DNA from: Halococcus hamelinensis 100A6
GTDB lineage: Archaea > Halobacteriota > Halobacteria > Halobacteriales > Halococcaceae
Length of the DNA stretch: 44,423 nucleotides
Direction of reading: 5' to 3'
Assembly: GCF_000336675.1 (NCBI RefSeq)
Contig: NZ_AOMB01000042.1
Span: 66,938-111,360, forward strand
The position numbers and the translations under genes are program-made. Under the pieces are notes generated by a model. That model worked only from the letters and a program-made list of their open reading frames with translations, was not told the DNA's origin and made no database searches. This document shows positions 1-44,423 of the stretch, piece by piece. Every line of letters starts with the position of its first letter. Positions within the stretch are counted from its first letter, which is position 1.

Positions 1-261
1 GTTCCCGACGATCTCGTCGCTACTGTTGATACTCGCGCCATCGGCCGTACTCTTTTCGAGATTACCACCGACGGTAAACGAGTACGACGTGGAGGGACCA
101 GTCCCCGTGATGACGAGTGTGTGTTCGTCCGGAGCCGCTGTCGCACTTCCGACGGCACCGAGACCCGCTACTCCGACTGCACTTACGGCGAGGAATTTAC
201 GTCGCGAGACATCGACCGACCGCGAATCATCCGCATTGCGGAGGGCGCCATTGGATTTCAT
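1..261 (-). CDS. Tat-exported surface protein, N-terminal part only
   Basis: The first 87 codons read leftward and leave the window, so the C-terminus is missing. The start is ATG at 261. Residues 19-24 (SRRKFL) form a twin-arginine motif. A hydrophobic, Ala/Gly/Val-rich stretch and an Ala-x-Ala-like site near residue 40 follow, so the protein should be exported folded by the Tat pathway. The mature start has a Thr/Ser/Gly-rich beta pattern (ITGTGPSTSYSFTVGG) that I recall from short haloarchaeal secreted proteins of unknown function. It lies downstream of the sulfatase and flippase genes on the same strand but has its own promoter boxes. No enzymatic function can be assigned. Confidence 0.75.
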   Translation of the reverse strand, partial: MKSNGALRNADDSRSVDVSRRKFLAVSAVGVAGLGAVGSATAAPDEHTLVITGTGPSTSYSFTVGGNLEKSTADGASINSSDEIVGN

Positions 262-287
262 AACCACTCATACATCTCAGAGTTTTT

Positions 288-328
288 GTAATAAGCTTTG
301 TGCAGATTTTTGATAGGTAATAAGCTTT
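288..328 (-). promoter_or_regulatory. Duplicated TATA-type promoter boxes for the Tat protein
   Basis: The minus-strand 12-mer AAAGCTTATTAC occurs twice, at 299-288 and 328-317, exactly 29 bp apart. The proximal copy lies 27-38 nt before the ATG at 261, the right distance for a haloarchaeal BRE/TATA element driving a leaderless or short-leader transcript. The distal copy is either a second start site or a remnant of a duplication. Confidence 0.5.
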
Positions 329-479
329 CTGTGTATGTGTACGAGAGCGCTCACGCGACCTGCATGAACGCTGACCTTGGAAGCTACTGTTCACTACGCA
401 CGCGGGGGTGTAGTGTCGTCACTGAACGCGGAACTTGCGAGAAACTGGAGAGCGTGTAGACGTGGTATTTCTGGCTGGA

Positions 480-1469
480 TTACTTGTACCCCAATGCCTG
501 TAATTGCTCGTCGACATCGGGATCACCTGCATCATCCGGTGTAACTGTCGGTTCGTACCCTCCATGGTCATTCGCCACCGTCTCGACCCACGGTACGCGC
601 CGCACTTGGGGAAGAAGACTCCCGATCGGATGCTCATAGACACCCCACTCACCAAACGCCTCGCCGTGGTCCGCTGAGATAGCGACTTGCTCGGCGTCAA
701 TATTGTCAAGCAGTAATTCGACGTCGTCTAGAACGTAGCGGAGGTCGTCGAGATATGCGCCCAGCACAGTCTCGCGGTCAACACCGGATCTGAGGGCTTC
801 GAACGGCTCATTCTCATAATCGTAGAGCGGACGGTCCTCGGCAAGGGCCCGTGCGGCGTACGGCCTGTGTGGCTGGCTGTAATGGAGTATCATACGGTCG
901 AAGTCGTGTTCACGGCCGACCGAAATGCCACGGTCAGTCACGAACCGCGGGCCGGTGTACGCACCTGGATGGCCGTATGCATCGTCGTCGCCCGTTGGTT
1001 CGTACTGCCAGACATGCTCGACCAAACCGAGTTCGCTCTCGTGTGGAAATTCCCAGTCTCCCCAATCGAAGAAGTAGTTCGCCGGTGCCGACGCCTTGTA
1101 GTCACGCACTCCGCCCTGAGCTTCGAGTACAAACTGAGCGTAGCCATTGCATGATAGGTAGGCGGTATCACGCAACTCGTCGGGTGAACGGCGTTGAAAT
1201 GTCGCCGTAATCCATTCGGCGGAGCTGCCACCACATGATGTGATGGCACCTACATCACCGAGGAAATCATATTCGGGAGCGATAGCTCGGAGCGCGTCGA
1301 CCCGACACGTATCGAGAAGGATGAGGAGATCCCACTCTTTATCGAAGACGTTAGTGCCGAGATGTCCACGCGAAGACAGCCACGTTCCGACTCGGTTTCC
1401 AGCACTCGTAATAAACTCTTGTGGATTTGTAGCAAATCGTCTTGTGCGTCGATTAATGGATTTTATCAT
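480..1469 (-). CDS. Sulfatase-like / alkaline-phosphatase-superfamily hydrolase
   Basis: This 329-residue protein has the layout of archaeal sulfatase-like enzymes. An Asp-rich strand near residues 48-60 (LLILLDTCRVDAL) supplies the first metal ligands. A Ser/Cys-Gly-rich nucleophile loop follows around residues 78-84 (SCGGSSAEW), and a SADHGE metal motif lies near residue 268. The C-terminus ends in EQLQALGYK, a common tail in this group. There is no signal peptide, so it is probably cytoplasmic. It lies 114 bp downstream of the flippase on the same strand, which suggests a role in adding, moving or removing a sulfate or phosphate group on a surface glycan precursor. The substrate is unknown, and the canonical CxPSR sulfatase signature is not obvious. 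Confidence 0.75.
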   Translation of the reverse strand: MIKSINRRTRRFATNPQEFITSAGNRVGTWLSSRGHLGTNVFDKEWDLLILLDTCRVDALRAIAPEYDFLGDVGAITSCGGSSAEWITATFQRRSPDELRDTAYLSCNGYAQFVLEAQGGVRDYKASAPANYFFDWGDWEFPHESELGLVEHVWQYEPTGDDDAYGHPGAYTGPRFVTDRGISVGREHDFDRMILHYSQPHRPYAARALAEDRPLYDYENEPFEALRSGVDRETVLGAYLDDLRYVLDDVELLLDNIDAEQVAISADHGEAFGEWGVYEHPIGSLLPQVRRVPWVETVANDHGGYEPTVTPDDAGDPDVDEQLQALGYK

Positions 1470-1583
1470 AGCCTATTAAAAAAGAGCCTGCAAAATAACG
1501 CTTACCACTGCTTTGATCCGCCGCGCCTGTATGTAGGATATGTCCTCACTCTGATTGGCCGTCAATGTTTGATATCAACCCAA

Positions 1584-3077
1584 TCACAGCACCGTTTCTT
1601 CGAAAAATTCGCGGTCTTCTGGCTCGATTCCAAGAAGGAGCAGCACGAGAGCGAATGCTGCTGTCCCGACGATCCCACCACCAATCAGTAGCGGAATACC
1701 GGACACAGGAGATACATTTCCCCACCCGGTCAGAGCGCCCGCACAGGCGACCCCCGCAACGACTGGCTTCAGGAAATTGAGAGAGTACGGGAACAAACCC
1801 TCCGTGTACCAAATCTCCGCGACGTAGACGATGTTCGAGATGATCGAAACCGTGAGTGTAGCTGATGCCGCTCCGATGAGACCGAAGCTCGTGATGAAGA
1901 AGTAATTAAGAATTGCATTAACGATTCCTGCCCCCCAACGATTGGTTAGCATGAGGTACTGATGGTCAGTCATCATCAGCGTATAGCCGGTGGGACCAGT
2001 TGCGGCATTAGCGAAAAACGAGATGACGAACAACGAGAGAACTGCTGCTCCACTTGAAAAGCCACTGCCGAAGATCGAGAGCAGTTCACTCGAATAGAAG
2101 ACGAGTCCAACTGCAGCGAGAAGTGAAAATGTGAACGACCAACGGTTGACCTGTGTGAAAAGGGCATCGAGTTCCTCTATATTCCCATTACCATACATCT
2201 TGGCGGCGATGGGCGGGTAAATCGTGTTGAGTCCATTCGAAGGAAGGGTAATCAGTTGCGCAAGGATTGTAGATAGATTGTATATTCCAATGGCGCTCCC
2301 CGGAAGAAAGAATCCGACCATGAGAATATCCACTCTATTTTGGATTAATCGACCAGTATCGCTCATTGTCAGTGGTATCGAATAGTTGTAGAATCGCTTG
2401 AGTGATGGACGGGATCCACTGAGACTCGGTGAGAAATCTGTCATACGGACAAACAACCAGGTTGCAAAGGTGATCGTGAGAAGCGCTGCAATCACCTCTG
2501 CAACGACGACGTTGAAGAGCGTAGCACCGAGTGCTATGGCTCCGCTGAGCGTTACTATCCGGAAAGCGTAGCTACTGATTCCATTTGAGATGACTTGGAG
2601 CCCTGCCTGTTCCTGACTCCGAAAGACACTCGCAATACAACCTAGTACAGTTGTTATCGGCAGTGTGATCGCGAACAGTTGGAGAACTCGTACTAGACCG
2701 GCCTGCTTGTCCGTATAGTCAGCTATCAATGGAGCTGCAAAGTAAAGCGCCACCGCCAAAACAGAGGCTCCAACGATCGACGTGAGGATGGATAATCCTA
2801 TGACTCTGTTTTGTGCCGTTGAATCATCATCGAGGTCGGGAACGAACCGGATAATTGACTGGTCCGTTCCGAAGTTCGCGATCGTCTCACAAATATTGAT
2901 CAGCACCTTCCCGAATGAGTAGAGACCGTAGAGCGTTGGACCAAGCCCGGTAGTCAGGAGATACGTCGTGACGAACCCCAAACCCCGCATCGTGAGCATC
3001 CCACTCATGTTGGCTCCAGCACCGCGAATGATCGACTGGAGGGGTGAAGATGCCTCAGACTCGGCGTCATCAGACAT
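1584..3077 (-). CDS. Wzx-type polysaccharide / lipid-linked oligosaccharide flippase
   Basis: A polytopic membrane protein of about 497 residues with roughly 12-14 hydrophobic segments. The N-terminal motif (MLTMRGLGFVTTYLLTTGLGPTLYG region) is typical of the MATE/MurJ/Wzx superfamily. Such proteins flip lipid-linked saccharides across the membrane, as the AglR type does in haloarchaeal N-glycosylation. I chose the ATG at 3077 (MSDDAESEASS, an acidic cytoplasmic head) over an in-frame ATG at 3146, whose extra 23 residues are basic and unlike the family. Base composition is clearly more AT-rich than genes to the right, which suggests a transferred glycan-biosynthesis module. The sulfatase-like gene follows on the same strand. 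Confidence 0.85.
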   Translation of the reverse strand: MSDDAESEASSPLQSIIRGAGANMSGMLTMRGLGFVTTYLLTTGLGPTLYGLYSFGKVLINICETIANFGTDQSIIRFVPDLDDDSTAQNRVIGLSILTSIVGASVLAVALYFAAPLIADYTDKQAGLVRVLQLFAITLPITTVLGCIASVFRSQEQAGLQVISNGISSYAFRIVTLSGAIALGATLFNVVVAEVIAALLTITFATWLFVRMTDFSPSLSGSRPSLKRFYNYSIPLTMSDTGRLIQNRVDILMVGFFLPGSAIGIYNLSTILAQLITLPSNGLNTIYPPIAAKMYGNGNIEELDALFTQVNRWSFTFSLLAAVGLVFYSSELLSIFGSGFSSGAAVLSLFVISFFANAATGPTGYTLMMTDHQYLMLTNRWGAGIVNAILNYFFITSFGLIGAASATLTVSIISNIVYVAEIWYTEGLFPYSLNFLKPVVAGVACAGALTGWGNVSPVSGIPLLIGGGIVGTAAFALVLLLLGIEPEDREFFEETVL

Positions 3078-3223
3078 ATGGACTCTGCTTATCCTGCCCT
3101 CGTATGAGCGTTTCTTTCCGACGAGACCACATTCATGTGAGACCAAGGAGAACTATATCCAGCAAATCTGACCATCCTTACCAATGATTCGGAGCGATTT
3201 GGCCCCATATTGTGCCTATAACT

Positions 3224-3465
3224 ATGAGAGTGTCAACTCCCGACGCCAAGATATTTGAGGACGACGACCGCGACCGCCAGCTCGACGAGTTCGGTGCGAA
3301 CCACAGCTCGGTCACAGGTCCCTAAACCAGTTTTTCGCGACTGTTGGCACTGGGTGCGGACCTCGCGAGAGAATCGAGAGCGCGGACGCGTGGCTACTGC
3401 CGACGTTCATGATCGGAGATCTAATCGTGTCAGGTGAATCTCATACAGGTAGCTATCTACTCTAA
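3224..3465 (+). pseudogene. Decayed coding fragments, family unknown
   Basis: Two adjacent stretches look coding but lie in different frames. 3224-3325 (ATG to stop, 33 residues) is acidic with haloarchaeal codon use (FEDDDRDRQLDEFG). 3328-3465 continues in another frame with a hydrophobic, protein-like sequence (WLLPTFMIGDLIVSGES) and no start. The simplest reading is a gene broken by a frameshift and truncated upstream. I do not recognise the family. The rest of 3078-3601 shows nothing else I can support. Confidence 0.3.
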
Positions 3466-3601
3466 GACTGCTTCGTGAATTTGTTCGTAGTTAGCATACA
3501 CAGCAGGTCCGTTACCAGGATTGGTAGTCCAGCTATGTCTCGACGACATCAATCGACCGTATCCCGTGGATCCGGTAGATCGAGAGTACGGGTGACTCGC
3601 C

Positions 3602-3766
3602 CTATTTCCAGCGCATGTCGAGAAAGGCTCGATCTTCGTCGAACTCGCCTTTGCTCTCGGTCGGTCCGTGGTCCGACTCGTCAGAATCCGAGGGGAGCCC
3701 CCGACCGCACTCCATCCACCAGTAGCTATACTCGGAGAGCGCCGCACGGACATCTACGCGACACCC
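3602..3766 (-). pseudogene. 3' remnant of a gene beside tRNA-Met
   Basis: An open stretch of 54 codons, bounded upstream by an in-frame stop at 3767-3769, reads as a plausible acidic haloarchaeal C-terminus: ALSEYSYWWMECGRG, then a Ser/Asp/Glu-rich segment, ending FLDMRWK. No start codon lies in a sensible place, and the upstream part is absent. It begins only about 40 bp beyond the 3' end of tRNA-Met. That position fits the residue of an element or gene cut off by recombination at the tRNA. The family is not recognised. Confidence 0.35.
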
Positions 3767-3807
3767 TCAGACGTACCGCTGAGGGCATGTGGTTACCGAA
3801 TAGAGAG

Positions 3808-3929
3808 TGCCCGGGGTGGGCTCCGAACCCACGATCTCCGCATATCCCAGGTCCGAGGCGGCGGCCTCGGGGGAAACGCACTGTCAAACCCTATGAGTGC
3901 GGCGCTATGTCCAGCTAAGCCACCCGGGC
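3808..3929 (-). tRNA. tRNA-Met (CAU, elongator) with a 48-nt intron
   Basis: The minus strand folds as a tRNA: acceptor stem GCCCGGG (3929-3923) with CCCGGGC (3815-3809), discriminator A at 3808, and a D arm closed by GCT/AGC. The anticodon stem CCGCA/TGCGG and T arm GTGGG-TTCGGAG-CCCAC complete it. The anticodon loop reads CTCATA, then 48 extra nucleotides (3891-3844), then A. That places a canonical 37/38 intron directly 3' of the anticodon base 37. Without the intron the tRNA is 74 nt. Haloarchaeal elongator tRNA-Met genes are known to carry such an intron, removed by the splicing endonuclease at a bulge-helix-bulge. CCA is not encoded. A TTAATG box about 30 bp upstream (near 3957) may be its promoter. 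Confidence 0.93.
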
Positions 3930-3982
3930 TACTTCGGGGTATTCGACTCCCGGACATTAACCTTCTCATCTGGTCTCCGGCA

Positions 3983-3992
3983 GTCTTATGCC
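3983..3992 (+). promoter_or_regulatory. TATA-like box before the 4014 gene
   Basis: GTCTTATGCC lies 22-31 nt before the ATG at 4014, the expected spacing for a leaderless haloarchaeal transcript. It supports that start over in-frame codons further upstream, which overlap tRNA-Met. Confidence 0.4.
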
Positions 3993-4013
3993 GAACGATC
4001 ACACAGTCGTGGC

Positions 4014-5438
4014 ATGGACGTCCCGGGAATCGTCCGCGAGCGCCTCGGGGACGAGCGGCGGATGACCAGCGTGAACATCGGTGGCGAGGACCGGGTCTAC
4101 GTCACGCCGCCGCGGACGCTCGTCTACCACGCCTCCGGGCTCTTCAGCCGCGAGTCGATCGACGAGTACTCCCACGACGCACGCCGGTTCGACGTCTCGG
4201 CCAATCGTCGCGAGGCCACGTTCGCGTTCGAGTACGACGACGGGGTCGAGGCGTTCTCGATCCCGCGCGAGCGCATCGAGACCGTGCTCCCGCCGGTGCT
4301 CGCCGGCGTGCTCCGAACCACCGGACACATCGACGACGAGGAATCGGTCGAGGAGAGCTATCGCTTCGGCGAGCGGACGGTCGTCGTCACCGAGGCGCAG
4401 GTGCTGACGTCGGTGGGCGAGGCGGTCTGGGACCACGACCACGACAGCTACGCCTACGAGGAGATAACCGACCTCGCGTTCGACGATGGCGACCTCGTCG
4501 TCGTGGTCGACGGCCGGTCGCGCCGGATCGAACTCGACGACGACAGCGGGCGCGAAGCCTACGAGACGGTCGAGGCCGCACTCCTCGCCTACCACGGCGT
4601 CGGGAGCGTCGACGACATCGGCCGTCGGTCGCCCGAACGCGCTTCGAGCGAGGAATCGCGAGCCACGGGAGGCGTCTCGCCCGCCGAGGACCCGACCCGC
4701 GACTCGACGACCGATACGGCCCCGGCGACCGACACCGCGCCGCCGACCGAACCGGACGACCCGAGCCCGGAACCGCTCTTCGGACGCGCCGACGAACCGG
4801 CCGAACCCGCCGGACCGACCGAATCGACCGAACCCGCCGAATCGACCGAACCCGACGAAGCGACCGAACCGACGGATCGGCCGTCCGAGGACGTGGACCG
4901 GCCACTGGAAGCGGCCGACCAACGGAGTGGGAACGACGACGGGGACGAATCGACCGCGTCGGCGAACGACACCGACTCGGGTATCGTCTCCTCCCCACCG
5001 CCGAGTTCGCCCGCACCGGGTGGTCCGACCACCGGTCCGCTGATCCCGGACGCACCCGACTCCGGCACCTCGCGGCCCGAAGCGGGTGACGACCCGGCGA
5101 GTGACGGGGAAGCTCCACCGGCTGTCGATCCCGCGACGGAGACCGAGTCAACGGCGGGTAGCGAAACCACAGCAGATACCGAGTCCACAGCGGGTGGCGA
5201 CCAAGCAACGGATGTCGACTCCACGACGGACGCCGACCCCGCAACGAGCACCGACCCCGCAGTCGATGCCGAGCGACACGGGAGCGACATCGCTGCCGAA
5301 GCACCCGACCTCGGGGCCGAACTCGACGCGCTTCGCGAACAGGTCGACCGCCAGAGTCAGCTTCTCGAACGGAATCGGGAGCTCCTCGAACGCCTCGTCG
5401 AGACCCAGGAGTCGAAGCGCGTCAGCGACGACCGGTAA
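4014..5438 (+). CDS. Haloarchaeal protein with N-terminal globular domain, long acidic linker and C-terminal coiled coil
   Basis: A 474-residue protein. Residues 1-200 form a globular domain rich in beta strands (MDVPGIVRERLGDE; YVTPPRTLVYHASGLFS) that recalls a haloarchaea-only domain of unknown function (DUF7115, from memory). Residues about 200-430 are low-complexity Thr/Pro/Asp/Glu/Ser, with repeated TEP, TDP and TES units, and are probably disordered. The last 40 residues (ELDALREQVDRQSQLLERN) form a heptad coiled coil. The start at 4014 is preferred because upstream in-frame codons run into tRNA-Met. The gene converges on and overlaps the next by 17 bp. The architecture suggests an oligomeric scaffold, but the function is unknown. 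Confidence 0.8.
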   Translation: MDVPGIVRERLGDERRMTSVNIGGEDRVYVTPPRTLVYHASGLFSRESIDEYSHDARRFDVSANRREATFAFEYDDGVEAFSIPRERIETVLPPVLAGVLRTTGHIDDEESVEESYRFGERTVVVTEAQVLTSVGEAVWDHDHDSYAYEEITDLAFDDGDLVVVVDGRSRRIELDDDSGREAYETVEAALLAYHGVGSVDDIGRRSPERASSEESRATGGVSPAEDPTRDSTTDTAPATDTAPPTEPDDPSPEPLFGRADEPAEPAGPTESTEPAESTEPDEATEPTDRPSEDVDRPLEAADQRSGNDDGDESTASANDTDSGIVSSPPPSSPAPGGPTTGPLIPDAPDSGTSRPEAGDDPASDGEAPPAVDPATETESTAGSETTADTESTAGGDQATDVDSTTDADPATSTDPAVDAERHGSDIAAEAPDLGAELDALREQVDRQSQLLERNRELLERLVETQESKRVSDDR

Positions 5439-5778
5439 CTTTCTCGATACACGACGACCCGAAGGGTCCGAGCTCGCCGTTGTCGAACCGGATGAAGTGG
5501 CCCGTCGAGATCGACGCCCCGCACCGCCGGCAGGTGAACTCACCCTCCCGAACCACGACGTCGCTGCCGAAACTGACGTACTCGCCCGACCGAACCCGAA
5601 GGATCCCGTCCTCGCGGTCGACGACGCCACGCTTTTCGGCCTCGTCGAGGATCGTGCGGGTGGTTCGGGGTTCGGTCGTCACGGTTTCGAGCCGGTCGAG
5701 CGCCGTCGCGAGGTCGAGCCGACCGTCCTCGAGGTTCGCGAGGAGTTCGACACCGAGTTCGACCGTGTCGTCGCTCAC
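5422..5778 (-). CDS. Small haloarchaeal winged-helix-like protein with CxxC zinc motif (DUF5830-like)
   Basis: A 118-residue protein. The first about 75 residues are helical, with a pattern that could be a small helix-turn-helix (LDRLETVTTEPRTTRTILDE; AEKRGVVDRED). The C-terminus carries CRRCG and a later single Cys (FGSSCIEKVTGRR), with a conserved-looking GHFIRF segment. From memory this matches the haloarchaeal DUF5830 family. No function is established. It overlaps the 3' end of the opposite-strand gene by 17 bp. The start at 5778 gives MSDDTVEL, a typical haloarchaeal head. Confidence 0.75.
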   Translation of the reverse strand: MSDDTVELGVELLANLEDGRLDLATALDRLETVTTEPRTTRTILDEAEKRGVVDREDGILRVRSGEYVSFGSDVVVREGEFTCRRCGASISTGHFIRFDNGELGPFGSSCIEKVTGRR

Positions 5779-5846
5779 GCCGGCGTTCGGCGGCGGGTGG
5801 GCCTAAGCGTTCCGCGATGGGGAGCGGACCGAAGACCGGGACCCGA

Positions 5847-6602
5847 TCAGCCGATGGAGCCAGCCGCGGGCTCCGGGAGGTCACCGGGCAGGAAGTCGGG
5901 GTCGAGTCCCGAGACGCGACAGAGGTCCCAGAACGTCGCGAGGTTGCTCGTCACCGTCGGCACGTCGGCGATCTCGTCGACCGCCGCGAGCGTCGGGTAG
6001 TTCGTACAGGAGACGAACAGCGCGTCGACCGCCCCGCCCGACGCTTCGGTCGCGTCGAGCAACGCCGTCGCCTGTTCGAGCGCGTCCTCCGGCGTGAGTC
6101 GCCCGATGTCGGTGTTGGGCTCGATCCCGCGTCCGTCGAGCGCCACCACGTCGTAGCCGGCGTCGGTGAGGTAGTCGCGTTCGCGGTCGTTGAGTTCGTC
6201 GACGTAGGGCGTCGCCACGGCGATCCGGGTCGCATCCAGGGCGTCGAGCAGGCGCTGGACCGACAGCGCCGTCGCCACGGCGGGCGCGTCGGCGACCTCG
6301 GCGAGGTCGGCTTCGAGTTCCGTGTCGAAGCCGTGGCCGTGGAGGAGGCTCCCGGTGGTGCAGGCGTAGGCGACCGCGTCGACCTCCGCGTGGGCGAGCC
6401 GCTCCGCAGCCGCGACGGCGTCGGCCGCCATCGCGTCGAGCGCTTCGACTGTGACGTCCACGAGCCCCATCCGTGCGGCGTGGACCGACGCCGCAGCCGG
6501 CGTCCACGTGGCGAACTCGGGTTCCACAGTTGTATTCGAGGAGGGGACGACGACCCCGAGTCGCAGTCGGTCTCCGACGACGGTCGGGTCGGGGTGACTC
6601 AT
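5847..6602 (-). CDS. Maleate isomerase / Asp-Glu racemase family protein
   Basis: A 251-residue protein of the Asp/Glu racemase fold. The two catalytic cysteines are visible as C81 (AYACTTGS) and C199 (FVSCTNYPT). Their spacing of 118 equals that of characterised maleate cis-trans isomerases, and PSSNTTVEPEF near residue 20 is the typical N-terminal loop. The family uses a cysteine to isomerise maleate, decarboxylate arylmalonates or racemise hydantoins and amino acids. ATG at 6602 overlaps the HyuB stop as ATGA, so it is translated with the hydantoinase genes. In that setting it could be a hydantoin racemase or act on an unsaturated diacid. Sequence alone does not decide between these. Confidence 0.85.
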   Translation of the reverse strand: MSHPDPTVVGDRLRLGVVVPSSNTTVEPEFATWTPAAASVHAARMGLVDVTVEALDAMAADAVAAAERLAHAEVDAVAYACTTGSLLHGHGFDTELEADLAEVADAPAVATALSVQRLLDALDATRIAVATPYVDELNDRERDYLTDAGYDVVALDGRGIEPNTDIGRLTPEDALEQATALLDATEASGGAVDALFVSCTNYPTLAAVDEIADVPTVTSNLATFWDLCRVSGLDPDFLPGDLPEPAAGSIG

Positions 6603-8293
6603 TCGCTCACCTTCCCGTCGGCACGGTCGCGCTCGCGGGCCGCGGGGTCGCGGTCCGCGGGGTCGCCGTGGCCGCCGCCACCCGGTGTGAGCAGGCTGAC
6701 GGTCGTGCCGGCATCGACGTCGACGGAGGTCTTCGCGTCGACCGCTTCGCCGTCGATGAGATTGCACCCGAGCGCCCCGTCCTCGCCGCCGGCGAGTCCG
6801 GCGGGCGGAACCCGACGACGTTCGGTCAGGAGCGAGACCGTCGCGTCCCTCTCGACCGTGAGGGAGCGTTCGAGGCCGAGGCCACCCCAAAATCGACCGT
6901 CGCCGCCGCTGTCGGGGCGAAAGCCGTACCGCTCGACGCGGAGCGGGTAGGCTGTTTCGAGCGCCTCGACGGGTGTGTTGAGCGTGTTCGTCATCCCGAC
7001 CTGAACGCCGTCCATCCCGTCTTTTCCGGATCGTGCGCCGAACCCGCCCGCGACGGTCTCGTAGTAGGTGAATGAGCCGCTTCGGCTCCCGACGATGAGG
7101 TTGTTCATCGTACCCTGGCTCGCGGCGGGAACCCGGTCGGGCACCGCCTCGGCGAACGCCGCGAGCACGACGTCGGTGACCCGCTGGCTGGTCTCGACGT
7201 TGCCGCCGACGACCGCCGCGGGCAGGCTCGGGTCGAGCAGCGACCCGTCGGGGATCTCGACCGTCACCGGGTCGTAACAGCCCTGATTCGGCGGTATCTC
7301 CGGGTCGGTCACACAGCGCACGACGAAGTAGACGGCGCTCTTGGCGACCGCGACCGGCGCGTTGAGGTTTCCGGGGACCTGCTCGGCGGTCCCCTCGAAG
7401 TCGACGGTGAGACGGTCGCCGTCGACGGTGACGGTCGCCTCGATGGGGATCGAGACGTCCTCCGGGTCGGTTCCCGAGCGGTGTTCGAGAACGCCGTCGC
7501 CCTCCAGCACGTCGCTCGCGGTGTAGGTGCCGTCCGGCAGCGACTCGATCTCGGTCTCGATCCGGGCGCGCGAGTAGTCGACGACGGCGTCGAAGGCGTC
7601 GAGCACGAGGTCGCCGTGGTCGTCGAGGAGGTCCCCCAGGCGCTCCTCGGCCCGGTCGTTGGCCGCGATCTGGGCTCTGAGGTCCGCACGGCGTTCGTCC
7701 GGCGTACGGACGTTGGCGAGCACCAGCGCCATCACGTCCTCGTTCACCGTCCCGCGCTCGCGACCCGGCTCGGAACCGTCCGAACCCTCCCCGCCGACGA
7801 CCAGTCGAACCGGGGGCAACCGGAGCCCCTCCTGGTAGATCTCGCGCGCACCCGCCGGCATACTACCCGGCGTCATCCCGCCGACATCGGCGTGGTGGGC
7901 ACGCGAGACGGCGTAGCCCAGCACCTCGCCACGCGGTGCGAGCGGCGAGACGAGGGTCACATCCGGAAGGTGGGTGCCGCCGTCGAAGGGGTCGTTGAGG
8001 ACGAACACGTCGCCCGGTTTCGGGTCGCGGTCGCGGACCGCGTCGACGGCCTCGGGCATCGCGCCGAGATGGACGGGGATGTGTTCGGCCTGGGCGACCA
8101 TCCGGCCGTCGGCGTCGAAGAGCGCGGTCGAACAGTCCTGGCGCTCCTTGATGTTGGGCGAGTACGACCCGGTGATGAGCACCTGTCCCATCTCCTCGGC
8201 GACGCTCTCGAACTGGTTGCGGAGGATCTCGAGGGTGACGGCGTCGATCCCGTGGTCGCCGTCCGTGTCGGAAGTCGAGGGGTCGGGGCTCAC
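6599..8293 (-). CDS. hyuB: Hydantoinase / 5-oxoprolinase B subunit
   Basis: A 564-residue HyuB-family protein that starts [16 protein letters not shown] and contains [29 protein letters not shown] and [15 protein letters not shown], all hallmark segments. With HyuA it forms the ATP-dependent enzyme that opens hydantoin, N-methylhydantoin or 5-oxoproline rings. The start is GTG at 8293, which overlaps the HyuA stop in a GTGA junction. A much longer upstream open frame is Arg-rich antisense-like translation of hyuA and was discarded. The stop overlaps the ATG of the isomerase gene. Length is normal for the family (about 550-590). Confidence 0.9.
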
Positions 8294-10299
8294 TCCGATC
8301 CCTCCGTGAGCACCGCGGTGCCGTCGGGGTCGACACGTGCTTCCCAGTTCGGGGGAAGGACGACCGTGCTCTCGTCCTGTTCGAGCACGGCGGGGCCCGC
8401 CACCGTCTCGCCCGGCGGCAGGCGTTCGCGGTCGTAGATCTTCGTTCGCCGTGCGCCGTCGGCGAAGTGGGCTTCGCGTTCGTCGACCAGCGCGTCGCCG
8501 GGGGCGTCGTAGGCGACGGCCGGGTCGGCGCGTTCGACGGCCGCCTCGACCCGGAGGTTCACGAGGTCCACGGTCTCGTCCATCCGGTAGCCGTAGGTCG
8601 TCTCGTGGGCGGCGTGGAACCGACGGGCCACCGCCTCGGGGTCGAACGGCCGGTCGGCGGACACGGTCAGTTCGAAGCTCTGGCCGGCGTATCGGAGGTC
8701 GGCGCGGCGGGTGAGGACGGCCGAGGCGGGGTCGCTGCAGTCCTCGCGCACGGCGGCTTCGAGGTCTTCGTAGGCCGTGTCGACTGCCGAAACGTCGGCC
8801 GCCGCGAGCGACTCCCGGTGGGTGCGAACGGCGTCGTGTTTCTCGTCGGCCGCGAGCAGGCCGAACGCCGAGAGGACGCCGCAGGCCCGCGGGACGACCA
8901 CCGTCGAGATGTCGAGGCGGTCGGCGAGCGCCGCGGCGTGCATCGGGCCCGCGCCGCCGAAGGCCACGAGGCCGAAATTTCGGGGATCGTGGCCGCGTTC
9001 GAGCGTGACCGCGCGGATGGCCCGGGTCATGGTCGCGTTGGCGACGCGGTAGACCCCGCGGGCGGCGTCGAGCGGGCCATCTAGATCCGCTTCGTCGGCG
9101 AGGTCGGCGAGCGCGTCGCGGGCGGCCTCGACGTCGATTTCGAGCTCGCCGCCGAGGGTCGTGCTCGACCCGATGAAGCCGAGGACGACGTTGGCGTCGG
9201 TCACGGTGGGGTCGGTCCCACCCTGGCCGTAGCACACGGGACCGGGATCCGCGCCGGCCGACTCGGGGCCGACCCGGAGCGCGCCGCCGGCGTCGACCCA
9301 GCCGATGCTCCCGCCCCCCGCGCCGACGGTGGTGACGTCGACCATCGGGGTGCTGACGGGATAGTCGCCGATGACCGCGTCGGTCGTACGCTCGACCTCG
9401 CCCTCGCGGACGAGGCTCACGTCGCTCGACGTGCCGCCCATGTCGAAGGTGACGAGCCCGGCGTGGTCGCGGTCGGTCGCGCCGCCGACGCTGGCGCGCG
9501 CGCCGACGACCCCGGCAGCGGGGCCGGAGAGACAGGTCCGCACGGCGTGCTCCCTGACCGTCACGGCGTCGGTGATGCCGCCGTTGGCCTGCATCACGGT
9601 CGGTTCCGGCACGCCCGCCTCCGCCGCGCGCTCGACCAGCCGGCCGATGTAGGCGTCGATGGCGGGGGTGACGTAGGCGTCGGCGACGGTGGTCGACGTC
9701 CGCTCGTACTCGCGGAACTCGGCCAGGACCTCGTGGGAAGTCGAGATGGGGACGTCGAGTTCGGTTTCGAGCACGTCGGCGACGGTCGTTTCGTTGTCGG
9801 GGTGGGCGTAGGCGTGGAGGAGACAGACCGCGACCGCCTCCGCATCGCTGTCCTCGATCCGACGGGCGACGTTGCGGACGGAATCCGGGTCGACCTTCCG
9901 CTCGATCCCGTCCGTCGTCGCGCGCTCGTCGACCGTAAACCGGCGGCGACGCGGCACCAGCGGGGCGGGTTTCTCGGCGTCGAGGTCGTAGAGCGAGGGT
10001 CTGTTCTGCCGACCGATCTCGAGCACGTCGCGGAACCCCTCGGTCGTCACGAGCGCCGTCCGCGCGCCATTCCCTTCGAGCAGCGCGTTGACCGAGACGG
10101 TCATCGCGTGGGCGAAGTCGTCGATCCCGTCGGGGTCGACGGCCGCCCGCTCGCAGGCCTTCTCGATGCCGTCCATCACGCCGACGCTCTGGTCGCCCGT
10201 GCTCGGGACCTTCGCGGTGACGAGGTCGTCCCCACGGAGGAGCACGACGTCGGTGAACGTCCCGCCGACGTCGACGCCGACGGTGGTTTTCCCACTCAC
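8290..10299 (-). CDS. hyuA: Hydantoinase / 5-oxoprolinase A subunit
   Basis: A 669-residue HyuA-family protein. The N-terminus TTVGVDVGGTFTDVVLL is the actin-like ATPase phosphate-1 loop. Further along are TFDMGGTSSDVSLV, VTTVGAGGGSIGWVD, and LVAFGGAGPMHAAALA near residue 440, all characteristic. It supplies the ATP-binding half of the heteromeric amide-ring hydrolase with HyuB. The start is GTG at 10299, immediately after the stop of the transporter gene, so the four genes are almost certainly one transcript. The exact substrate (hydantoin, N-methylhydantoin, oxoproline or another lactam) cannot be read from the sequence. Confidence 0.9.
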   Translation of the reverse strand: MSGKTTVGVDVGGTFTDVVLLRGDDLVTAKVPSTGDQSVGVMDGIEKACERAAVDPDGIDDFAHAMTVSVNALLEGNGARTALVTTEGFRDVLEIGRQNRPSLYDLDAEKPAPLVPRRRRFTVDERATTDGIERKVDPDSVRNVARRIEDSDAEAVAVCLLHAYAHPDNETTVADVLETELDVPISTSHEVLAEFREYERTSTTVADAYVTPAIDAYIGRLVERAAEAGVPEPTVMQANGGITDAVTVREHAVRTCLSGPAAGVVGARASVGGATDRDHAGLVTFDMGGTSSDVSLVREGEVERTTDAVIGDYPVSTPMVDVTTVGAGGGSIGWVDAGGALRVGPESAGADPGPVCYGQGGTDPTVTDANVVLGFIGSSTTLGGELEIDVEAARDALADLADEADLDGPLDAARGVYRVANATMTRAIRAVTLERGHDPRNFGLVAFGGAGPMHAAALADRLDISTVVVPRACGVLSAFGLLAADEKHDAVRTHRESLAAADVSAVDTAYEDLEAAVREDCSDPASAVLTRRADLRYAGQSFELTVSADRPFDPEAVARRFHAAHETTYGYRMDETVDLVNLRVEAAVERADPAVAYDAPGDALVDEREAHFADGARRTKIYDRERLPPGETVAGPAVLEQDESTVVLPPNWEARVDPDGTAVLTEGSE

Positions 10300-11508
10300 T
10301 CAGATCACCCCCACGATCGAGAGCAGGCTGCGGACCCCGAGCCAGACGACGACCAGGGTCACCAGCGCGCCGAGGGCGTTCTGCACGGTCGTGTTGACGT
10401 ACTCGCCCAGCGTGTCGCGGTCGTTCATCACGAGGATGAGGAAGAGCGCGATGATAGGAAGGAGGATACCGTTCGCGACCTGGGCGAAGAGGATGGCCTC
10501 GACGGGGCTGTAATCCAGCGCCGAGAAGACGACGCCGACGCCGAGGATCGCGACCCAGACCGCCCGGAACCGTGTGGACTTGAGGTCGCCCTCCCAGCCG
10601 AGCGCGCCGGCGGTGGCGTACGCGCCGGCCAGCGGGGCCGTCGTCGCGCTGGTGAAGCCCGCGGCGAAGAGGCCGATACTGAAGAACACCTGCGCGTAGG
10701 TGCCCGCGACGGGTTCGAGCTGTTCGGCCATCCGACCGACGTCGGAGATCTCGGTCCCGACGGGGAAGACCGCCGCGGCGGTCACGAGGATCGAGAGCGT
10801 GATCAGCCCGCCGACCACGATCGAGAGGATAGTATCGGTACGGCACTCGGTGAGGTCCTCCGGGCCGCTCCAGCGCTCCTGGACGCTGCTGGCGTGGAGG
10901 AAGAGGTTGTAGCTCACGACGGTCGTCCCGATGAGGCCGGTGATGAGGAAGGCCGACCCCTGTGGGACCGAGGGGACGAACCCGGCCGCTATCGCGCCGA
11001 GGTCCGGGCCGATGAGGATCGCGTCGATGAGAAAGGAGACCCCCATGACCGCCACGAGCGCGACGAGTGCCCGCTCGATGAGTTCGTATCGACCGGTCCA
11101 GAGCAACGCGGCGGCGACGAGCCCCATGAGCGGCCCCCATATCGACGCGCTGACGCCGGTCACGGTTTCGAGCCCGGCTGCACCGCCGAGGATGTTTCCG
11201 GTCTCGTAGGCCGCGGTGCCGATGCCGATGGCGCTGACGACGAGCGCGACGCTCGCGTAGCGCAGCGCCGGTGAATCGAAGCGGTTCCGGAGCGCCTCGC
11301 CGAGCCCTTCGCGCGAGACCAGTCCCAGCCGGGCGCTCATCTCCTGGAGGACGATGGTGGCGACAACGGAGAAGACGATCGTCCAGATCAGCGCATAGCC
11401 GTAGGCCGCGCCCGTCACGCTCGCGGTCGTCACGGTGCCGGGCCCGATGAAGGCCGCCGCGACCATCGCGCCCGGTCCGACCGAGCGGATCCGGTCGACC
11501 AGCGTCAC
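10300..11508 (-). CDS. Nramp-fold transporter lacking canonical metal ligands
   Basis: A membrane protein of about 402 residues with 11 or so helices and Nramp (SLC11) family features. The TM1 loop, DPGN in metal-transporting members, is GPGT here (residues 22-25). The TM6 motif, MPHN in the family, is VSYN (198-201), although flanking residues align well (GTTVVSYNLFLH). The Asp, Asn and Met that bind Mn/Fe are therefore all absent. Its stop abuts hyuA, so an organic substrate of the pathway or another cation is more likely than Mn or Fe. I chose GTG at 11508 because a TTATCC box near 11555 would start transcripts inside the longer frame, which begins with ATG at 11583 and has a head unlike the family. 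Confidence 0.82.
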   Translation of the reverse strand: MTLVDRIRSVGPGAMVAAAFIGPGTVTTASVTGAAYGYALIWTIVFSVVATIVLQEMSARLGLVSREGLGEALRNRFDSPALRYASVALVVSAIGIGTAAYETGNILGGAAGLETVTGVSASIWGPLMGLVAAALLWTGRYELIERALVALVAVMGVSFLIDAILIGPDLGAIAAGFVPSVPQGSAFLITGLIGTTVVSYNLFLHASSVQERWSGPEDLTECRTDTILSIVVGGLITLSILVTAAAVFPVGTEISDVGRMAEQLEPVAGTYAQVFFSIGLFAAGFTSATTAPLAGAYATAGALGWEGDLKSTRFRAVWVAILGVGVVFSALDYSPVEAILFAQVANGILLPIIALFLILVMNDRDTLGEYVNTTVQNALGALVTLVVVWLGVRSLLSIVGVI

Positions 11509-11677
11509 TGTGTACCCCGTTCGTGTGTCATGCTCACACGAGGCTCGCTCGTGGGGATAAGGGTTGTTATGAGGGGTGTGCATCGACGACGTGTCCCCTA
11601 TGATCGGATGTGAAGCGAGACGTGCGGACCGTCCAGTTCGAACGGTCTCGTGGGGAGTCGTCCGGGAAGGTGCACCG

Positions 11678-12235
11678 TCAGGACGATCCGACCGAGCGCT
11701 CCGTGATGAGCACCTTCGAGACGCTCTCCTCGATGTCGAGTTCGACGGGGAGGTCGCGGACGCTTCGCTCGATGAAGCGCATCATGAACCACCGGAGCGA
11801 CGCGGAGGGGAAGACGACGTGGTAGGTGTCGCCCTCGGCGGCGCGAACCGAGACGAACCCACAGAACGAGAGCCAGTCCAGGAGGTCGCCGACGGTCTCG
11901 AACCGCTCGGCGTACTCGCGGGCGTGGTAGTCGGCGACGGTGTCGGCGGCCTCGACGAAGGCCGGGTCCGGCTCCCCCGACCCGTCCTCGACGTACTCGA
12001 GAAAGCAGTGCAGGAAGTCCACGTCGAGCAGGACGTGTTCGCCGCTCGCGAGCATCCGGTGGTAGGCCGCGAGGTTCGGCCCGGCGTCGGTCGTCGCGGC
12101 GTCGACGTTCGCGGCGTAGAAGTCGAGCGCTCTGCGGACCACCTCGCTCCGGCCCGCCCCGGTGTGGTCGAGGAGGGTGTCGAGCGCCGCCGCTGCGTCG
12201 TCGTCGAGCGAGACGGTCACTCGGTCGGTCGGCAT
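11678..12235 (-). CDS. Ribbon-helix-helix transcriptional regulator
   Basis: A 185-residue protein. Residues 1-46 (RVTVSLDDDAAAALDTLLDHTGAGRSEVVRRAL) form a CopG/MetJ-type ribbon-helix-helix DNA-binding domain. The remaining about 140 residues are a helical domain with FVEAADTVADYHAREYAERF and a Phe/Trp/Met-rich end (LRWFMMRFIE). I recall this layout from haloarchaeal RHH regulators with a C-terminal sensor or oligomer domain. It sits 169 bp upstream of the transporter on the same strand, so it may regulate, and possibly lead, the hydantoinase operon. That is inferred from position only. The VTT gene diverges from it. Confidence 0.8.
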   Translation of the reverse strand: MPTDRVTVSLDDDAAAALDTLLDHTGAGRSEVVRRALDFYAANVDAATTDAGPNLAAYHRMLASGEHVLLDVDFLHCFLEYVEDGSGEPDPAFVEAADTVADYHAREYAERFETVGDLLDWLSFCGFVSVRAAEGDTYHVVFPSASLRWFMMRFIERSVRDLPVELDIEESVSKVLITERSVGSS

Positions 12236-12340
12236 AGCGAAGAAGGGAGGCTGGACGGGGAATAGTTGACGCTCGATCCCTCGAGAGTCCGTGGACGTCC
12301 GACCGCAACACGCATACTCGGCGGTCGCACGATATCGGAC

Positions 12341-13006
12341 GTGTCACGCGTTCCCCGGTGGGCGGTCGGCGCGGCGGTCGTCGGGTCGGTCGTGGCGCTC
12401 GCGGCGGTGGTGGTCTCGCCCGACGCGGTGCTCGCGTGGGTGGCGACACTCCGGGCGGATCCACTGCTGTTCGGGCTCGCCGTGGTGGCGCTCTACACCG
12501 TGCGCCCCGTCGTCGCGTGGCCGCTGAGCCTCTGTTCGGCGGTCGTGGGCTACGGCTTCGGCCTCGTGGGACTGCCGTTCGCGCTCGCGTGCGTCTGCCT
12601 CTCGTGTCTGCCGGCCTACGCGCTCGGACGCACCGCCGACAACGGGTCGGGCTTGCTCGATCGGGTCGGCAGCGCCGGCGAACGCTTCTTCGAACGCACG
12701 GGCGGCGTTCGCGGGGTGGTCGCGGCGCGCCTCGCGCCGCTGCCCGCCGAACCCGTCTCGTTCGGGGCGGGCGTCTCGGGCATCGGGCTCCGGGCCTATC
12801 TCGTCGGCACGTTGCTCGGCGAGACCCCGTGGACGGCCGCGGCCGTGCTCGCGGGCGGTTCGGTCTCACGGCTCGCCGTCGAGGGGGTCGGGGGCGTCGG
12901 AATGGAGTTCGTCGCCGCGGCGGTCGCGGTGGCCGGGCTACTGCTCGCGGGGCCGGCCTACGACCACTTTCGAGAACGTTACCAGAACGTGTCCGAGCAG
13001 TCGTAG
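12341..13006 (+). CDS. VTT-domain (TVP38/TMEM64, DedA-like) membrane protein
   Basis: A 221-residue integral membrane protein with about five hydrophobic helices. YTVRPVVAWPLSLCSAVVGYGFG and RLAPLPAEPVSFGAGVSGI (around residue 135) match the VTT/SNARE-associated core, including the re-entrant loop and the conserved Arg-Pro region. Homologues act in phospholipid translocation and membrane homeostasis, with few known substrates in archaea. I chose GTG at 12341 (VSRVPRWAVGAAVV). An in-frame TTG at 12266 adds 25 residues unlike the family. The 3' end overlaps the convergent zinc-microprotein gene by 28 bp. Confidence 0.8.
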   Translation: MSRVPRWAVGAAVVGSVVALAAVVVSPDAVLAWVATLRADPLLFGLAVVALYTVRPVVAWPLSLCSAVVGYGFGLVGLPFALACVCLSCLPAYALGRTADNGSGLLDRVGSAGERFFERTGGVRGVVAARLAPLPAEPVSFGAGVSGIGLRAYLVGTLLGETPWTAAAVLAGGSVSRLAVEGVGGVGMEFVAAAVAVAGLLLAGPAYDHFRERYQNVSEQS

Positions 13007-13119
13007 ACCACGCCGTGGCGCGGGCAGACGTACTCGCAGTGACGGTGTTCCATCGCGGCTCCACAGGCCGGACACGGGCGGCCGCGCGTGGACTCGATTC
13101 CGTCGGTCGTCTCGTGCAT
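12979..13119 (-). CDS. Zinc-finger microprotein, 46 residues (HVO_2523-like)
   Basis: ATG at 13119 opens a clean 46-codon frame ending in TAA. Its product has two Cys pairs and extra His/Cys residues: CPACG at residues 16-20, then HRHCEYVCPRHG, and ends VVYDCSDTFW. The spacing gives one, perhaps two, zinc knuckles of the CPxCG-related group common in haloarchaea. From memory it matches the HVO_2523 family. It is short enough to be missed by gene callers. Its tail overlaps the convergent VTT gene by 28 bp. Function is unknown; relatives have been linked to regulation and stress phenotypes. Confidence 0.8.
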   Translation of the reverse strand: MHETTDGIESTRGRPCPACGAAMEHRHCEYVCPRHGVVYDCSDTFW

Positions 13120-13212
13120 ACCTCGGGGATCCGGGCGGCGTGCCTAAGCCTTTCTCCGCGGAGCGACGAATTGGGTGGGAATACGGCCAAGCTTCATTCC
13201 GCCGAGGAACCC

Positions 13213-14841
13213 ATGGAAGCCATGAGCGAATCGCAACGCGGGTCGGTGGTCCTTTCGGTACTGACGGCACTGCTCGCAGGCGTCGCAGGAGTGGCCGGGT
13301 CGTACGCGCTCGCGGGCTACTCGGAGTCGTTCGTCGCCGCACCGGTGACGTCGGTCGTGACCCAGAACGCGCCGGGCGTGCTCCTCCAGTTCGCGATCGG
13401 ACCGCTGACCACTATCGGCACCCAGATCGGGATCGAACACCTCGGCCAGCAGGCCAACCTCGTGCTGGCGGTCGGGCTCGGCGTCCTGCTGTTCGCCTGC
13501 CTCACGCTCGCGGCGCTCGCGACCGGCCGGCGATACGGGAACCGGTTCGTTCCCGTGGGGATCGCCGGGGTCCTCGTCTGGCTCGCGGCCGCCGTCCTCA
13601 CTGGTGCGCCGGTGACGGCGCTCGGGGCCGGTCTCGGGAGCGCGGTCGTGGTCGGCCTCGCGGGGCTCGCCGGGACGGCCGGCGGAACCAGCGAACCGGT
13701 CTCCGGCGGTCGTCGGTCGGTGCTCGGAAGCGTCGCGGGCGTGTTCGGCGTCGGCGTCCTCGGCTACCTCCTCGGGAGTCGTGGTGGGGGGAGTACGAGC
13801 GAGGCCGCCTCACAGGTCGAGATCGGCAACGAGAGCGAGGGCGGGAATCGGAACACCGCGGGCGGCAACGCGAGCGGTGGAAACGCGAGCAACGGGAGCG
13901 GTGGGGAGGGCGGCGGAAACGGTGGCCCGTCGGTTGGCGAGATGCTCTCGCTGGCGGAGTCGAAATCGCTCGGTATCGAGGGGCTCGAAGGACTGGTGAG
14001 CGGCGAGGACTTCTATCAGGTCGACATCAGCAACATCGACCCCGACGTGAACGCCGACGACTGGTCGCTGTCGGTGACCGGGGCGGTCGAGAACGAGGGG
14101 AAATTCACCTACGACGACATCACCGGAATGGCGTCGGAGAACCGCTTCGGCACGCTCCGGTGTGTCAGCGACGACCTCAACGGCAAGAGCATGGACAACG
14201 CGGTCTGGACCGGCGTGCCGATGGGGCGCGTGCTCGACGAGGCGGGGCTACAGGGTGAGTACGTGATGCTCCGGGCGGCCGACGACTACTACCAGGAGTT
14301 CCCCGTCGAGGCGCTCAGAACCGGCTTCCTCGCCTACGGCATGGACGGCGAGGTGCTTCCGCAGGCTCACGGCTACCCGGTCCGGGCGCTGATCCCCGGC
14401 CACTGGGGCGAGATCAACGTCAAGTGGCTCACGGGGATCGAAGTGCTCGACGACCCCGCGAAGGGCTTCTGGGAGAAGAAGGGCTGGCACGGCACCGGGC
14501 CCGTCAACACCGTCGCCAAGCTCCACGCCACCAACCGCCTCGACGACGGCCGGATCCAGGTCGGCGGCCACGCCTACGCCGGCACCCGCGGGATCGACAA
14601 CGTGGAAGTCTCGACCGACGGCGGGAACTCCTGGACCGACGCGACGCTCTCCGCGGTGCTCACCCCGAACCTCAACGGCGACGTCTGGCGACAGTGGGAG
14701 TACACCTACGACTCGCCGGGCGAGAGTCACGAGGTGGTGGTGCGCGCGACGGACGGCACCGGCACGCTCCAGCCGAAAAAGACGCAGAAACCGTTCCCGA
14801 GCGGGGCGACCGGTTGGGTCTCGAAGACGATCGACGGCTGA
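13213..14841 (+). CDS. Membrane-anchored sulfite-oxidase-fold molybdopterin oxidoreductase
   Basis: A 542-residue protein. Residues about 10-195 hold four to five transmembrane helices. Residues about 200-240 are a Gly/Asn/Ser-rich linker with several Asn-x-Ser/Thr sites, and the rest is an extracellular-type catalytic module. C317 in FGTLRCVSDDLNG is the Moco-ligating Cys of the sulfite oxidase family. YPVRALIPGHWGEINVKWLTGIE and the C-terminal Ig-like dimer domain (VEVSTDGGNSWTDA) follow. It would oxidise or reduce a small oxyanion or sulfoxide outside the membrane, passing electrons to the quinone pool or a cytochrome. The donor and substrate are unknown. ATG at 13213 was chosen; ATG at 13222 is equally possible. 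Confidence 0.85.
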   Translation: MEAMSESQRGSVVLSVLTALLAGVAGVAGSYALAGYSESFVAAPVTSVVTQNAPGVLLQFAIGPLTTIGTQIGIEHLGQQANLVLAVGLGVLLFACLTLAALATGRRYGNRFVPVGIAGVLVWLAAAVLTGAPVTALGAGLGSAVVVGLAGLAGTAGGTSEPVSGGRRSVLGSVAGVFGVGVLGYLLGSRGGGSTSEAASQVEIGNESEGGNRNTAGGNASGGNASNGSGGEGGGNGGPSVGEMLSLAESKSLGIEGLEGLVSGEDFYQVDISNIDPDVNADDWSLSVTGAVENEGKFTYDDITGMASENRFGTLRCVSDDLNGKSMDNAVWTGVPMGRVLDEAGLQGEYVMLRAADDYYQEFPVEALRTGFLAYGMDGEVLPQAHGYPVRALIPGHWGEINVKWLTGIEVLDDPAKGFWEKKGWHGTGPVNTVAKLHATNRLDDGRIQVGGHAYAGTRGIDNVEVSTDGGNSWTDATLSAVLTPNLNGDVWRQWEYTYDSPGESHEVVVRATDGTGTLQPKKTQKPFPSGATGWVSKTIDG

Positions 14842-14881
14842 GTTCGATTTCTTCAGCCGTCAGTATTGCACCGATTTCAGA

Positions 14882-17800
14882 TCAGCACTCCGACCAGCCG
14901 CAGGACTCGCACGTCTTGCAGCCCTCGGAGTAGTAGAGCGTGAACGAGCCACAGCTCGGACACTCGGGGCTCTCGCCGTTGTCGATGAGTTTCTGGGCGT
15001 CCGATTTGGTTCGGCCCCGGTCCGCGGAGCCCTCCTGGGTCGCGACCCCGCCGTCGGGTTCCGCACCGCTCGCCGCGCTCTCGTCGGCGATCTCGTCGAG
15101 GTTCGCCTGCTTGGGGTAGGCCTGCTCGATCTCGCCGTCGAGGTAGCGCCGCATCGCGGTGCCGATGGCGTCCGGGATCGACTGGATCTGCTCGCCCTTG
15201 TCCCAGGCGACCTTCGGACTTCGCGTGCCGTTGAGTTCGTCGGCGATCTCGACCGGGTCGACGCCCGACCGGAGCGCGGTCGAGATGACCTTCGCGAGCG
15301 CCTCGGTGAACGAGTTGGTGAACCCGCCGGAGTGGCCGATGTTGGCGAAGAGCTCGAACGCCCGTCCCTGGTTGTCCTCGTTGATGTTGACGTAGAGCTT
15401 GCCGTAGCCCGTGTCGATGCGCTGGGTCACGCCGTGGAGCACGTCGGGCCGGGGCTGCTTCTCGGCGTAGGCGGGCTCGGCGAGCCCGTCGAGGTCGGCG
15501 TCGAGCGCCGCCCGGACGTCCTCGTTGTCGAGGAACTCGGAGAGGCCGCCGAAGACCTCCTCGATCTGTTCGGCGATGACCGCCGCCGCCTCGTCCTCGT
15601 CGGCGAACTCGGCGTTGTCCGCACGGGTCGTGAGGACCTGCTTCGAACGCGTGCCGTCGCGGTAGACGGTGACGCCCTTCCCGCCGTTGTCGTAGATGTA
15701 GCGATAGACCTCGTCCATGTCCTCCTTCGAGGCGCTGTTCGGGAAGTTACAGGTCTTCGAGATGGCCGAGTCCACACCGGCCTGACAGGCACACTGGACC
15801 GCCGCGTGCTGTTTCCCGGTGAGGTCCGCGGTCACGACGAACAGCTCGCCGATGGCGTCCGGCACCGAATCGAGCCCCTCGACGCCGTCGAATTCGTTGC
15901 TACTCATCTGGTCCTGGGCCTCTCGTTTCACCGCGTCGACGTCGATGTCGTTGGCCTCTAGGACACGGAGGAAGTAGTCGTCGAACTCGACGAGCATCTC
16001 GTCGCCCTGGACGTCGTCGGAGACGTTCTTGTAGTAGGCGACGTTGTAGATGGGCTCACAACCGCCGGTGGTGTTGCCGACCATGCTCGTGGTGCCCGTC
16101 GGCGCGATGGTCGTCGTGTTGTGGTTGCGCATCGGGAACCCGTCGGCCCAGTCGTCGGCCGACTCCCCAGTTTGAGCCTCGAACCACTCGCGGTACTCGG
16201 TGGGGTTCGCGTACTTCGAGTCCGCCCAGTCGTCGAAGCTTCCACGAACTTCGGCGAGGTCGTGGGAGGCGGCCTTCGAGCCGTGGTTGATGTGGGTCAT
16301 GAGCTGGCGGGCGACCTCGTTGCCCTCCGCGGAGCCGTAGCGCACCCCCAACTGGATGTAGAGCTGGGCGAGGCCCATGACGCCGAGCCCGATCTTCCGC
16401 ATCTCGCGGACCTTCTGTTCGATCTTCGCCACCGGGAAGTCGCTCATCGTGACGACGTTCTCGAGGAAGCGAGTACCCAATTCGATGCGGCGATCGAACT
16501 CCTCGAAGTCGATGGCTTCCTCCAGATAGGCGTCCATCGCGGCCTCGTGGGAGTCGTACTCGGCCTCGTGCTCGGCCGACCAGACCCGCCAGTCGGGCGC
16601 GTCGCTCGCGGCGAGCGTCGAGAGGTTGATGTGGCCGAGGTTGCAGGCCTCGTACTCTTCGAGGGGCTGCTCCCCACACGGGTTCGTCGCGAGGATCTCG
16701 TGGTCGGGATGCTCCTCGACGTCGAACGAGTGCTCCTTGTTGACGCGTTCGAGGTAGATCACGCCGGGTTCGCCGTTCTGGTAGGCCCCGTCGACGATGT
16801 GCTCCCAGAGCGCCTCGGCGGGGATCGAGAGGACCTCGCCGACCTCGACGTGCTCGCCGAGGTCGTAGCACTCGTAGAGCTCCTTCGTCTCGGGCGTGGC
16901 GACGTGGGGTTCCTCGGTTCGGGGGTTCGTGAACGTGAACTCGCCGCCCTCCTTCAGCGCGTCCATGAAGTCGTCGGTGACACCCACGGAGATGTTGAAG
17001 TTCGAGAGGTGGCCCTCGACGGCGTTCCGGAGGTGTTTCGGGACTCTCCCCTCCTCGTCGATGAGTTCGCGGGCCTCTTCGAGCGCGTCGACGAACTGGG
17101 TGTGGGTGAAGTCGTCGGGGTCGTTGAGCCGCAGGGAGTGCGCGAGCGAGACGTCCTTGTTTTTCGCGTGGATGAACTGGATGACGTCCGGGTGGGAGAC
17201 GCGCATGACGCCCATCTGCGCGCCGCGGCGTGCGCCGCCCTGCGCGATGGTCTCGCACATCTGGTCGTAGGTCCGCATGAAGGTGATCGGGCCGGAGGCG
17301 ATCCCGCCCGTGCTCCCCACCGCGTCGCCGTAGGGCCGGAGCTTCCAGAACGCGTAGCCCATCCCGCCGCCCGACTGGAAGACCTGGGCGGCCTCTTTGG
17401 CCGTCTCGTGGATGTCGTCGATGTCGTCGCCCGGCGAGTCGACGAAGCAGGCGGAAAGCTGCTGGAGTTCGTCGCCGGCGTTCATCAGCGTCGGCGAGTT
17501 CGGCATGAACGAGAGGTGTTCCATTGAGTCCCGGAACGATTCGGCCGTCTCCTCGACGTGACTTCGAATCCCCTCGGGGAGGTCGGGAACGATGGTGTCG
17601 TAGGCGAACTTGTTGACGTTGTAGGCCGACAGCGCCGTCTCGGCCTCGGAGTCGGCGGTCGTGCCCGTGCCGAAGACCTCGCTCGCGAGCTCGTCGCGGC
17701 GCGGGTGGTCCGGTTTCAACTGGTCGGGCCGCACAGTAATATCGACGTCGCGCGCGTCGGCCTCGAAGACCGCCTCCGCGAGCGCGACGTTCTTCGCGAC

Positions 17801-17974
17801 GCGCTCGAAGAGGTCCTCCTGGCTCTCGACGAGCTCGCCGTCGGCGTCCTTCCGGAGATAGCGCGCCGGCAGGATGTTGTCGTAGGCGTTCGCGGTGAGC
17901 CGCTCCTGAAGCGTCTCGCCGTCGACGCGCTTGACGGGGAGGTTGACCTCGTCGGCGGAGTTCGCGCGGCTCAC
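14882..17974 (-). CDS. nrdJ: Adenosylcobalamin-dependent (class II) ribonucleotide reductase
   Basis: A 1030-residue enzyme that makes deoxyribonucleotides without needing oxygen. The first redox Cys lies near residue 174 (SACFVDS). NPCGEQPLEEYEAC gives the thiyl-radical Cys at 433 and its redox partner at 444, the same 11-residue spacing as in Thermotoga NrdJ. KTCNFPNSAS and APTGTTSMVGNTTGGCEP are also typical. The tail is a four-Cys ribbon (CPSCG, CKTCESCG) that reduces the active site or binds zinc. GTG at 17974 is preferred over GTG at 18019 because the product then begins like other haloarchaeal NrdJ proteins and a TATA-like CTTACTT lies near 18032. Confidence 0.95.
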   Translation of the reverse strand: MSRANSADEVNLPVKRVDGETLQERLTANAYDNILPARYLRKDADGELVESQEDLFERVAKNVALAEAVFEADARDVDITVRPDQLKPDHPRRDELASEVFGTGTTADSEAETALSAYNVNKFAYDTIVPDLPEGIRSHVEETAESFRDSMEHLSFMPNSPTLMNAGDELQQLSACFVDSPGDDIDDIHETAKEAAQVFQSGGGMGYAFWKLRPYGDAVGSTGGIASGPITFMRTYDQMCETIAQGGARRGAQMGVMRVSHPDVIQFIHAKNKDVSLAHSLRLNDPDDFTHTQFVDALEEARELIDEEGRVPKHLRNAVEGHLSNFNISVGVTDDFMDALKEGGEFTFTNPRTEEPHVATPETKELYECYDLGEHVEVGEVLSIPAEALWEHIVDGAYQNGEPGVIYLERVNKEHSFDVEEHPDHEILATNPCGEQPLEEYEACNLGHINLSTLAASDAPDWRVWSAEHEAEYDSHEAAMDAYLEEAIDFEEFDRRIELGTRFLENVVTMSDFPVAKIEQKVREMRKIGLGVMGLAQLYIQLGVRYGSAEGNEVARQLMTHINHGSKAASHDLAEVRGSFDDWADSKYANPTEYREWFEAQTGESADDWADGFPMRNHNTTTIAPTGTTSMVGNTTGGCEPIYNVAYYKNVSDDVQGDEMLVEFDDYFLRVLEANDIDVDAVKREAQDQMSSNEFDGVEGLDSVPDAIGELFVVTADLTGKQHAAVQCACQAGVDSAISKTCNFPNSASKEDMDEVYRYIYDNGGKGVTVYRDGTRSKQVLTTRADNAEFADEDEAAAVIAEQIEEVFGGLSEFLDNEDVRAALDADLDGLAEPAYAEKQPRPDVLHGVTQRIDTGYGKLYVNINEDNQGRAFELFANIGHSGGFTNSFTEALAKVISTALRSGVDPVEIADELNGTRSPKVAWDKGEQIQSIPDAIGTAMRRYLDGEIEQAYPKQANLDEIADESAASGAEPDGGVATQEGSADRGRTKSDAQKLIDNGESPECPSCGSFTLYYSEGCKTCESCGWSEC

Positions 17975-18322
17975 GCGTCGTTCCTCCGGGCGGGTACGGG
18001 GATTCTGTGGTCGATACACCGGGTGAAGTAAGAGGAAGTCCCAACCATCTGTGACGGGAATCTCCTACTGAAGCGAGGGTGATGAACGCTTCGGCCCGCG
18101 TTTTCCTGTACTGGCTCGTCGATCGAAATCAAGGTCCGTTGGCTGGTCATGTTGACACCTGTTTGCGCCCGCACGCGTCCTATCGGGACACTCTCCACCT
18201 GAGCACATAACCGTAGGTAGACCAGAGTGAAAGTGGTTTCATCGGTGACGGAATCACCCAACGGGGACGAGATATCGACGCGAAGGCGGAGGGGGTTTTC
18301 GGATGGAAATCGGGGGCTGAAA
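17975..18322. other. Intergenic region between nrdJ and trpG
   Basis: About 350 bp without a supportable gene. It should contain the nrdJ promoter: on the minus strand CTTACTT at about 18035-18029 sits roughly 55 bp before GTG 17974. I see no cobalamin-riboswitch B12 box, NrdR box pair or other structured element. Confidence 0.45.
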
Positions 18323-18958
18323 TCAGCCTTCGATGACTGGTTCGTCGGAGCGATTCGCGACACCCGCCAGGAAGTTCCGGATGATGTCGTGGCCCACACC
18401 AGTCAGCACGCTCTCGGGGTGGAACTGGACGCACTCGATGGGGTACTCGCGGTGGCGGATCCCCATCACGAGGTCGTCGGTGCGTGCGCTCACGGCGAAA
18501 CAGTCGGGGATCTCCGTCGCGACAAGCGAGTGATATCGGCCCGCGCGGAAGCCCTGGTCCAGCCCCGCGAAGACGCCGTTCCCGTCGTGATCGATGGCGA
18601 ACGCCTTGCCGTGGACGGGTTCCGGCGCGCGCCCGACCGACCCGCCGTAGGCGTAGACCGCGGCTTCGAGCCCGAGACAGACCCCGAGGGTCGGGATCTC
18701 GGGACCCAGTTCGCGGAAGACGTCGAGGGTCACCCCCACGTCGCGGTCGTTCTCGGGGTGGCCCGGACCGGGGCTCACCACGATGGCGTCGGGGTCGTAA
18801 GCACGTATCTCGTCGAGCGAAGCGGTGTTCCGGACGACGTGGGTGTCGGCGTGTTCGCTGACGTACTCCACGAGGTTGTAGGTGAACGAATCGAAGTTGT
18901 CGACGAACAGCACCCGCGGGCGGTCCGCGGTGGCTTCCGAATCGGTCGTCCCGGTCAT
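18323..18958 (-). CDS. trpG: Anthranilate synthase component II (glutamine amidotransferase)
   Basis: A 211-residue class I glutamine amidotransferase that supplies ammonia to TrpE. VLFVDNFDSFTYNLVEY opens the domain. VSPGPGHPEND is the oxyanion region, GVCLGLEA contains the nucleophile Cys, and CVQFHPESVLT carries the His-Glu pair. The nucleophile elbow reads GVCLGLEA, not the bacterial GVCLGHQA, a variation I recall as normal in haloarchaeal TrpG. ATG at 18958 overlaps the trpE stop as ATGA. It is the last gene of trpDFEG. Confidence 0.93.
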   Translation of the reverse strand: MTGTTDSEATADRPRVLFVDNFDSFTYNLVEYVSEHADTHVVRNTASLDEIRAYDPDAIVVSPGPGHPENDRDVGVTLDVFRELGPEIPTLGVCLGLEAAVYAYGGSVGRAPEPVHGKAFAIDHDGNGVFAGLDQGFRAGRYHSLVATEIPDCFAVSARTDDLVMGIRHREYPIECVQFHPESVLTGVGHDIIRNFLAGVANRSDEPVIEG

Positions 18959-20568
18959 CGGCCCGCCTCCGGGATGGAGGGTTCGTCCGATGGGCGCTCG
19001 ATGCGTTCGAGCGCGGCGAGCACCCCGCCCATCTTGCGCTCGGTCTCCTCGTACTCGCTCGCGGGGTCGGAGTCCGCGACGATGCCCGCGCCCGCCTGCA
19101 CCACGATTCGGTCGAGCGCGCGTGGGTGCGTGTCGCGTCGTTCGCTCCCGTGGTCGACGAGGGCCGTGCGGATCACGATCGCCACGTCGGCGTCGCCGTC
19201 CCACGAGAAGTAACCCACGCCGCCGCCGTAGAGGCCACGGTGGCTGGGTTCGAGGGCGTCGATGATCTCCATCGCGCGGACCTTCGGCGCGCCCGAGAGC
19301 GTCCCCATCGGGAAGGTCGCGCGCGTCGCGTCGAAGGCGTCGCGGTCCGCGGCCAATCGACCCGTGACCGTGGACTCGATGTGCTGGACGTGCGAGTACT
19401 TCAGCACGCTCATGAAGTCCCGGACCCGGACGGTGGTGGGTTCGCTCACGCGGCGGACGTCGTTGCGCGCGAGGTCCACCAGCATCGTGTGCTCGGCGCG
19501 TTCCTTCTCGTCGGCCAGGAGTTCACCCGCGAGTCGGCGGTCCTCGACCGGGCTCTCGCCCCGCTGGCAGGTCCCCGCGAGCGGATTCGAGACGACCTCG
19601 TTCTCGCGAACCGAGACCAGCGTCTCGGGGCTCGAACCCACGACCGAGCGCCCGCCGTATTCGAGGAGGTACATGTAGGGCGACGGGTTCACGTCCCGGA
19701 GCGCGGCGTAGAGCCCACGGGGATCGACCTCGCCGACGAGTTCACGGGTGCGCGAGAGCACGACCTGGTAGCTGTCGCCGTCCAGGACGTGCTCCTTCGC
19801 GCGCCGGACCGCCTCCTCGTAGGCCTCGCGCGACCCGGCGCGTTCGTCCTCGCGTTCGAACCCGCCGAACGTGGGGTCGCCGTTCGAAAGCGCTGCGGTC
19901 ACCCGCTCGACCTCGCTCACGAGGTCGTCGTAGACCGCACTGGGGTCGTCGCCGGGCCGGAGGAGGGGCGTGAACACCAGCGAGACCTCGTCGGCGGCGT
20001 GGTCGAACGCCACGGTCTTCGTCGTGAGCACGAACTGGGCGTCGGGGACGGTCGAGTCGGGGCGGTCGAGCCCCACCTCGTCGAGGTGGAGGTCGTAGAC
20101 GGCGTCGTAGGCGAGGAAGCCGACGAGCCCGCCCTCTAACTGCTGGCGGTCGCTGTCCGGGAAGTTCACGAGGTCGACGTCGGGGAGCGCGTCGCGGAGG
20201 CGGTCGAGGGTGTCGCCCGTGCCGGCGTCGAGCAGGTCGTCGTAGCGCGAATCGAAGGTCTCGACGTCGGTTCCGGTCGGATCGACCGTGACGGCGGCCG
20301 CGGGGTCGTAGCCCACGAACGAGTAGCGCGCGTGGCGGTCCTCGGGGGCGGGGGCGAACGCGCCGTCGGGGTCGCTGGAGGCGACCTTCTCGGCGCTCTC
20401 CAGCAGGAAGGTGTACTCGGCACCGACGGCGTCGGCGAGCGCCGCGTAGGCCGCCAGCGGTTCGGTATCGCCGTCGAGCGCTGCGGTGGTGTGGACAACG
20501 ACCGGACCGTCGGCATCGCGCGCGAGTTCGACGAACCGGTCGCGGTCGAGGTCGAGCGGCGAACTCAT
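18955..20568 (-). CDS. trpE: Anthranilate synthase component I
   Basis: A 537-residue chorismate-binding enzyme that converts chorismate to anthranilate with TrpG. The N-terminal domain holds TFLLESAEK (LLES is part of the tryptophan feedback site), so allosteric inhibition is probably retained. The C-terminal half has the catalytic motifs NPLAGTCQRG, DLARNDVRRV, FPMGTLSGAPKVRAMEII and IVVQAGAGIVADSDP. ATG at 20568 overlaps the trpF stop as ATGA. An in-frame upstream extension reads as Arg-rich shadow of trpF and was rejected. Confidence 0.95.
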   Translation of the reverse strand: MSSPLDLDRDRFVELARDADGPVVVHTTAALDGDTEPLAAYAALADAVGAEYTFLLESAEKVASSDPDGAFAPAPEDRHARYSFVGYDPAAAVTVDPTGTDVETFDSRYDDLLDAGTGDTLDRLRDALPDVDLVNFPDSDRQQLEGGLVGFLAYDAVYDLHLDEVGLDRPDSTVPDAQFVLTTKTVAFDHAADEVSLVFTPLLRPGDDPSAVYDDLVSEVERVTAALSNGDPTFGGFEREDERAGSREAYEEAVRRAKEHVLDGDSYQVVLSRTRELVGEVDPRGLYAALRDVNPSPYMYLLEYGGRSVVGSSPETLVSVRENEVVSNPLAGTCQRGESPVEDRRLAGELLADEKERAEHTMLVDLARNDVRRVSEPTTVRVRDFMSVLKYSHVQHIESTVTGRLAADRDAFDATRATFPMGTLSGAPKVRAMEIIDALEPSHRGLYGGGVGYFSWDGDADVAIVIRTALVDHGSERRDTHPRALDRIVVQAGAGIVADSDPASEYEETERKMGGVLAALERIERPSDEPSIPEAGR

Positions 20569-21197
20569 GCGCGCACCGACTCCACCGTCGCACGCTCGAC
20601 GAACCGCCGGAGCGCGTCGTGGTCCTTCTTCCCACCGGCTTCCTCGACCCCGCTCGAAACGTCGACCCCGAACGGCTCGGCGGTACGGACCGCGCTCGCG
20701 ACGTTCTCGGGCGTGAGGCCACCGGCGAGGAGCACCGGGGTATCGAGGTCGGCGACGACCTCGCGTGCGCGCTCCCAGTCGTGGGTCTCGCCCGTCCCGC
20801 CCGCGCCGTGCTCGTCGGTCGAGTCCAGCACGATGGCGTCCGCAGCGGTGTACCCCGAGAGGTCGTCGGCCGCATCGACCGCCGCGAACACCGACCGGTC
20901 GGTGGCCGCCGCGAGTTCGTCGATCTCCTCGGCCGAGAAGCCGTGGACCTGTATCGCGTCCGCACCCACTCGGTCGACCAGGTCGGCCCCCGCAGCGGGC
21001 GAGTCGGGCATCGTGACGAGAACGCTCGTCACGCCGTCGGGTACCCGGTCGACCAGGTCGGCCGCCGCCTCGGGGTCGAGTTCGCGCGGGGTCTCGATCG
21101 GCACCCCGGTGACGAAGCCGACCATGTCCGCGCCGGCGTCGACCGCCGCGTGCAGGTCGTCCCCGCGGGTCAGCCCGCAGAGCTTCGCGCGCGTCAC
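20565..21197 (-). CDS. trpF: Phosphoribosylanthranilate isomerase
   Basis: A 210-residue TIM-barrel enzyme for the third step of tryptophan synthesis. AKLCGLTR near the start contains the catalytic Cys (C7). IVLDSTDEHGAGGTGETHDW holds the catalytic Asp and phosphate loop, and LLAGGLTPENV and GVDVSSGVEE complete the barrel end. GTG at 21197 overlaps the trpD stop (GTGA). Length is normal for the family. Confidence 0.94.
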   Translation of the reverse strand: MTRAKLCGLTRGDDLHAAVDAGADMVGFVTGVPIETPRELDPEAAADLVDRVPDGVTSVLVTMPDSPAAGADLVDRVGADAIQVHGFSAEEIDELAAATDRSVFAAVDAADDLSGYTAADAIVLDSTDEHGAGGTGETHDWERAREVVADLDTPVLLAGGLTPENVASAVRTAEPFGVDVSSGVEEAGGKKDHDALRRFVERATVESVRA

Positions 21198-22213
21198 GCG
21201 GTCTCACCCGGAACCGTCTCCGCCCCGCAGAGCACCGCGAGCGTCTCGGCCGCCGCCCCCGAATCGATGGCCTCGCGGGCCGACGCGACCCCGGCTTCGA
21301 GGTCGTCGGCGAGGCCGGCGACGTAGACCGCCGCGCCGGCGTTCGCGAGCACGATGTCGCGTTTCGCGCCCCGGAGGTCGCCGGTCACGATACCCCGGAG
21401 GTCGGCGGCGTTCTCCGCGGGCGTGCCGCCCGCGACGGCTTCGACCGGGGCGGCGTCGAGTCCGAGGTCGGCGGGCGTCAGGTCGTACTCCTCGACGTCG
21501 TTTCCGTCGACCTCGGCCACCGTCGTCCCGCCGTGGAGGCAGATCTCGTCCATCCCGGAGCCGTGAACCACGAGCGCGCGTTCGACCTCCATCTTCGTGA
21601 GCGCGCGGGCCAGTACCGGCACGAGGTCGGGCGAGTAGACCCCGACGACCTGGGCGTCGGCGTTCGCGGGGTTCGTCAGCGGGCCGAGCGCGTTGAAGAT
21701 CGTCCGCATCCCGAGCTCCTTTCGCGGTCCGATGACCGCCTTCATCGCGGGGTGGAACACCGGGGCGAGCATGAACCCGATCCCGTCGCGCTCGATGGCA
21801 CGCTCGACGGCCGGCGGTTCGGCCTCGATCTCGACCCCGAGCTCGTCGAGCACGTCGGCGCTCCCCGAGGAGGAGGAGACCGAGTAGTTGCCGTGTTTCG
21901 CGACGTTGACGCCCGCACCCGCCGCGACGACCGCGCTCGCCGTCGAGACGTTGATCGTGTCGTGGTCGTCGCCGCCGGTCCCACAGGTGTCGACCAGCGG
22001 GCGGGAGTCGGGGTCGATGGTCCGGGCCGCGTTCCGCATCCCCTGGGCGAACCCCGCGATCTCGGTCTCGGTCTCGCCCTTCGCCCGGAGCGCCGCGAGC
22101 AGCGCCCCGATCTGGGCGTCGGTCGCGTTCTCGAACACCGCCGCCGCGGCCGCTCGGGCCGTCGACAGGTCGAGGTCCTCGCCGTCCGTCACGCGCTCGA
22201 TGTGCTCTTTCAT
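21194..22213 (-). CDS. trpD: Anthranilate phosphoribosyltransferase
   Basis: A 339-residue enzyme that joins anthranilate to PRPP. Family motifs are VDTCGTGGDDHDTINVSTA (PRPP loop), AKHGNYSVSSSSGSADVLDELGV and NALGPLTNPANA. It is the first gene of the minus-strand operon trpD-F-E-G, whose remaining junctions are all 4-bp overlaps. This is the usual haloarchaeal split of the pathway, with trpCBA elsewhere. ATG at 22213 is the only good start. Confidence 0.95.
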   Translation of the reverse strand: MKEHIERVTDGEDLDLSTARAAAAAVFENATDAQIGALLAALRAKGETETEIAGFAQGMRNAARTIDPDSRPLVDTCGTGGDDHDTINVSTASAVVAAGAGVNVAKHGNYSVSSSSGSADVLDELGVEIEAEPPAVERAIERDGIGFMLAPVFHPAMKAVIGPRKELGMRTIFNALGPLTNPANADAQVVGVYSPDLVPVLARALTKMEVERALVVHGSGMDEICLHGGTTVAEVDGNDVEEYDLTPADLGLDAAPVEAVAGGTPAENAADLRGIVTGDLRGAKRDIVLANAGAAVYVAGLADDLEAGVASAREAIDSGAAAETLAVLCGAETVPGETA

Positions 22214-22258
22214 TGGATCACGGATGTACTACTTCGCGTTGTAATGGACAAATCCGTA

Positions 22259-22272
22259 CATCGACTTAAACG
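22259..22272 (-). promoter_or_regulatory. Probable trp operon promoter
   Basis: The minus-strand ACGTTTAAGTCG box lies about 50-57 bp before the trpD ATG. This would give a transcript start near 22240 and a leader of about 25 nt. The inverted hexamers ACGGAT (22220-22225) and ATCCGT (22252-22257) flank that start and could be regulator half-sites. No leader peptide is visible. Confidence 0.4.
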
Positions 22273-22357
22273 TGTCGTCGCCGGTCGCGGCGCGCCCGTC
22301 GGCTGGGTCGTTTCGAAACGTTCAATTGTGCCCCGGCGGAACCACTATTCCCAAGAC

Positions 22358-22432
22358 GGGTTCGTGGTCTAGGCTGGTTATGACACCTCCTTGACATGGA
22401 GGAGGCCGGCGGTTCAAATCCGCCCGAACCCA
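22358..22432 (+). tRNA. tRNA-Val (GAC)
   Basis: A 75-nt cloverleaf: acceptor GGGTTCG/CGAACCC with discriminator A, and anticodon stem CCTCC/GGAGG around loop TTGACAT (anticodon GAC). The T arm is GGCGG-TTCAAAT-CCGCC. There is no intron and no encoded CCA. A CGAAACGTTCAATTG promoter element ends about 30 bp upstream. Confidence 0.95.
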
Positions 22433-22515
22433 CTCGTTCTCCGGATCGAATCTAACGACGGCACAGCGGAACGGTCGGTTTTCTTGCGGAGTCGAGGCAT
22501 CGCGTTTCCCGGTGT

Positions 22516-22535
22516 GGAGGGGTCGATACCCCTCC
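22516..22535 (+). repeat. Perfect 8-bp inverted repeat with 4-nt loop
   Basis: GGAGGGGT-CGAT-ACCCCTCC forms a strong hairpin in the 168 bp between tRNA-Val and the small zinc protein, which are transcribed toward each other. It could end either transcript, though no T-run follows. The rest of this interval shows nothing. Confidence 0.4.
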
Positions 22536-22600
22536 TTCGCTGCTCTTGCGTAGCTGTGGCGATACGTGTCGACGTACCGCAACGAACCGAGAAACCGAGG

Positions 22601-22702
22601 TCAGTGGATGAGGATCACGTGCCCGCACTCCGGGCACTCGATCTTGTCGTCGTCCGATTCGAACTCCACGGCGTTCTCACATTCGTTGCATCGTTTCTCC
22701 AT
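22601..22702 (-). CDS. Zinc-ribbon microprotein, 33 residues
   Basis: ATG at 22702 opens a 33-codon frame encoding MEKRCNECENAVEF, an acidic loop, and CPECGHVILIH. Two CxxC knuckles about 14 residues apart make a minimal zinc ribbon. The second half resembles the CPYCGH segment of the archaeal RNA polymerase subunit RpoP, but the protein is too short to call it that. It diverges from deoxyhypusine synthase. Longer upstream open frames in the same phase lack family-like sequence. Confidence 0.65.
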   Translation of the reverse strand: MEKRCNECENAVEFESDDDKIECPECGHVILIH

Positions 22703-22792
22703 TCGACTGTATTGGTACCGAATGGCAAAGGGACTTCCGACGGTCCGCCGACGGACCGCGCGGTTGAAACCGATACCATCCCGATCCGACCC

Positions 22793-23878
22793 ATGAGCAA
22801 CCACGAGCCGGACCAGCCGCCGCGCGAGGAGTTCCACCACGACCCCATCGAACACGCGACGGTTTCGGGAGGGATGACCGTGGGCGAACTCGCGACCGAG
22901 TACGGGAAGGCGGGCATCGGCGCGAACGCGCTCGCGGAGGCGGTCGACATCTACGCCGAGATGCTCGACCCCGAGGTGACGAGCTTCTTTGGCCTCGCGG
23001 GCGCGATGGTGCCCGCCGGGATGCGTCAGGTCGTCGTCGACCTCATCCGGGACGGCCACATCGACGTGCTCGTCACCACCGGCGCGAACCTCACCCACGA
23101 CGCCATCGAGGCCATCGGCGGCAAGCACCACCACGGTCGCGCCGGGCCGCACGACACGCGATCCGGCGCTCCCTGCTCACGCTCGCCCGAAGGCTCGCGT
23201 GAACACGGCCGCGACCACGGCAACGGGAGTCTTCGAGACCACGACGAGACGCTTCGCGACGAACAGGTCGACCGGATCTTCGACGTCTACCTCCCACAGG
23301 AACACTTCGCGCTGCTCGAAACGCACCTCCGCGAGGAGGTCTTTCCCGCGATAGAGGAGACGGTGAGCATCCAGCGGTTGACCGACGAACTCGGGCGCGC
23401 GAACGCCGAGGTCAACGAGGAGGAAGGGGTCGACGAGGACCCGGGTATCGTCGCCGCCGCCCACGAACACGACGTACCGGTCTACGCCCCCGCGATCCAG
23501 GACTCCGTGCTGGGTCTCCAGGCGTGGCTCTACTCCCAGACCACGGATTTCTCGCTCGACGCGCTCGACGACATGAACGGGTTGAACGACATCGCCTACG
23601 AGGCCGAGAGTACGGGCGCGGTCGTGGTCGGCGGCGGAGTACCCAAAAACTACGTGCTCCAGACCATGCTGGTCGCGCCCGACGCCTACGACTACGCCGT
23701 CCAGCTGACGATGGACCCCGAACACGCCGGCGGGCTCTCGGGGGCGACCCTGGAGGAGGCTCGGTCGTGGGGCAAGCTCGAAAAGGCCGCCCGGAACGCG
23801 AGCGTCTACGCCGACGCGACCATCACCCTGCCGCTGGTCGTGGCGGCCGCCCGCGAGCGCGCCGGCGAGACCGAGTAA
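22793..23878 (+). CDS. dhs: Deoxyhypusine synthase
   Basis: A 361-residue enzyme that transfers an aminobutyl group from spermidine (or an agmatine route, as proposed in haloarchaea) to a lysine of aIF5A. TTGANLTHDAIEAIGGKHHHG and ARSWGKLEKAARNASVYADATITLPLVVAA are family motifs. K328 in SWGKL corresponds to the catalytic Lys that forms the enzyme intermediate. Between residues about 103 and 155 there is a His/Gly/Arg/Ser-rich insert not found in eukaryotic enzymes. ATG at 22793 was chosen because upstream in-frame sequence overlaps tRNA-Val. Confidence 0.94.
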   Translation: MSNHEPDQPPREEFHHDPIEHATVSGGMTVGELATEYGKAGIGANALAEAVDIYAEMLDPEVTSFFGLAGAMVPAGMRQVVVDLIRDGHIDVLVTTGANLTHDAIEAIGGKHHHGRAGPHDTRSGAPCSRSPEGSREHGRDHGNGSLRDHDETLRDEQVDRIFDVYLPQEHFALLETHLREEVFPAIEETVSIQRLTDELGRANAEVNEEEGVDEDPGIVAAAHEHDVPVYAPAIQDSVLGLQAWLYSQTTDFSLDALDDMNGLNDIAYEAESTGAVVVGGGVPKNYVLQTMLVAPDAYDYAVQLTMDPEHAGGLSGATLEEARSWGKLEKAARNASVYADATITLPLVVAAARERAGETE

Positions 23879-23908
23879 CCCCGAAATCGAACAACCGCGG
23901 TCCCCGGA

Positions 23909-24121
23909 TTACTCCGCGAGGTCGACCACGTCGTCGCGGAACTCCTCGACCGAGGTGGAGTACTCGCCGATCCGATCCCCCTCGTCGTCGTACTGTACCA
24001 CGTCGACGTCGTCGTCGGCGACGCCGACGACTTCGAGGCTCGTGCCGTCGTCGAGCCGGTACCGGTCGCCAGCGGCGACCTCGGGTTCCCCGTTGTCGCC
24101 GGCCCCCTCGTCCTCGTTCAT
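23909..24121 (-). CDS. Small acidic protein of unknown function
   Basis: A 70-residue, strongly acidic protein. After a disordered head (MNEDEGAGDNGE), residues 18-60 alternate in a beta pattern (YRLDDGTSLEVVGVADDDVDVVQYDD) like a single SH3-like or KOW-like barrel. The C-terminal helix is EEFRDDVVDLAE. It is convergent with deoxyhypusine synthase, 30 bp away. Family not recognised with certainty. Confidence 0.6.
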   Translation of the reverse strand: MNEDEGAGDNGEPEVAAGDRYRLDDGTSLEVVGVADDDVDVVQYDDEGDRIGEYSTSVEEFRDDVVDLAE

Positions 24122-24360
24122 ACCCCGTCTCCACCCGCGACCGGTTTGAGTCTGTTCCTCCGTCGTGTTCCCGATCTGTGTACGACCCGTATCGGCCCCA
24201 TCCCATCCGACCGGCGACGAGCGCCGCGTTCGTCACGGCTCCGCCCCGCCGGCCGTCTCGTAGGCTCCAGCAATACCCTCCGGAACCCTTGATCCCCGTC
24301 AGACCTCGCCGTGACCCGGGGATACTATGAGTGGAGGACTCTACGTGTCTCCAAGGTTAG

Positions 24361-24375
24361 CCGGCATATCGCCGG
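24361..24375 (+). promoter_or_regulatory. Palindrome overlapping the predicted promoter of the reductase operon
   Basis: CCGGC-ATATC-GCCGG is a perfect 5-bp inverted repeat whose AT centre lies about 26-30 nt before the ATG at 24395, where the TATA box is expected. It may be an operator on the promoter or an odd TATA element. The remaining sequence from 24122 shows no gene. Confidence 0.35.
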
Positions 24376-24394
24376 TGCTCCGATCTGATTCACA

Positions 24395-26095
24395 ATGAAC
24401 ACAGTCGAACGCTGGAAACAGGAGAAGCATCCGCTCGACGTCATCGAGGACGTCCGGGAGTACGCCGAAGAGGGGCTCTCGTTTGACGAGATCGAAGAAC
24501 GCGCTGGCGACGGCGAGTGGGAACGGCTCAAGTGGGCCGGGATGTACAGCCACGGGGTACAGGACGGCTACTTCATGATGCGGACGAAGGTCCCCGGCGG
24601 CTATCTCACGCCCGAACAGGGTGAGGTCGTCGGGGAGGTCGCCGACGAGTTCGCCACCGCGCCCGAGGAGTACGGCGGCGACCAACAGAACGACCTCTGG
24701 GGCGACGCCTACGTCGACATCACGACGCGCCAGGACTTCCAGGAACACTGGATCGAGGTCGAGGACGTCCCCGAGATCTGGAATCGCTACGACGACGTGG
24801 GGTTGACCACGATCCAGGGCTGTGGCGACTCCGCACGCAACGTCCTGGGCTGCCCGGCGGCGGGCCTCGACCACCACGAGGTCTTCGACGCCCAGCCCGT
24901 GATCGACGCGGTCTCGGATTTCTTCACCGAGAATCGGGAGTACGGCAACCTCCCCCGGAAGTTCAAGATCACCATCACCGGCTGCCGCGAGGACTGCGCC
25001 CAGTCCCAGATCAACGACGTCGGGATGACGCCGGCACGCCGCGAGGTCGACGGCCAGTACCAGTACGGCTTCCACGTCCGCGTCGGCGGCGGGCTCTCGG
25101 ACGGCCCGCGGATGGGCTCGGAGCTCGACGTGTTCGTCCCGCCGGAGGACGCCGTCGAGTTCACCCGCGCCGTCGCCCAGACGTTCAAGGAGCTCGGCAA
25201 CCGGTTCAACCGCGGCGTCTGCCGGATGCGCTATCTCGTCCAGCAGATGGGGCCCGAGAAGTTCGAGGAAGCGGTTCGCGACCGATGTACGGTCGACCTC
25301 GATACTCGCGGCGAGGACCTCACGGAAGGCTACACGGGCGACCACGTCGGCGTCCACAAACAGCGCGACGAGGACCTCCGATACGTCGGTTTCAACGTCG
25401 TCGCGGGTCGGATGGGCGGCGACGAGTTCGCCGAGGCCGCCCGCGCGGCGGAGAAACACGGTACCGACGAGGCGAGCCTCCGCCTCGCGACGGATCAGAA
25501 CTTCCTGATCACCCACATCCCCGAGGAGAACGTCGACGACCTCCTCGCGGAGCCGTTCGCGGAGAACTACCAGCCGGATCCCGGTCCGTTCGCGCGCGGC
25601 GCGGTCGGGTGTACGGGGAGCGAGTTCTGTAACTACGGGATCATCGAGACCAAGAATCGCGTGAAGCGGTGGGCCCGCGAACTCGACGACCGTATCGATA
25701 CCCCCGACGACCTCGAAGTCGTCCGGATGCACATGTCGGGCTGTTCGGCCTCCTGCGCCCAGCCCCAGATCGCCGACATCGGCTTCCGCGGCGAGACGGT
25801 CAAGACGGATATCGACGACGCGGACGACGAGAACGACGCGATCGTCGAGGGGATGGACTTCGGCCTCGGCGGTTCGCTGGGTGCCGACAACGAGTTCCTC
25901 GACTGGGTCGAGCACGCGGTGCCCGCGACCGCGGTGATCCCGGCGCTCGAAAAGCTGTTCACGGCCTACACCGACGAGCGCGAGGAGGGCGAGCGCTTCT
26001 ACGAGTGGTGTCGCCGTGCCGGCAACGACGAACTCCGGGCCGTGATGCAACAGGCGGACGCCAACGTCTCGGGAGGTGTCGCGGCGGATGACTGA
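24395..26095 (+). CDS. Siroheme/[4Fe-4S] nitrite or sulfite reductase
   Basis: A 566-residue protein with two tandem ferredoxin-like/siroheme repeats. The siroheme-[4Fe-4S] ligands are seen in CTGSEFC (C-x5-C, about residue 407) and CSASC (C-x3-C, about residue 450). TITGCREDCAQSQINDVG and MHMSGCSASCAQPQIADIG are the paired repeats. It performs a six-electron reduction of nitrite to ammonia or sulfite to sulfide in the cytoplasm. Haloarchaeal members are often labelled NirA. No nitrate reductase or transporter lies nearby, and the following gene overlaps it by 8 bp and encodes an F420/ferredoxin module, so sulfite is at least as likely. No gene symbol is given for this reason. Confidence 0.88.
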   Translation: MNTVERWKQEKHPLDVIEDVREYAEEGLSFDEIEERAGDGEWERLKWAGMYSHGVQDGYFMMRTKVPGGYLTPEQGEVVGEVADEFATAPEEYGGDQQNDLWGDAYVDITTRQDFQEHWIEVEDVPEIWNRYDDVGLTTIQGCGDSARNVLGCPAAGLDHHEVFDAQPVIDAVSDFFTENREYGNLPRKFKITITGCREDCAQSQINDVGMTPARREVDGQYQYGFHVRVGGGLSDGPRMGSELDVFVPPEDAVEFTRAVAQTFKELGNRFNRGVCRMRYLVQQMGPEKFEEAVRDRCTVDLDTRGEDLTEGYTGDHVGVHKQRDEDLRYVGFNVVAGRMGGDEFAEAARAAEKHGTDEASLRLATDQNFLITHIPEENVDDLLAEPFAENYQPDPGPFARGAVGCTGSEFCNYGIIETKNRVKRWARELDDRIDTPDDLEVVRMHMSGCSASCAQPQIADIGFRGETVKTDIDDADDENDAIVEGMDFGLGGSLGADNEFLDWVEHAVPATAVIPALEKLFTAYTDEREEGERFYEWCRRAGNDELRAVMQQADANVSGGVAADD

Positions 26096-27572
26096 CCGCG
26101 ACCCCCTCCCCGGCGTGCCGAGGACGAGCGACGACGGCGACGGCGACGAGTGCTGTACCGACGGGCAGTGTACCTGCGGCGGGCAGGAGTCGGAACCCCA
26201 GGCCATCGCCGACGGCGGCATGAAGTCGGCGAACGTCGACGAGAACGGCAGCCTCGGCGACGTCCAGTTCACCGAACCCGCGGCCGAGGGCACGAGTCAG
26301 AAGATCGAGAACGGCGACTCGCCGGACACCCGTGTCGGGGTCCCGGATGGTGTGGACCTCGACACGCCGGGCTACTCGATCCGCTCGGAGATGAACGACA
26401 TCGAGGAGCCAGACGACAAGACCTGGTTCATGGAGCTCGACACCGCCGTGATCGACGACGGCCGGTGTATCCAGTGTGGGACCTGTGTGGCCTCCTGTCC
26501 CTCGGACTCGATCGGGATCGGCGACGACGGGCTGCCCGAACTGGTGAAGATGTGTACGGGCTGTTCGCTGTGCTGGGACTTCTGTCCCCGCGGCGGCCTG
26601 CGCTACGAGCGCCAGTGGAAGATCACCGGCGGCGAGGACAACGTGAAGGGCGCGGGCGACCCGATCACCGAGTTCTCGGCGAAGGTCGAGGAGGACTGGC
26701 GCGGGAACGCCCAGGACGGCGGCGTGGTCTCCTCGCTCCTGATCCACCTGCTGGAGGACGGCGAGATCGACGGCGCGCTGATCGCCACCGAGGGCGAGGA
26801 CGAGGCCTGGAAGGCCGAGAGCTTCCTCGCCACGACCCCCGAGGACGTCATCGAGAACGCGGGCAGCTTCTACAACCAGACGATGGCGCTCGGGAACCTC
26901 GACCTCGAACAGTGGGAGCACAAACTCCCCGACAAGGACCCCGAGGACCTCTCGCTCGCGATGGTCGGCACGCCCTGTGAGATCGAGGGCATCCGCGCGC
27001 TCCAGGACTTCTCGTGGGACTACCAGTCCCAGAACGAGGGCGTCCGCGCGGTGGATTACACCATCGCGCTGATGTGTACGAAGAACTTCAACTACGAGCG
27101 ACTCATCGGGGAGCAGATCGAGGAGAAACGCGGGATATCGCCCGACGAGATCGGCAAGCTCGACATCCTCCACGGGAACATGTACGTCTACGGCCACGAC
27201 GGCGAGGAGCTCCTCACCGAGGACATCGAGAACTTCCACGACGCCGCCCTGAAGGGCTGTGACGAGTGTGCGGACTTCACGGGCTACGCCGCCGACATCA
27301 CCGTGGGTTCGGTGGGGTCGAGCGACGAGTTCTCCAGCGTGATCGTCCGGACCGAACAGGGTCTCGACGCGTGGGAGCACACCGAGGCCGACCTCACGTA
27401 CCACGACCTCGAGGACCGCGGCGCGGTCGGCGGGCTCCAGTCCTGGGACAAGAAGAAGGCGTTCAACTCCCTCAAACGGCCGTTCGACCCGGACGCGCCG
27501 CGGTTCATCGAGTACACCGAACACGCCGAGAACTACGGCACCGTGCTCAACCCCCACGAAGCCGACCACTGA
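26088..27572 (+). CDS. F420-hydrogenase/dehydrogenase beta-subunit-like iron-sulfur protein
   Basis: A 494-residue protein. Residues 1-100 are acidic with a Cys cluster (CCTDGQCTCGG). Near residues 125-165 are two 4Fe-4S motifs (CIQCGTCVASCP and CTGCSLCWDFCP). The rest is an FrhB/FdhB domain, with VGTPCEIEGIRALQ and GCDECADFTGYAADITVGS. FrhB-type domains bind FAD and exchange hydride with F420H2, passing electrons to iron-sulfur clusters. The gene starts inside the reductase gene (8-bp overlap), so it is presumably the electron-input partner. In methanogens the same two modules are fused in the F420-dependent sulfite reductase Fsr. Confidence 0.85.
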   Translation: MTDRDPLPGVPRTSDDGDGDECCTDGQCTCGGQESEPQAIADGGMKSANVDENGSLGDVQFTEPAAEGTSQKIENGDSPDTRVGVPDGVDLDTPGYSIRSEMNDIEEPDDKTWFMELDTAVIDDGRCIQCGTCVASCPSDSIGIGDDGLPELVKMCTGCSLCWDFCPRGGLRYERQWKITGGEDNVKGAGDPITEFSAKVEEDWRGNAQDGGVVSSLLIHLLEDGEIDGALIATEGEDEAWKAESFLATTPEDVIENAGSFYNQTMALGNLDLEQWEHKLPDKDPEDLSLAMVGTPCEIEGIRALQDFSWDYQSQNEGVRAVDYTIALMCTKNFNYERLIGEQIEEKRGISPDEIGKLDILHGNMYVYGHDGEELLTEDIENFHDAALKGCDECADFTGYAADITVGSVGSSDEFSSVIVRTEQGLDAWEHTEADLTYHDLEDRGAVGGLQSWDKKKAFNSLKRPFDPDAPRFIEYTEHAENYGTVLNPHEADH

Positions 27573-27644
27573 ATCGCCGCGCGTCCGAACTTTCGAGGTC
27601 GTATCGGCGGGAACGTTTTTGCTCGCGAGGGCGGTGCGGTTCGT

Positions 27645-28130
27645 GTGGAAAAAGTCAACATCGACGATGTGGACGTCGTCACCAACCCGCTCGAAGTCCA
27701 CTCGGTTCGGAAGCCGGTTTCGAGCGCCCTCGGCACCGAGGACTTCGCGATGAACTACTTCGAACTCGAACCCGGCGAGTCGTTCTCCGGGGGCCTCCAC
27801 ACCCACCACGACCAGGAGGAGGTCTTCTACGTCCAGGAGGGCACCGCGACGTTCGAGGTGGGCCGTGAGCGCGAGGAGACCGAGATCGAGGCGGGCGGGC
27901 TGATTCGATTCGCGCCCGGCGAGTTCCAGATCGGGAAGAACGACTCCGACGACCGGGTGGTCGGGTTCGCGCTCGGCGCGCCGAAGGCCCGCCACGACTT
28001 CGAGGAGATCGAATCGCTGGTCCACTGCCGGGAGTGTGGCGAGGAGACCGTCCACGAGCTCGACCTCACGGACGAGGGCCAGTTCGAGTTCACCTGCACC
28101 GAGTGCGGCAACGAGTTCGCGACGGGGTGA
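27645..28130 (+). CDS. Cupin-domain protein with C-terminal zinc ribbon
   Basis: A 161-residue protein. Residues about 35-110 form a cupin barrel with metal-site residues in GGLHTHHDQEEVFYVQEG and a second motif around RFAPGEFQIG. Residues 128-158 add a ribbon (CREC and CTECGNEF). The start is GTG at 27645, with a TTTTTG box about 27 bp upstream that fits leaderless expression. It follows the reductase pair on the same strand after 72 bp but probably has its own promoter. Cupins of this type may bind a small metabolite or act as sensors. Function is unknown. Confidence 0.82.
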   Translation: MEKVNIDDVDVVTNPLEVHSVRKPVSSALGTEDFAMNYFELEPGESFSGGLHTHHDQEEVFYVQEGTATFEVGREREETEIEAGGLIRFAPGEFQIGKNDSDDRVVGFALGAPKARHDFEEIESLVHCRECGEETVHELDLTDEGQFEFTCTECGNEFATG

Positions 28131-28190
28131 TCCGCCGCGGCAGGTGCGCGGTCGGCACGAACGGGAGAGCTGGTAGTCCGGCGGTTGAGC

Positions 28191-29300
28191 TCAGTCGTCG
28201 AGGAGGGCGTCGTCGCCGTGGCGTTCGCGGAGGTCTCGAAGATACTCGCGCTGGTCGCGAAGCCGGTCGGGGAGGTCGTCGTAGGCGTCGGCGAACAGGT
28301 CGTCCGGGTCGGCCTCGGCGCTCCCCTCGGCCGTCTCGATGACGTCGGTGACTTCGCTCTCGACTTCGGTTTCGATGGCGTCGACGCGCTCGTCGTCGAG
28401 CCGGCCGGTGTCGCGGAGGAAGCGTTCGAGCCGCGGGATCGGGTCCTTCTCCCTCCACTCCTCGACCGCGCCCTCCTCGCGGTAGACCGAGGGGTCGTCG
28501 GCGGTGGTGTGGGCCCCGAAGCGGTACTGGACGGCCTCGATCATGGTCGGGCGGGGGGTTCCGTCGTCGGTTCCCTCTCGGGCCTTCTCGACGGCCCGTT
28601 TCGTCACCTGGTACATCGCGAGGGGGTCCATCCCGTCGACTCGGATCCCCTCGAAGCCGTAGGCCTCGGCCTTCCGGGCGAGCGTGGTCGAGGCGGTCTG
28701 GCGTTCGCGGGGGGTCGAGATCGCCCACTGGTTGTTGTTGCAGACGAAGACGTTCGGCGTGTCGAACACCCCCGCGAAGTTCATCGCCTCGTGGAAGTCG
28801 CCCTCGCTGGTCGCGCCGTCGCCGAAGTGGCTCACGAACGCCTTGTCCTCGCCCTTGAGTTTCGAGGCCCACGCCATCCCGACCGCGTGGGGCAGGTGGT
28901 CGCCGATGGTGATGTTGAGCGGCGCGATGTTGACCTCGGCGAGCGCAGCGTTGGCCGACTCGTGGCCCATCCAGTACTGGAGGTACTCGGCGAGCATTCC
29001 TCTCACGACGACCGCGCCGTGCTCGCGGTACTGATAGAGCACCCAATCGCGCTCGTCGAGCGCGTACATCGACCCGATCTGGGAGCCCTCCTGGCCGGCG
29101 AGCGAGGAGTAGGTCCCGAGTCGCCCCTGGCGCTGGAGGCTGATCAGGCGCTCGTCGAGGTGGCGCGCGAAGCGCATGTCGCGGTAGATGGAGACGAACG
29201 TCTCGTCCGGGAGGGCCGGCACGGTCGCGCCGTCGACGACCTGGCCGTCGGGATCGAGCACCTGCACGCGGTCCTCTCCCCGTGTGCGATCTGTAGTCAC
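28191..29300 (-). CDS. Thiamine-diphosphate 2-oxoacid dehydrogenase E1 alpha subunit
   Basis: A 369-residue protein of the pyruvate/branched-chain 2-oxoacid dehydrogenase E1-alpha family. It carries the ThDP motif GDGATSEGDFHEAMNFAGVF followed by NNNQWAIS, and YQYREHGAVVVRGM. RFGAHTTADDPSVYR is the phosphorylation-loop region of the family. GTG at 29300 gives the usual length; the upstream extension is Arg-rich and rejected. No E1 beta, E2 or E3 gene adjoins it; the next genes on both sides are unrelated or on the other strand. It must use a beta subunit from elsewhere or be a spare copy. The 234 bp upstream show no further gene. Confidence 0.88.
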   Translation of the reverse strand: MTTDRTRGEDRVQVLDPDGQVVDGATVPALPDETFVSIYRDMRFARHLDERLISLQRQGRLGTYSSLAGQEGSQIGSMYALDERDWVLYQYREHGAVVVRGMLAEYLQYWMGHESANAALAEVNIAPLNITIGDHLPHAVGMAWASKLKGEDKAFVSHFGDGATSEGDFHEAMNFAGVFDTPNVFVCNNNQWAISTPRERQTASTTLARKAEAYGFEGIRVDGMDPLAMYQVTKRAVEKAREGTDDGTPRPTMIEAVQYRFGAHTTADDPSVYREEGAVEEWREKDPIPRLERFLRDTGRLDDERVDAIETEVESEVTDVIETAEGSAEADPDDLFADAYDDLPDRLRDQREYLRDLRERHGDDALLDD

Positions 29301-29534
29301 GGTTCCCGAAACCTGTGTGGCGCGGCGGCATAGCGTTTCCGTCCACGAGGAAAACCGTCTTGCCGGTCGCGTTCGTCGCGTCGGATGGCCGATGACGAGC
29401 CACGGTTCCGAACCGGACTCGGCACCCGGATGGTGACGAACCCTATGAGTACCGAGGCCCAACCCGAATTCCGATGAAACGCCATGTGGATCGCCCGGGA
29501 GACGACGAACTCATCGCTGGACCGTTCGCACTAA

Positions 29535-29726
29535 CTACTCCGGGGAAAACAGTTCCTCTATCTGGCATTCGAAGAAGCCGGCAAGCGCGAACGCGAGTTC
29601 GAGTGAGGGGTCGTACCGCTCGCGTTCGATGGCGTTGATAGTCTGCCGCGAGACGTCTACAGCCGCAGCGAGTTCTCCCTGCGAGAGCTCGTGATACTCA
29701 CGATACTCAGGGACGACATTGTTCAT
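29535..29726 (-). CDS. Small Cro/CI-type HTH regulator
   Basis: A 63-residue protein that is almost only a helix-turn-helix. YHELSQGELAAAVDVSRQTINAIERERYDPSLELAFALAGFF matches the XRE regulators (YozG/YgzD-like) that travel with small membrane proteins. The start at 29726 overlaps the stop of the preceding membrane-protein gene as ATGA, so the two are translationally coupled. Regulators of this class usually bind the promoter of their own operon. Here the identical complex operators before both membrane-protein genes are its obvious targets. Confidence 0.85.
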   Translation of the reverse strand: MNNVVPEYREYHELSQGELAAAVDVSRQTINAIERERYDPSLELAFALAGFFECQIEELFSPE

Positions 29727-30118
29727 CGACGCCCGCGTGCCACCACCAGAAAACCACCCCAAAGCGCGAACATGACGGCGATGAACCCGCCAACAGGCGC
29801 GAGCCACATGGGGAACTCAACATACCCGAGGCCAGCCAGTGCCGAGACCACCGGGAAGACGACCGCCGACGTGAGGCCGACTACCCGGATAGTGTTCGCG
29901 CTGGCCTCCTTGATGATACTCGCATCACGCTCATCGAACATCGATTCTGGCTCTCCAAGTGTGAACGTCGCACCTCCAAGGACGAAGAACGCGACAGCAC
30001 CCACCGCCGGGTAGCCAGCCACGGTCGTCCCAACGAAGACCATGGTTGCAAGCGCCCACAGCCCGATGTACAGCAGTCGATTCCGATTCGTCGTTCTGGT
30101 GTAGCTCGTTTCAGTCAT
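29723..30118 (-). CDS. Four-helix membrane protein (DUF2178-like), paralogue A
   Basis: A 131-residue protein with four hydrophobic segments in two pairs, separated by a cytoplasmic loop containing FDERDASIIKEASANTIRV. The DERD-x-x-I/L-x-x-x-A-S motif is typical of DUF2178-type archaeal and bacterial membrane proteins. It is the first gene of a two-gene unit with the HTH regulator. Its ATG lies 2 bp from the left composite operator. A paralogue (30354-30773) is transcribed in the opposite direction. The function of the family is unknown. Confidence 0.78.
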   Translation of the reverse strand: MTETSYTRTTNRNRLLYIGLWALATMVFVGTTVAGYPAVGAVAFFVLGGATFTLGEPESMFDERDASIIKEASANTIRVVGLTSAVVFPVVSALAGLGYVEFPMWLAPVGGFIAVMFALWGGFLVVARGRR

Positions 30119-30120
30119 GC

Positions 30121-30157
30121 TGTCAACCTCGCTTTACAGTAAAATGTGCTTTACACA
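30121..30157 (-). promoter_or_regulatory. Left composite operator (four GTAAA/TTTAC half-sites)
   Basis: On the plus strand: TGTCAA - 6 bp - TTTACAGTAAA - 6 bp - TTTACACA. The central 11-bp palindrome is at 30133-30143 and the outer half-site at 30150-30156. A TATA box (ATATTAAA, 30160-30167) on the far side puts transcription start for paralogue A near 30136, inside the central palindrome. The arrangement and both spacers equal those of the right operator. Confidence 0.75.
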
Positions 30158-30301
30158 CGATATTAAATCTTGTGGCACTCCCCAACGGGGTCAGCCGAGT
30201 TCGGTTCGACGATAGAACCGAGAGTCGACCAGCTGCACTGTCCACGAACTGACTCGGTACGATCGCCGATACATCGCTCCCAGATATTGAAGAGGCGTCA
30301 G

Positions 30302-30350
30302 TTTTAATAGGAAGTGTAAAATACGCTTTACTGTAAAGGGTGGTTTACAC
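30302..30350 (+). promoter_or_regulatory. Right TATA box and composite operator
   Basis: TTTTAATA (30302-30309) is followed by GTGTAAA - 6 bp - TTTACTGTAAA - 6 bp - TTTACACA (30314-30350). The whole is a nested palindrome with its centre at 30332, where transcription of paralogue B should begin. It ends 3 bp before the ATG at 30354. Occupancy would block the start site, so repression is the likely outcome. The 155 bp between the two operators hold no gene. Confidence 0.78.
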
Positions 30351-30353
30351 ATC

Positions 30354-30773
30354 ATGACGACGATCCAAACCGGTTCGGGAATCACTCGCCAGACGTACAG
30401 TCGGCTCGTATACGCCATCGGTGGGATAGGCATAATCGGTCTCCTCGCCGGAATGGTACTCGGGCAACATCTCGCAGGCACTGTCGTCTACTTGCTTGGT
30501 GTCTGGATCGGCGGCGGAATCGCCCTCGTCGCACCACTGTGGAGCGACACAAAGCTTCAGGACGAACGAGATTACGACCTCCACAACCGAGCAAGCGGAT
30601 TGACGATCGGTATCACCATGGTAGCCGGATTGAGTGTCGTTCCAGTAATCTATGTTCTCGATGCCGGTGGATACGTCGGTCTCGCGGGAGCAGTAGGTGG
30701 TGCGATCTTCGTTCTATCAGGACTATTCTTACTGTACGGTATCTGTTTCGGGGTCGTCAAACGTCGCAACTAG
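30354..30773 (+). CDS. Four-helix membrane protein (DUF2178-like), paralogue B
   Basis: A 139-residue protein with the same four-helix plan as paralogue A. The loop between helix pairs reads LQDERDYDLHNRASGLTI, keeping the DERD...AS core. The ends are short and polar (KRRN). It stands alone on the plus strand, divergent from paralogue A and the regulator, with a copy of the same operator at its start. Codon use is less GC-rich than in housekeeping neighbours, which hints at transfer. Function unknown. Confidence 0.78.
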   Translation: MTTIQTGSGITRQTYSRLVYAIGGIGIIGLLAGMVLGQHLAGTVVYLLGVWIGGGIALVAPLWSDTKLQDERDYDLHNRASGLTIGITMVAGLSVVPVIYVLDAGGYVGLAGAVGGAIFVLSGLFLLYGICFGVVKRRN

Positions 30774-31076
30774 TCGGTAGTTCGCGCATATCGGTCATCA
30801 TACCCGGACTGCTGACCGACTTCACCGGGTTCCTGTTCGTGATCCCCTCCGTAGCGCGCTCGAACCCTGGTGGTCATCCAGTCCGGCCGTGAGAAGATCC
30901 GCGACGGCTCCCACAACATCCAGGTTGGCGGAAGCCTCGGAAACACGGCGGGCGGTGGTGGTTTCGACGAGCAGAACCGAACCGGAGGTGCCGAGACGGA
31001 AAGCCACGAACGAGCACTCACGGTTGCCATCGTGGCGGAGTCGGTCTCTGCGCCAATCGGTCTCCTCGGCGGTCAT
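30770..31076 (-). pseudogene. Possible frameshifted gene, family unknown
   Basis: From ATG at 31076 a protein-like frame (MTAEETDWRRDRLRHDGNRE; VLLVETTTARRVSEASANLD; VVGAVADLLTAGL) runs to about 30885, then turns Arg-rich and unlike haloarchaeal protein. A second frame takes over at the same place (MTTRVRARYGGDHEQEPGEV) and stops at 30770, overlapping the end of paralogue B by 4 bp. One indel near 30885 would join them into a protein of about 100 residues. It may also be two small unrelated frames. Confidence 0.35.
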
Positions 31077-31235
31077 GGTCCGTGATACGCATCGACGACC
31101 ATAGCCGTTCGCCCGGTCCCGGCGGTCGCGAGGCGTTCGACGGGACCCCGGTCGGACGGCGCGAACGCGTCGCTGGTCGGGATAGCGCTCGAAAAATTTC
31201 GGTGAGTGAGAGTCCGCGTACGCTACTCGTCCGAC

Positions 31236-31430
31236 TTACAGTCGGGTGAGGTTGGTCGCGCGCGGGCCTTTGTCAGCCTGTTCGATGTCGAATTCGACTT
31301 CCGTGTCCTCTTCGAGATCCGGGCCGCCGATGTCTTCCATGTGGAAGAACACGTCCTCGTCCGAGTCCTCAGTGTCGATGAAGCCGTAGCCGCCAGTGTC
31401 GTTGAAGAAATCAACCGTGCCTTTTGCCAT
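31236..31430 (-). CDS. cspA: Cold-shock domain protein
   Basis: A 64-residue OB-fold nucleic-acid-binding protein. KGTVDFFNDTGGYGFI is RNP1 and VFFHMEDIGG is RNP2, followed by an acidic strand (EEDTEVEFDIEQADKGPRATNL). Haloarchaeal CspA proteins are this short and act as RNA chaperones. ATG at 31430 gives the exact family start. A TTCTTATGAC box lies about 30 bp upstream. Confidence 0.93.
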   Translation of the reverse strand: MAKGTVDFFNDTGGYGFIDTEDSDEDVFFHMEDIGGPDLEEDTEVEFDIEQADKGPRATNLTRL

Positions 31431-31574
31431 TGCTTCTAAAGCCAACGCCCACCGGGTCATAAGAATTGCGCGAGTCGCGGTATCATGCGGGGTGCGATGG
31501 ACACACATCCAAAAATCGATAATCATGGAAGATGGAACCGGAAGCCGTGGCTCCCCGGTCGGATGCTCGGAAAA

Positions 31575-31648
31575 TGCTCGGTCGGGGATTTGAACTTCGG
31601 AAGACGGTCGCTCACTACGCTCGCGCTGCGACTTCCGTGCTCAAATCC
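31575..31648 (-). repeat. Partial copy of the tRNA-Glu 3' end in a hairpin, downstream of tRNA-Glu
   Basis: Positions 31575-31595 repeat, base for base, the last 21 nt of tRNA-Glu (31692-31712): discriminator, acceptor 3' strand and part of the T arm. The copy is followed by an inverted partner, GGATTTGA...TCGGAAG against CTTCCG...TCAAATCC (31586-31648), so in the tRNA direction the copy is the 3' strand of a hairpin. The offset between the copies is 117 bp. The linking DNA is rich in CTTCGCTC-like words. Confidence 0.7.
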
Positions 31649-31691
31649 GCCTCCCTGCGCGCTTCGCTCGTCACTTCGTTCCTCGCTGTAG

Positions 31692-31766
31692 TGCTCGGTC
31701 GGGGATTTGAACCCCGGTCTTCGGCTCGAAAGGCCAAAATGATTGGCCGGACTACACCAACCGAGC
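31692..31766 (-). tRNA. tRNA-Glu (UUC)
   Basis: A 75-nt minus-strand cloverleaf: acceptor GCTCGGT/ACCGAGC with discriminator A at 31692, and anticodon loop CTTTCGA (anticodon TTC) on stem TTGGC/GCCGA. The T arm is CGGGG-TTCAAAT-CCCCG. No intron and no encoded CCA. A CCTTAACC box about 33 bp upstream, just beyond the end of the neighbouring dehydrogenase gene, may be its promoter. Confidence 0.95.
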
Positions 31767-31817
31767 GGACGCATCGAATGCTTCCGGACTATTCGGGTTA
31801 AGGGTTGCGTTCCGCGT

Positions 31818-33791
31818 TCAGTGCCCCTCGAATTCGGGGTCCGAATCGCCCATGAACGCGGTGACGCCCTCCATCAGGTCGTCGGTGTTGATGAGGTGGC
31901 CGAACGCCTGGGATTCGATCTCCAGCCCGGCCTCGGTGTCCTCCCACCCTCGAAGCATCACGCGCTTGGTGAGCTTCTGGGCCACCGGCGGGCCGGCGGC
32001 GAGGTCGGCGGCGAGGTCGTGGGCGGCCTCCCGGAACTCGTTCTTCGAGACCACGTCGGTGACGAAGCCGTAGTCGGCCATCTCCTCGGCCTCGTAGCGC
32101 TCGGCGGTGAGGATGATCTCCTTCGCGCGCCCCTCGCCGACGATGTGCTGGAGGCGCTGGGTGCCGCCCCAGCCGGGCAGGAGGCCGAGGTTCAACTCGG
32201 GCTGGCCGAACTGCGAGGGTTCGGTGGCGATCCGGAGGTCCGCGCACATCGCGAGCTCCATCCCGCCGCCGAGGCAGTAGCCGTCGATGGCCGCCACGAC
32301 GGGCATCGGGCACTCCTCCAGTTTGCCGAAGGTATCCTTGCCCTTCTTCGAGAGGTCGATGGCTTCGAGCGGGTCGGCGCTCGCCGCCATCGATTGCACA
32401 TCTGCACCCGCCGAGAACGCGTCGTCGCCCGCGCCCGTGATCAGCACCGCGCGCACCTCGTCGTCGTCCTCGAACAGCTCGATGGCGGCGGCGAGCTCGT
32501 CGAGCACGTCCACGTTGATGGTGTTCATCCGGTGGGGGCGGTCGATGACGATCTCGCCCACCATGTCGCCCGGATACTCGATTCCGACCGTTTCGAACTC
32601 GACCTCGTCGCCATCACCGTCGTCCGTGGTCCCGTAGAAGCCCTCGCCCGCGAGCTCTTCGAGTGCGGGGGCGGGTTCGTAGCGCGCCGCGCCGGTCTCG
32701 TCGTAGACGTCGGAAAGCGTCTCGTAGAGCGAGTCGAGGCCCTTGTTGTCGGCGAGCTTCGCGGGGCCGTTCGGGAACCCGGCCCCCAGCATCACGGCCT
32801 CGTCGATGTCCTCGGCGGGCGCGACGTCGTTGCCGACGAGTTTGGCGACCTCGTTCGCCATCACGGCCAGCAATCGGGACTCGATCTCGTCGGTACCGGC
32901 GTCGGTCGGGATCTCCGCGCCGTCGCCGTCCTCGTAGTCGTAGAATCCTTTGCCTGTCTTCTTCCCGAGTTCCTCGGCCTCGACCTTCGATTCGAGCAGC
33001 GGGCACGGCGCGTAGGCCTCGCCGAGCACGTCGTGCATATAGTCGAGAACGTGATAGCCCACGTCGATCCCCACTTGGTCGGCGAGTTCGAAGCTCCCCA
33101 TCGGGAGACCCATGTCGAACTTCGTGGTGCTGTCGACTTCCGCCATCGTCGCCACGTCGTCTTCGACCAGCCACGCCGCCTCGTTCATCAGCGGCACGAG
33201 GATTCGATTGACGATGAACCCCGGACTGTCCTTGCGAACGCGCACGGGCGTCTTGCCGAACGCCTCGGCGAGCGCCTCGATGGTCTCGATGGTTTCGTCG
33301 TCGGTGTGCGCACCCGAGATCACTTCCACCAACTGCATTCTCACGGGGGGATTGAAGAAGTGCATCCCGCAGAACTGACCCGGGCGTTCGGTGACCTCCG
33401 CGAGGTCGGTGATCGAGAGCGAGGACGTGTTGGTGGCGAACAGCGCCTCCTCCGGCGCGTACTGTTCGACCTCCTGATAGACGTCCTGCTTGATGTCCAT
33501 CTTCTCGGGGACCACCTCGATGATCACGTCCGTGTTCGAGACGGTCTCCTCGACGTCGACCAGCGTCGTCACGCGGTCGAGCGCGGCTTCGGCCTCCTCC
33601 TCGGTCAACTGGCCCTTCTCCTCGAGCTTCCCGACGCTCCATTCGAGCTGGTCGTATCCCTTTTCAACTAGCTCCTCGTTGATATCGCGCAGACGGACGT
33701 CGTAGCCCGCGAGCGCAGCGACCTCGGCGATGCCGTGGCCCATGTTTCCCGCGCCGAGCACGGCAACGGTCTCGATGTCGTCGACGTTCAT
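31818..33791 (-). CDS. 3-hydroxyacyl-CoA dehydrogenase / enoyl-CoA hydratase fusion
   Basis: A 657-residue bifunctional beta-oxidation enzyme. Residues 1-190 are the NAD-binding domain (VAVLGAGNMGHGIAEVAALAGYDV, with FFNPPVRMQLVEVI near residue 147). Residues 190-390 are the dehydrogenase C-terminal helical domain (DSPGFIVNRIL; GLPMGSFELADQVGID). Residues about 400-657 form a crotonase domain (ALITGAGDDAFSAGADV; GGGMELAMCADLRIA). The order, dehydrogenase first and hydratase last, is the reverse of bacterial FadB and typical of archaeal fusions. A GGAAACGTTGAAAT promoter element lies about 30 bp before the ATG at 33791. Confidence 0.93.
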   Translation of the reverse strand: MNVDDIETVAVLGAGNMGHGIAEVAALAGYDVRLRDINEELVEKGYDQLEWSVGKLEEKGQLTEEEAEAALDRVTTLVDVEETVSNTDVIIEVVPEKMDIKQDVYQEVEQYAPEEALFATNTSSLSITDLAEVTERPGQFCGMHFFNPPVRMQLVEVISGAHTDDETIETIEALAEAFGKTPVRVRKDSPGFIVNRILVPLMNEAAWLVEDDVATMAEVDSTTKFDMGLPMGSFELADQVGIDVGYHVLDYMHDVLGEAYAPCPLLESKVEAEELGKKTGKGFYDYEDGDGAEIPTDAGTDEIESRLLAVMANEVAKLVGNDVAPAEDIDEAVMLGAGFPNGPAKLADNKGLDSLYETLSDVYDETGAARYEPAPALEELAGEGFYGTTDDGDGDEVEFETVGIEYPGDMVGEIVIDRPHRMNTINVDVLDELAAAIELFEDDDEVRAVLITGAGDDAFSAGADVQSMAASADPLEAIDLSKKGKDTFGKLEECPMPVVAAIDGYCLGGGMELAMCADLRIATEPSQFGQPELNLGLLPGWGGTQRLQHIVGEGRAKEIILTAERYEAEEMADYGFVTDVVSKNEFREAAHDLAADLAAGPPVAQKLTKRVMLRGWEDTEAGLEIESQAFGHLINTDDLMEGVTAFMGDSDPEFEGH

Positions 33792-33990
33792 GATTCACCG
33801 TTACAACTCACCGGCGGGATTTCAACGTTTCCGTCCGCCCGGCTCCCGGTTCACCACCACGCCACTCGAACGCGACGGACCGAACGATAACAACTCGCTT
33901 CGGGTTTATTCCCGAGTGCGACGACGAGGGCGGGGTGCGCTTCGCCGATGACACGATTCAAGCGGGTCGCGACCCTCGATCGGCCACCGA

Positions 33991-34554
33991 ATGGACGAAC
34001 TCACCCAGGACCCGGTGATGGCCGAGCTCGTCGAGGAGTACGGCCCGCTCGAACTCGACCCCGCCGAGAGCGAGTTCGAACGGCTCGTGATATCGATCGT
34101 CAACCAATCAATCTCGACGGCCTCGGCCAACGCCGTCCGCGAGCGGACCTTCGCCCTGTTCGACGGGGTCACGCCCGAGGCCGTGCTCGCGGCCGACGAG
34201 GAGACCCTCGTCGAGGCGGGACTCGGAAAGGCCAAGACCGAGTACATCAGGAACGCCGCCGAGGCGTTCATCGAACGCGACCTGACCCGTGCGGGGCTCG
34301 CGGACGCAACTGACCAAGAGGTCATCGACGAACTCGCCGAGATCCACGGGATCGGCGAGTGGACCGGCCGGATGTACCTGATCTTCGCGCTCGGGCGCGA
34401 GGACGTCTTCCCGGTCGGCGACCTCGCCGTTCGGCGGGCGGTGGAGTCGCTCTACGGCGAGATGAGCCGAGCCGAGATGCGCGAGTTCGCCGAGCGCTGG
34501 GAGCCCTCCCGCTCGCTCGCCACGCTCTACCTCTGGGAACACTACGAGTCCTGA
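33991..34554 (+). CDS. DNA-3-methyladenine glycosylase II-type (AlkA/HhH-GPD)
   Basis: A 187-residue base-excision enzyme that removes alkylated purines. VISIVNQSISTASANAVRER is the first conserved helix. The helix-hairpin-helix reads EIHGIGEWTGRMYLIFALGR, followed by the GPD loop with the catalytic Asp (VFPVGDLAVRRAV). It lacks the iron-sulfur Cys cluster of endonuclease III and the N-terminal domain of bacterial AlkA, so it is the short archaeal form. It converges on the RimK-family gene with a 4-bp gap. Confidence 0.9.
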   Translation: MDELTQDPVMAELVEEYGPLELDPAESEFERLVISIVNQSISTASANAVRERTFALFDGVTPEAVLAADEETLVEAGLGKAKTEYIRNAAEAFIERDLTRAGLADATDQEVIDELAEIHGIGEWTGRMYLIFALGREDVFPVGDLAVRRAVESLYGEMSRAEMREFAERWEPSRSLATLYLWEHYES

Positions 34555-34558
34555 CCGC

Positions 34559-35911
34559 TCACTCTTCGAGGGGTTGCTCGTCCGGACGAGGCTGGTCGCT
34601 ATCGGCTCGCCGCCGGACGTCGACCTGGTAGTGTTTCAGGATGTCCCGCCCCAGCAGGAGCGGGTAGTTCATGTGACTCCGGTCCTCGACGCTCGCGGTC
34701 ACGGTGTGCTGGGTGCCACCGATCCCGACCACGAGGTCGACCACCGGCCGCGCCTTCCCGGATTTCTGGCTCCCCGAGCGAACCTTGGTCATGCTCTTGA
34801 TCGGCCCGGCACCGATCGCGGCCGCGAGCGAGGTGTCGATGCTGGTTCTGGTCGCCCCCGTATCCGACTTGGCGAGCGTCGACTGCGAGCCGCTGGTGCC
34901 GCTGACCACCACGTCCTCGATGTAGCCGATGGTCGGTGTTTCGCCGGGCGCGGGCCGCTCCTCGCGCGGCATCGACGACGGCGTGGAGTCGTCGAGCGAC
35001 CCTGCGAGTTCGCGCACCCGGTCGTCGTCGACGCTCCCGCCGACGTGCTCGATGGCGTGCTTCGCGATGTAGGGGGCGGGGCTCGTCCCGGTCGCCTCGT
35101 AGAGTCCCTTGAAGCCCGCCGTGGGGTTCATCTCGAGGACGTACCAGCCGTCGTTCGCCTCCACGAGGTCGACCCCGACGTAGTCGAGGTCGATCACGTC
35201 GGCGGCGTAGAGCGCGGTCTCGCGCGCCTCCGCCGGGATCTCGTCGGTGACGTCCTCGACCGCCCCGCCGAGCGCGACGTTGGTCCGCCAGTCGCCCTCG
35301 GGGGCGTAGCGGTGCATCGCGCCGATGATCCGGTCGCCGACGACGTACACCCGGAGATCGCGGTGCTGGGTCTCGTCGCGTTCGATGAGTTCCTGGAGGA
35401 ACGCCTGTCGGTTGCCGACCCGCGGGTTGACCGGCTCGCTCAGGTCGACCTTCCACGTCCCGCCGCCGTGGGTGCCGATAGCCGTTTTGTAGACCCCGAC
35501 GTCGCCGAAGCGCTCCCGGCCCCGGTTCAGCCGGTCGTTCGAGAGCGCGAGCAGCGCGTCGGGCACCCGCACGTTCCAGTCGGCGAGCGTCGCCGCGGTC
35601 GCGAACTTGTGGATCGCGGTCAGGGTGGCACCCGGGCGGTTCAGCATCGGGCGGATCCGTTCGAAGGTGGCCGCCAGCCCCAGCCCCTCGGCGGGCTCCT
35701 CGGTGTTCGAGAGCAGGAGCCGGTTGGCCACCACGTCGACGTCGGGTTCGAGGCTCACCTCGCCGTCCCGGATGGAGACCGCGGTGTTCTCCCGGCGGAG
35801 CCAGACGGGCTCGTGACCGAGGTCCTCGACCGCGTTGAGGATCGCCTTCGTCTCCTTGCTGTTGTGGAGGCTCAACACGCCGACACGAATCGCGTCGTCG
35901 GAGGGGTCCAT
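34559..35911 (-). CDS. RimK-type ATP-grasp ligase fused to a retropepsin-like (RimB/DUF785) domain
   Basis: A 450-residue fusion. Residues 1-295 are a RimK-family ATP-grasp ligase (VGVLSLHNSKETKAILNAVE; YKTAIGTHGGGTWKV; DYVGVDLVEANDGWYVLEMNPTAG holding the metal-binding Glu/Asn). Residues about 325-440 are a small aspartic-protease-like domain with DTGATRTSID and, later, YPLLLGRDIL, the single-domain fold once called ATP-dependent zinc protease. RimK relatives add glutamate or other amino acids to proteins or small molecules. It diverges from an aspartoacylase-family gene with which these two modules often cluster in bacteria. ATG at 35911 is preferred over one nine codons upstream. Confidence 0.85.
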   Translation of the reverse strand: MDPSDDAIRVGVLSLHNSKETKAILNAVEDLGHEPVWLRRENTAVSIRDGEVSLEPDVDVVANRLLLSNTEEPAEGLGLAATFERIRPMLNRPGATLTAIHKFATAATLADWNVRVPDALLALSNDRLNRGRERFGDVGVYKTAIGTHGGGTWKVDLSEPVNPRVGNRQAFLQELIERDETQHRDLRVYVVGDRIIGAMHRYAPEGDWRTNVALGGAVEDVTDEIPAEARETALYAADVIDLDYVGVDLVEANDGWYVLEMNPTAGFKGLYEATGTSPAPYIAKHAIEHVGGSVDDDRVRELAGSLDDSTPSSMPREERPAPGETPTIGYIEDVVVSGTSGSQSTLAKSDTGATRTSIDTSLAAAIGAGPIKSMTKVRSGSQKSGKARPVVDLVVGIGGTQHTVTASVEDRSHMNYPLLLGRDILKHYQVDVRRRADSDQPRPDEQPLEE

Positions 35912-36019
35912 GTCGTCTCCTGGCCGGGCGCGAGGCAAAGTTGTAGCGATGCGTCGTGCCCTCGAACGACCGAACCCGGAGGCGGGAGGGCTTTAGGGAT
36001 GGTTCACCTTCGAGAGTCA

Positions 36020-37036
36020 ATGGCCGAGGGCGCGTTCACGTACAACGGCGGGAAGGTCGACCCGGGCGAGACACAGAACATCAGGTACGGTATCAGCGAG
36101 ACCTACATGGGCGACCCCGTGCGGATCCCGGTCACCATCGTCAACGGCACGGAACCCGGCCCGACGGCCTTCCTCAGCGCGGCGGCCCACGGCGACGAAC
36201 TCAACGGCGTCGAGGTCGTTCGAACGGTCGCCCACGACTGGGACCACGCGGACCTCCACGGAACGCTGGTCTGTCTCCCCGTGTTGAACGTCCCCGGTTT
36301 TCTGGCCCAGCAGCGCTACCTCCCGATCTACGACCGCGACCTCAACCGGTCGTTCCCCGGGAGCGAGACCGGCACGAGCGCCCGCCGGATGGCCCACCGG
36401 ATCTTCGAGAACTTCGTCTCACCGTGCGACCTCGGGCTGGACTTTCACACCTCGACCCGCGGGCGGACCAACATGCTCCACGTCCGGGCCGACACCCGAA
36501 AGGACGAGGTCGAACGGGTCGCCAAGGCGTTCGCCTCGAACGTCGTCATCGGTGGTTCGGGACCCGACGGCACCCTCCGTGGCGAGGCGAGCGCGAGCGG
36601 CACGCCGACGGTCACGATCGAGATGGGCGAGGCCCACCGCTTCCAACGGGAGCTCATCGACCGCGCGCTCGCGGGCGTCGAGAGCGTGCTCGCGGAGTTC
36701 GGGATGCGACGGACGAGCGCCGTCCGGTGGCCCGGCTGGCGCACCGTCATCGACGGGAGCTCGGCGAAGACGTGGCTCCGGGCGGACACCGGCGGACTGG
36801 TCGACATGCACCACGACGGCGGCGACCTCGTTCGCGAGGGCGAGCGGGTGTGTACCATCACCGACCCGTTCATGACCGAATCCGAGACCGTCCGCGCGCC
36901 CTTCACGGGGCTGCTCGTCGGCGTGCTCGAGAACCCGCTCGTCTATCCCGGCAACCCGCTGTGTCACCTCGTCGAACTCGACACCTCGACGCGCCACGCG
37001 CTCGAACGCGACCTGTCGCGAGACGCGCCCGCCTGA
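36020..37036 (+). CDS. Succinylglutamate desuccinylase / aspartoacylase family metallohydrolase
   Basis: A 338-residue zinc carboxypeptidase-fold enzyme. Zinc ligands appear in AAAHGDELNG (His-x-x-Glu) and LGLDFHTSTRG (His). DRDLNRSFPG is the substrate-binding Asn-Arg motif and TVTIEMGEAH supplies the catalytic Glu. The C-terminal lipoyl-like beta domain (GGDLVREGERVCTIT) is common in this subfamily. Family members remove an acyl group from an N-acyl amino acid or peptide. I chose ATG at 36020 because a GCTTTAGG box lies about 27 bp upstream; an in-frame ATG at 35999 is possible. Confidence 0.87.
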   Translation: MAEGAFTYNGGKVDPGETQNIRYGISETYMGDPVRIPVTIVNGTEPGPTAFLSAAAHGDELNGVEVVRTVAHDWDHADLHGTLVCLPVLNVPGFLAQQRYLPIYDRDLNRSFPGSETGTSARRMAHRIFENFVSPCDLGLDFHTSTRGRTNMLHVRADTRKDEVERVAKAFASNVVIGGSGPDGTLRGEASASGTPTVTIEMGEAHRFQRELIDRALAGVESVLAEFGMRRTSAVRWPGWRTVIDGSSAKTWLRADTGGLVDMHHDGGDLVREGERVCTITDPFMTESETVRAPFTGLLVGVLENPLVYPGNPLCHLVELDTSTRHALERDLSRDAPA

Positions 37037-37056
37037 ACGCTCGGAGCCGGAGCCGA

Positions 37057-38022
37057 TCAGTGGTCGTGGGCAGTGAGGTGGGGGTGGTGGGTGTCCTCGG
37101 GACAGCACTCGACGGTGGCGTGGTCGACGCCCGCCTCGGCCAGCACGTCGTGGACCCGCCGGGTGACCGATTCGCGCTCGACGTCCCCGGTCGCGGTCTC
37201 GACGTGGGTCGTGGCGACCGTGATCTGCGAGCAGACCTGCCAGGCGTGGAGGTCCGTCACGCGGGTGACGCCGTCGACCTCGGCGATCGCCGCGCGGACC
37301 TCGTCGCTGTCGAACGGGGTCCGGTGGAGGAAGATCGCGCCGCTGCCGCGGAGGAGTTTGCCGGCGCTCCAGAGCACCACGAGCGCGATCAACCCGGCGG
37401 TGATGGGGTCGATGACGTTCACCCCGCTGTACTCGACCGCGAGCACCGAGACGATCACCGCGACGGAGCCGCCGGCGTCGCCCAGCAGGTGGTAGAACGC
37501 GCCGCGCTCGTTGAGGCTCATCTCGCCGCCTTCGAGCACGAGCACCGACCCGAGGTTCACCGCCAGACCGAACCCCGCGATGAGGAGCGTGGGGCCGGTC
37601 GCGATGCCGACGGGGTCGAGGAAGCGCTGGACGGCCTCGTAGACGATGAACCCGACCATCGGGACGAGGAGCGCGCCGTTGACGAACGCCGAGAGTGGTT
37701 CGAGCCGGTGGAGGCCGAACGACCAGCGGTCGGACGTCTCGGCGTTCGTGGCGACGTAGGAGGCGGCGAACGCCATCACGTACGCGAGCGCGTCGAACAG
37801 CATGTGGACCGCGTCGCTCAGGAGCGCGACGGAGCCGAACAGGAGGCCGCCGGCGAGTTCGGCGACGAACCCGACGACGTTGATGACGGCGACGAGCGCG
37901 AGCGTTCGGGTGCTGGCGTCGTCGCCGTGGCCGTGTCCGTGGCTGTGGTCGTGCCCGTGGTCATCGTGTCCGACCCCGCCGTCGGCCGACGAGCCGCTGG
38001 CGTGGGACGACCCATTGGACAT
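37057..38022 (-). CDS. Cation diffusion facilitator (CDF) metal exporter
   Basis: A 321-residue transporter with six helices. The N-terminus is His/Asp/Gly-rich (HDDHGHDHSHGHGHGD), a likely metal scoop. Transport-site residues appear as SDAVHMLFD in TM2 and HLLGDAGGS in TM5, the His-x-x-x-Asp pattern of Zn-type CDFs. The cytoplasmic C-terminal ferredoxin-like domain (VTRVTDLHAWQVCSQI) and a His/Cys-rich tail complete it. It exports Zn or a similar divalent ion by proton exchange. ATG at 38022 is supported by the TATA box at 38047-38054. Confidence 0.92.
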   Translation of the reverse strand: MSNGSSHASGSSADGGVGHDDHGHDHSHGHGHGDDASTRTLALVAVINVVGFVAELAGGLLFGSVALLSDAVHMLFDALAYVMAFAASYVATNAETSDRWSFGLHRLEPLSAFVNGALLVPMVGFIVYEAVQRFLDPVGIATGPTLLIAGFGLAVNLGSVLVLEGGEMSLNERGAFYHLLGDAGGSVAVIVSVLAVEYSGVNVIDPITAGLIALVVLWSAGKLLRGSGAIFLHRTPFDSDEVRAAIAEVDGVTRVTDLHAWQVCSQITVATTHVETATGDVERESVTRRVHDVLAEAGVDHATVECCPEDTHHPHLTAHDH

Positions 38023-38046
38023 GGGAGGTCGTAGAACTCGATGGCG

Positions 38047-38054
38047 TATTAAAT
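38047..38054 (-). promoter_or_regulatory. TATA box of the CDF gene
   Basis: ATTTAATA on the minus strand lies 25-32 nt before ATG 38022, ideal for a leaderless transcript. The rest of the 270-bp interval to 38292 is AT-rich and holds no gene I can support. Confidence 0.6.
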
Positions 38055-38292
38055 CTCCTGCCACGAAACGCGGCTATAGTGTTTAGGATTGATAAAAATT
38101 CGACGATCCGTTAGCAATTTTGGAGCTGTATCGAGTTATTCGTCTCTGAAGAGATCGTTGAATCGAGCCACATATTTGACCTTCGGAACCGAATATCGTC
38201 AGTAGTGGATGTTCGTTTTCTGAAGTCGATCACAACGAATATATCGTGTATTAGGGGAAGATAGATACGTGACGGTAGTCGAACGGGTACGC

Positions 38293-38493
38293 ATGGGAAC
38301 TACTTCGGGAGTCGGCGACGCCGGGACCACGTGTCGAACCGCGGTGACGGAGGTCTGGCCGGGCGAGTTCGAACTCAGGATCGAGACCGGGCGCGGGGAC
38401 ACCCCGACGACGACGGTCCACACGCTCGACGCCGCCCAGCTCGACGCGCTCTCCGACCACATCGGGGACGCGCTCCGGGACGCCGACGGATGA
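38293..38493 (+). CDS. Small conserved-looking protein of unknown function
   Basis: A 66-residue acidic protein. A central beta pattern (TEVWPGEFELRIETGRGD; TVHTLDAAQL) is followed by a helix (DALSDHIGDALRDADG), and codon use is normally GC-rich. A GTG at 38269 in the same frame would add eight residues and sits about 28 bp after an AATATATCG box, so the true start could be there. No domain recognised. Confidence 0.6.
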   Translation: MGTTSGVGDAGTTCRTAVTEVWPGEFELRIETGRGDTPTTTVHTLDAAQLDALSDHIGDALRDADG

Positions 38494-38503
38494 CGACGCT
38501 CGT

Positions 38504-38660
38504 GTGTCGGACCTCCGGATGGTCGAAACCCATGTCGCCGAGATAATGACTGCCCCGGCTTCGACCATCGACACCACTGCGACGGCGACCTCGTCGGCCT
38601 GGTCACGACCACCGACCCCGCCTGCTACCTCCCCGCTATCACGCCGAAATCGTCGATAAC
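38504..38660 (+). pseudogene. CBS-domain protein remnant with internal deletion
   Basis: GTG at 38504 begins a frame reading MSDLRMVETHVAEIMTAP, then STIDTTATA, the usual opening of a haloarchaeal CBS domain. At about 38580 the reading jumps to another phase with DGDLVGLVTTTDPACYLP, the usual closing strand and helix. The 25-30 residues normally between the two (the hydrophobic helix and the HHLPVVD strand) are missing, and the join is out of frame. This is a deleted, non-functional copy. Confidence 0.55.
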
Positions 38661-38743
38661 TGATAGCTCTCGGAATTCGTCGATCCCGACGGTCTCCACC
38701 CTTGCGGGGAAAGCTTATGCCCCCGTGCTCCGGAGTCCCGAAC

Positions 38744-38905
38744 ATGAGTTCCTCCATGGACGAACGTGTTGGTTCGAGCGAGAACGTCGAGGTCGGTGAG
38801 GTCCGGAAGTGTCGGGTCCACGGACTGTTGTTCGACGCCGACATCGCCGATATCTGTCCGATGTGCGAGTTCGAACGCGCCGACAGAGTCGCCAACGGTC
38901 CCTGA
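38744..38905 (+). CDS. Small CxxH/CxxC zinc protein, 53 residues
   Basis: After an acidic head (MSSSMDERVGSSENVEVGE) the product has CRVHGLLFDADIADICPMCEFERAD. The CxxH and CxxC pairs, 15 residues apart, can form one zinc site. A CTTATG box at 38714-38719 is 25-30 bp before ATG 38744, supporting a leaderless start. It converges on the copper ATPase gene. Function unknown. Confidence 0.7.
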   Translation: MSSSMDERVGSSENVEVGEVRKCRVHGLLFDADIADICPMCEFERADRVANGP

Positions 38906-38955
38906 GCGCCGGCGATAGAGGGGTTTCGTCGTGAAAAGCACCGTCTCTTCGTTTT

Positions 38956-41442
38956 TCAGATGTCGCGCGTGCCGCCGTCGGTCGCCCGCGGTGAGCCACC
39001 CTCCGCGGGGGAGATGGACGGTCGCGAGTCGGGGGTCGGGTCGTCGGGTAGCGGGTCGATGCCCATCCCACGTGCGGAGTTCGTGACCACGACCAGGGAA
39101 CTCACCGCCATCGCGGCCGCGGCGATCAGCGGGTTGACGAGGCCGGCCACCGCGAGCGGGACCGCGACGAGGTTGTAACAGAACGCCCACCCCAGGTTGG
39201 TCCGGAGCCGGCGGCGCGTCCCGCGCGCGACCGCGAAGAACGCCGGGATGGGTCGGAGGCTGTCGCCGGAGACCACGGCGTCGGCGGCGTCGATCGCGAG
39301 TTCGGTGCCGTTCGCCATCGCGATCCCCAGATCCGCCGCCGCGAGCGCCGGCGCGTCGTTGGTGCCGTCGCCGACCATGGTCGTCGTTCCCTCCTCGCGG
39401 AGCCGCCCCACCACAGCCTCCTTGGCCTCGGGCGGAACACCTGCGAACACCTCGCTGACGTCGGGATGGCCCGAGAAACGCTCGGCTATCTCGCGGTCGT
39501 CGCCGGTGAGCACCACCACGCGGGGGCCCTCCTCCGCTATCGACGAGACCACCTCGGCCCAGTCCGCGCGCGGGGTGTCTCCCACCTGGAGGACGCCCTT
39601 CGCCTCGCCGTCCCAGGCGACGAGGGTCGCGAGGAATCCGTCGGACCGCGTCTCCTGGACCTGTTCGTCGATGGTCTCGGGGACCGCGTAGCCCGACTCG
39701 CGAACGAACCCGGGATGGCCGACGACGACGCGCTCGCCGTCGACGGTCGCCGACACCCCGCGGGCGTGGCTCTCGAACTCCGTCACCGTGCGTGCGCTGG
39801 CGTCGGTCCCACGGTCGCGGCCGGCCGTGACGATGGCCTCCGCGACCGGGTGGCTCGACCGGCTCTCGACCGCCGCCGCCCGCGCGAGGAGTTCCTCGGG
39901 GTCGTCGCCGCGCACGCCGTCGAGCGACATCTCGCCCGTCGTGAGCGTCCCGGTCTTGTCGAACGCCACGATCTCGGTGTCGGTGATCCGTTCGAGCACG
40001 GTGGCGTTGAGTACCGTGATCCGGCGTTCGGCGGCCTCACGGACGCCCGAAACGATCGCGAGCGGCGTCGCGAGCCCGAGCGAACACGGACAGGAGACGA
40101 CGAGGACCGAGACGCCGATCAGGACCGCCTGGCCGATGGACGCCCCGGTCGCGAGCCAGCCGACCGTCGCGAGCGTCGCGATCGTGACCACCACGGGCAC
40201 GAAGACGCTCGCCACGCGGTCGGCGAGCCGCGTCGCGCCCGAGTCCGAACTCTGGACGTTCCAGATGAGCTCGACGAGCCTGTCGAACGTGCTGGTGGCC
40301 TCCTCGCCGACCTCGATCTCGACCGCGTTGTCGGTCACGACGGAGCCGCCGACGACCTCCTCGCCGATGCCCTTCGAGACCGGCACCGATTCGCCGGTGA
40401 CGAGCGACTCGTCGACCGCGGCCTGGCCCTCGACGACCGTCCCGTCGATCGGGACGCGTTCGCCGGGTTTGACGAGCACGCGGTCGCCGGGCGAGAGGGA
40501 TTCGAGCGCGACGTCGTGGTGGCCCTCGTCGGTGAGCACGCGCGCCTCGGTGATCCTGGATTCGGTGAGCGCCGAGAGGTCGCCGAGCGCGCGACGTTTG
40601 AAGCGGGCCTCGATGTGGTTGCCGATGCTCACCACCACGATCACCATCGTCGAGACGTCGAAGTAGACGTGGGTGGTGTCGAGGAACGCGAGCGCGAACA
40701 CCGAGTAGACGTAGGCCGCAAGCACCGCGAAGGCTATCAGCACGTCCATGTTCGGCTGGCGGACTTTGAGGCTGACGTAGGCCCCTCGGAGGATCGGGAA
40801 GCCGACGCCGAAGAGCACGATGGTGCTACCGAAGAAGATCGGGACGAACGCGATCAGGCTGGCGCTGGTGCCCGAGAGGAAGCTCTCGGGGTAGTAGCCG
40901 AGGTAGACGGGATAGAGGAAGGCGGCGTAGAACATCATGACCGCCATCGCCGCCAGCCCGCCGAAGACCAGACGGAGGCGGCCGAACTCGAAGCGCTCCT
41001 CGGCCCCCTCGTCCTCCTCGTCGGGGTCGCTGGCGTGGTAGCCGAGCGTGCTAATCGCGTCGATCAGCCCCCCTCTGTCGATCCGGGCGGGGTCGTAATC
41101 CAGCCGGACCATGTCGGTCGCGTAGCTGGCCTGGGCGTCGTTGATCCCGTCGGTCTCGGTCGCGCTGGTCTCGATGAACGACTCGCAGGTCGAACAGTGC
41201 ATCCCGTCGACCGAGAGGAAGGCCGTCTCGCTCCCCTCCTCGGAACGGTCGTGGTCCGCTCCATGCTCGTGGCCGTGATGGTCGTGGCCGTGTTCGTGGA
41301 GGTCCTCGGCGGAGACGTCCTCGGCGTCGTCGAGGCGCTGGAAGGTCGCGAGACAGCCCTCACAGCAGAAGACCCCGTCGACGTCGGCCGCGGTCGCGGG
41401 GTCGTCGCCGACCGGCGACCCGCACAGCGTACACTCGGTCAC
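38956..41442 (-). CDS. Copper-type heavy-metal P1B ATPase
   Basis: An 828-residue transporter. Residues 3-30 hold CTLCG and FCCEGC, a metal-binding knuckle seen in CcoI/FixI-like pumps. A His-rich segment (HEHGHDHHGHEHGADHD) follows, then an HMA domain with GMHCSTC at 77-83. The membrane part carries CPC at 451-453 (SCPCSLGLATP), DKTGT with the phosphorylated Asp at 495, SSHPVAEAI and MVGDGTNDAP. CPC indicates Cu(I) export. The CcoI-like head and the divergent CtaA-family gene suggest that it feeds cytochrome oxidase assembly. GTG at 41442 is chosen because upstream codons are Arg/Pro-rich. Confidence 0.92.
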   Translation of the reverse strand: MTECTLCGSPVGDDPATAADVDGVFCCEGCLATFQRLDDAEDVSAEDLHEHGHDHHGHEHGADHDRSEEGSETAFLSVDGMHCSTCESFIETSATETDGINDAQASYATDMVRLDYDPARIDRGGLIDAISTLGYHASDPDEEDEGAEERFEFGRLRLVFGGLAAMAVMMFYAAFLYPVYLGYYPESFLSGTSASLIAFVPIFFGSTIVLFGVGFPILRGAYVSLKVRQPNMDVLIAFAVLAAYVYSVFALAFLDTTHVYFDVSTMVIVVVSIGNHIEARFKRRALGDLSALTESRITEARVLTDEGHHDVALESLSPGDRVLVKPGERVPIDGTVVEGQAAVDESLVTGESVPVSKGIGEEVVGGSVVTDNAVEIEVGEEATSTFDRLVELIWNVQSSDSGATRLADRVASVFVPVVVTIATLATVGWLATGASIGQAVLIGVSVLVVSCPCSLGLATPLAIVSGVREAAERRITVLNATVLERITDTEIVAFDKTGTLTTGEMSLDGVRGDDPEELLARAAAVESRSSHPVAEAIVTAGRDRGTDASARTVTEFESHARGVSATVDGERVVVGHPGFVRESGYAVPETIDEQVQETRSDGFLATLVAWDGEAKGVLQVGDTPRADWAEVVSSIAEEGPRVVVLTGDDREIAERFSGHPDVSEVFAGVPPEAKEAVVGRLREEGTTTMVGDGTNDAPALAAADLGIAMANGTELAIDAADAVVSGDSLRPIPAFFAVARGTRRRLRTNLGWAFCYNLVAVPLAVAGLVNPLIAAAAMAVSSLVVVTNSARGMGIDPLPDDPTPDSRPSISPAEGGSPRATDGGTRDI

Positions 41443-41640
41443 TGGGTCGTCCCCGCGCTTCGGCGGTCGCGCACGGCGCGGCGGGCGGTGTGGACCCGCC
41501 ATCGCGGCCGGCGTTCACCCCACGGTCCCGGTCCAGCGTGCATGGGAGAACTGGGGTCCGCGTACGGGTATCGGTTGCGGTTAACCCCCTCCACGGCACC
41601 CGCGGCACGCTCGCGCTTTCGAAAGGGTGAGGGTCGCCGA

Positions 41641-42204
41641 ATGGGTAGCGAAGGACGAATGGCCAACGAACCCGCGGACGCCGCGGCCGGCGGGCGGTGG
41701 CCGGCCCGGTTCCTCCGCTATCTCGTGACGCTCTCGCTCGTGGGGACAGTGTTGTTGATGGGCTTCGGGATGTACTCGGTGGCGATCCGGGGCTGGATGT
41801 CCTGCGGCGAGGGGTTCCCGATGTGTGCCGGCTCGTTGATCCCGCTGCTCGACCCCGGCGCGGCCCAGTCGACGAGCTACACCGCGACCCAACTCTACGC
41901 CGAGTGGTTCCACCGGGCGGTGGCGTTCGTCACCGGCCTCGTGATGCTCGCCGCGACGGTCATCGCGTGGTGGCGCGTCGAGGGCTACACGTTCACGACG
42001 TGGACGATCACCCTCGCCACCGCGCTCCTGCCCTTCGAGGCCTACCTCGGCGTCGTCACCGGCGTTCCCGACCCCGCGACGACCCTCGTCGCCATCCACC
42101 TCGTGGTCTCGTACCTCGTGCTCGGCGCGCTGGCCGTCGCCACGGGGATCACCTGGTGGTCGCGCGGGCGGCGGTCGCGACGCCACACCGGACAGGCGCA
42201 CTGA
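41641..42204 (+). CDS. Short CtaA/Cox15-family membrane protein
   Basis: A 187-residue protein with four helices, about half the length of heme A synthase. MSCGEGFPMC gives the extracellular Cys pair of the family. EWFHRAVAFVTGLVML and AIHLVVSYLVLGAL carry the heme-ligating His residues of one four-helix bundle. Cox15/CtaA oxidises heme O to heme A; a half-size protein would have to dimerise to rebuild the full fold. A GGTGAGGG ribosome-binding-like run precedes ATG 41641; ATG 41659 (MANEPADAA) is an alternative. It diverges from the copper ATPase. Confidence 0.8.
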   Translation: MGSEGRMANEPADAAAGGRWPARFLRYLVTLSLVGTVLLMGFGMYSVAIRGWMSCGEGFPMCAGSLIPLLDPGAAQSTSYTATQLYAEWFHRAVAFVTGLVMLAATVIAWWRVEGYTFTTWTITLATALLPFEAYLGVVTGVPDPATTLVAIHLVVSYLVLGALAVATGITWWSRGRRSRRHTGQAH

Positions 42205-42787
42205 TCCGCGACGGGAAACGAGTTCCCGGGTCGCGAGTCGACTCGAATCCCAGCGCCGACAGCCCTGACCGGCGGCCACACCACCGAGGACCGGTCCCGG
42301 TTCGGGTTTAGAACGCGACGGGGGCAGGATAGTTGTTCGACTTCACCGTACTGCGAGTTACCACAAGTCTCATCATTGTAACTCGCGTATCGTTCGGTGC
42401 TCGGGAGAGGGGTTCGCAAAAAGGGGAAGTCCCGTTGCGTGGCATCACCCTGCTCTCGGGTTTCCCGGACTGGTCCGTCGACCAGTGTCGACGACAACGG
42501 AGCGACTTGTATGGGCTTTGTGAACGGGTATCAAATCGTTCCTTTCTGACAGACCGTTTCGGTTAGCGGTCGTCGTCCGCTTCGTGGAGCGAGGGGACCC
42601 CCCTTGGGTCGAACGTGTATCGGTCTCGTTGTGAAGGCGGCGAAGTCGTCCGCGTTCTCGGGGCGTTCGGGCACGCACGAAGTGTGTAGGGAAACACTCG
42701 GAACCGGAGCGACACGGGAGGCTTCCATCCCATGATGGGGGATCATCGCCCCCCTCGCCCGTGTCACACACTCCTCGTCGAACATCC
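42205..42787. other. Gene-poor interval
   Basis: About 580 bp with no gene I can support. It contains a 7-bp inverted repeat with a 4-nt loop (ACTGGTC-CGTC-GACCAGT, 42469-42486). A minus-strand stretch ending near 42567 has protein-like codons (YTFDPRGVPSLHEADDDR) but no matching start, so it may be a decayed 3' end. Confidence 0.35.
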
Positions 42788-42916
42788 GTGGCACAGGTCA
42801 CCGCCCCCGTCTTCCACGGGCGATACTACTCCGCAGACGGGGTGGGCTACCGACCCGATTTCCTCACGGGGCGAACAGCGTGTTTTTACGAGCCAGCCGA
42901 CGAAGGTTTGCAGTAA
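42788..42916 (+). CDS. Possible 42-residue protein
   Basis: GTG at 42788 opens a frame to TAA at 42914-42916 whose product looks protein-like: VAQVTAPVFHGRYYSADGVG, then YRPDFLTGRTACFYEPADE. Aromatic and Gly/Asp spacing is natural and no other frame here is convincing. No clear TATA box precedes the GTG, so it could be the tail of a truncated gene. Family not recognised. Confidence 0.35.
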   Translation: MAQVTAPVFHGRYYSADGVGYRPDFLTGRTACFYEPADEGLQ

Positions 42917-42917
42917 C

Positions 42918-42926
42918 GTTATAAAC
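42918..42926 (+). promoter_or_regulatory. TATA box of the 42953 microprotein
   Basis: GTTATAAAC lies 27-35 nt before ATG 42953, a near-consensus archaeal TATA element. A GGTGG run directly before the ATG may help ribosome binding. Confidence 0.5.
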
Positions 42927-42952
42927 GACACCCATGATCATGCAGGTGGGTG

Positions 42953-43087
42953 ATGCCAATGCAACGGAACGATGGGACGAGTGGAGGGGAACCGAGCGTG
43001 AAGACCTGCGATCGATGTGGGAAGGGGATGCCGGATCCCTACGTCGGTAACGGAACCTGCTACCACTGTCGGAGAGCCAGCCGGTAG
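42953..43087 (+). CDS. CxxCG...GTCxxCR zinc microprotein, 44 residues
   Basis: ATG at 42953 gives 44 codons ending in TAG. After a polar head (MPMQRNDGTSGGEPSVKT) the product has CDRCGKGMPDPYVGNGTCYHCR, two CxxC pairs in one small zinc knuckle. It has its own TATA box. A second gene 400 bp away on the other strand encodes a protein with the same motif plan. ATG 42959 is an alternative start. Function unknown; these could be small regulators or RNA- or protein-binding knuckles. Confidence 0.65.
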   Translation: MPMQRNDGTSGGEPSVKTCDRCGKGMPDPYVGNGTCYHCRRASR

Positions 43088-43493
43088 GCGGGGCGCTACG
43101 TTACTTCACTCACGCCGACCGCTCAGCGACAGCTCTTCGCGAAGTAAAACGGGGGGGAGGGTAGGACCGGAGGGGAAGTGTTACAGGTGATGCCAGGCAA
43201 CGGAGTCCCCTTGTCGGTCCTATATCAACGTCTCTGCCATCCCGTAATAAGCTTTGTGTGGCCGGGCGAATCCGACGGTTAGCACGAGCACAATCGGAGC
43301 GTAGCAGGGACCGGTGCAGCGACGACTGCTGGCGCTCGATCGAGGCCGTCGCTCCGACCAGTGACAGTGACGACACCCACGAACCGCGAAGCGACGACGG
43401 AGGACCATCGATGACGATGAAGCCGTCTTCGGTCGTTCTACCGTCGCTTCGACGTACACTGACTCCCTCCGGTATGGGACGTATTCAGGAGAA
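43088..43493. other. Intergenic region with a promoter-like motif
   Basis: No supportable gene. At 43244-43258 the 15-mer GTAATAAGCTTTGTG repeats exactly the sequence at 288-302, the promoter of the Tat protein, but the minus-strand frame after it (ATG near 43234) stops after six codons. It may be an orphan promoter. Confidence 0.4.
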
Positions 43494-43613
43494 CTACCGA
43501 CAGCTCGCGCACGTTCCGTCCACGATATCCATCGCCGCTTCGCCACACAACTTGCAGTACTCTACGACGCCGCTGCCGACGTTCGTCTTCGTCATACGTG
43601 GTTTCCGCTCCAT
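43494..43613 (-). CDS. CxxCG...GTCxxCR zinc microprotein, 39 residues
   Basis: ATG at 43613 opens a 39-codon frame (MERKPRMTKTNVGSGVVEY, then CKLCGEAAMDIVDGTCASCR) ending in TAG. The motif CxxCG, 8-10 residues, GTCxxCR is shared with the product of 42953-43087, so the two are probably paralogues facing each other. ATG at 43595 (MTKTNVGSG) is an alternative start. A longer plus-strand frame covering this region looks like random translation. Confidence 0.6.
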   Translation of the reverse strand: MERKPRMTKTNVGSGVVEYCKLCGEAAMDIVDGTCASCR

Positions 43614-43872
43614 CGATGGTTGTGTGTGTGGCTTTCAATGGCAGGGTGACGAGAGGGGCGACAGTGGCGCTCACGTCGGAGAACGCCGTCGCGTGGGTGG
43701 GTGGGCCACACGGGTGATAGTCGACGTCTACTGGACATCGCGGTTCTGGGACGACGGATACCGGCTGATTTCGATAGTCGGACGTTCTACGGGGAGTGTG
43801 GTGCGAACGAGGTGACTCGGAAGTAGTCATCGAAGCCACTCGCCGGTTCGCGCCGCTCGCCGGCTCGTTGTA

Positions 43873-43941
43873 CGGGCCGGGAGGGATTTGAACCACCTGA
43901 ACTTCGGTCGCTTCGCTCCTTCGTTCCGTCGTTCAAATCCC
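43873..43941 (-). repeat. Partial copy of the tRNA-Lys 3' end in a hairpin, downstream of tRNA-Lys
   Basis: Positions 43873-43894 match, base for base, 43984-44005 within tRNA-Lys, covering the acceptor 3' strand and the T arm, at an offset of 111 bp. GGGATTTGAAC at 43883-43893 has an inverted partner, GTTCAAATCCC, at 43931-43941. The DNA between the copies carries CGCTTCGCTCCTCAC-like words. This is the same design as seen next to tRNA-Glu. Confidence 0.7.
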
Positions 43942-43983
43942 TTTCGTGGCCGCTTCGCTCCTCACGTCCGTTCGTCGCGAAGG

Positions 43984-44057
43984 CGGGCCGGGAGGGATTT
44001 GAACCCCCGACCGTCTGATTAAGAGTCAGATGCTCTCCCTAACTGAGCTACCGGCCC
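43984..44057 (-). tRNA. tRNA-Lys (CUU)
   Basis: A 74-nt minus-strand cloverleaf: acceptor GGGCCGG/CCGGCCC with discriminator G at 43984, D stem GCTC/GAGC, and anticodon stem TCTGA/TCAGA around CTCTTAA (anticodon CTT). The T arm is GGGGG-TTCAAAT-CCCTC. No intron and no encoded CCA. Confidence 0.95.
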
Positions 44058-44423
44058 TGCGATTTCGAGTTACTCCGGCCCGGTGAAATACGTTTTCCTT
44101 CCGACCGGGCCGGCACGGCCGCGGGGCGGTGCGGTCCGCGGCTGCGGTGCGGAGGCGGTCGTGGAAGAAACCTGGCGTCCCGGTGAGCTGTGCTCTCCTG
44201 GCGGATGAAGGGCGAGTGAACGCCGGAGGTGTGAACGAGGGCTTCGGCGGTGCGGTAGCGGTGGCGGTGTTGTGCGGTTGCGGTCGCGGAGAGGTAGTGC
44301 GGTTGCGGTCGCGGAGAGGTAGTGGTTGTACCGCGAGCGAGTGAAACGAGCGAGCGGGCCGACGACTGACTGGAAGGAAGGAGGAGGCTTTTGATCCACA
44401 TTTTGCCAGCGAAGGAGCGAAGC
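44058..44423. other. Non-coding end of window with a tandem repeat
   Basis: No supportable gene; all open frames here are Arg/Pro/Thr-rich compositional artefacts. A 25-bp unit is tandemly doubled at 44273-44322 (TGCGGTTGCGGTC core), next to further GCGGT runs. The last 100 bp hold GAGCGAGTGAAACGAGCGAG-like words resembling those around the tRNA-linked repeats. tRNA-Lys should have its promoter in the first 50 bp. Confidence 0.45.

Follow-up and report, generated by a model that had tools for sequence, protein, structure and literature searches.

A haloarchaeal Nramp-related carrier encoded beside hydantoinase genes as a candidate importer of 5-oxoproline or a related cyclic amide

In Halococcus hamelinensis 100A6 a tightly packed operon of four genes encodes an Nramp-related carrier, HyuA, HyuB and an enzyme of the Amdase family, and we consider it probable that the substrate of this carrier is not a metal but 5-oxoproline (pyroglutamate), or a close cyclic amide, taken up and then opened by HyuAB. 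The reading draws on the fold, the fixed motifs of the pocket, the operon and its conservation, and the alternation of PxpABC and HyuAB as gene partners. The dependence of PxpT and YcsG on 5-oxoproline is taken from the literature and concerns another, distant clade. In the proposed mechanism, the protein would be a secondary carrier of the Nramp/LeuT fold in which the central site accommodates a small cyclic amide and no longer a metal ion. Its task would be the uptake of 5-oxoproline or a close relative, where we infer both the substrate and the direction of transport. The unwound GPGT of TM1 could hold the carboxylate by main-chain groups, as APC amino acid carriers do through their GxG. 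HyuA would then activate the ring amide with ATP and HyuB, with its bound metal, would open the ring, giving glutamate in the case of 5-oxoproline. The enzyme of the Amdase family may serve to convert one enantiomer or isomer into another, and the operon is probably under the control of a CopG-type protein.

The carrier gene and its operon

The window, that is the whole stretch of 44,423 nucleotides that was analysed, encodes the carrier (402 aa) at 10300..11508 on the minus strand, with a GTG start. The protein matches the Nramp profile PF01566 at 334.9 bits (E 7.5e-100, profile positions 1-356 of 357), above the curated cut-off of 29.8 bits. In the alignment its TM1 reads AAFIGPGTVTT at the place of the canonical DPGN and its TM6 reads IGTTVVSYNLFLH against IGATVMPH, so that neither of the motifs by which canonical importers are recognised, DPGN in TM1 and MPH in TM6, is present. 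This bears out the first-pass annotation, which had described GPGT in place of DPGN and VSYN in place of MPHN. At the sites of the Deinococcus radiodurans Nramp, D56 is replaced by G, N59 by T, M230 by V and H232 by Y, in the numbering of that protein. Part of this numbering is found in the available text of PMC12873925.

In the genome of H. hamelinensis itself, seven genes account for eight PF01566 matches, since one of them is split into two matches. One of these genes is a canonical DPGN/MPH paralogue, and the carrier is therefore not the only candidate manganese importer of the cell. The presence of this paralogue, together with the fixed substitutions described below, led us to reject the reading as a plain divergent MntH. 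The paralogues L003 (C31) and L006 (C22) display GSGSVF in TM1 and LWPN in TM6, the former resembling the GSG found in amino acid carriers of the APC type.

The stop codon of the carrier gene (10302-10300) is followed with 0 bp between by the GTG of hyuA at 10299, confirming that the two genes abut. hyuA (8290..10299, minus strand, 669 aa; Hydantoinase_A 304.6 bits, Hydant_A_N 167.5 bits) encodes the ATP-binding subunit of an ATP-dependent lactamase/hydantoinase/oxoprolinase and overlaps by 4 bp (GTGA) with hyuB (6599..8293, minus strand, GTG start; Hydantoinase_B 662.6 bits), the metal-binding hydrolytic subunit, which is the only HyuB found in the genome. A second overlap of 4 bp (ATGA) joins hyuB to the gene of the Amdase / Asp-Glu racemase superfamily enzyme (5847..6602, minus strand; PF17645 113 bits). 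Upstream of the carrier, at a distance of 169 bp, lies the gene of a CopG-type ribbon-helix-helix protein (11678..12235, minus strand; RHH_1 35.4 bits), which probably regulates the operon.

By eye, with residues after PMC8453981, HyuA keeps the ATP motifs DVGGTFTD and FDMGGTSSD, and HyuB keeps the metal-ligand motifs including AHH. In the available text of that paper, activation of the lactam with ATP by HyuA and its hydrolysis by HyuB are proposed for caprolactamase and 5-oxoprolinase, and HyuB-type subunits are said to require a metal. The window's HyuA and HyuB are members of the same group of ATP-dependent lactamases as caprolactamase CapAB, HyuAB, N-methylhydantoinase and eukaryotic 5-oxoprolinase, but they score far under the caprolactamase equivalog cut-offs. 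The closest solved chains to HyuA are N-methylhydantoinase 7hk5 and caprolactamase 6yra; HyuAB as a whole is nearest among solved proteins to the same two enzymes, as is the fused HyuAB of the relative L068. Racemases and isomerases of the Amdase superfamily have two cysteines, and the Amdase-family enzyme carries both (YACTTGS and VSCTNYPT). With maleate isomerase 2xec and arylmalonate decarboxylase as its nearest solved chains, it is probably a racemase or an isomerase.

An orthologue of the carrier at 55% identity or more is found in 56 of the 194 genomes of the class. Downstream of the carrier, the longest frame is hyuA in 27 of the 29 other haloarchaeal orthologue loci, the remaining two (L011 and L026) having a shadow frame and being unscored for hyuA; its position beside the carrier is therefore more than chance. 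All 26 orthologues of these 29 loci that are readable in frame show GPGT and V[GS]YN, while L028, L034 and L037, left out of this motif count by a stop before the real start, all show hyuA. Furthermore, among 20 loci with longer flanks, some of which share genomes with the loci fetched first, all 20 keep the motifs, 18 have hyuA and hyuB downstream, 16 have the Amdase gene and 17 have a CopG homologue upstream. The two that lack hyuAB are the most divergent copies (55 and 56% identical). Haloferax mediterranei also carries the operon, and in such operon-bearing haloarchaea the proposed role of the carrier is directly testable.

Fold and pocket residues of the wider clade

The structure prediction that the first-pass annotation had proposed as a check was obtained with AlphaFold2 from the window protein and proteins of the relatives found in the scan described below, and gave a LeuT/Nramp fold (mean pLDDT 91.1, pTM 0.90). 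In the model TM1 breaks at about residues 21-22 and TM6 at about 198, as in LeuT-fold carriers, and we assign this predicted fold with confidence. The best fold match is DraNramp 6d91 (Z 48.6, rmsd 2.3, 381 aligned residues), and other matches include EleNRMT 7qia (Z 46), BfraNramp 10ky (Z 44.9), the Bacillus subtilis YcsG model 9a52 (Z 40, 17% identity) and, at Z 29 to 30, the amino acid carriers AdiC and ApcT. The fold by itself shows no function, and these searches are no evidence that other folds are absent. The canonical MntH/Nramp proteins DraNramp and BfraNramp have the fold in common with the carrier, at 26-28% identity in the fold alignments, but the carrier is without their DPGN and MPH metal ligands. 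A sodium-site-like A-x-x-T/S-S in TM8 of the carrier was also considered and was uninformative, similar serines being present there in canonical Nramps.

A small alignment, used as query against named genomes of bacteria and archaea, gave at least 477 relatives in a scan limited to 595 pattern matches. The best 80 of these 477 were kept, and all 80 show GPGT together with a V-x-Y-N in TM6; the peptide patterns of the scan preselected part of TM1, not TM6. In an alignment of 50 sequences (the window protein and 49 of the 80 scan loci, at 44-80% identity), each of the 50 rows has the same residues G22, P23, G24, T25, T195, T196, V198, Y200 and N201, those of TM1 being partly preselected. All four residues of the TM1/TM6 metal site are thus replaced and fixed, which extends the loss of metal-ligand side chains that had been noticed in the single sequence to the clade. 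The GPGT and VxYN motifs are fixed in this clade and have not decayed. TM3 is likewise constant, with G97, G104 and G108 in all 50 sequences, an aromatic residue at 101 in 50 (Y in 39, F in 11), N105 in 49 and G112 in 47. The proline before the TM6 tyrosine, at residue 199, is kept in 42 of 50; the five haloarchaeal rows have Gly or Ser at this site, and another three rows have Thr.

These residues place the carrier in a class that is already known, under the names of Cellier's orphan outgroup of Slc11 and of Nramp-related proteins. The outgroup, which belongs to PF01566, is described in the available text of PMC10606218 and PMC9606685 by a Y-xxx-N with invariant glycines in TM3 (GYGNGG) and by the TM6 changes A to T, M to V and H to Y. 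The carrier matches both the TM3 signature and the T, V and Y of TM6 and is of the same kind. A 2026 preprint (PMC12873925) likewise describes, in its available part, Nramp-related proteins without DPGN and MPH. The available text of the two orphan outgroup papers gives the group no function and no link to 5-oxoproline or hydantoin. The new element here is the operon and partner evidence, which gives the orphan class a testable substrate. In the literature searched, no link was found for Nramp and hydantoinase together, nor was anything found on a carrier-hyu link in that on haloarchaea and hydantoinase.

Of the proteins with a solved structure, EleNRMT is one of the closest in sequence (E 8e-40) as well as in fold and, like the carrier, has the Nramp fold without the canonical metal motif, which would be in line with an NRMT-type magnesium carrier. 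However, EleNRMT keeps the TM1 aspartate, and NRMTs are described with a DxxG-TxxA/T motif (PMC8806188), against a GxxT-TxxV that is fixed in 50 of 50 sequences here. Moreover, nothing in the operon points to magnesium. We regard magnesium transport of this type as very improbable.

Gene partners and the candidate substrate

Among the best 80 of the 477 relatives, 21 lie beside pxpABC genes (pxpA, pxpB or pxpC nearby) and 12 have hyuAB or a fused HyuAB as neighbour; no relative has both partners, and 47 are without either. Niehaus 2017 is reportedly the founding paper on PxpABC. Pfam searches on representative neighbours gave LamB_YcsF, CT_C_D, CT_A_B, Hydantoinase_A and B, and D-Glu_cyclase. 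By comparison, 0 of 13 control loci of other Nramp paralogues, surveyed over flanks of 1.5 kb, have pxp, hyuAB or D-Glu_cyclase genes. The D-Glu_cyclase gene (ycsI), which in B. subtilis is part of the pxp operon, adjoins the carrier in 4 of the 21 pxp-linked and 2 of the 12 hyu-linked loci. The first-pass annotation held that its reading would fall if close relatives with the same motifs transported Mn, Fe or Mg and were not linked to hyuAB. The second part holds for 68 of the 80 relatives (21 linked to pxpABC, 47 to neither enzyme); as to the first, no report of metal transport by the GPGT clade was found in the literature searched.

The 47 relatives linked to neither enzyme weaken the best explanation. 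Of these, 32 are found in Alteromonadales, where most copies are unlinked. In 15 genomes with an unlinked carrier (15 of the 47 such loci being examined), PxpA is present in 12 and HyuB in the other 3; PxpA thus occurs in 12 of 15 against 5 of 14 controls (Fisher p 0.025, with rows that are not independent). As support this presence is weak, both families being common.

A phylogeny read together with the gene neighbours, another check named in advance, revealed the alternation of the two partners. The careful tree comprises 63 rows of the GPGT clade picked from the scan, the class and Bacilli loci; the rows of YcsG, of MntH and of nine further Nramp paralogues that figure in a wider tree are left out of it. 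On it the hyu label requires 4 changes (bootstrap range 4-4; the starred branches force 4), and the linked rows require at least 3 swaps between hyu and pxp partners. All haloarchaeal rows fall into a single clade (100/100), which groups with Bacillota whose copies are pxp-linked (95/96). These swaps indicate that one carrier lineage was repeatedly coupled to either of two unrelated, ATP-dependent lactam-opening enzymes, and PxpABC and HyuAB would most simply alternate as partners because the imported ring that they open is the same. Uptake of an organic ring compound by an Nramp relative, as first supposed for this gene, would fit the loss of ligands across the clade, the PxpABC and HyuAB partners and, by analogy, the 5-oxoproline requirement of PxpT and YcsG. 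Moreover, a hydantoin is a less likely ring compound than 5-oxoproline or a close cyclic amide, because no homologue of the HyuC-like N-carbamoylase was found beside any hyuAB-linked copy of the carrier; hydantoin as the main substrate was lowered for this reason.

It is also conceivable, though we hold it to be unlikely, that the carrier imports another cyclic amide, for instance a hydantoin (5-substituted or N-methyl), a ring resembling creatinine or succinimide, or 5-oxo-D-proline, which HyuAB would open and the Amdase-family enzyme would racemise or isomerise. The proximity of HyuAB to N-methylhydantoinase and caprolactamase, and of the Amdase-family enzyme to maleate isomerase, favour such a substrate and weaken the 5-oxoproline reading. 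That reading is also weakened by the fact that PxpT and YcsG belong to a distant clade. A divergent orthologue (L203, in G077, reverse complement 3045-7205), which by eye adjoins an Amdase gene and a creatininase-like gene, is without hyuAB and has an N-carbamoylase-like (HyuC-like) gene on the other strand, points the same way, and the creatininase-like neighbour counts against 5-oxoproline. Furthermore, the genome of H. hamelinensis has a separate pxpB-pxpC-pxpA set with an APC-type permease at L125 (C33, about 5517-11416; by eye except pxpA). Among the haloarchaea, PxpA is found in 11 of the 56 genomes that have the carrier and in 13 of the remaining 138 (Fisher p 0.058), so that a strict replacement of PxpABC by HyuAB at the level of the genome was not found. 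Since pxpABC is present separately and PxpA is not rarer in the carrier-bearing genomes, HyuAB may here serve another lactam. On the other hand, 21 of the 80 relatives adjoin pxpABC, a dedicated 5-oxoprolinase, the gene of the D-glutamate cyclase YcsI adjoins hyuAB-linked copies and N-carbamoylase was not found beside these. At L125 a biotin carboxylase-like gene, by eye, is convergent with the pxp genes, and the site resembles another 5-oxoproline locus, with a carrier of a different type.

For PxpT itself, the available text of PMC13274462 reports that Corynebacterium glutamicum pxpT mutants grow normally on glucose and do not grow on 5-oxoproline, that PxpT is of the Nramp family by TCDB and 50% identical to YcsG, and that ycsG is required for the use of 5-oxoproline in B. 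subtilis. A class-wide search for the PxpT operon round an actinobacterium returned no Corynebacterium operon, and GPGT copies in 2 of 296 genomes. The YcsG orthologues were picked by the exact order pxpA-ycsG-ycsI-pxpB-pxpC in Bacilli (4 loci; 8 YcsG-type genes in 9 stretches). They read IGPGF in TM1 and VGGY in TM6 and are also without DPGN and MPH. Like the carrier, YcsG and PxpT have the Nramp-family fold, and the orthologues have in common with it the GPG of TM1, the G...F..GN..G...G pattern of TM3 and the TM6 tyrosine. They differ in having GPGF and VGGY (letters from the YcsG orthologues, not from PxpT) where the carrier has GPGT and VxYN, and their genes adjoin pxpABC while the window copy adjoins hyuAB. 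In pairwise matches the YcsG-type proteins are 22-28% identical to the GPGT clade, and in the wider tree, with its long branches, their rows form a starred clade of their own apart from the GPGT rows, the two clades not being joined. An assignment as YcsG orthologue, the first guess from the pxpABC-linked GPGT copies, was set aside on these grounds.

YcsG is also at the centre of a dispute that bears on whether the carrier could import a divalent metal through other ligands (the TM3 glutamate, main-chain groups, Tyr and Asn) in order to supply HyuB or PxpA. YcsG (MntG) is reported as a Mn importer, its overexpression raising cell Mn and synthetic defects being described (PMC10448178, available text), and this counts against the 5-oxoproline reading; the MumT of Acinetobacter, encoded in a urea carboxylase operon, is likewise reported to affect Mn as an importer (PMC5050338, available text). 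The Nramp fold and family, together with the metal requirement of HyuB-type subunits (PMC8453981), are consistent with such a role. So is the acidic residue E102 of TM3 (in YETGN), absent from the first-pass annotation and, to judge from the alignment, mostly kept across the relatives (E in 40, Q in 9 and A in 1 of 50), although the register against TM3 of canonical Nramps can move by three residues. Against this, all four side chains of the TM1/TM6 metal site are replaced by different, fixed residues, the genome has its canonical DPGN/MPH paralogue, and the C. glutamicum pxpT mutants fail on 5-oxoproline and not on glucose (PMC13274462). We therefore judge metal import by the carrier to be rather improbable. 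The lack of DPGN and MPH in the YcsG orthologues bears on the Mn claim and does not settle it.

With the import of 5-oxoproline or a close cyclic amide as the preferred reading, a broader one can be put forward tentatively, somewhat short of an even chance: the whole Slc11 orphan outgroup and YcsG/PxpT might be carriers of 5-oxoproline or related cyclic amides with a shared pocket (TM1 GPG, TM3 G[YF]GNGG, TM6 Tyr). If so, the branch closest to the metal-importing Nramps would transport an organic anion, metal and organic-substrate binding would have been exchanged inside one fold family, and the label "Nramp family divalent metal transporter" would be wrong in at least hundreds of genomes. This offers a hypothesis of function for a large branch next to the metal-importing Nramps, with at least 477 relatives in a limited scan, and a reason to doubt, in a dispute live in print, that YcsG-type proteins are primarily Mn importers. 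PxpABC and HyuAB, unrelated enzymes, seem interchangeable behind one carrier, which leads to a predicted substrate for an archaeal "hydantoinase" operon.

The region upstream of the carrier

The alignment of 28 upstream stretches (the window and 27 haloarchaeal orthologues), inspected by eye, displays TTCATAC boxes at a spacing of about 10 bp, together with GTATGA in inverted orientation and TCTTAACAACCCTTTT, which is promoter-like. In the window, a degenerate copy of the TTCATAC repeat boxes, a possible operator, is seen at 11597..11614, and the promoter-like stretch around CATAACAACCCTTAT, conserved as TCTTAACAACCCTTTT, at 11557..11572, both on the minus strand. The TTCATAC boxes and inverted GTATGA upstream of the carrier suggest a putative operator of the CopG-type protein. 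Since the conserved promoter-like stretch sits between the GTG at 11508 and the upstream ATG at 11583, the GTG, already taken as the start in the first-pass annotation, is most likely the true start of the carrier. Elsewhere in the window, at 24395-27572, a nitrite/sulfite reductase-like gene overlaps, by eye, a gene resembling an FrhB/ferredoxin-type subunit.

Follow-up and report, generated by a model that had tools for sequence, protein, structure and literature searches.

Hairpin units bounded by a copy of the tRNA 3' end behind haloarchaeal tRNA genes apparently point to an undescribed kind of tRNA-targeting mini-element

In a 44,423-nucleotide stretch of the Halococcus hamelinensis 100A6 genome (the window, meaning the whole stretch analyzed), the 3' end of tRNA-Lys(CTT) is present a second time downstream of the gene, raising the question of whether this is a single duplication or the product of a mechanism that acts at tRNA 3' ends. 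The copy, first reported in an initial annotation made from the sequence alone, is real. It forms a direct repeat of 25 nt at 96% identity (43873-43897 and 43984-44008, 111 bp from start to start), and its core is identical at 21 of 21 positions to tRNA positions 53 to 73, from the last base of the 5' strand of the T-stem to the discriminator.

Layout of the units

The tRNA-Lys and tRNA-Glu(TTC) genes in the window share one organization, as the initial annotation had proposed, with each tRNA followed in order by a first hairpin segment (H1), an inverted copy of the T-loop core (I), a second hairpin segment (H2), and the copy of the tRNA 3' end (C) (Table 1). What had been described as a CTTCGCTC-type filler is the complementary strand of the structured hairpins rather than filler. 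tRNA-Val and tRNA-Met had both been listed as lacking a copy; this holds for tRNA-Val(GAC), but neither ARAGORN nor Rfam identifies any tRNA-Met in the window. The end of tRNA-Lys is placed at 43984 by Rfam and at 43982 by ARAGORN, which takes in two trailer bases. An Rfam covariance-model search of the Lys unit returns the tRNA alone above the cut-off and no family for the unit. A short tandem repeat, GTAGTGCGGTTGCGGTCGCGGAGAG, is located just upstream of tRNA-Lys (44247-44318).

Table 1. Features of the tRNA-Lys(CTT) and tRNA-Glu(TTC) units in the window
Feature	Position	Strand	Basis or remark
tRNA-Lys(CTT), host gene of the unit	43984..44057	minus	ARAGORN; Rfam RF00005, 71 bits; sequence
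tRNA-Lys positions 53-73 (T-loop to discriminator)	43984-44004	minus	sequence
H1 of Lys unit, first hairpin segment, tandem-GA tip CGAACGGACGTGAG	43943..43983	minus	sequence; motif statistics
I of Lys unit, inverted copy of T-loop core (AGGGATTTGAAC)	43931..43942	minus	inverted-repeat search; class-wide statistics
H2 of Lys unit, second hairpin segment, start CGACGG, end AGGTG, F5-like end pair	43894..43930	minus	sequence
C of Lys unit, exact 21-nt copy of tRNA-Lys 53-73	43873..43893	minus	direct-repeat search
tRNA-Glu(TTC)	31691..31766	minus	ARAGORN; discriminator A73 at 31692; tail 53-73 = 31692-31712
H1 of Glu unit	31649..31691	minus	sequence
I of Glu unit (GGATTTGAGC)	31639..31648	minus	sequence
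H2 of Glu unit, AGTCGCAG...ACCGTCTTC type	31596..31638	minus	sequence
C of Glu unit, 21-nt copy of tRNA-Glu 53-73	31575..31595	minus	sequence

H1-I-H2 is ~90 bp long, begins directly behind the discriminator, and is followed by the 21-bp copy, which has sharp bounds. Among 138 units, identity between C and the tRNA is 0.92 to 1.0 at each position from 53 to 73, and outside this block it drops to 0.75 at position 52 and 0.54 at position 74, is below 0.5 upstream of position 52, and nears background further out. The copy is far beyond chance: in a sample of 204 tRNA tails, from loci partly fetched by pattern, 99 have a 21/21 copy, and the best match in reversed downstream sequence is at most 14/21. 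The inverted core is complementary to tRNA positions 54 to 62 and tracks base 57 of its own tRNA (0.93, versus 0.42 for another tRNA), with 213 matched and 15 mismatched cases.

The two hairpin segments have median lengths of 40 nt (H1) and 41 nt (H2) in the same 138 units, and both frequently carry a tip of the form C-GA-RC-loop-GY-GA-G, in which two tandem G.A mismatches surround a short stem; the H2 loop is mostly GNA. In 122 H1 and 92 H2 segments the tip belongs to the tRNA-sense strand, versus one H1 and no H2 with it on the other strand (214 to 1 overall). Its R/Y pair covaries, with 196 paired cases (107 A-T and 89 G-C) and 18 others, of which 14 are G-T and 4 are A-C. Because H1 and H2 are too variable in length for a single alignment, arm pairing was tested against the arms of other units, and a perfect 6-bp window is found with the segment's own partner in 24% of H2 and 21% of H1 arms, versus 3.5% and 2%, respectively, with arms from other units. 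The two ends of H2 also carry coupled five-base motifs (CCCTG/CTCCG, TCACG/ATCGG, TCAGG/CCGTG, GTAGA/GCGTG or GCGTA, and CTACG/GTCGA). RNAalifold applied to 70 short H2 segments finds little except the I-C stem, and the weak excess of complementarity between the H1 3' arm and tRNA positions 71 to 73 (27 versus 15 of 213) supports no claim. GA-tipped hairpins number 356 behind tRNA tails; the idea that they are a general intergenic motif is rejected, as they are near background off tRNA tails (374 versus 281 in the reversed control, in 1.5 Mb of haloarchaeal DNA).

Distribution among tRNA genes and genomes

The host genome (G000) is a haloarchaeal draft of 3.42 Mb with 42 tRNA matches, and a scan behind all 42 finds units at about 13, degenerate units included. 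These are behind Ala-GGC, Arg-TCG, Cys, Glu-CTC, Glu-TTC, Lys-CTT, Lys-TTT, Ser-GGA, Ser-CGA, Tyr, Val-CAC, and Leu-TAG, the last with two in tandem, and one tRNA-Val(TAC) unit is 11.9 kb from its tRNA. A second genome (G050) has a copy behind 14 of 36 tRNAs. Per-tRNA prevalence is a lower bound, because strict patterns skip units with diverged cores.

The class pattern GTTCRAATC-N40-70-GRTTYGR-N30-60-GTTCRAATC matches 185 of 194 haloarchaeal genomes, which represent 63 of 65 genera; its reversed form, used as a control, matches none. A stricter pattern matches 51 of 53 genomes of the order, versus 0 of 242 others of the phylum. Units are present behind at least 33 tRNA types. These counts strongly support the earlier proposal of a mechanism acting at tRNA 3' ends rather than a single duplication, for which the counter-evidence had been named beforehand as an absence of further matches, or matches unrelated to tRNAs; the genome scans gave the opposite outcome.

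Nearly all of the 80 matches listed in a species-wide collection scan are haloarchaeal. Full-architecture units are also present in Woesearchaeota, in one Methanomassiliicoccales genome, and in the unclassified 'Euryarchaeota Ods02/Ods04', although within the phylum of the Woesearchaeota genome only 7 of 236 genomes match, some of these matches being plain tRNA neighbors, and within that of the Methanomassiliicoccales genome the single match among 243 is weak. Loci of the Nanoarchaeota/Woesearchaeota type (L361, L368, L378, L381, L174, and L181) share this layout, although their hairpins differ (e.g., GCTCAGACCGTCCGTAGACGGGCTGAG), and the system is therefore not confined to haloarchaea.

Filled and empty sites, arrays, and module exchange

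Sites with and without a unit are found among close relatives in genus g10, where the position behind tRNA-Leu(TAA) is filled in G051 and G016 and empty in G083 and G102. The difference is one unit plus its copy (112 bp for G051 versus G083 and 107 bp for G016 versus G102), and the flanks, taken after C at filled sites and after the tRNA at empty ones, align from the first base, i.e., base 74. G115 and G084 have a different unit at the identical point. Recombination between the two 21-bp repeats could have produced any of the empty sites by precise loss, and we therefore infer gain from the polarity of arrays and from the presence of different units at one site. This polarity is predicted if new units insert next to the tRNA and older ones then decay: among 76 arrays that have at least two copies, most of them retrieved by pattern and thus not an unbiased sample, the tRNA-proximal copy is better preserved than the last copy in 44 and worse in 6 (sign test, 1.6e-8).

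Exchange of H1 and H2 modules takes place at I, a core of only ~9 to 13 bp. Unit number, order, and H1/H2 pairing vary between g10 species at tRNA-Gly(TCC) and tRNA-Val(TAC), with seven of nine H1 x H2 combinations present at the latter, and arrays contain duplicated H1 segments with different H2 partners. H2 modules that are more than 92% alike form 24 pairs beside different tRNA tails and 26 beside the same tail.

Some C copies are interrupted inside the T-stem by a distinct palindromic repeat (GGGAGAGCACTGCTCTCCCGAGCCCTCGTTCGCTTCGCTCACGAGGACG or longer versions, ~47 to 99 bp) with an oppositely oriented GA-type hairpin, as in L299, L300, and L314 (tRNA-Val units) and L324 (a tRNA-Gln unit); C can therefore be lost without apparent harm.

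Candidate explanations and related elements

The explanation that we favor, with some reserve, is that the units are non-autonomous hairpin mini-elements inserting at tRNA 3' ends by putative site-specific recombination in the T-loop. The exact 53-73 block, the precise filled and empty pairs, and the polar arrays are characteristic of insertion at the 3' end by an element that restores the tRNA. Such an element would land directly behind the discriminator, with a crossover in the T-loop core (53-61) and positions 62 to 73 supplied or restored from the element side, so that the tRNA would remain intact, as it does with tRNA-targeting integrative elements. The putative recombinase would have to act in trans, as the ~90 bp of H1-I-H2 leave no room for a gene; it is from the pattern of gain and loss that we infer an enzyme. 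With the hairpins conserved on one strand only, the folded tRNA-sense strand is probably the substrate or binding form, and the active form may be single-stranded DNA, by a logic like that of integron attC sites, or RNA; the strand bias fits a hairpin of top-strand DNA as well as an RNA trailer. The 21-bp block could be a product of duplication or of recombination, and a classic integrase crossover alone leaves unexplained both the inner inverted core that tracks base 57 and the H2 families that cross tRNA types. A viral vehicle was considered and rejected: 38 exact-pattern matches in viral contigs are ordinary viral tRNA arrays, mostly direct T-loops, none of them units, and a comparison of the Lys unit with plasmids and phages gives no match. 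A broader and more tentative proposal is a recombination system extending over this archaeal class, in which cassettes consisting of folded single-stranded hairpins, with the tRNA T-loop as core site, would be captured and shuffled behind tRNAs by a putative enzyme, an archaeal analogue of integron logic without cassette genes.

The archaeal element families with tyrosine recombinases that target tRNA genes include SNJ2, SSV, and pT26-2, and archaeal integrases use the T-loop among other sub-locations within tRNA genes (PMC8371274). The units resemble these integrative elements in keeping the whole tRNA, in leaving the displaced 3' end as a direct repeat, and in placing later insertions closer to the tRNA; a bounding direct repeat of the tRNA 3' end with an intact tRNA and precise empty and filled sites are both found. 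They differ in being only ~90 bp long without a gene, in having an inner inverted core and two hairpins, and in always duplicating positions 53 to 73. Short non-coding mobile repeats of haloarchaea include MITEs, SMRs, and PATEs; PATEs have palindromes, and A-type SMRs are ~110 bp long, strongly prefer their target, and have no known mover, and SMRs make no target copy (PMC3119063). The units are similarly short and non-coding but are tied to tRNA 3' ends, have a 21-bp target copy, and have an inner core that varies with the tRNA. They are also without terminal inverted repeats, as their ends differ and inverted sequence is confined to the tRNA core and the hairpin stems.

Integron attC sites form imperfect hairpins that are strand specific; their outer boxes are paired, their coupled motifs are unpaired, and the tip varies, and their arrays grow at one end. 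Strand-biased folded hairpins, coupled motifs, modular exchange, and one-end array growth are shared by the units, which, however, have no cassette genes and use the tRNA T-loop itself as the outer box. REP and REPIN sequences, which are recognized as folded single strands by RAYT (IS200-like) transposases, are likewise short, non-autonomous palindromic repeats; we know of none with a tRNA target or a 21-bp target copy, REPs being extragenic, and in these two respects the units are different.

A search of the open-access literature finds no description of this architecture, and an earlier one is possible, most subscription papers lying outside the search. In the two haloarchaeal genomes surveyed, roughly one tRNA gene in three has the repeat system on its 3' side, and almost every genome of the class contains it. 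As mini-elements, the units would show how non-coding DNA can colonize tRNA genes without harming them and would provide a dense, fast-evolving marker for comparing strains; they may also account for partial-tRNA annotations, and their presence makes a search for the mover possible in laboratory haloarchaea.

Four other explanations bear on the same features. A possible, though not probable, one dispenses with a dedicated enzyme, with replication-fork template switching and short-repeat recombination at hairpins with T-loop cores at their base creating, swapping, and multiplying units. Direct-inverted-direct layouts and hairpins, both present here, are typical template-switching substrates, and the exchange at so short a core and the duplicated H1 segments with different H2 partners are consistent with it; yet varied endpoints would be expected, whereas both limits of the copy, 53 and 73, are sharp for every tRNA type, and a lineage-specific factor is suggested by the near-confinement of the units to one archaeal class.

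That the units serve an RNA role, as a transcribed, structured 3' trailer in which I pairs with the T-arm or with C and so steers tRNA folding, 3' processing, or transcript ending, is unlikely. Such a trailer would fit hairpins with covarying pairs conserved on the tRNA-sense strand only, an inverted core that complements the T-loop and tracks base 57, coupled H2 end motifs resembling internal loops, and the excess of G-T over A-C cells at the tip pair. However, no tRNA seems to need a unit, because about 29 of the 42 host tRNAs are without one, sister species lack it at the same tRNA, and old copies are decayed or interrupted. Pairing also leaves the exact copy of positions 66 to 73 unexplained, as I does not pair there, and no Rfam family matches.

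It is improbable that the units are attachment-site scars of ordinary proviruses or integrative elements deleted internally. A provirus of 11.9 kb, with a PF00589 integrase and a terminase, does separate tRNA-Val(TAC) from its old unit in the host genome, but it duplicates positions 34 to 73 (41 bp) rather than 53 to 73, and scars are not expected to share a common size of ~90 bp, hairpin tips, an inverted core, and H2 end motifs across the class. Least probable is that a PDDEXK_5 homing-type endonuclease drives the units by cutting tRNA 3' ends: most of the loci examined have its gene downstream of tRNA-Asp, -Pro, -Gly, or -Asn, and one in the host separates tRNA-Gly(TCC) from a copy of the 3' end of that tRNA, but the gene is present in only 20 of 59 genomes, in contrast to units in nearly all, and most of the genes have no flanking 53-73 repeat. 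PDDEXK_5 is thus a real tRNA neighbor but was rejected as the autonomous partner. An LTR-type primer-binding site is rejected because I complements positions 54 to 64 and not the tRNA 3' end; a CRISPR array is rejected, the inter-repeat segments being structured common modules in arrays that sit behind tRNA genes; and a box C/D or H/ACA guide RNA acting at the T-loop, an idea raised by the antisense character of I, finds no consistent C/D boxes by eye.

Several other elements are also located behind or at tRNA 3' ends. The host PDDEXK_5 (PF11645) gene (L003:1501-2120; G000:C43:121317-121940) is flanked on one side by tRNA-Gly(TCC) and on the other by a 3'-end copy, 495 bp away, and in most haloarchaeal carrier loci (L080-L095) such genes are directly downstream of their tRNAs, several of them between two full tRNA-Asp genes. 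The tRNA-Val(TAC) provirus (L101:886-12783; G000:C5) codes for a tyrosine recombinase and a terminase and has displaced an older hairpin unit by its own length; its att repeat implies a crossover different from that of the units. A further repeat with the core GGCAAAATGTGGATCAAAAGC, preceded by CACCTTTTGCTGCGCTC, is located directly behind several tRNAs of the host genome, including tRNA-Ala(CGC), Leu(GAG), and Met(CAT) (L009, L047, and L024), and is also present in the window at 44386-44423 (minus strand).
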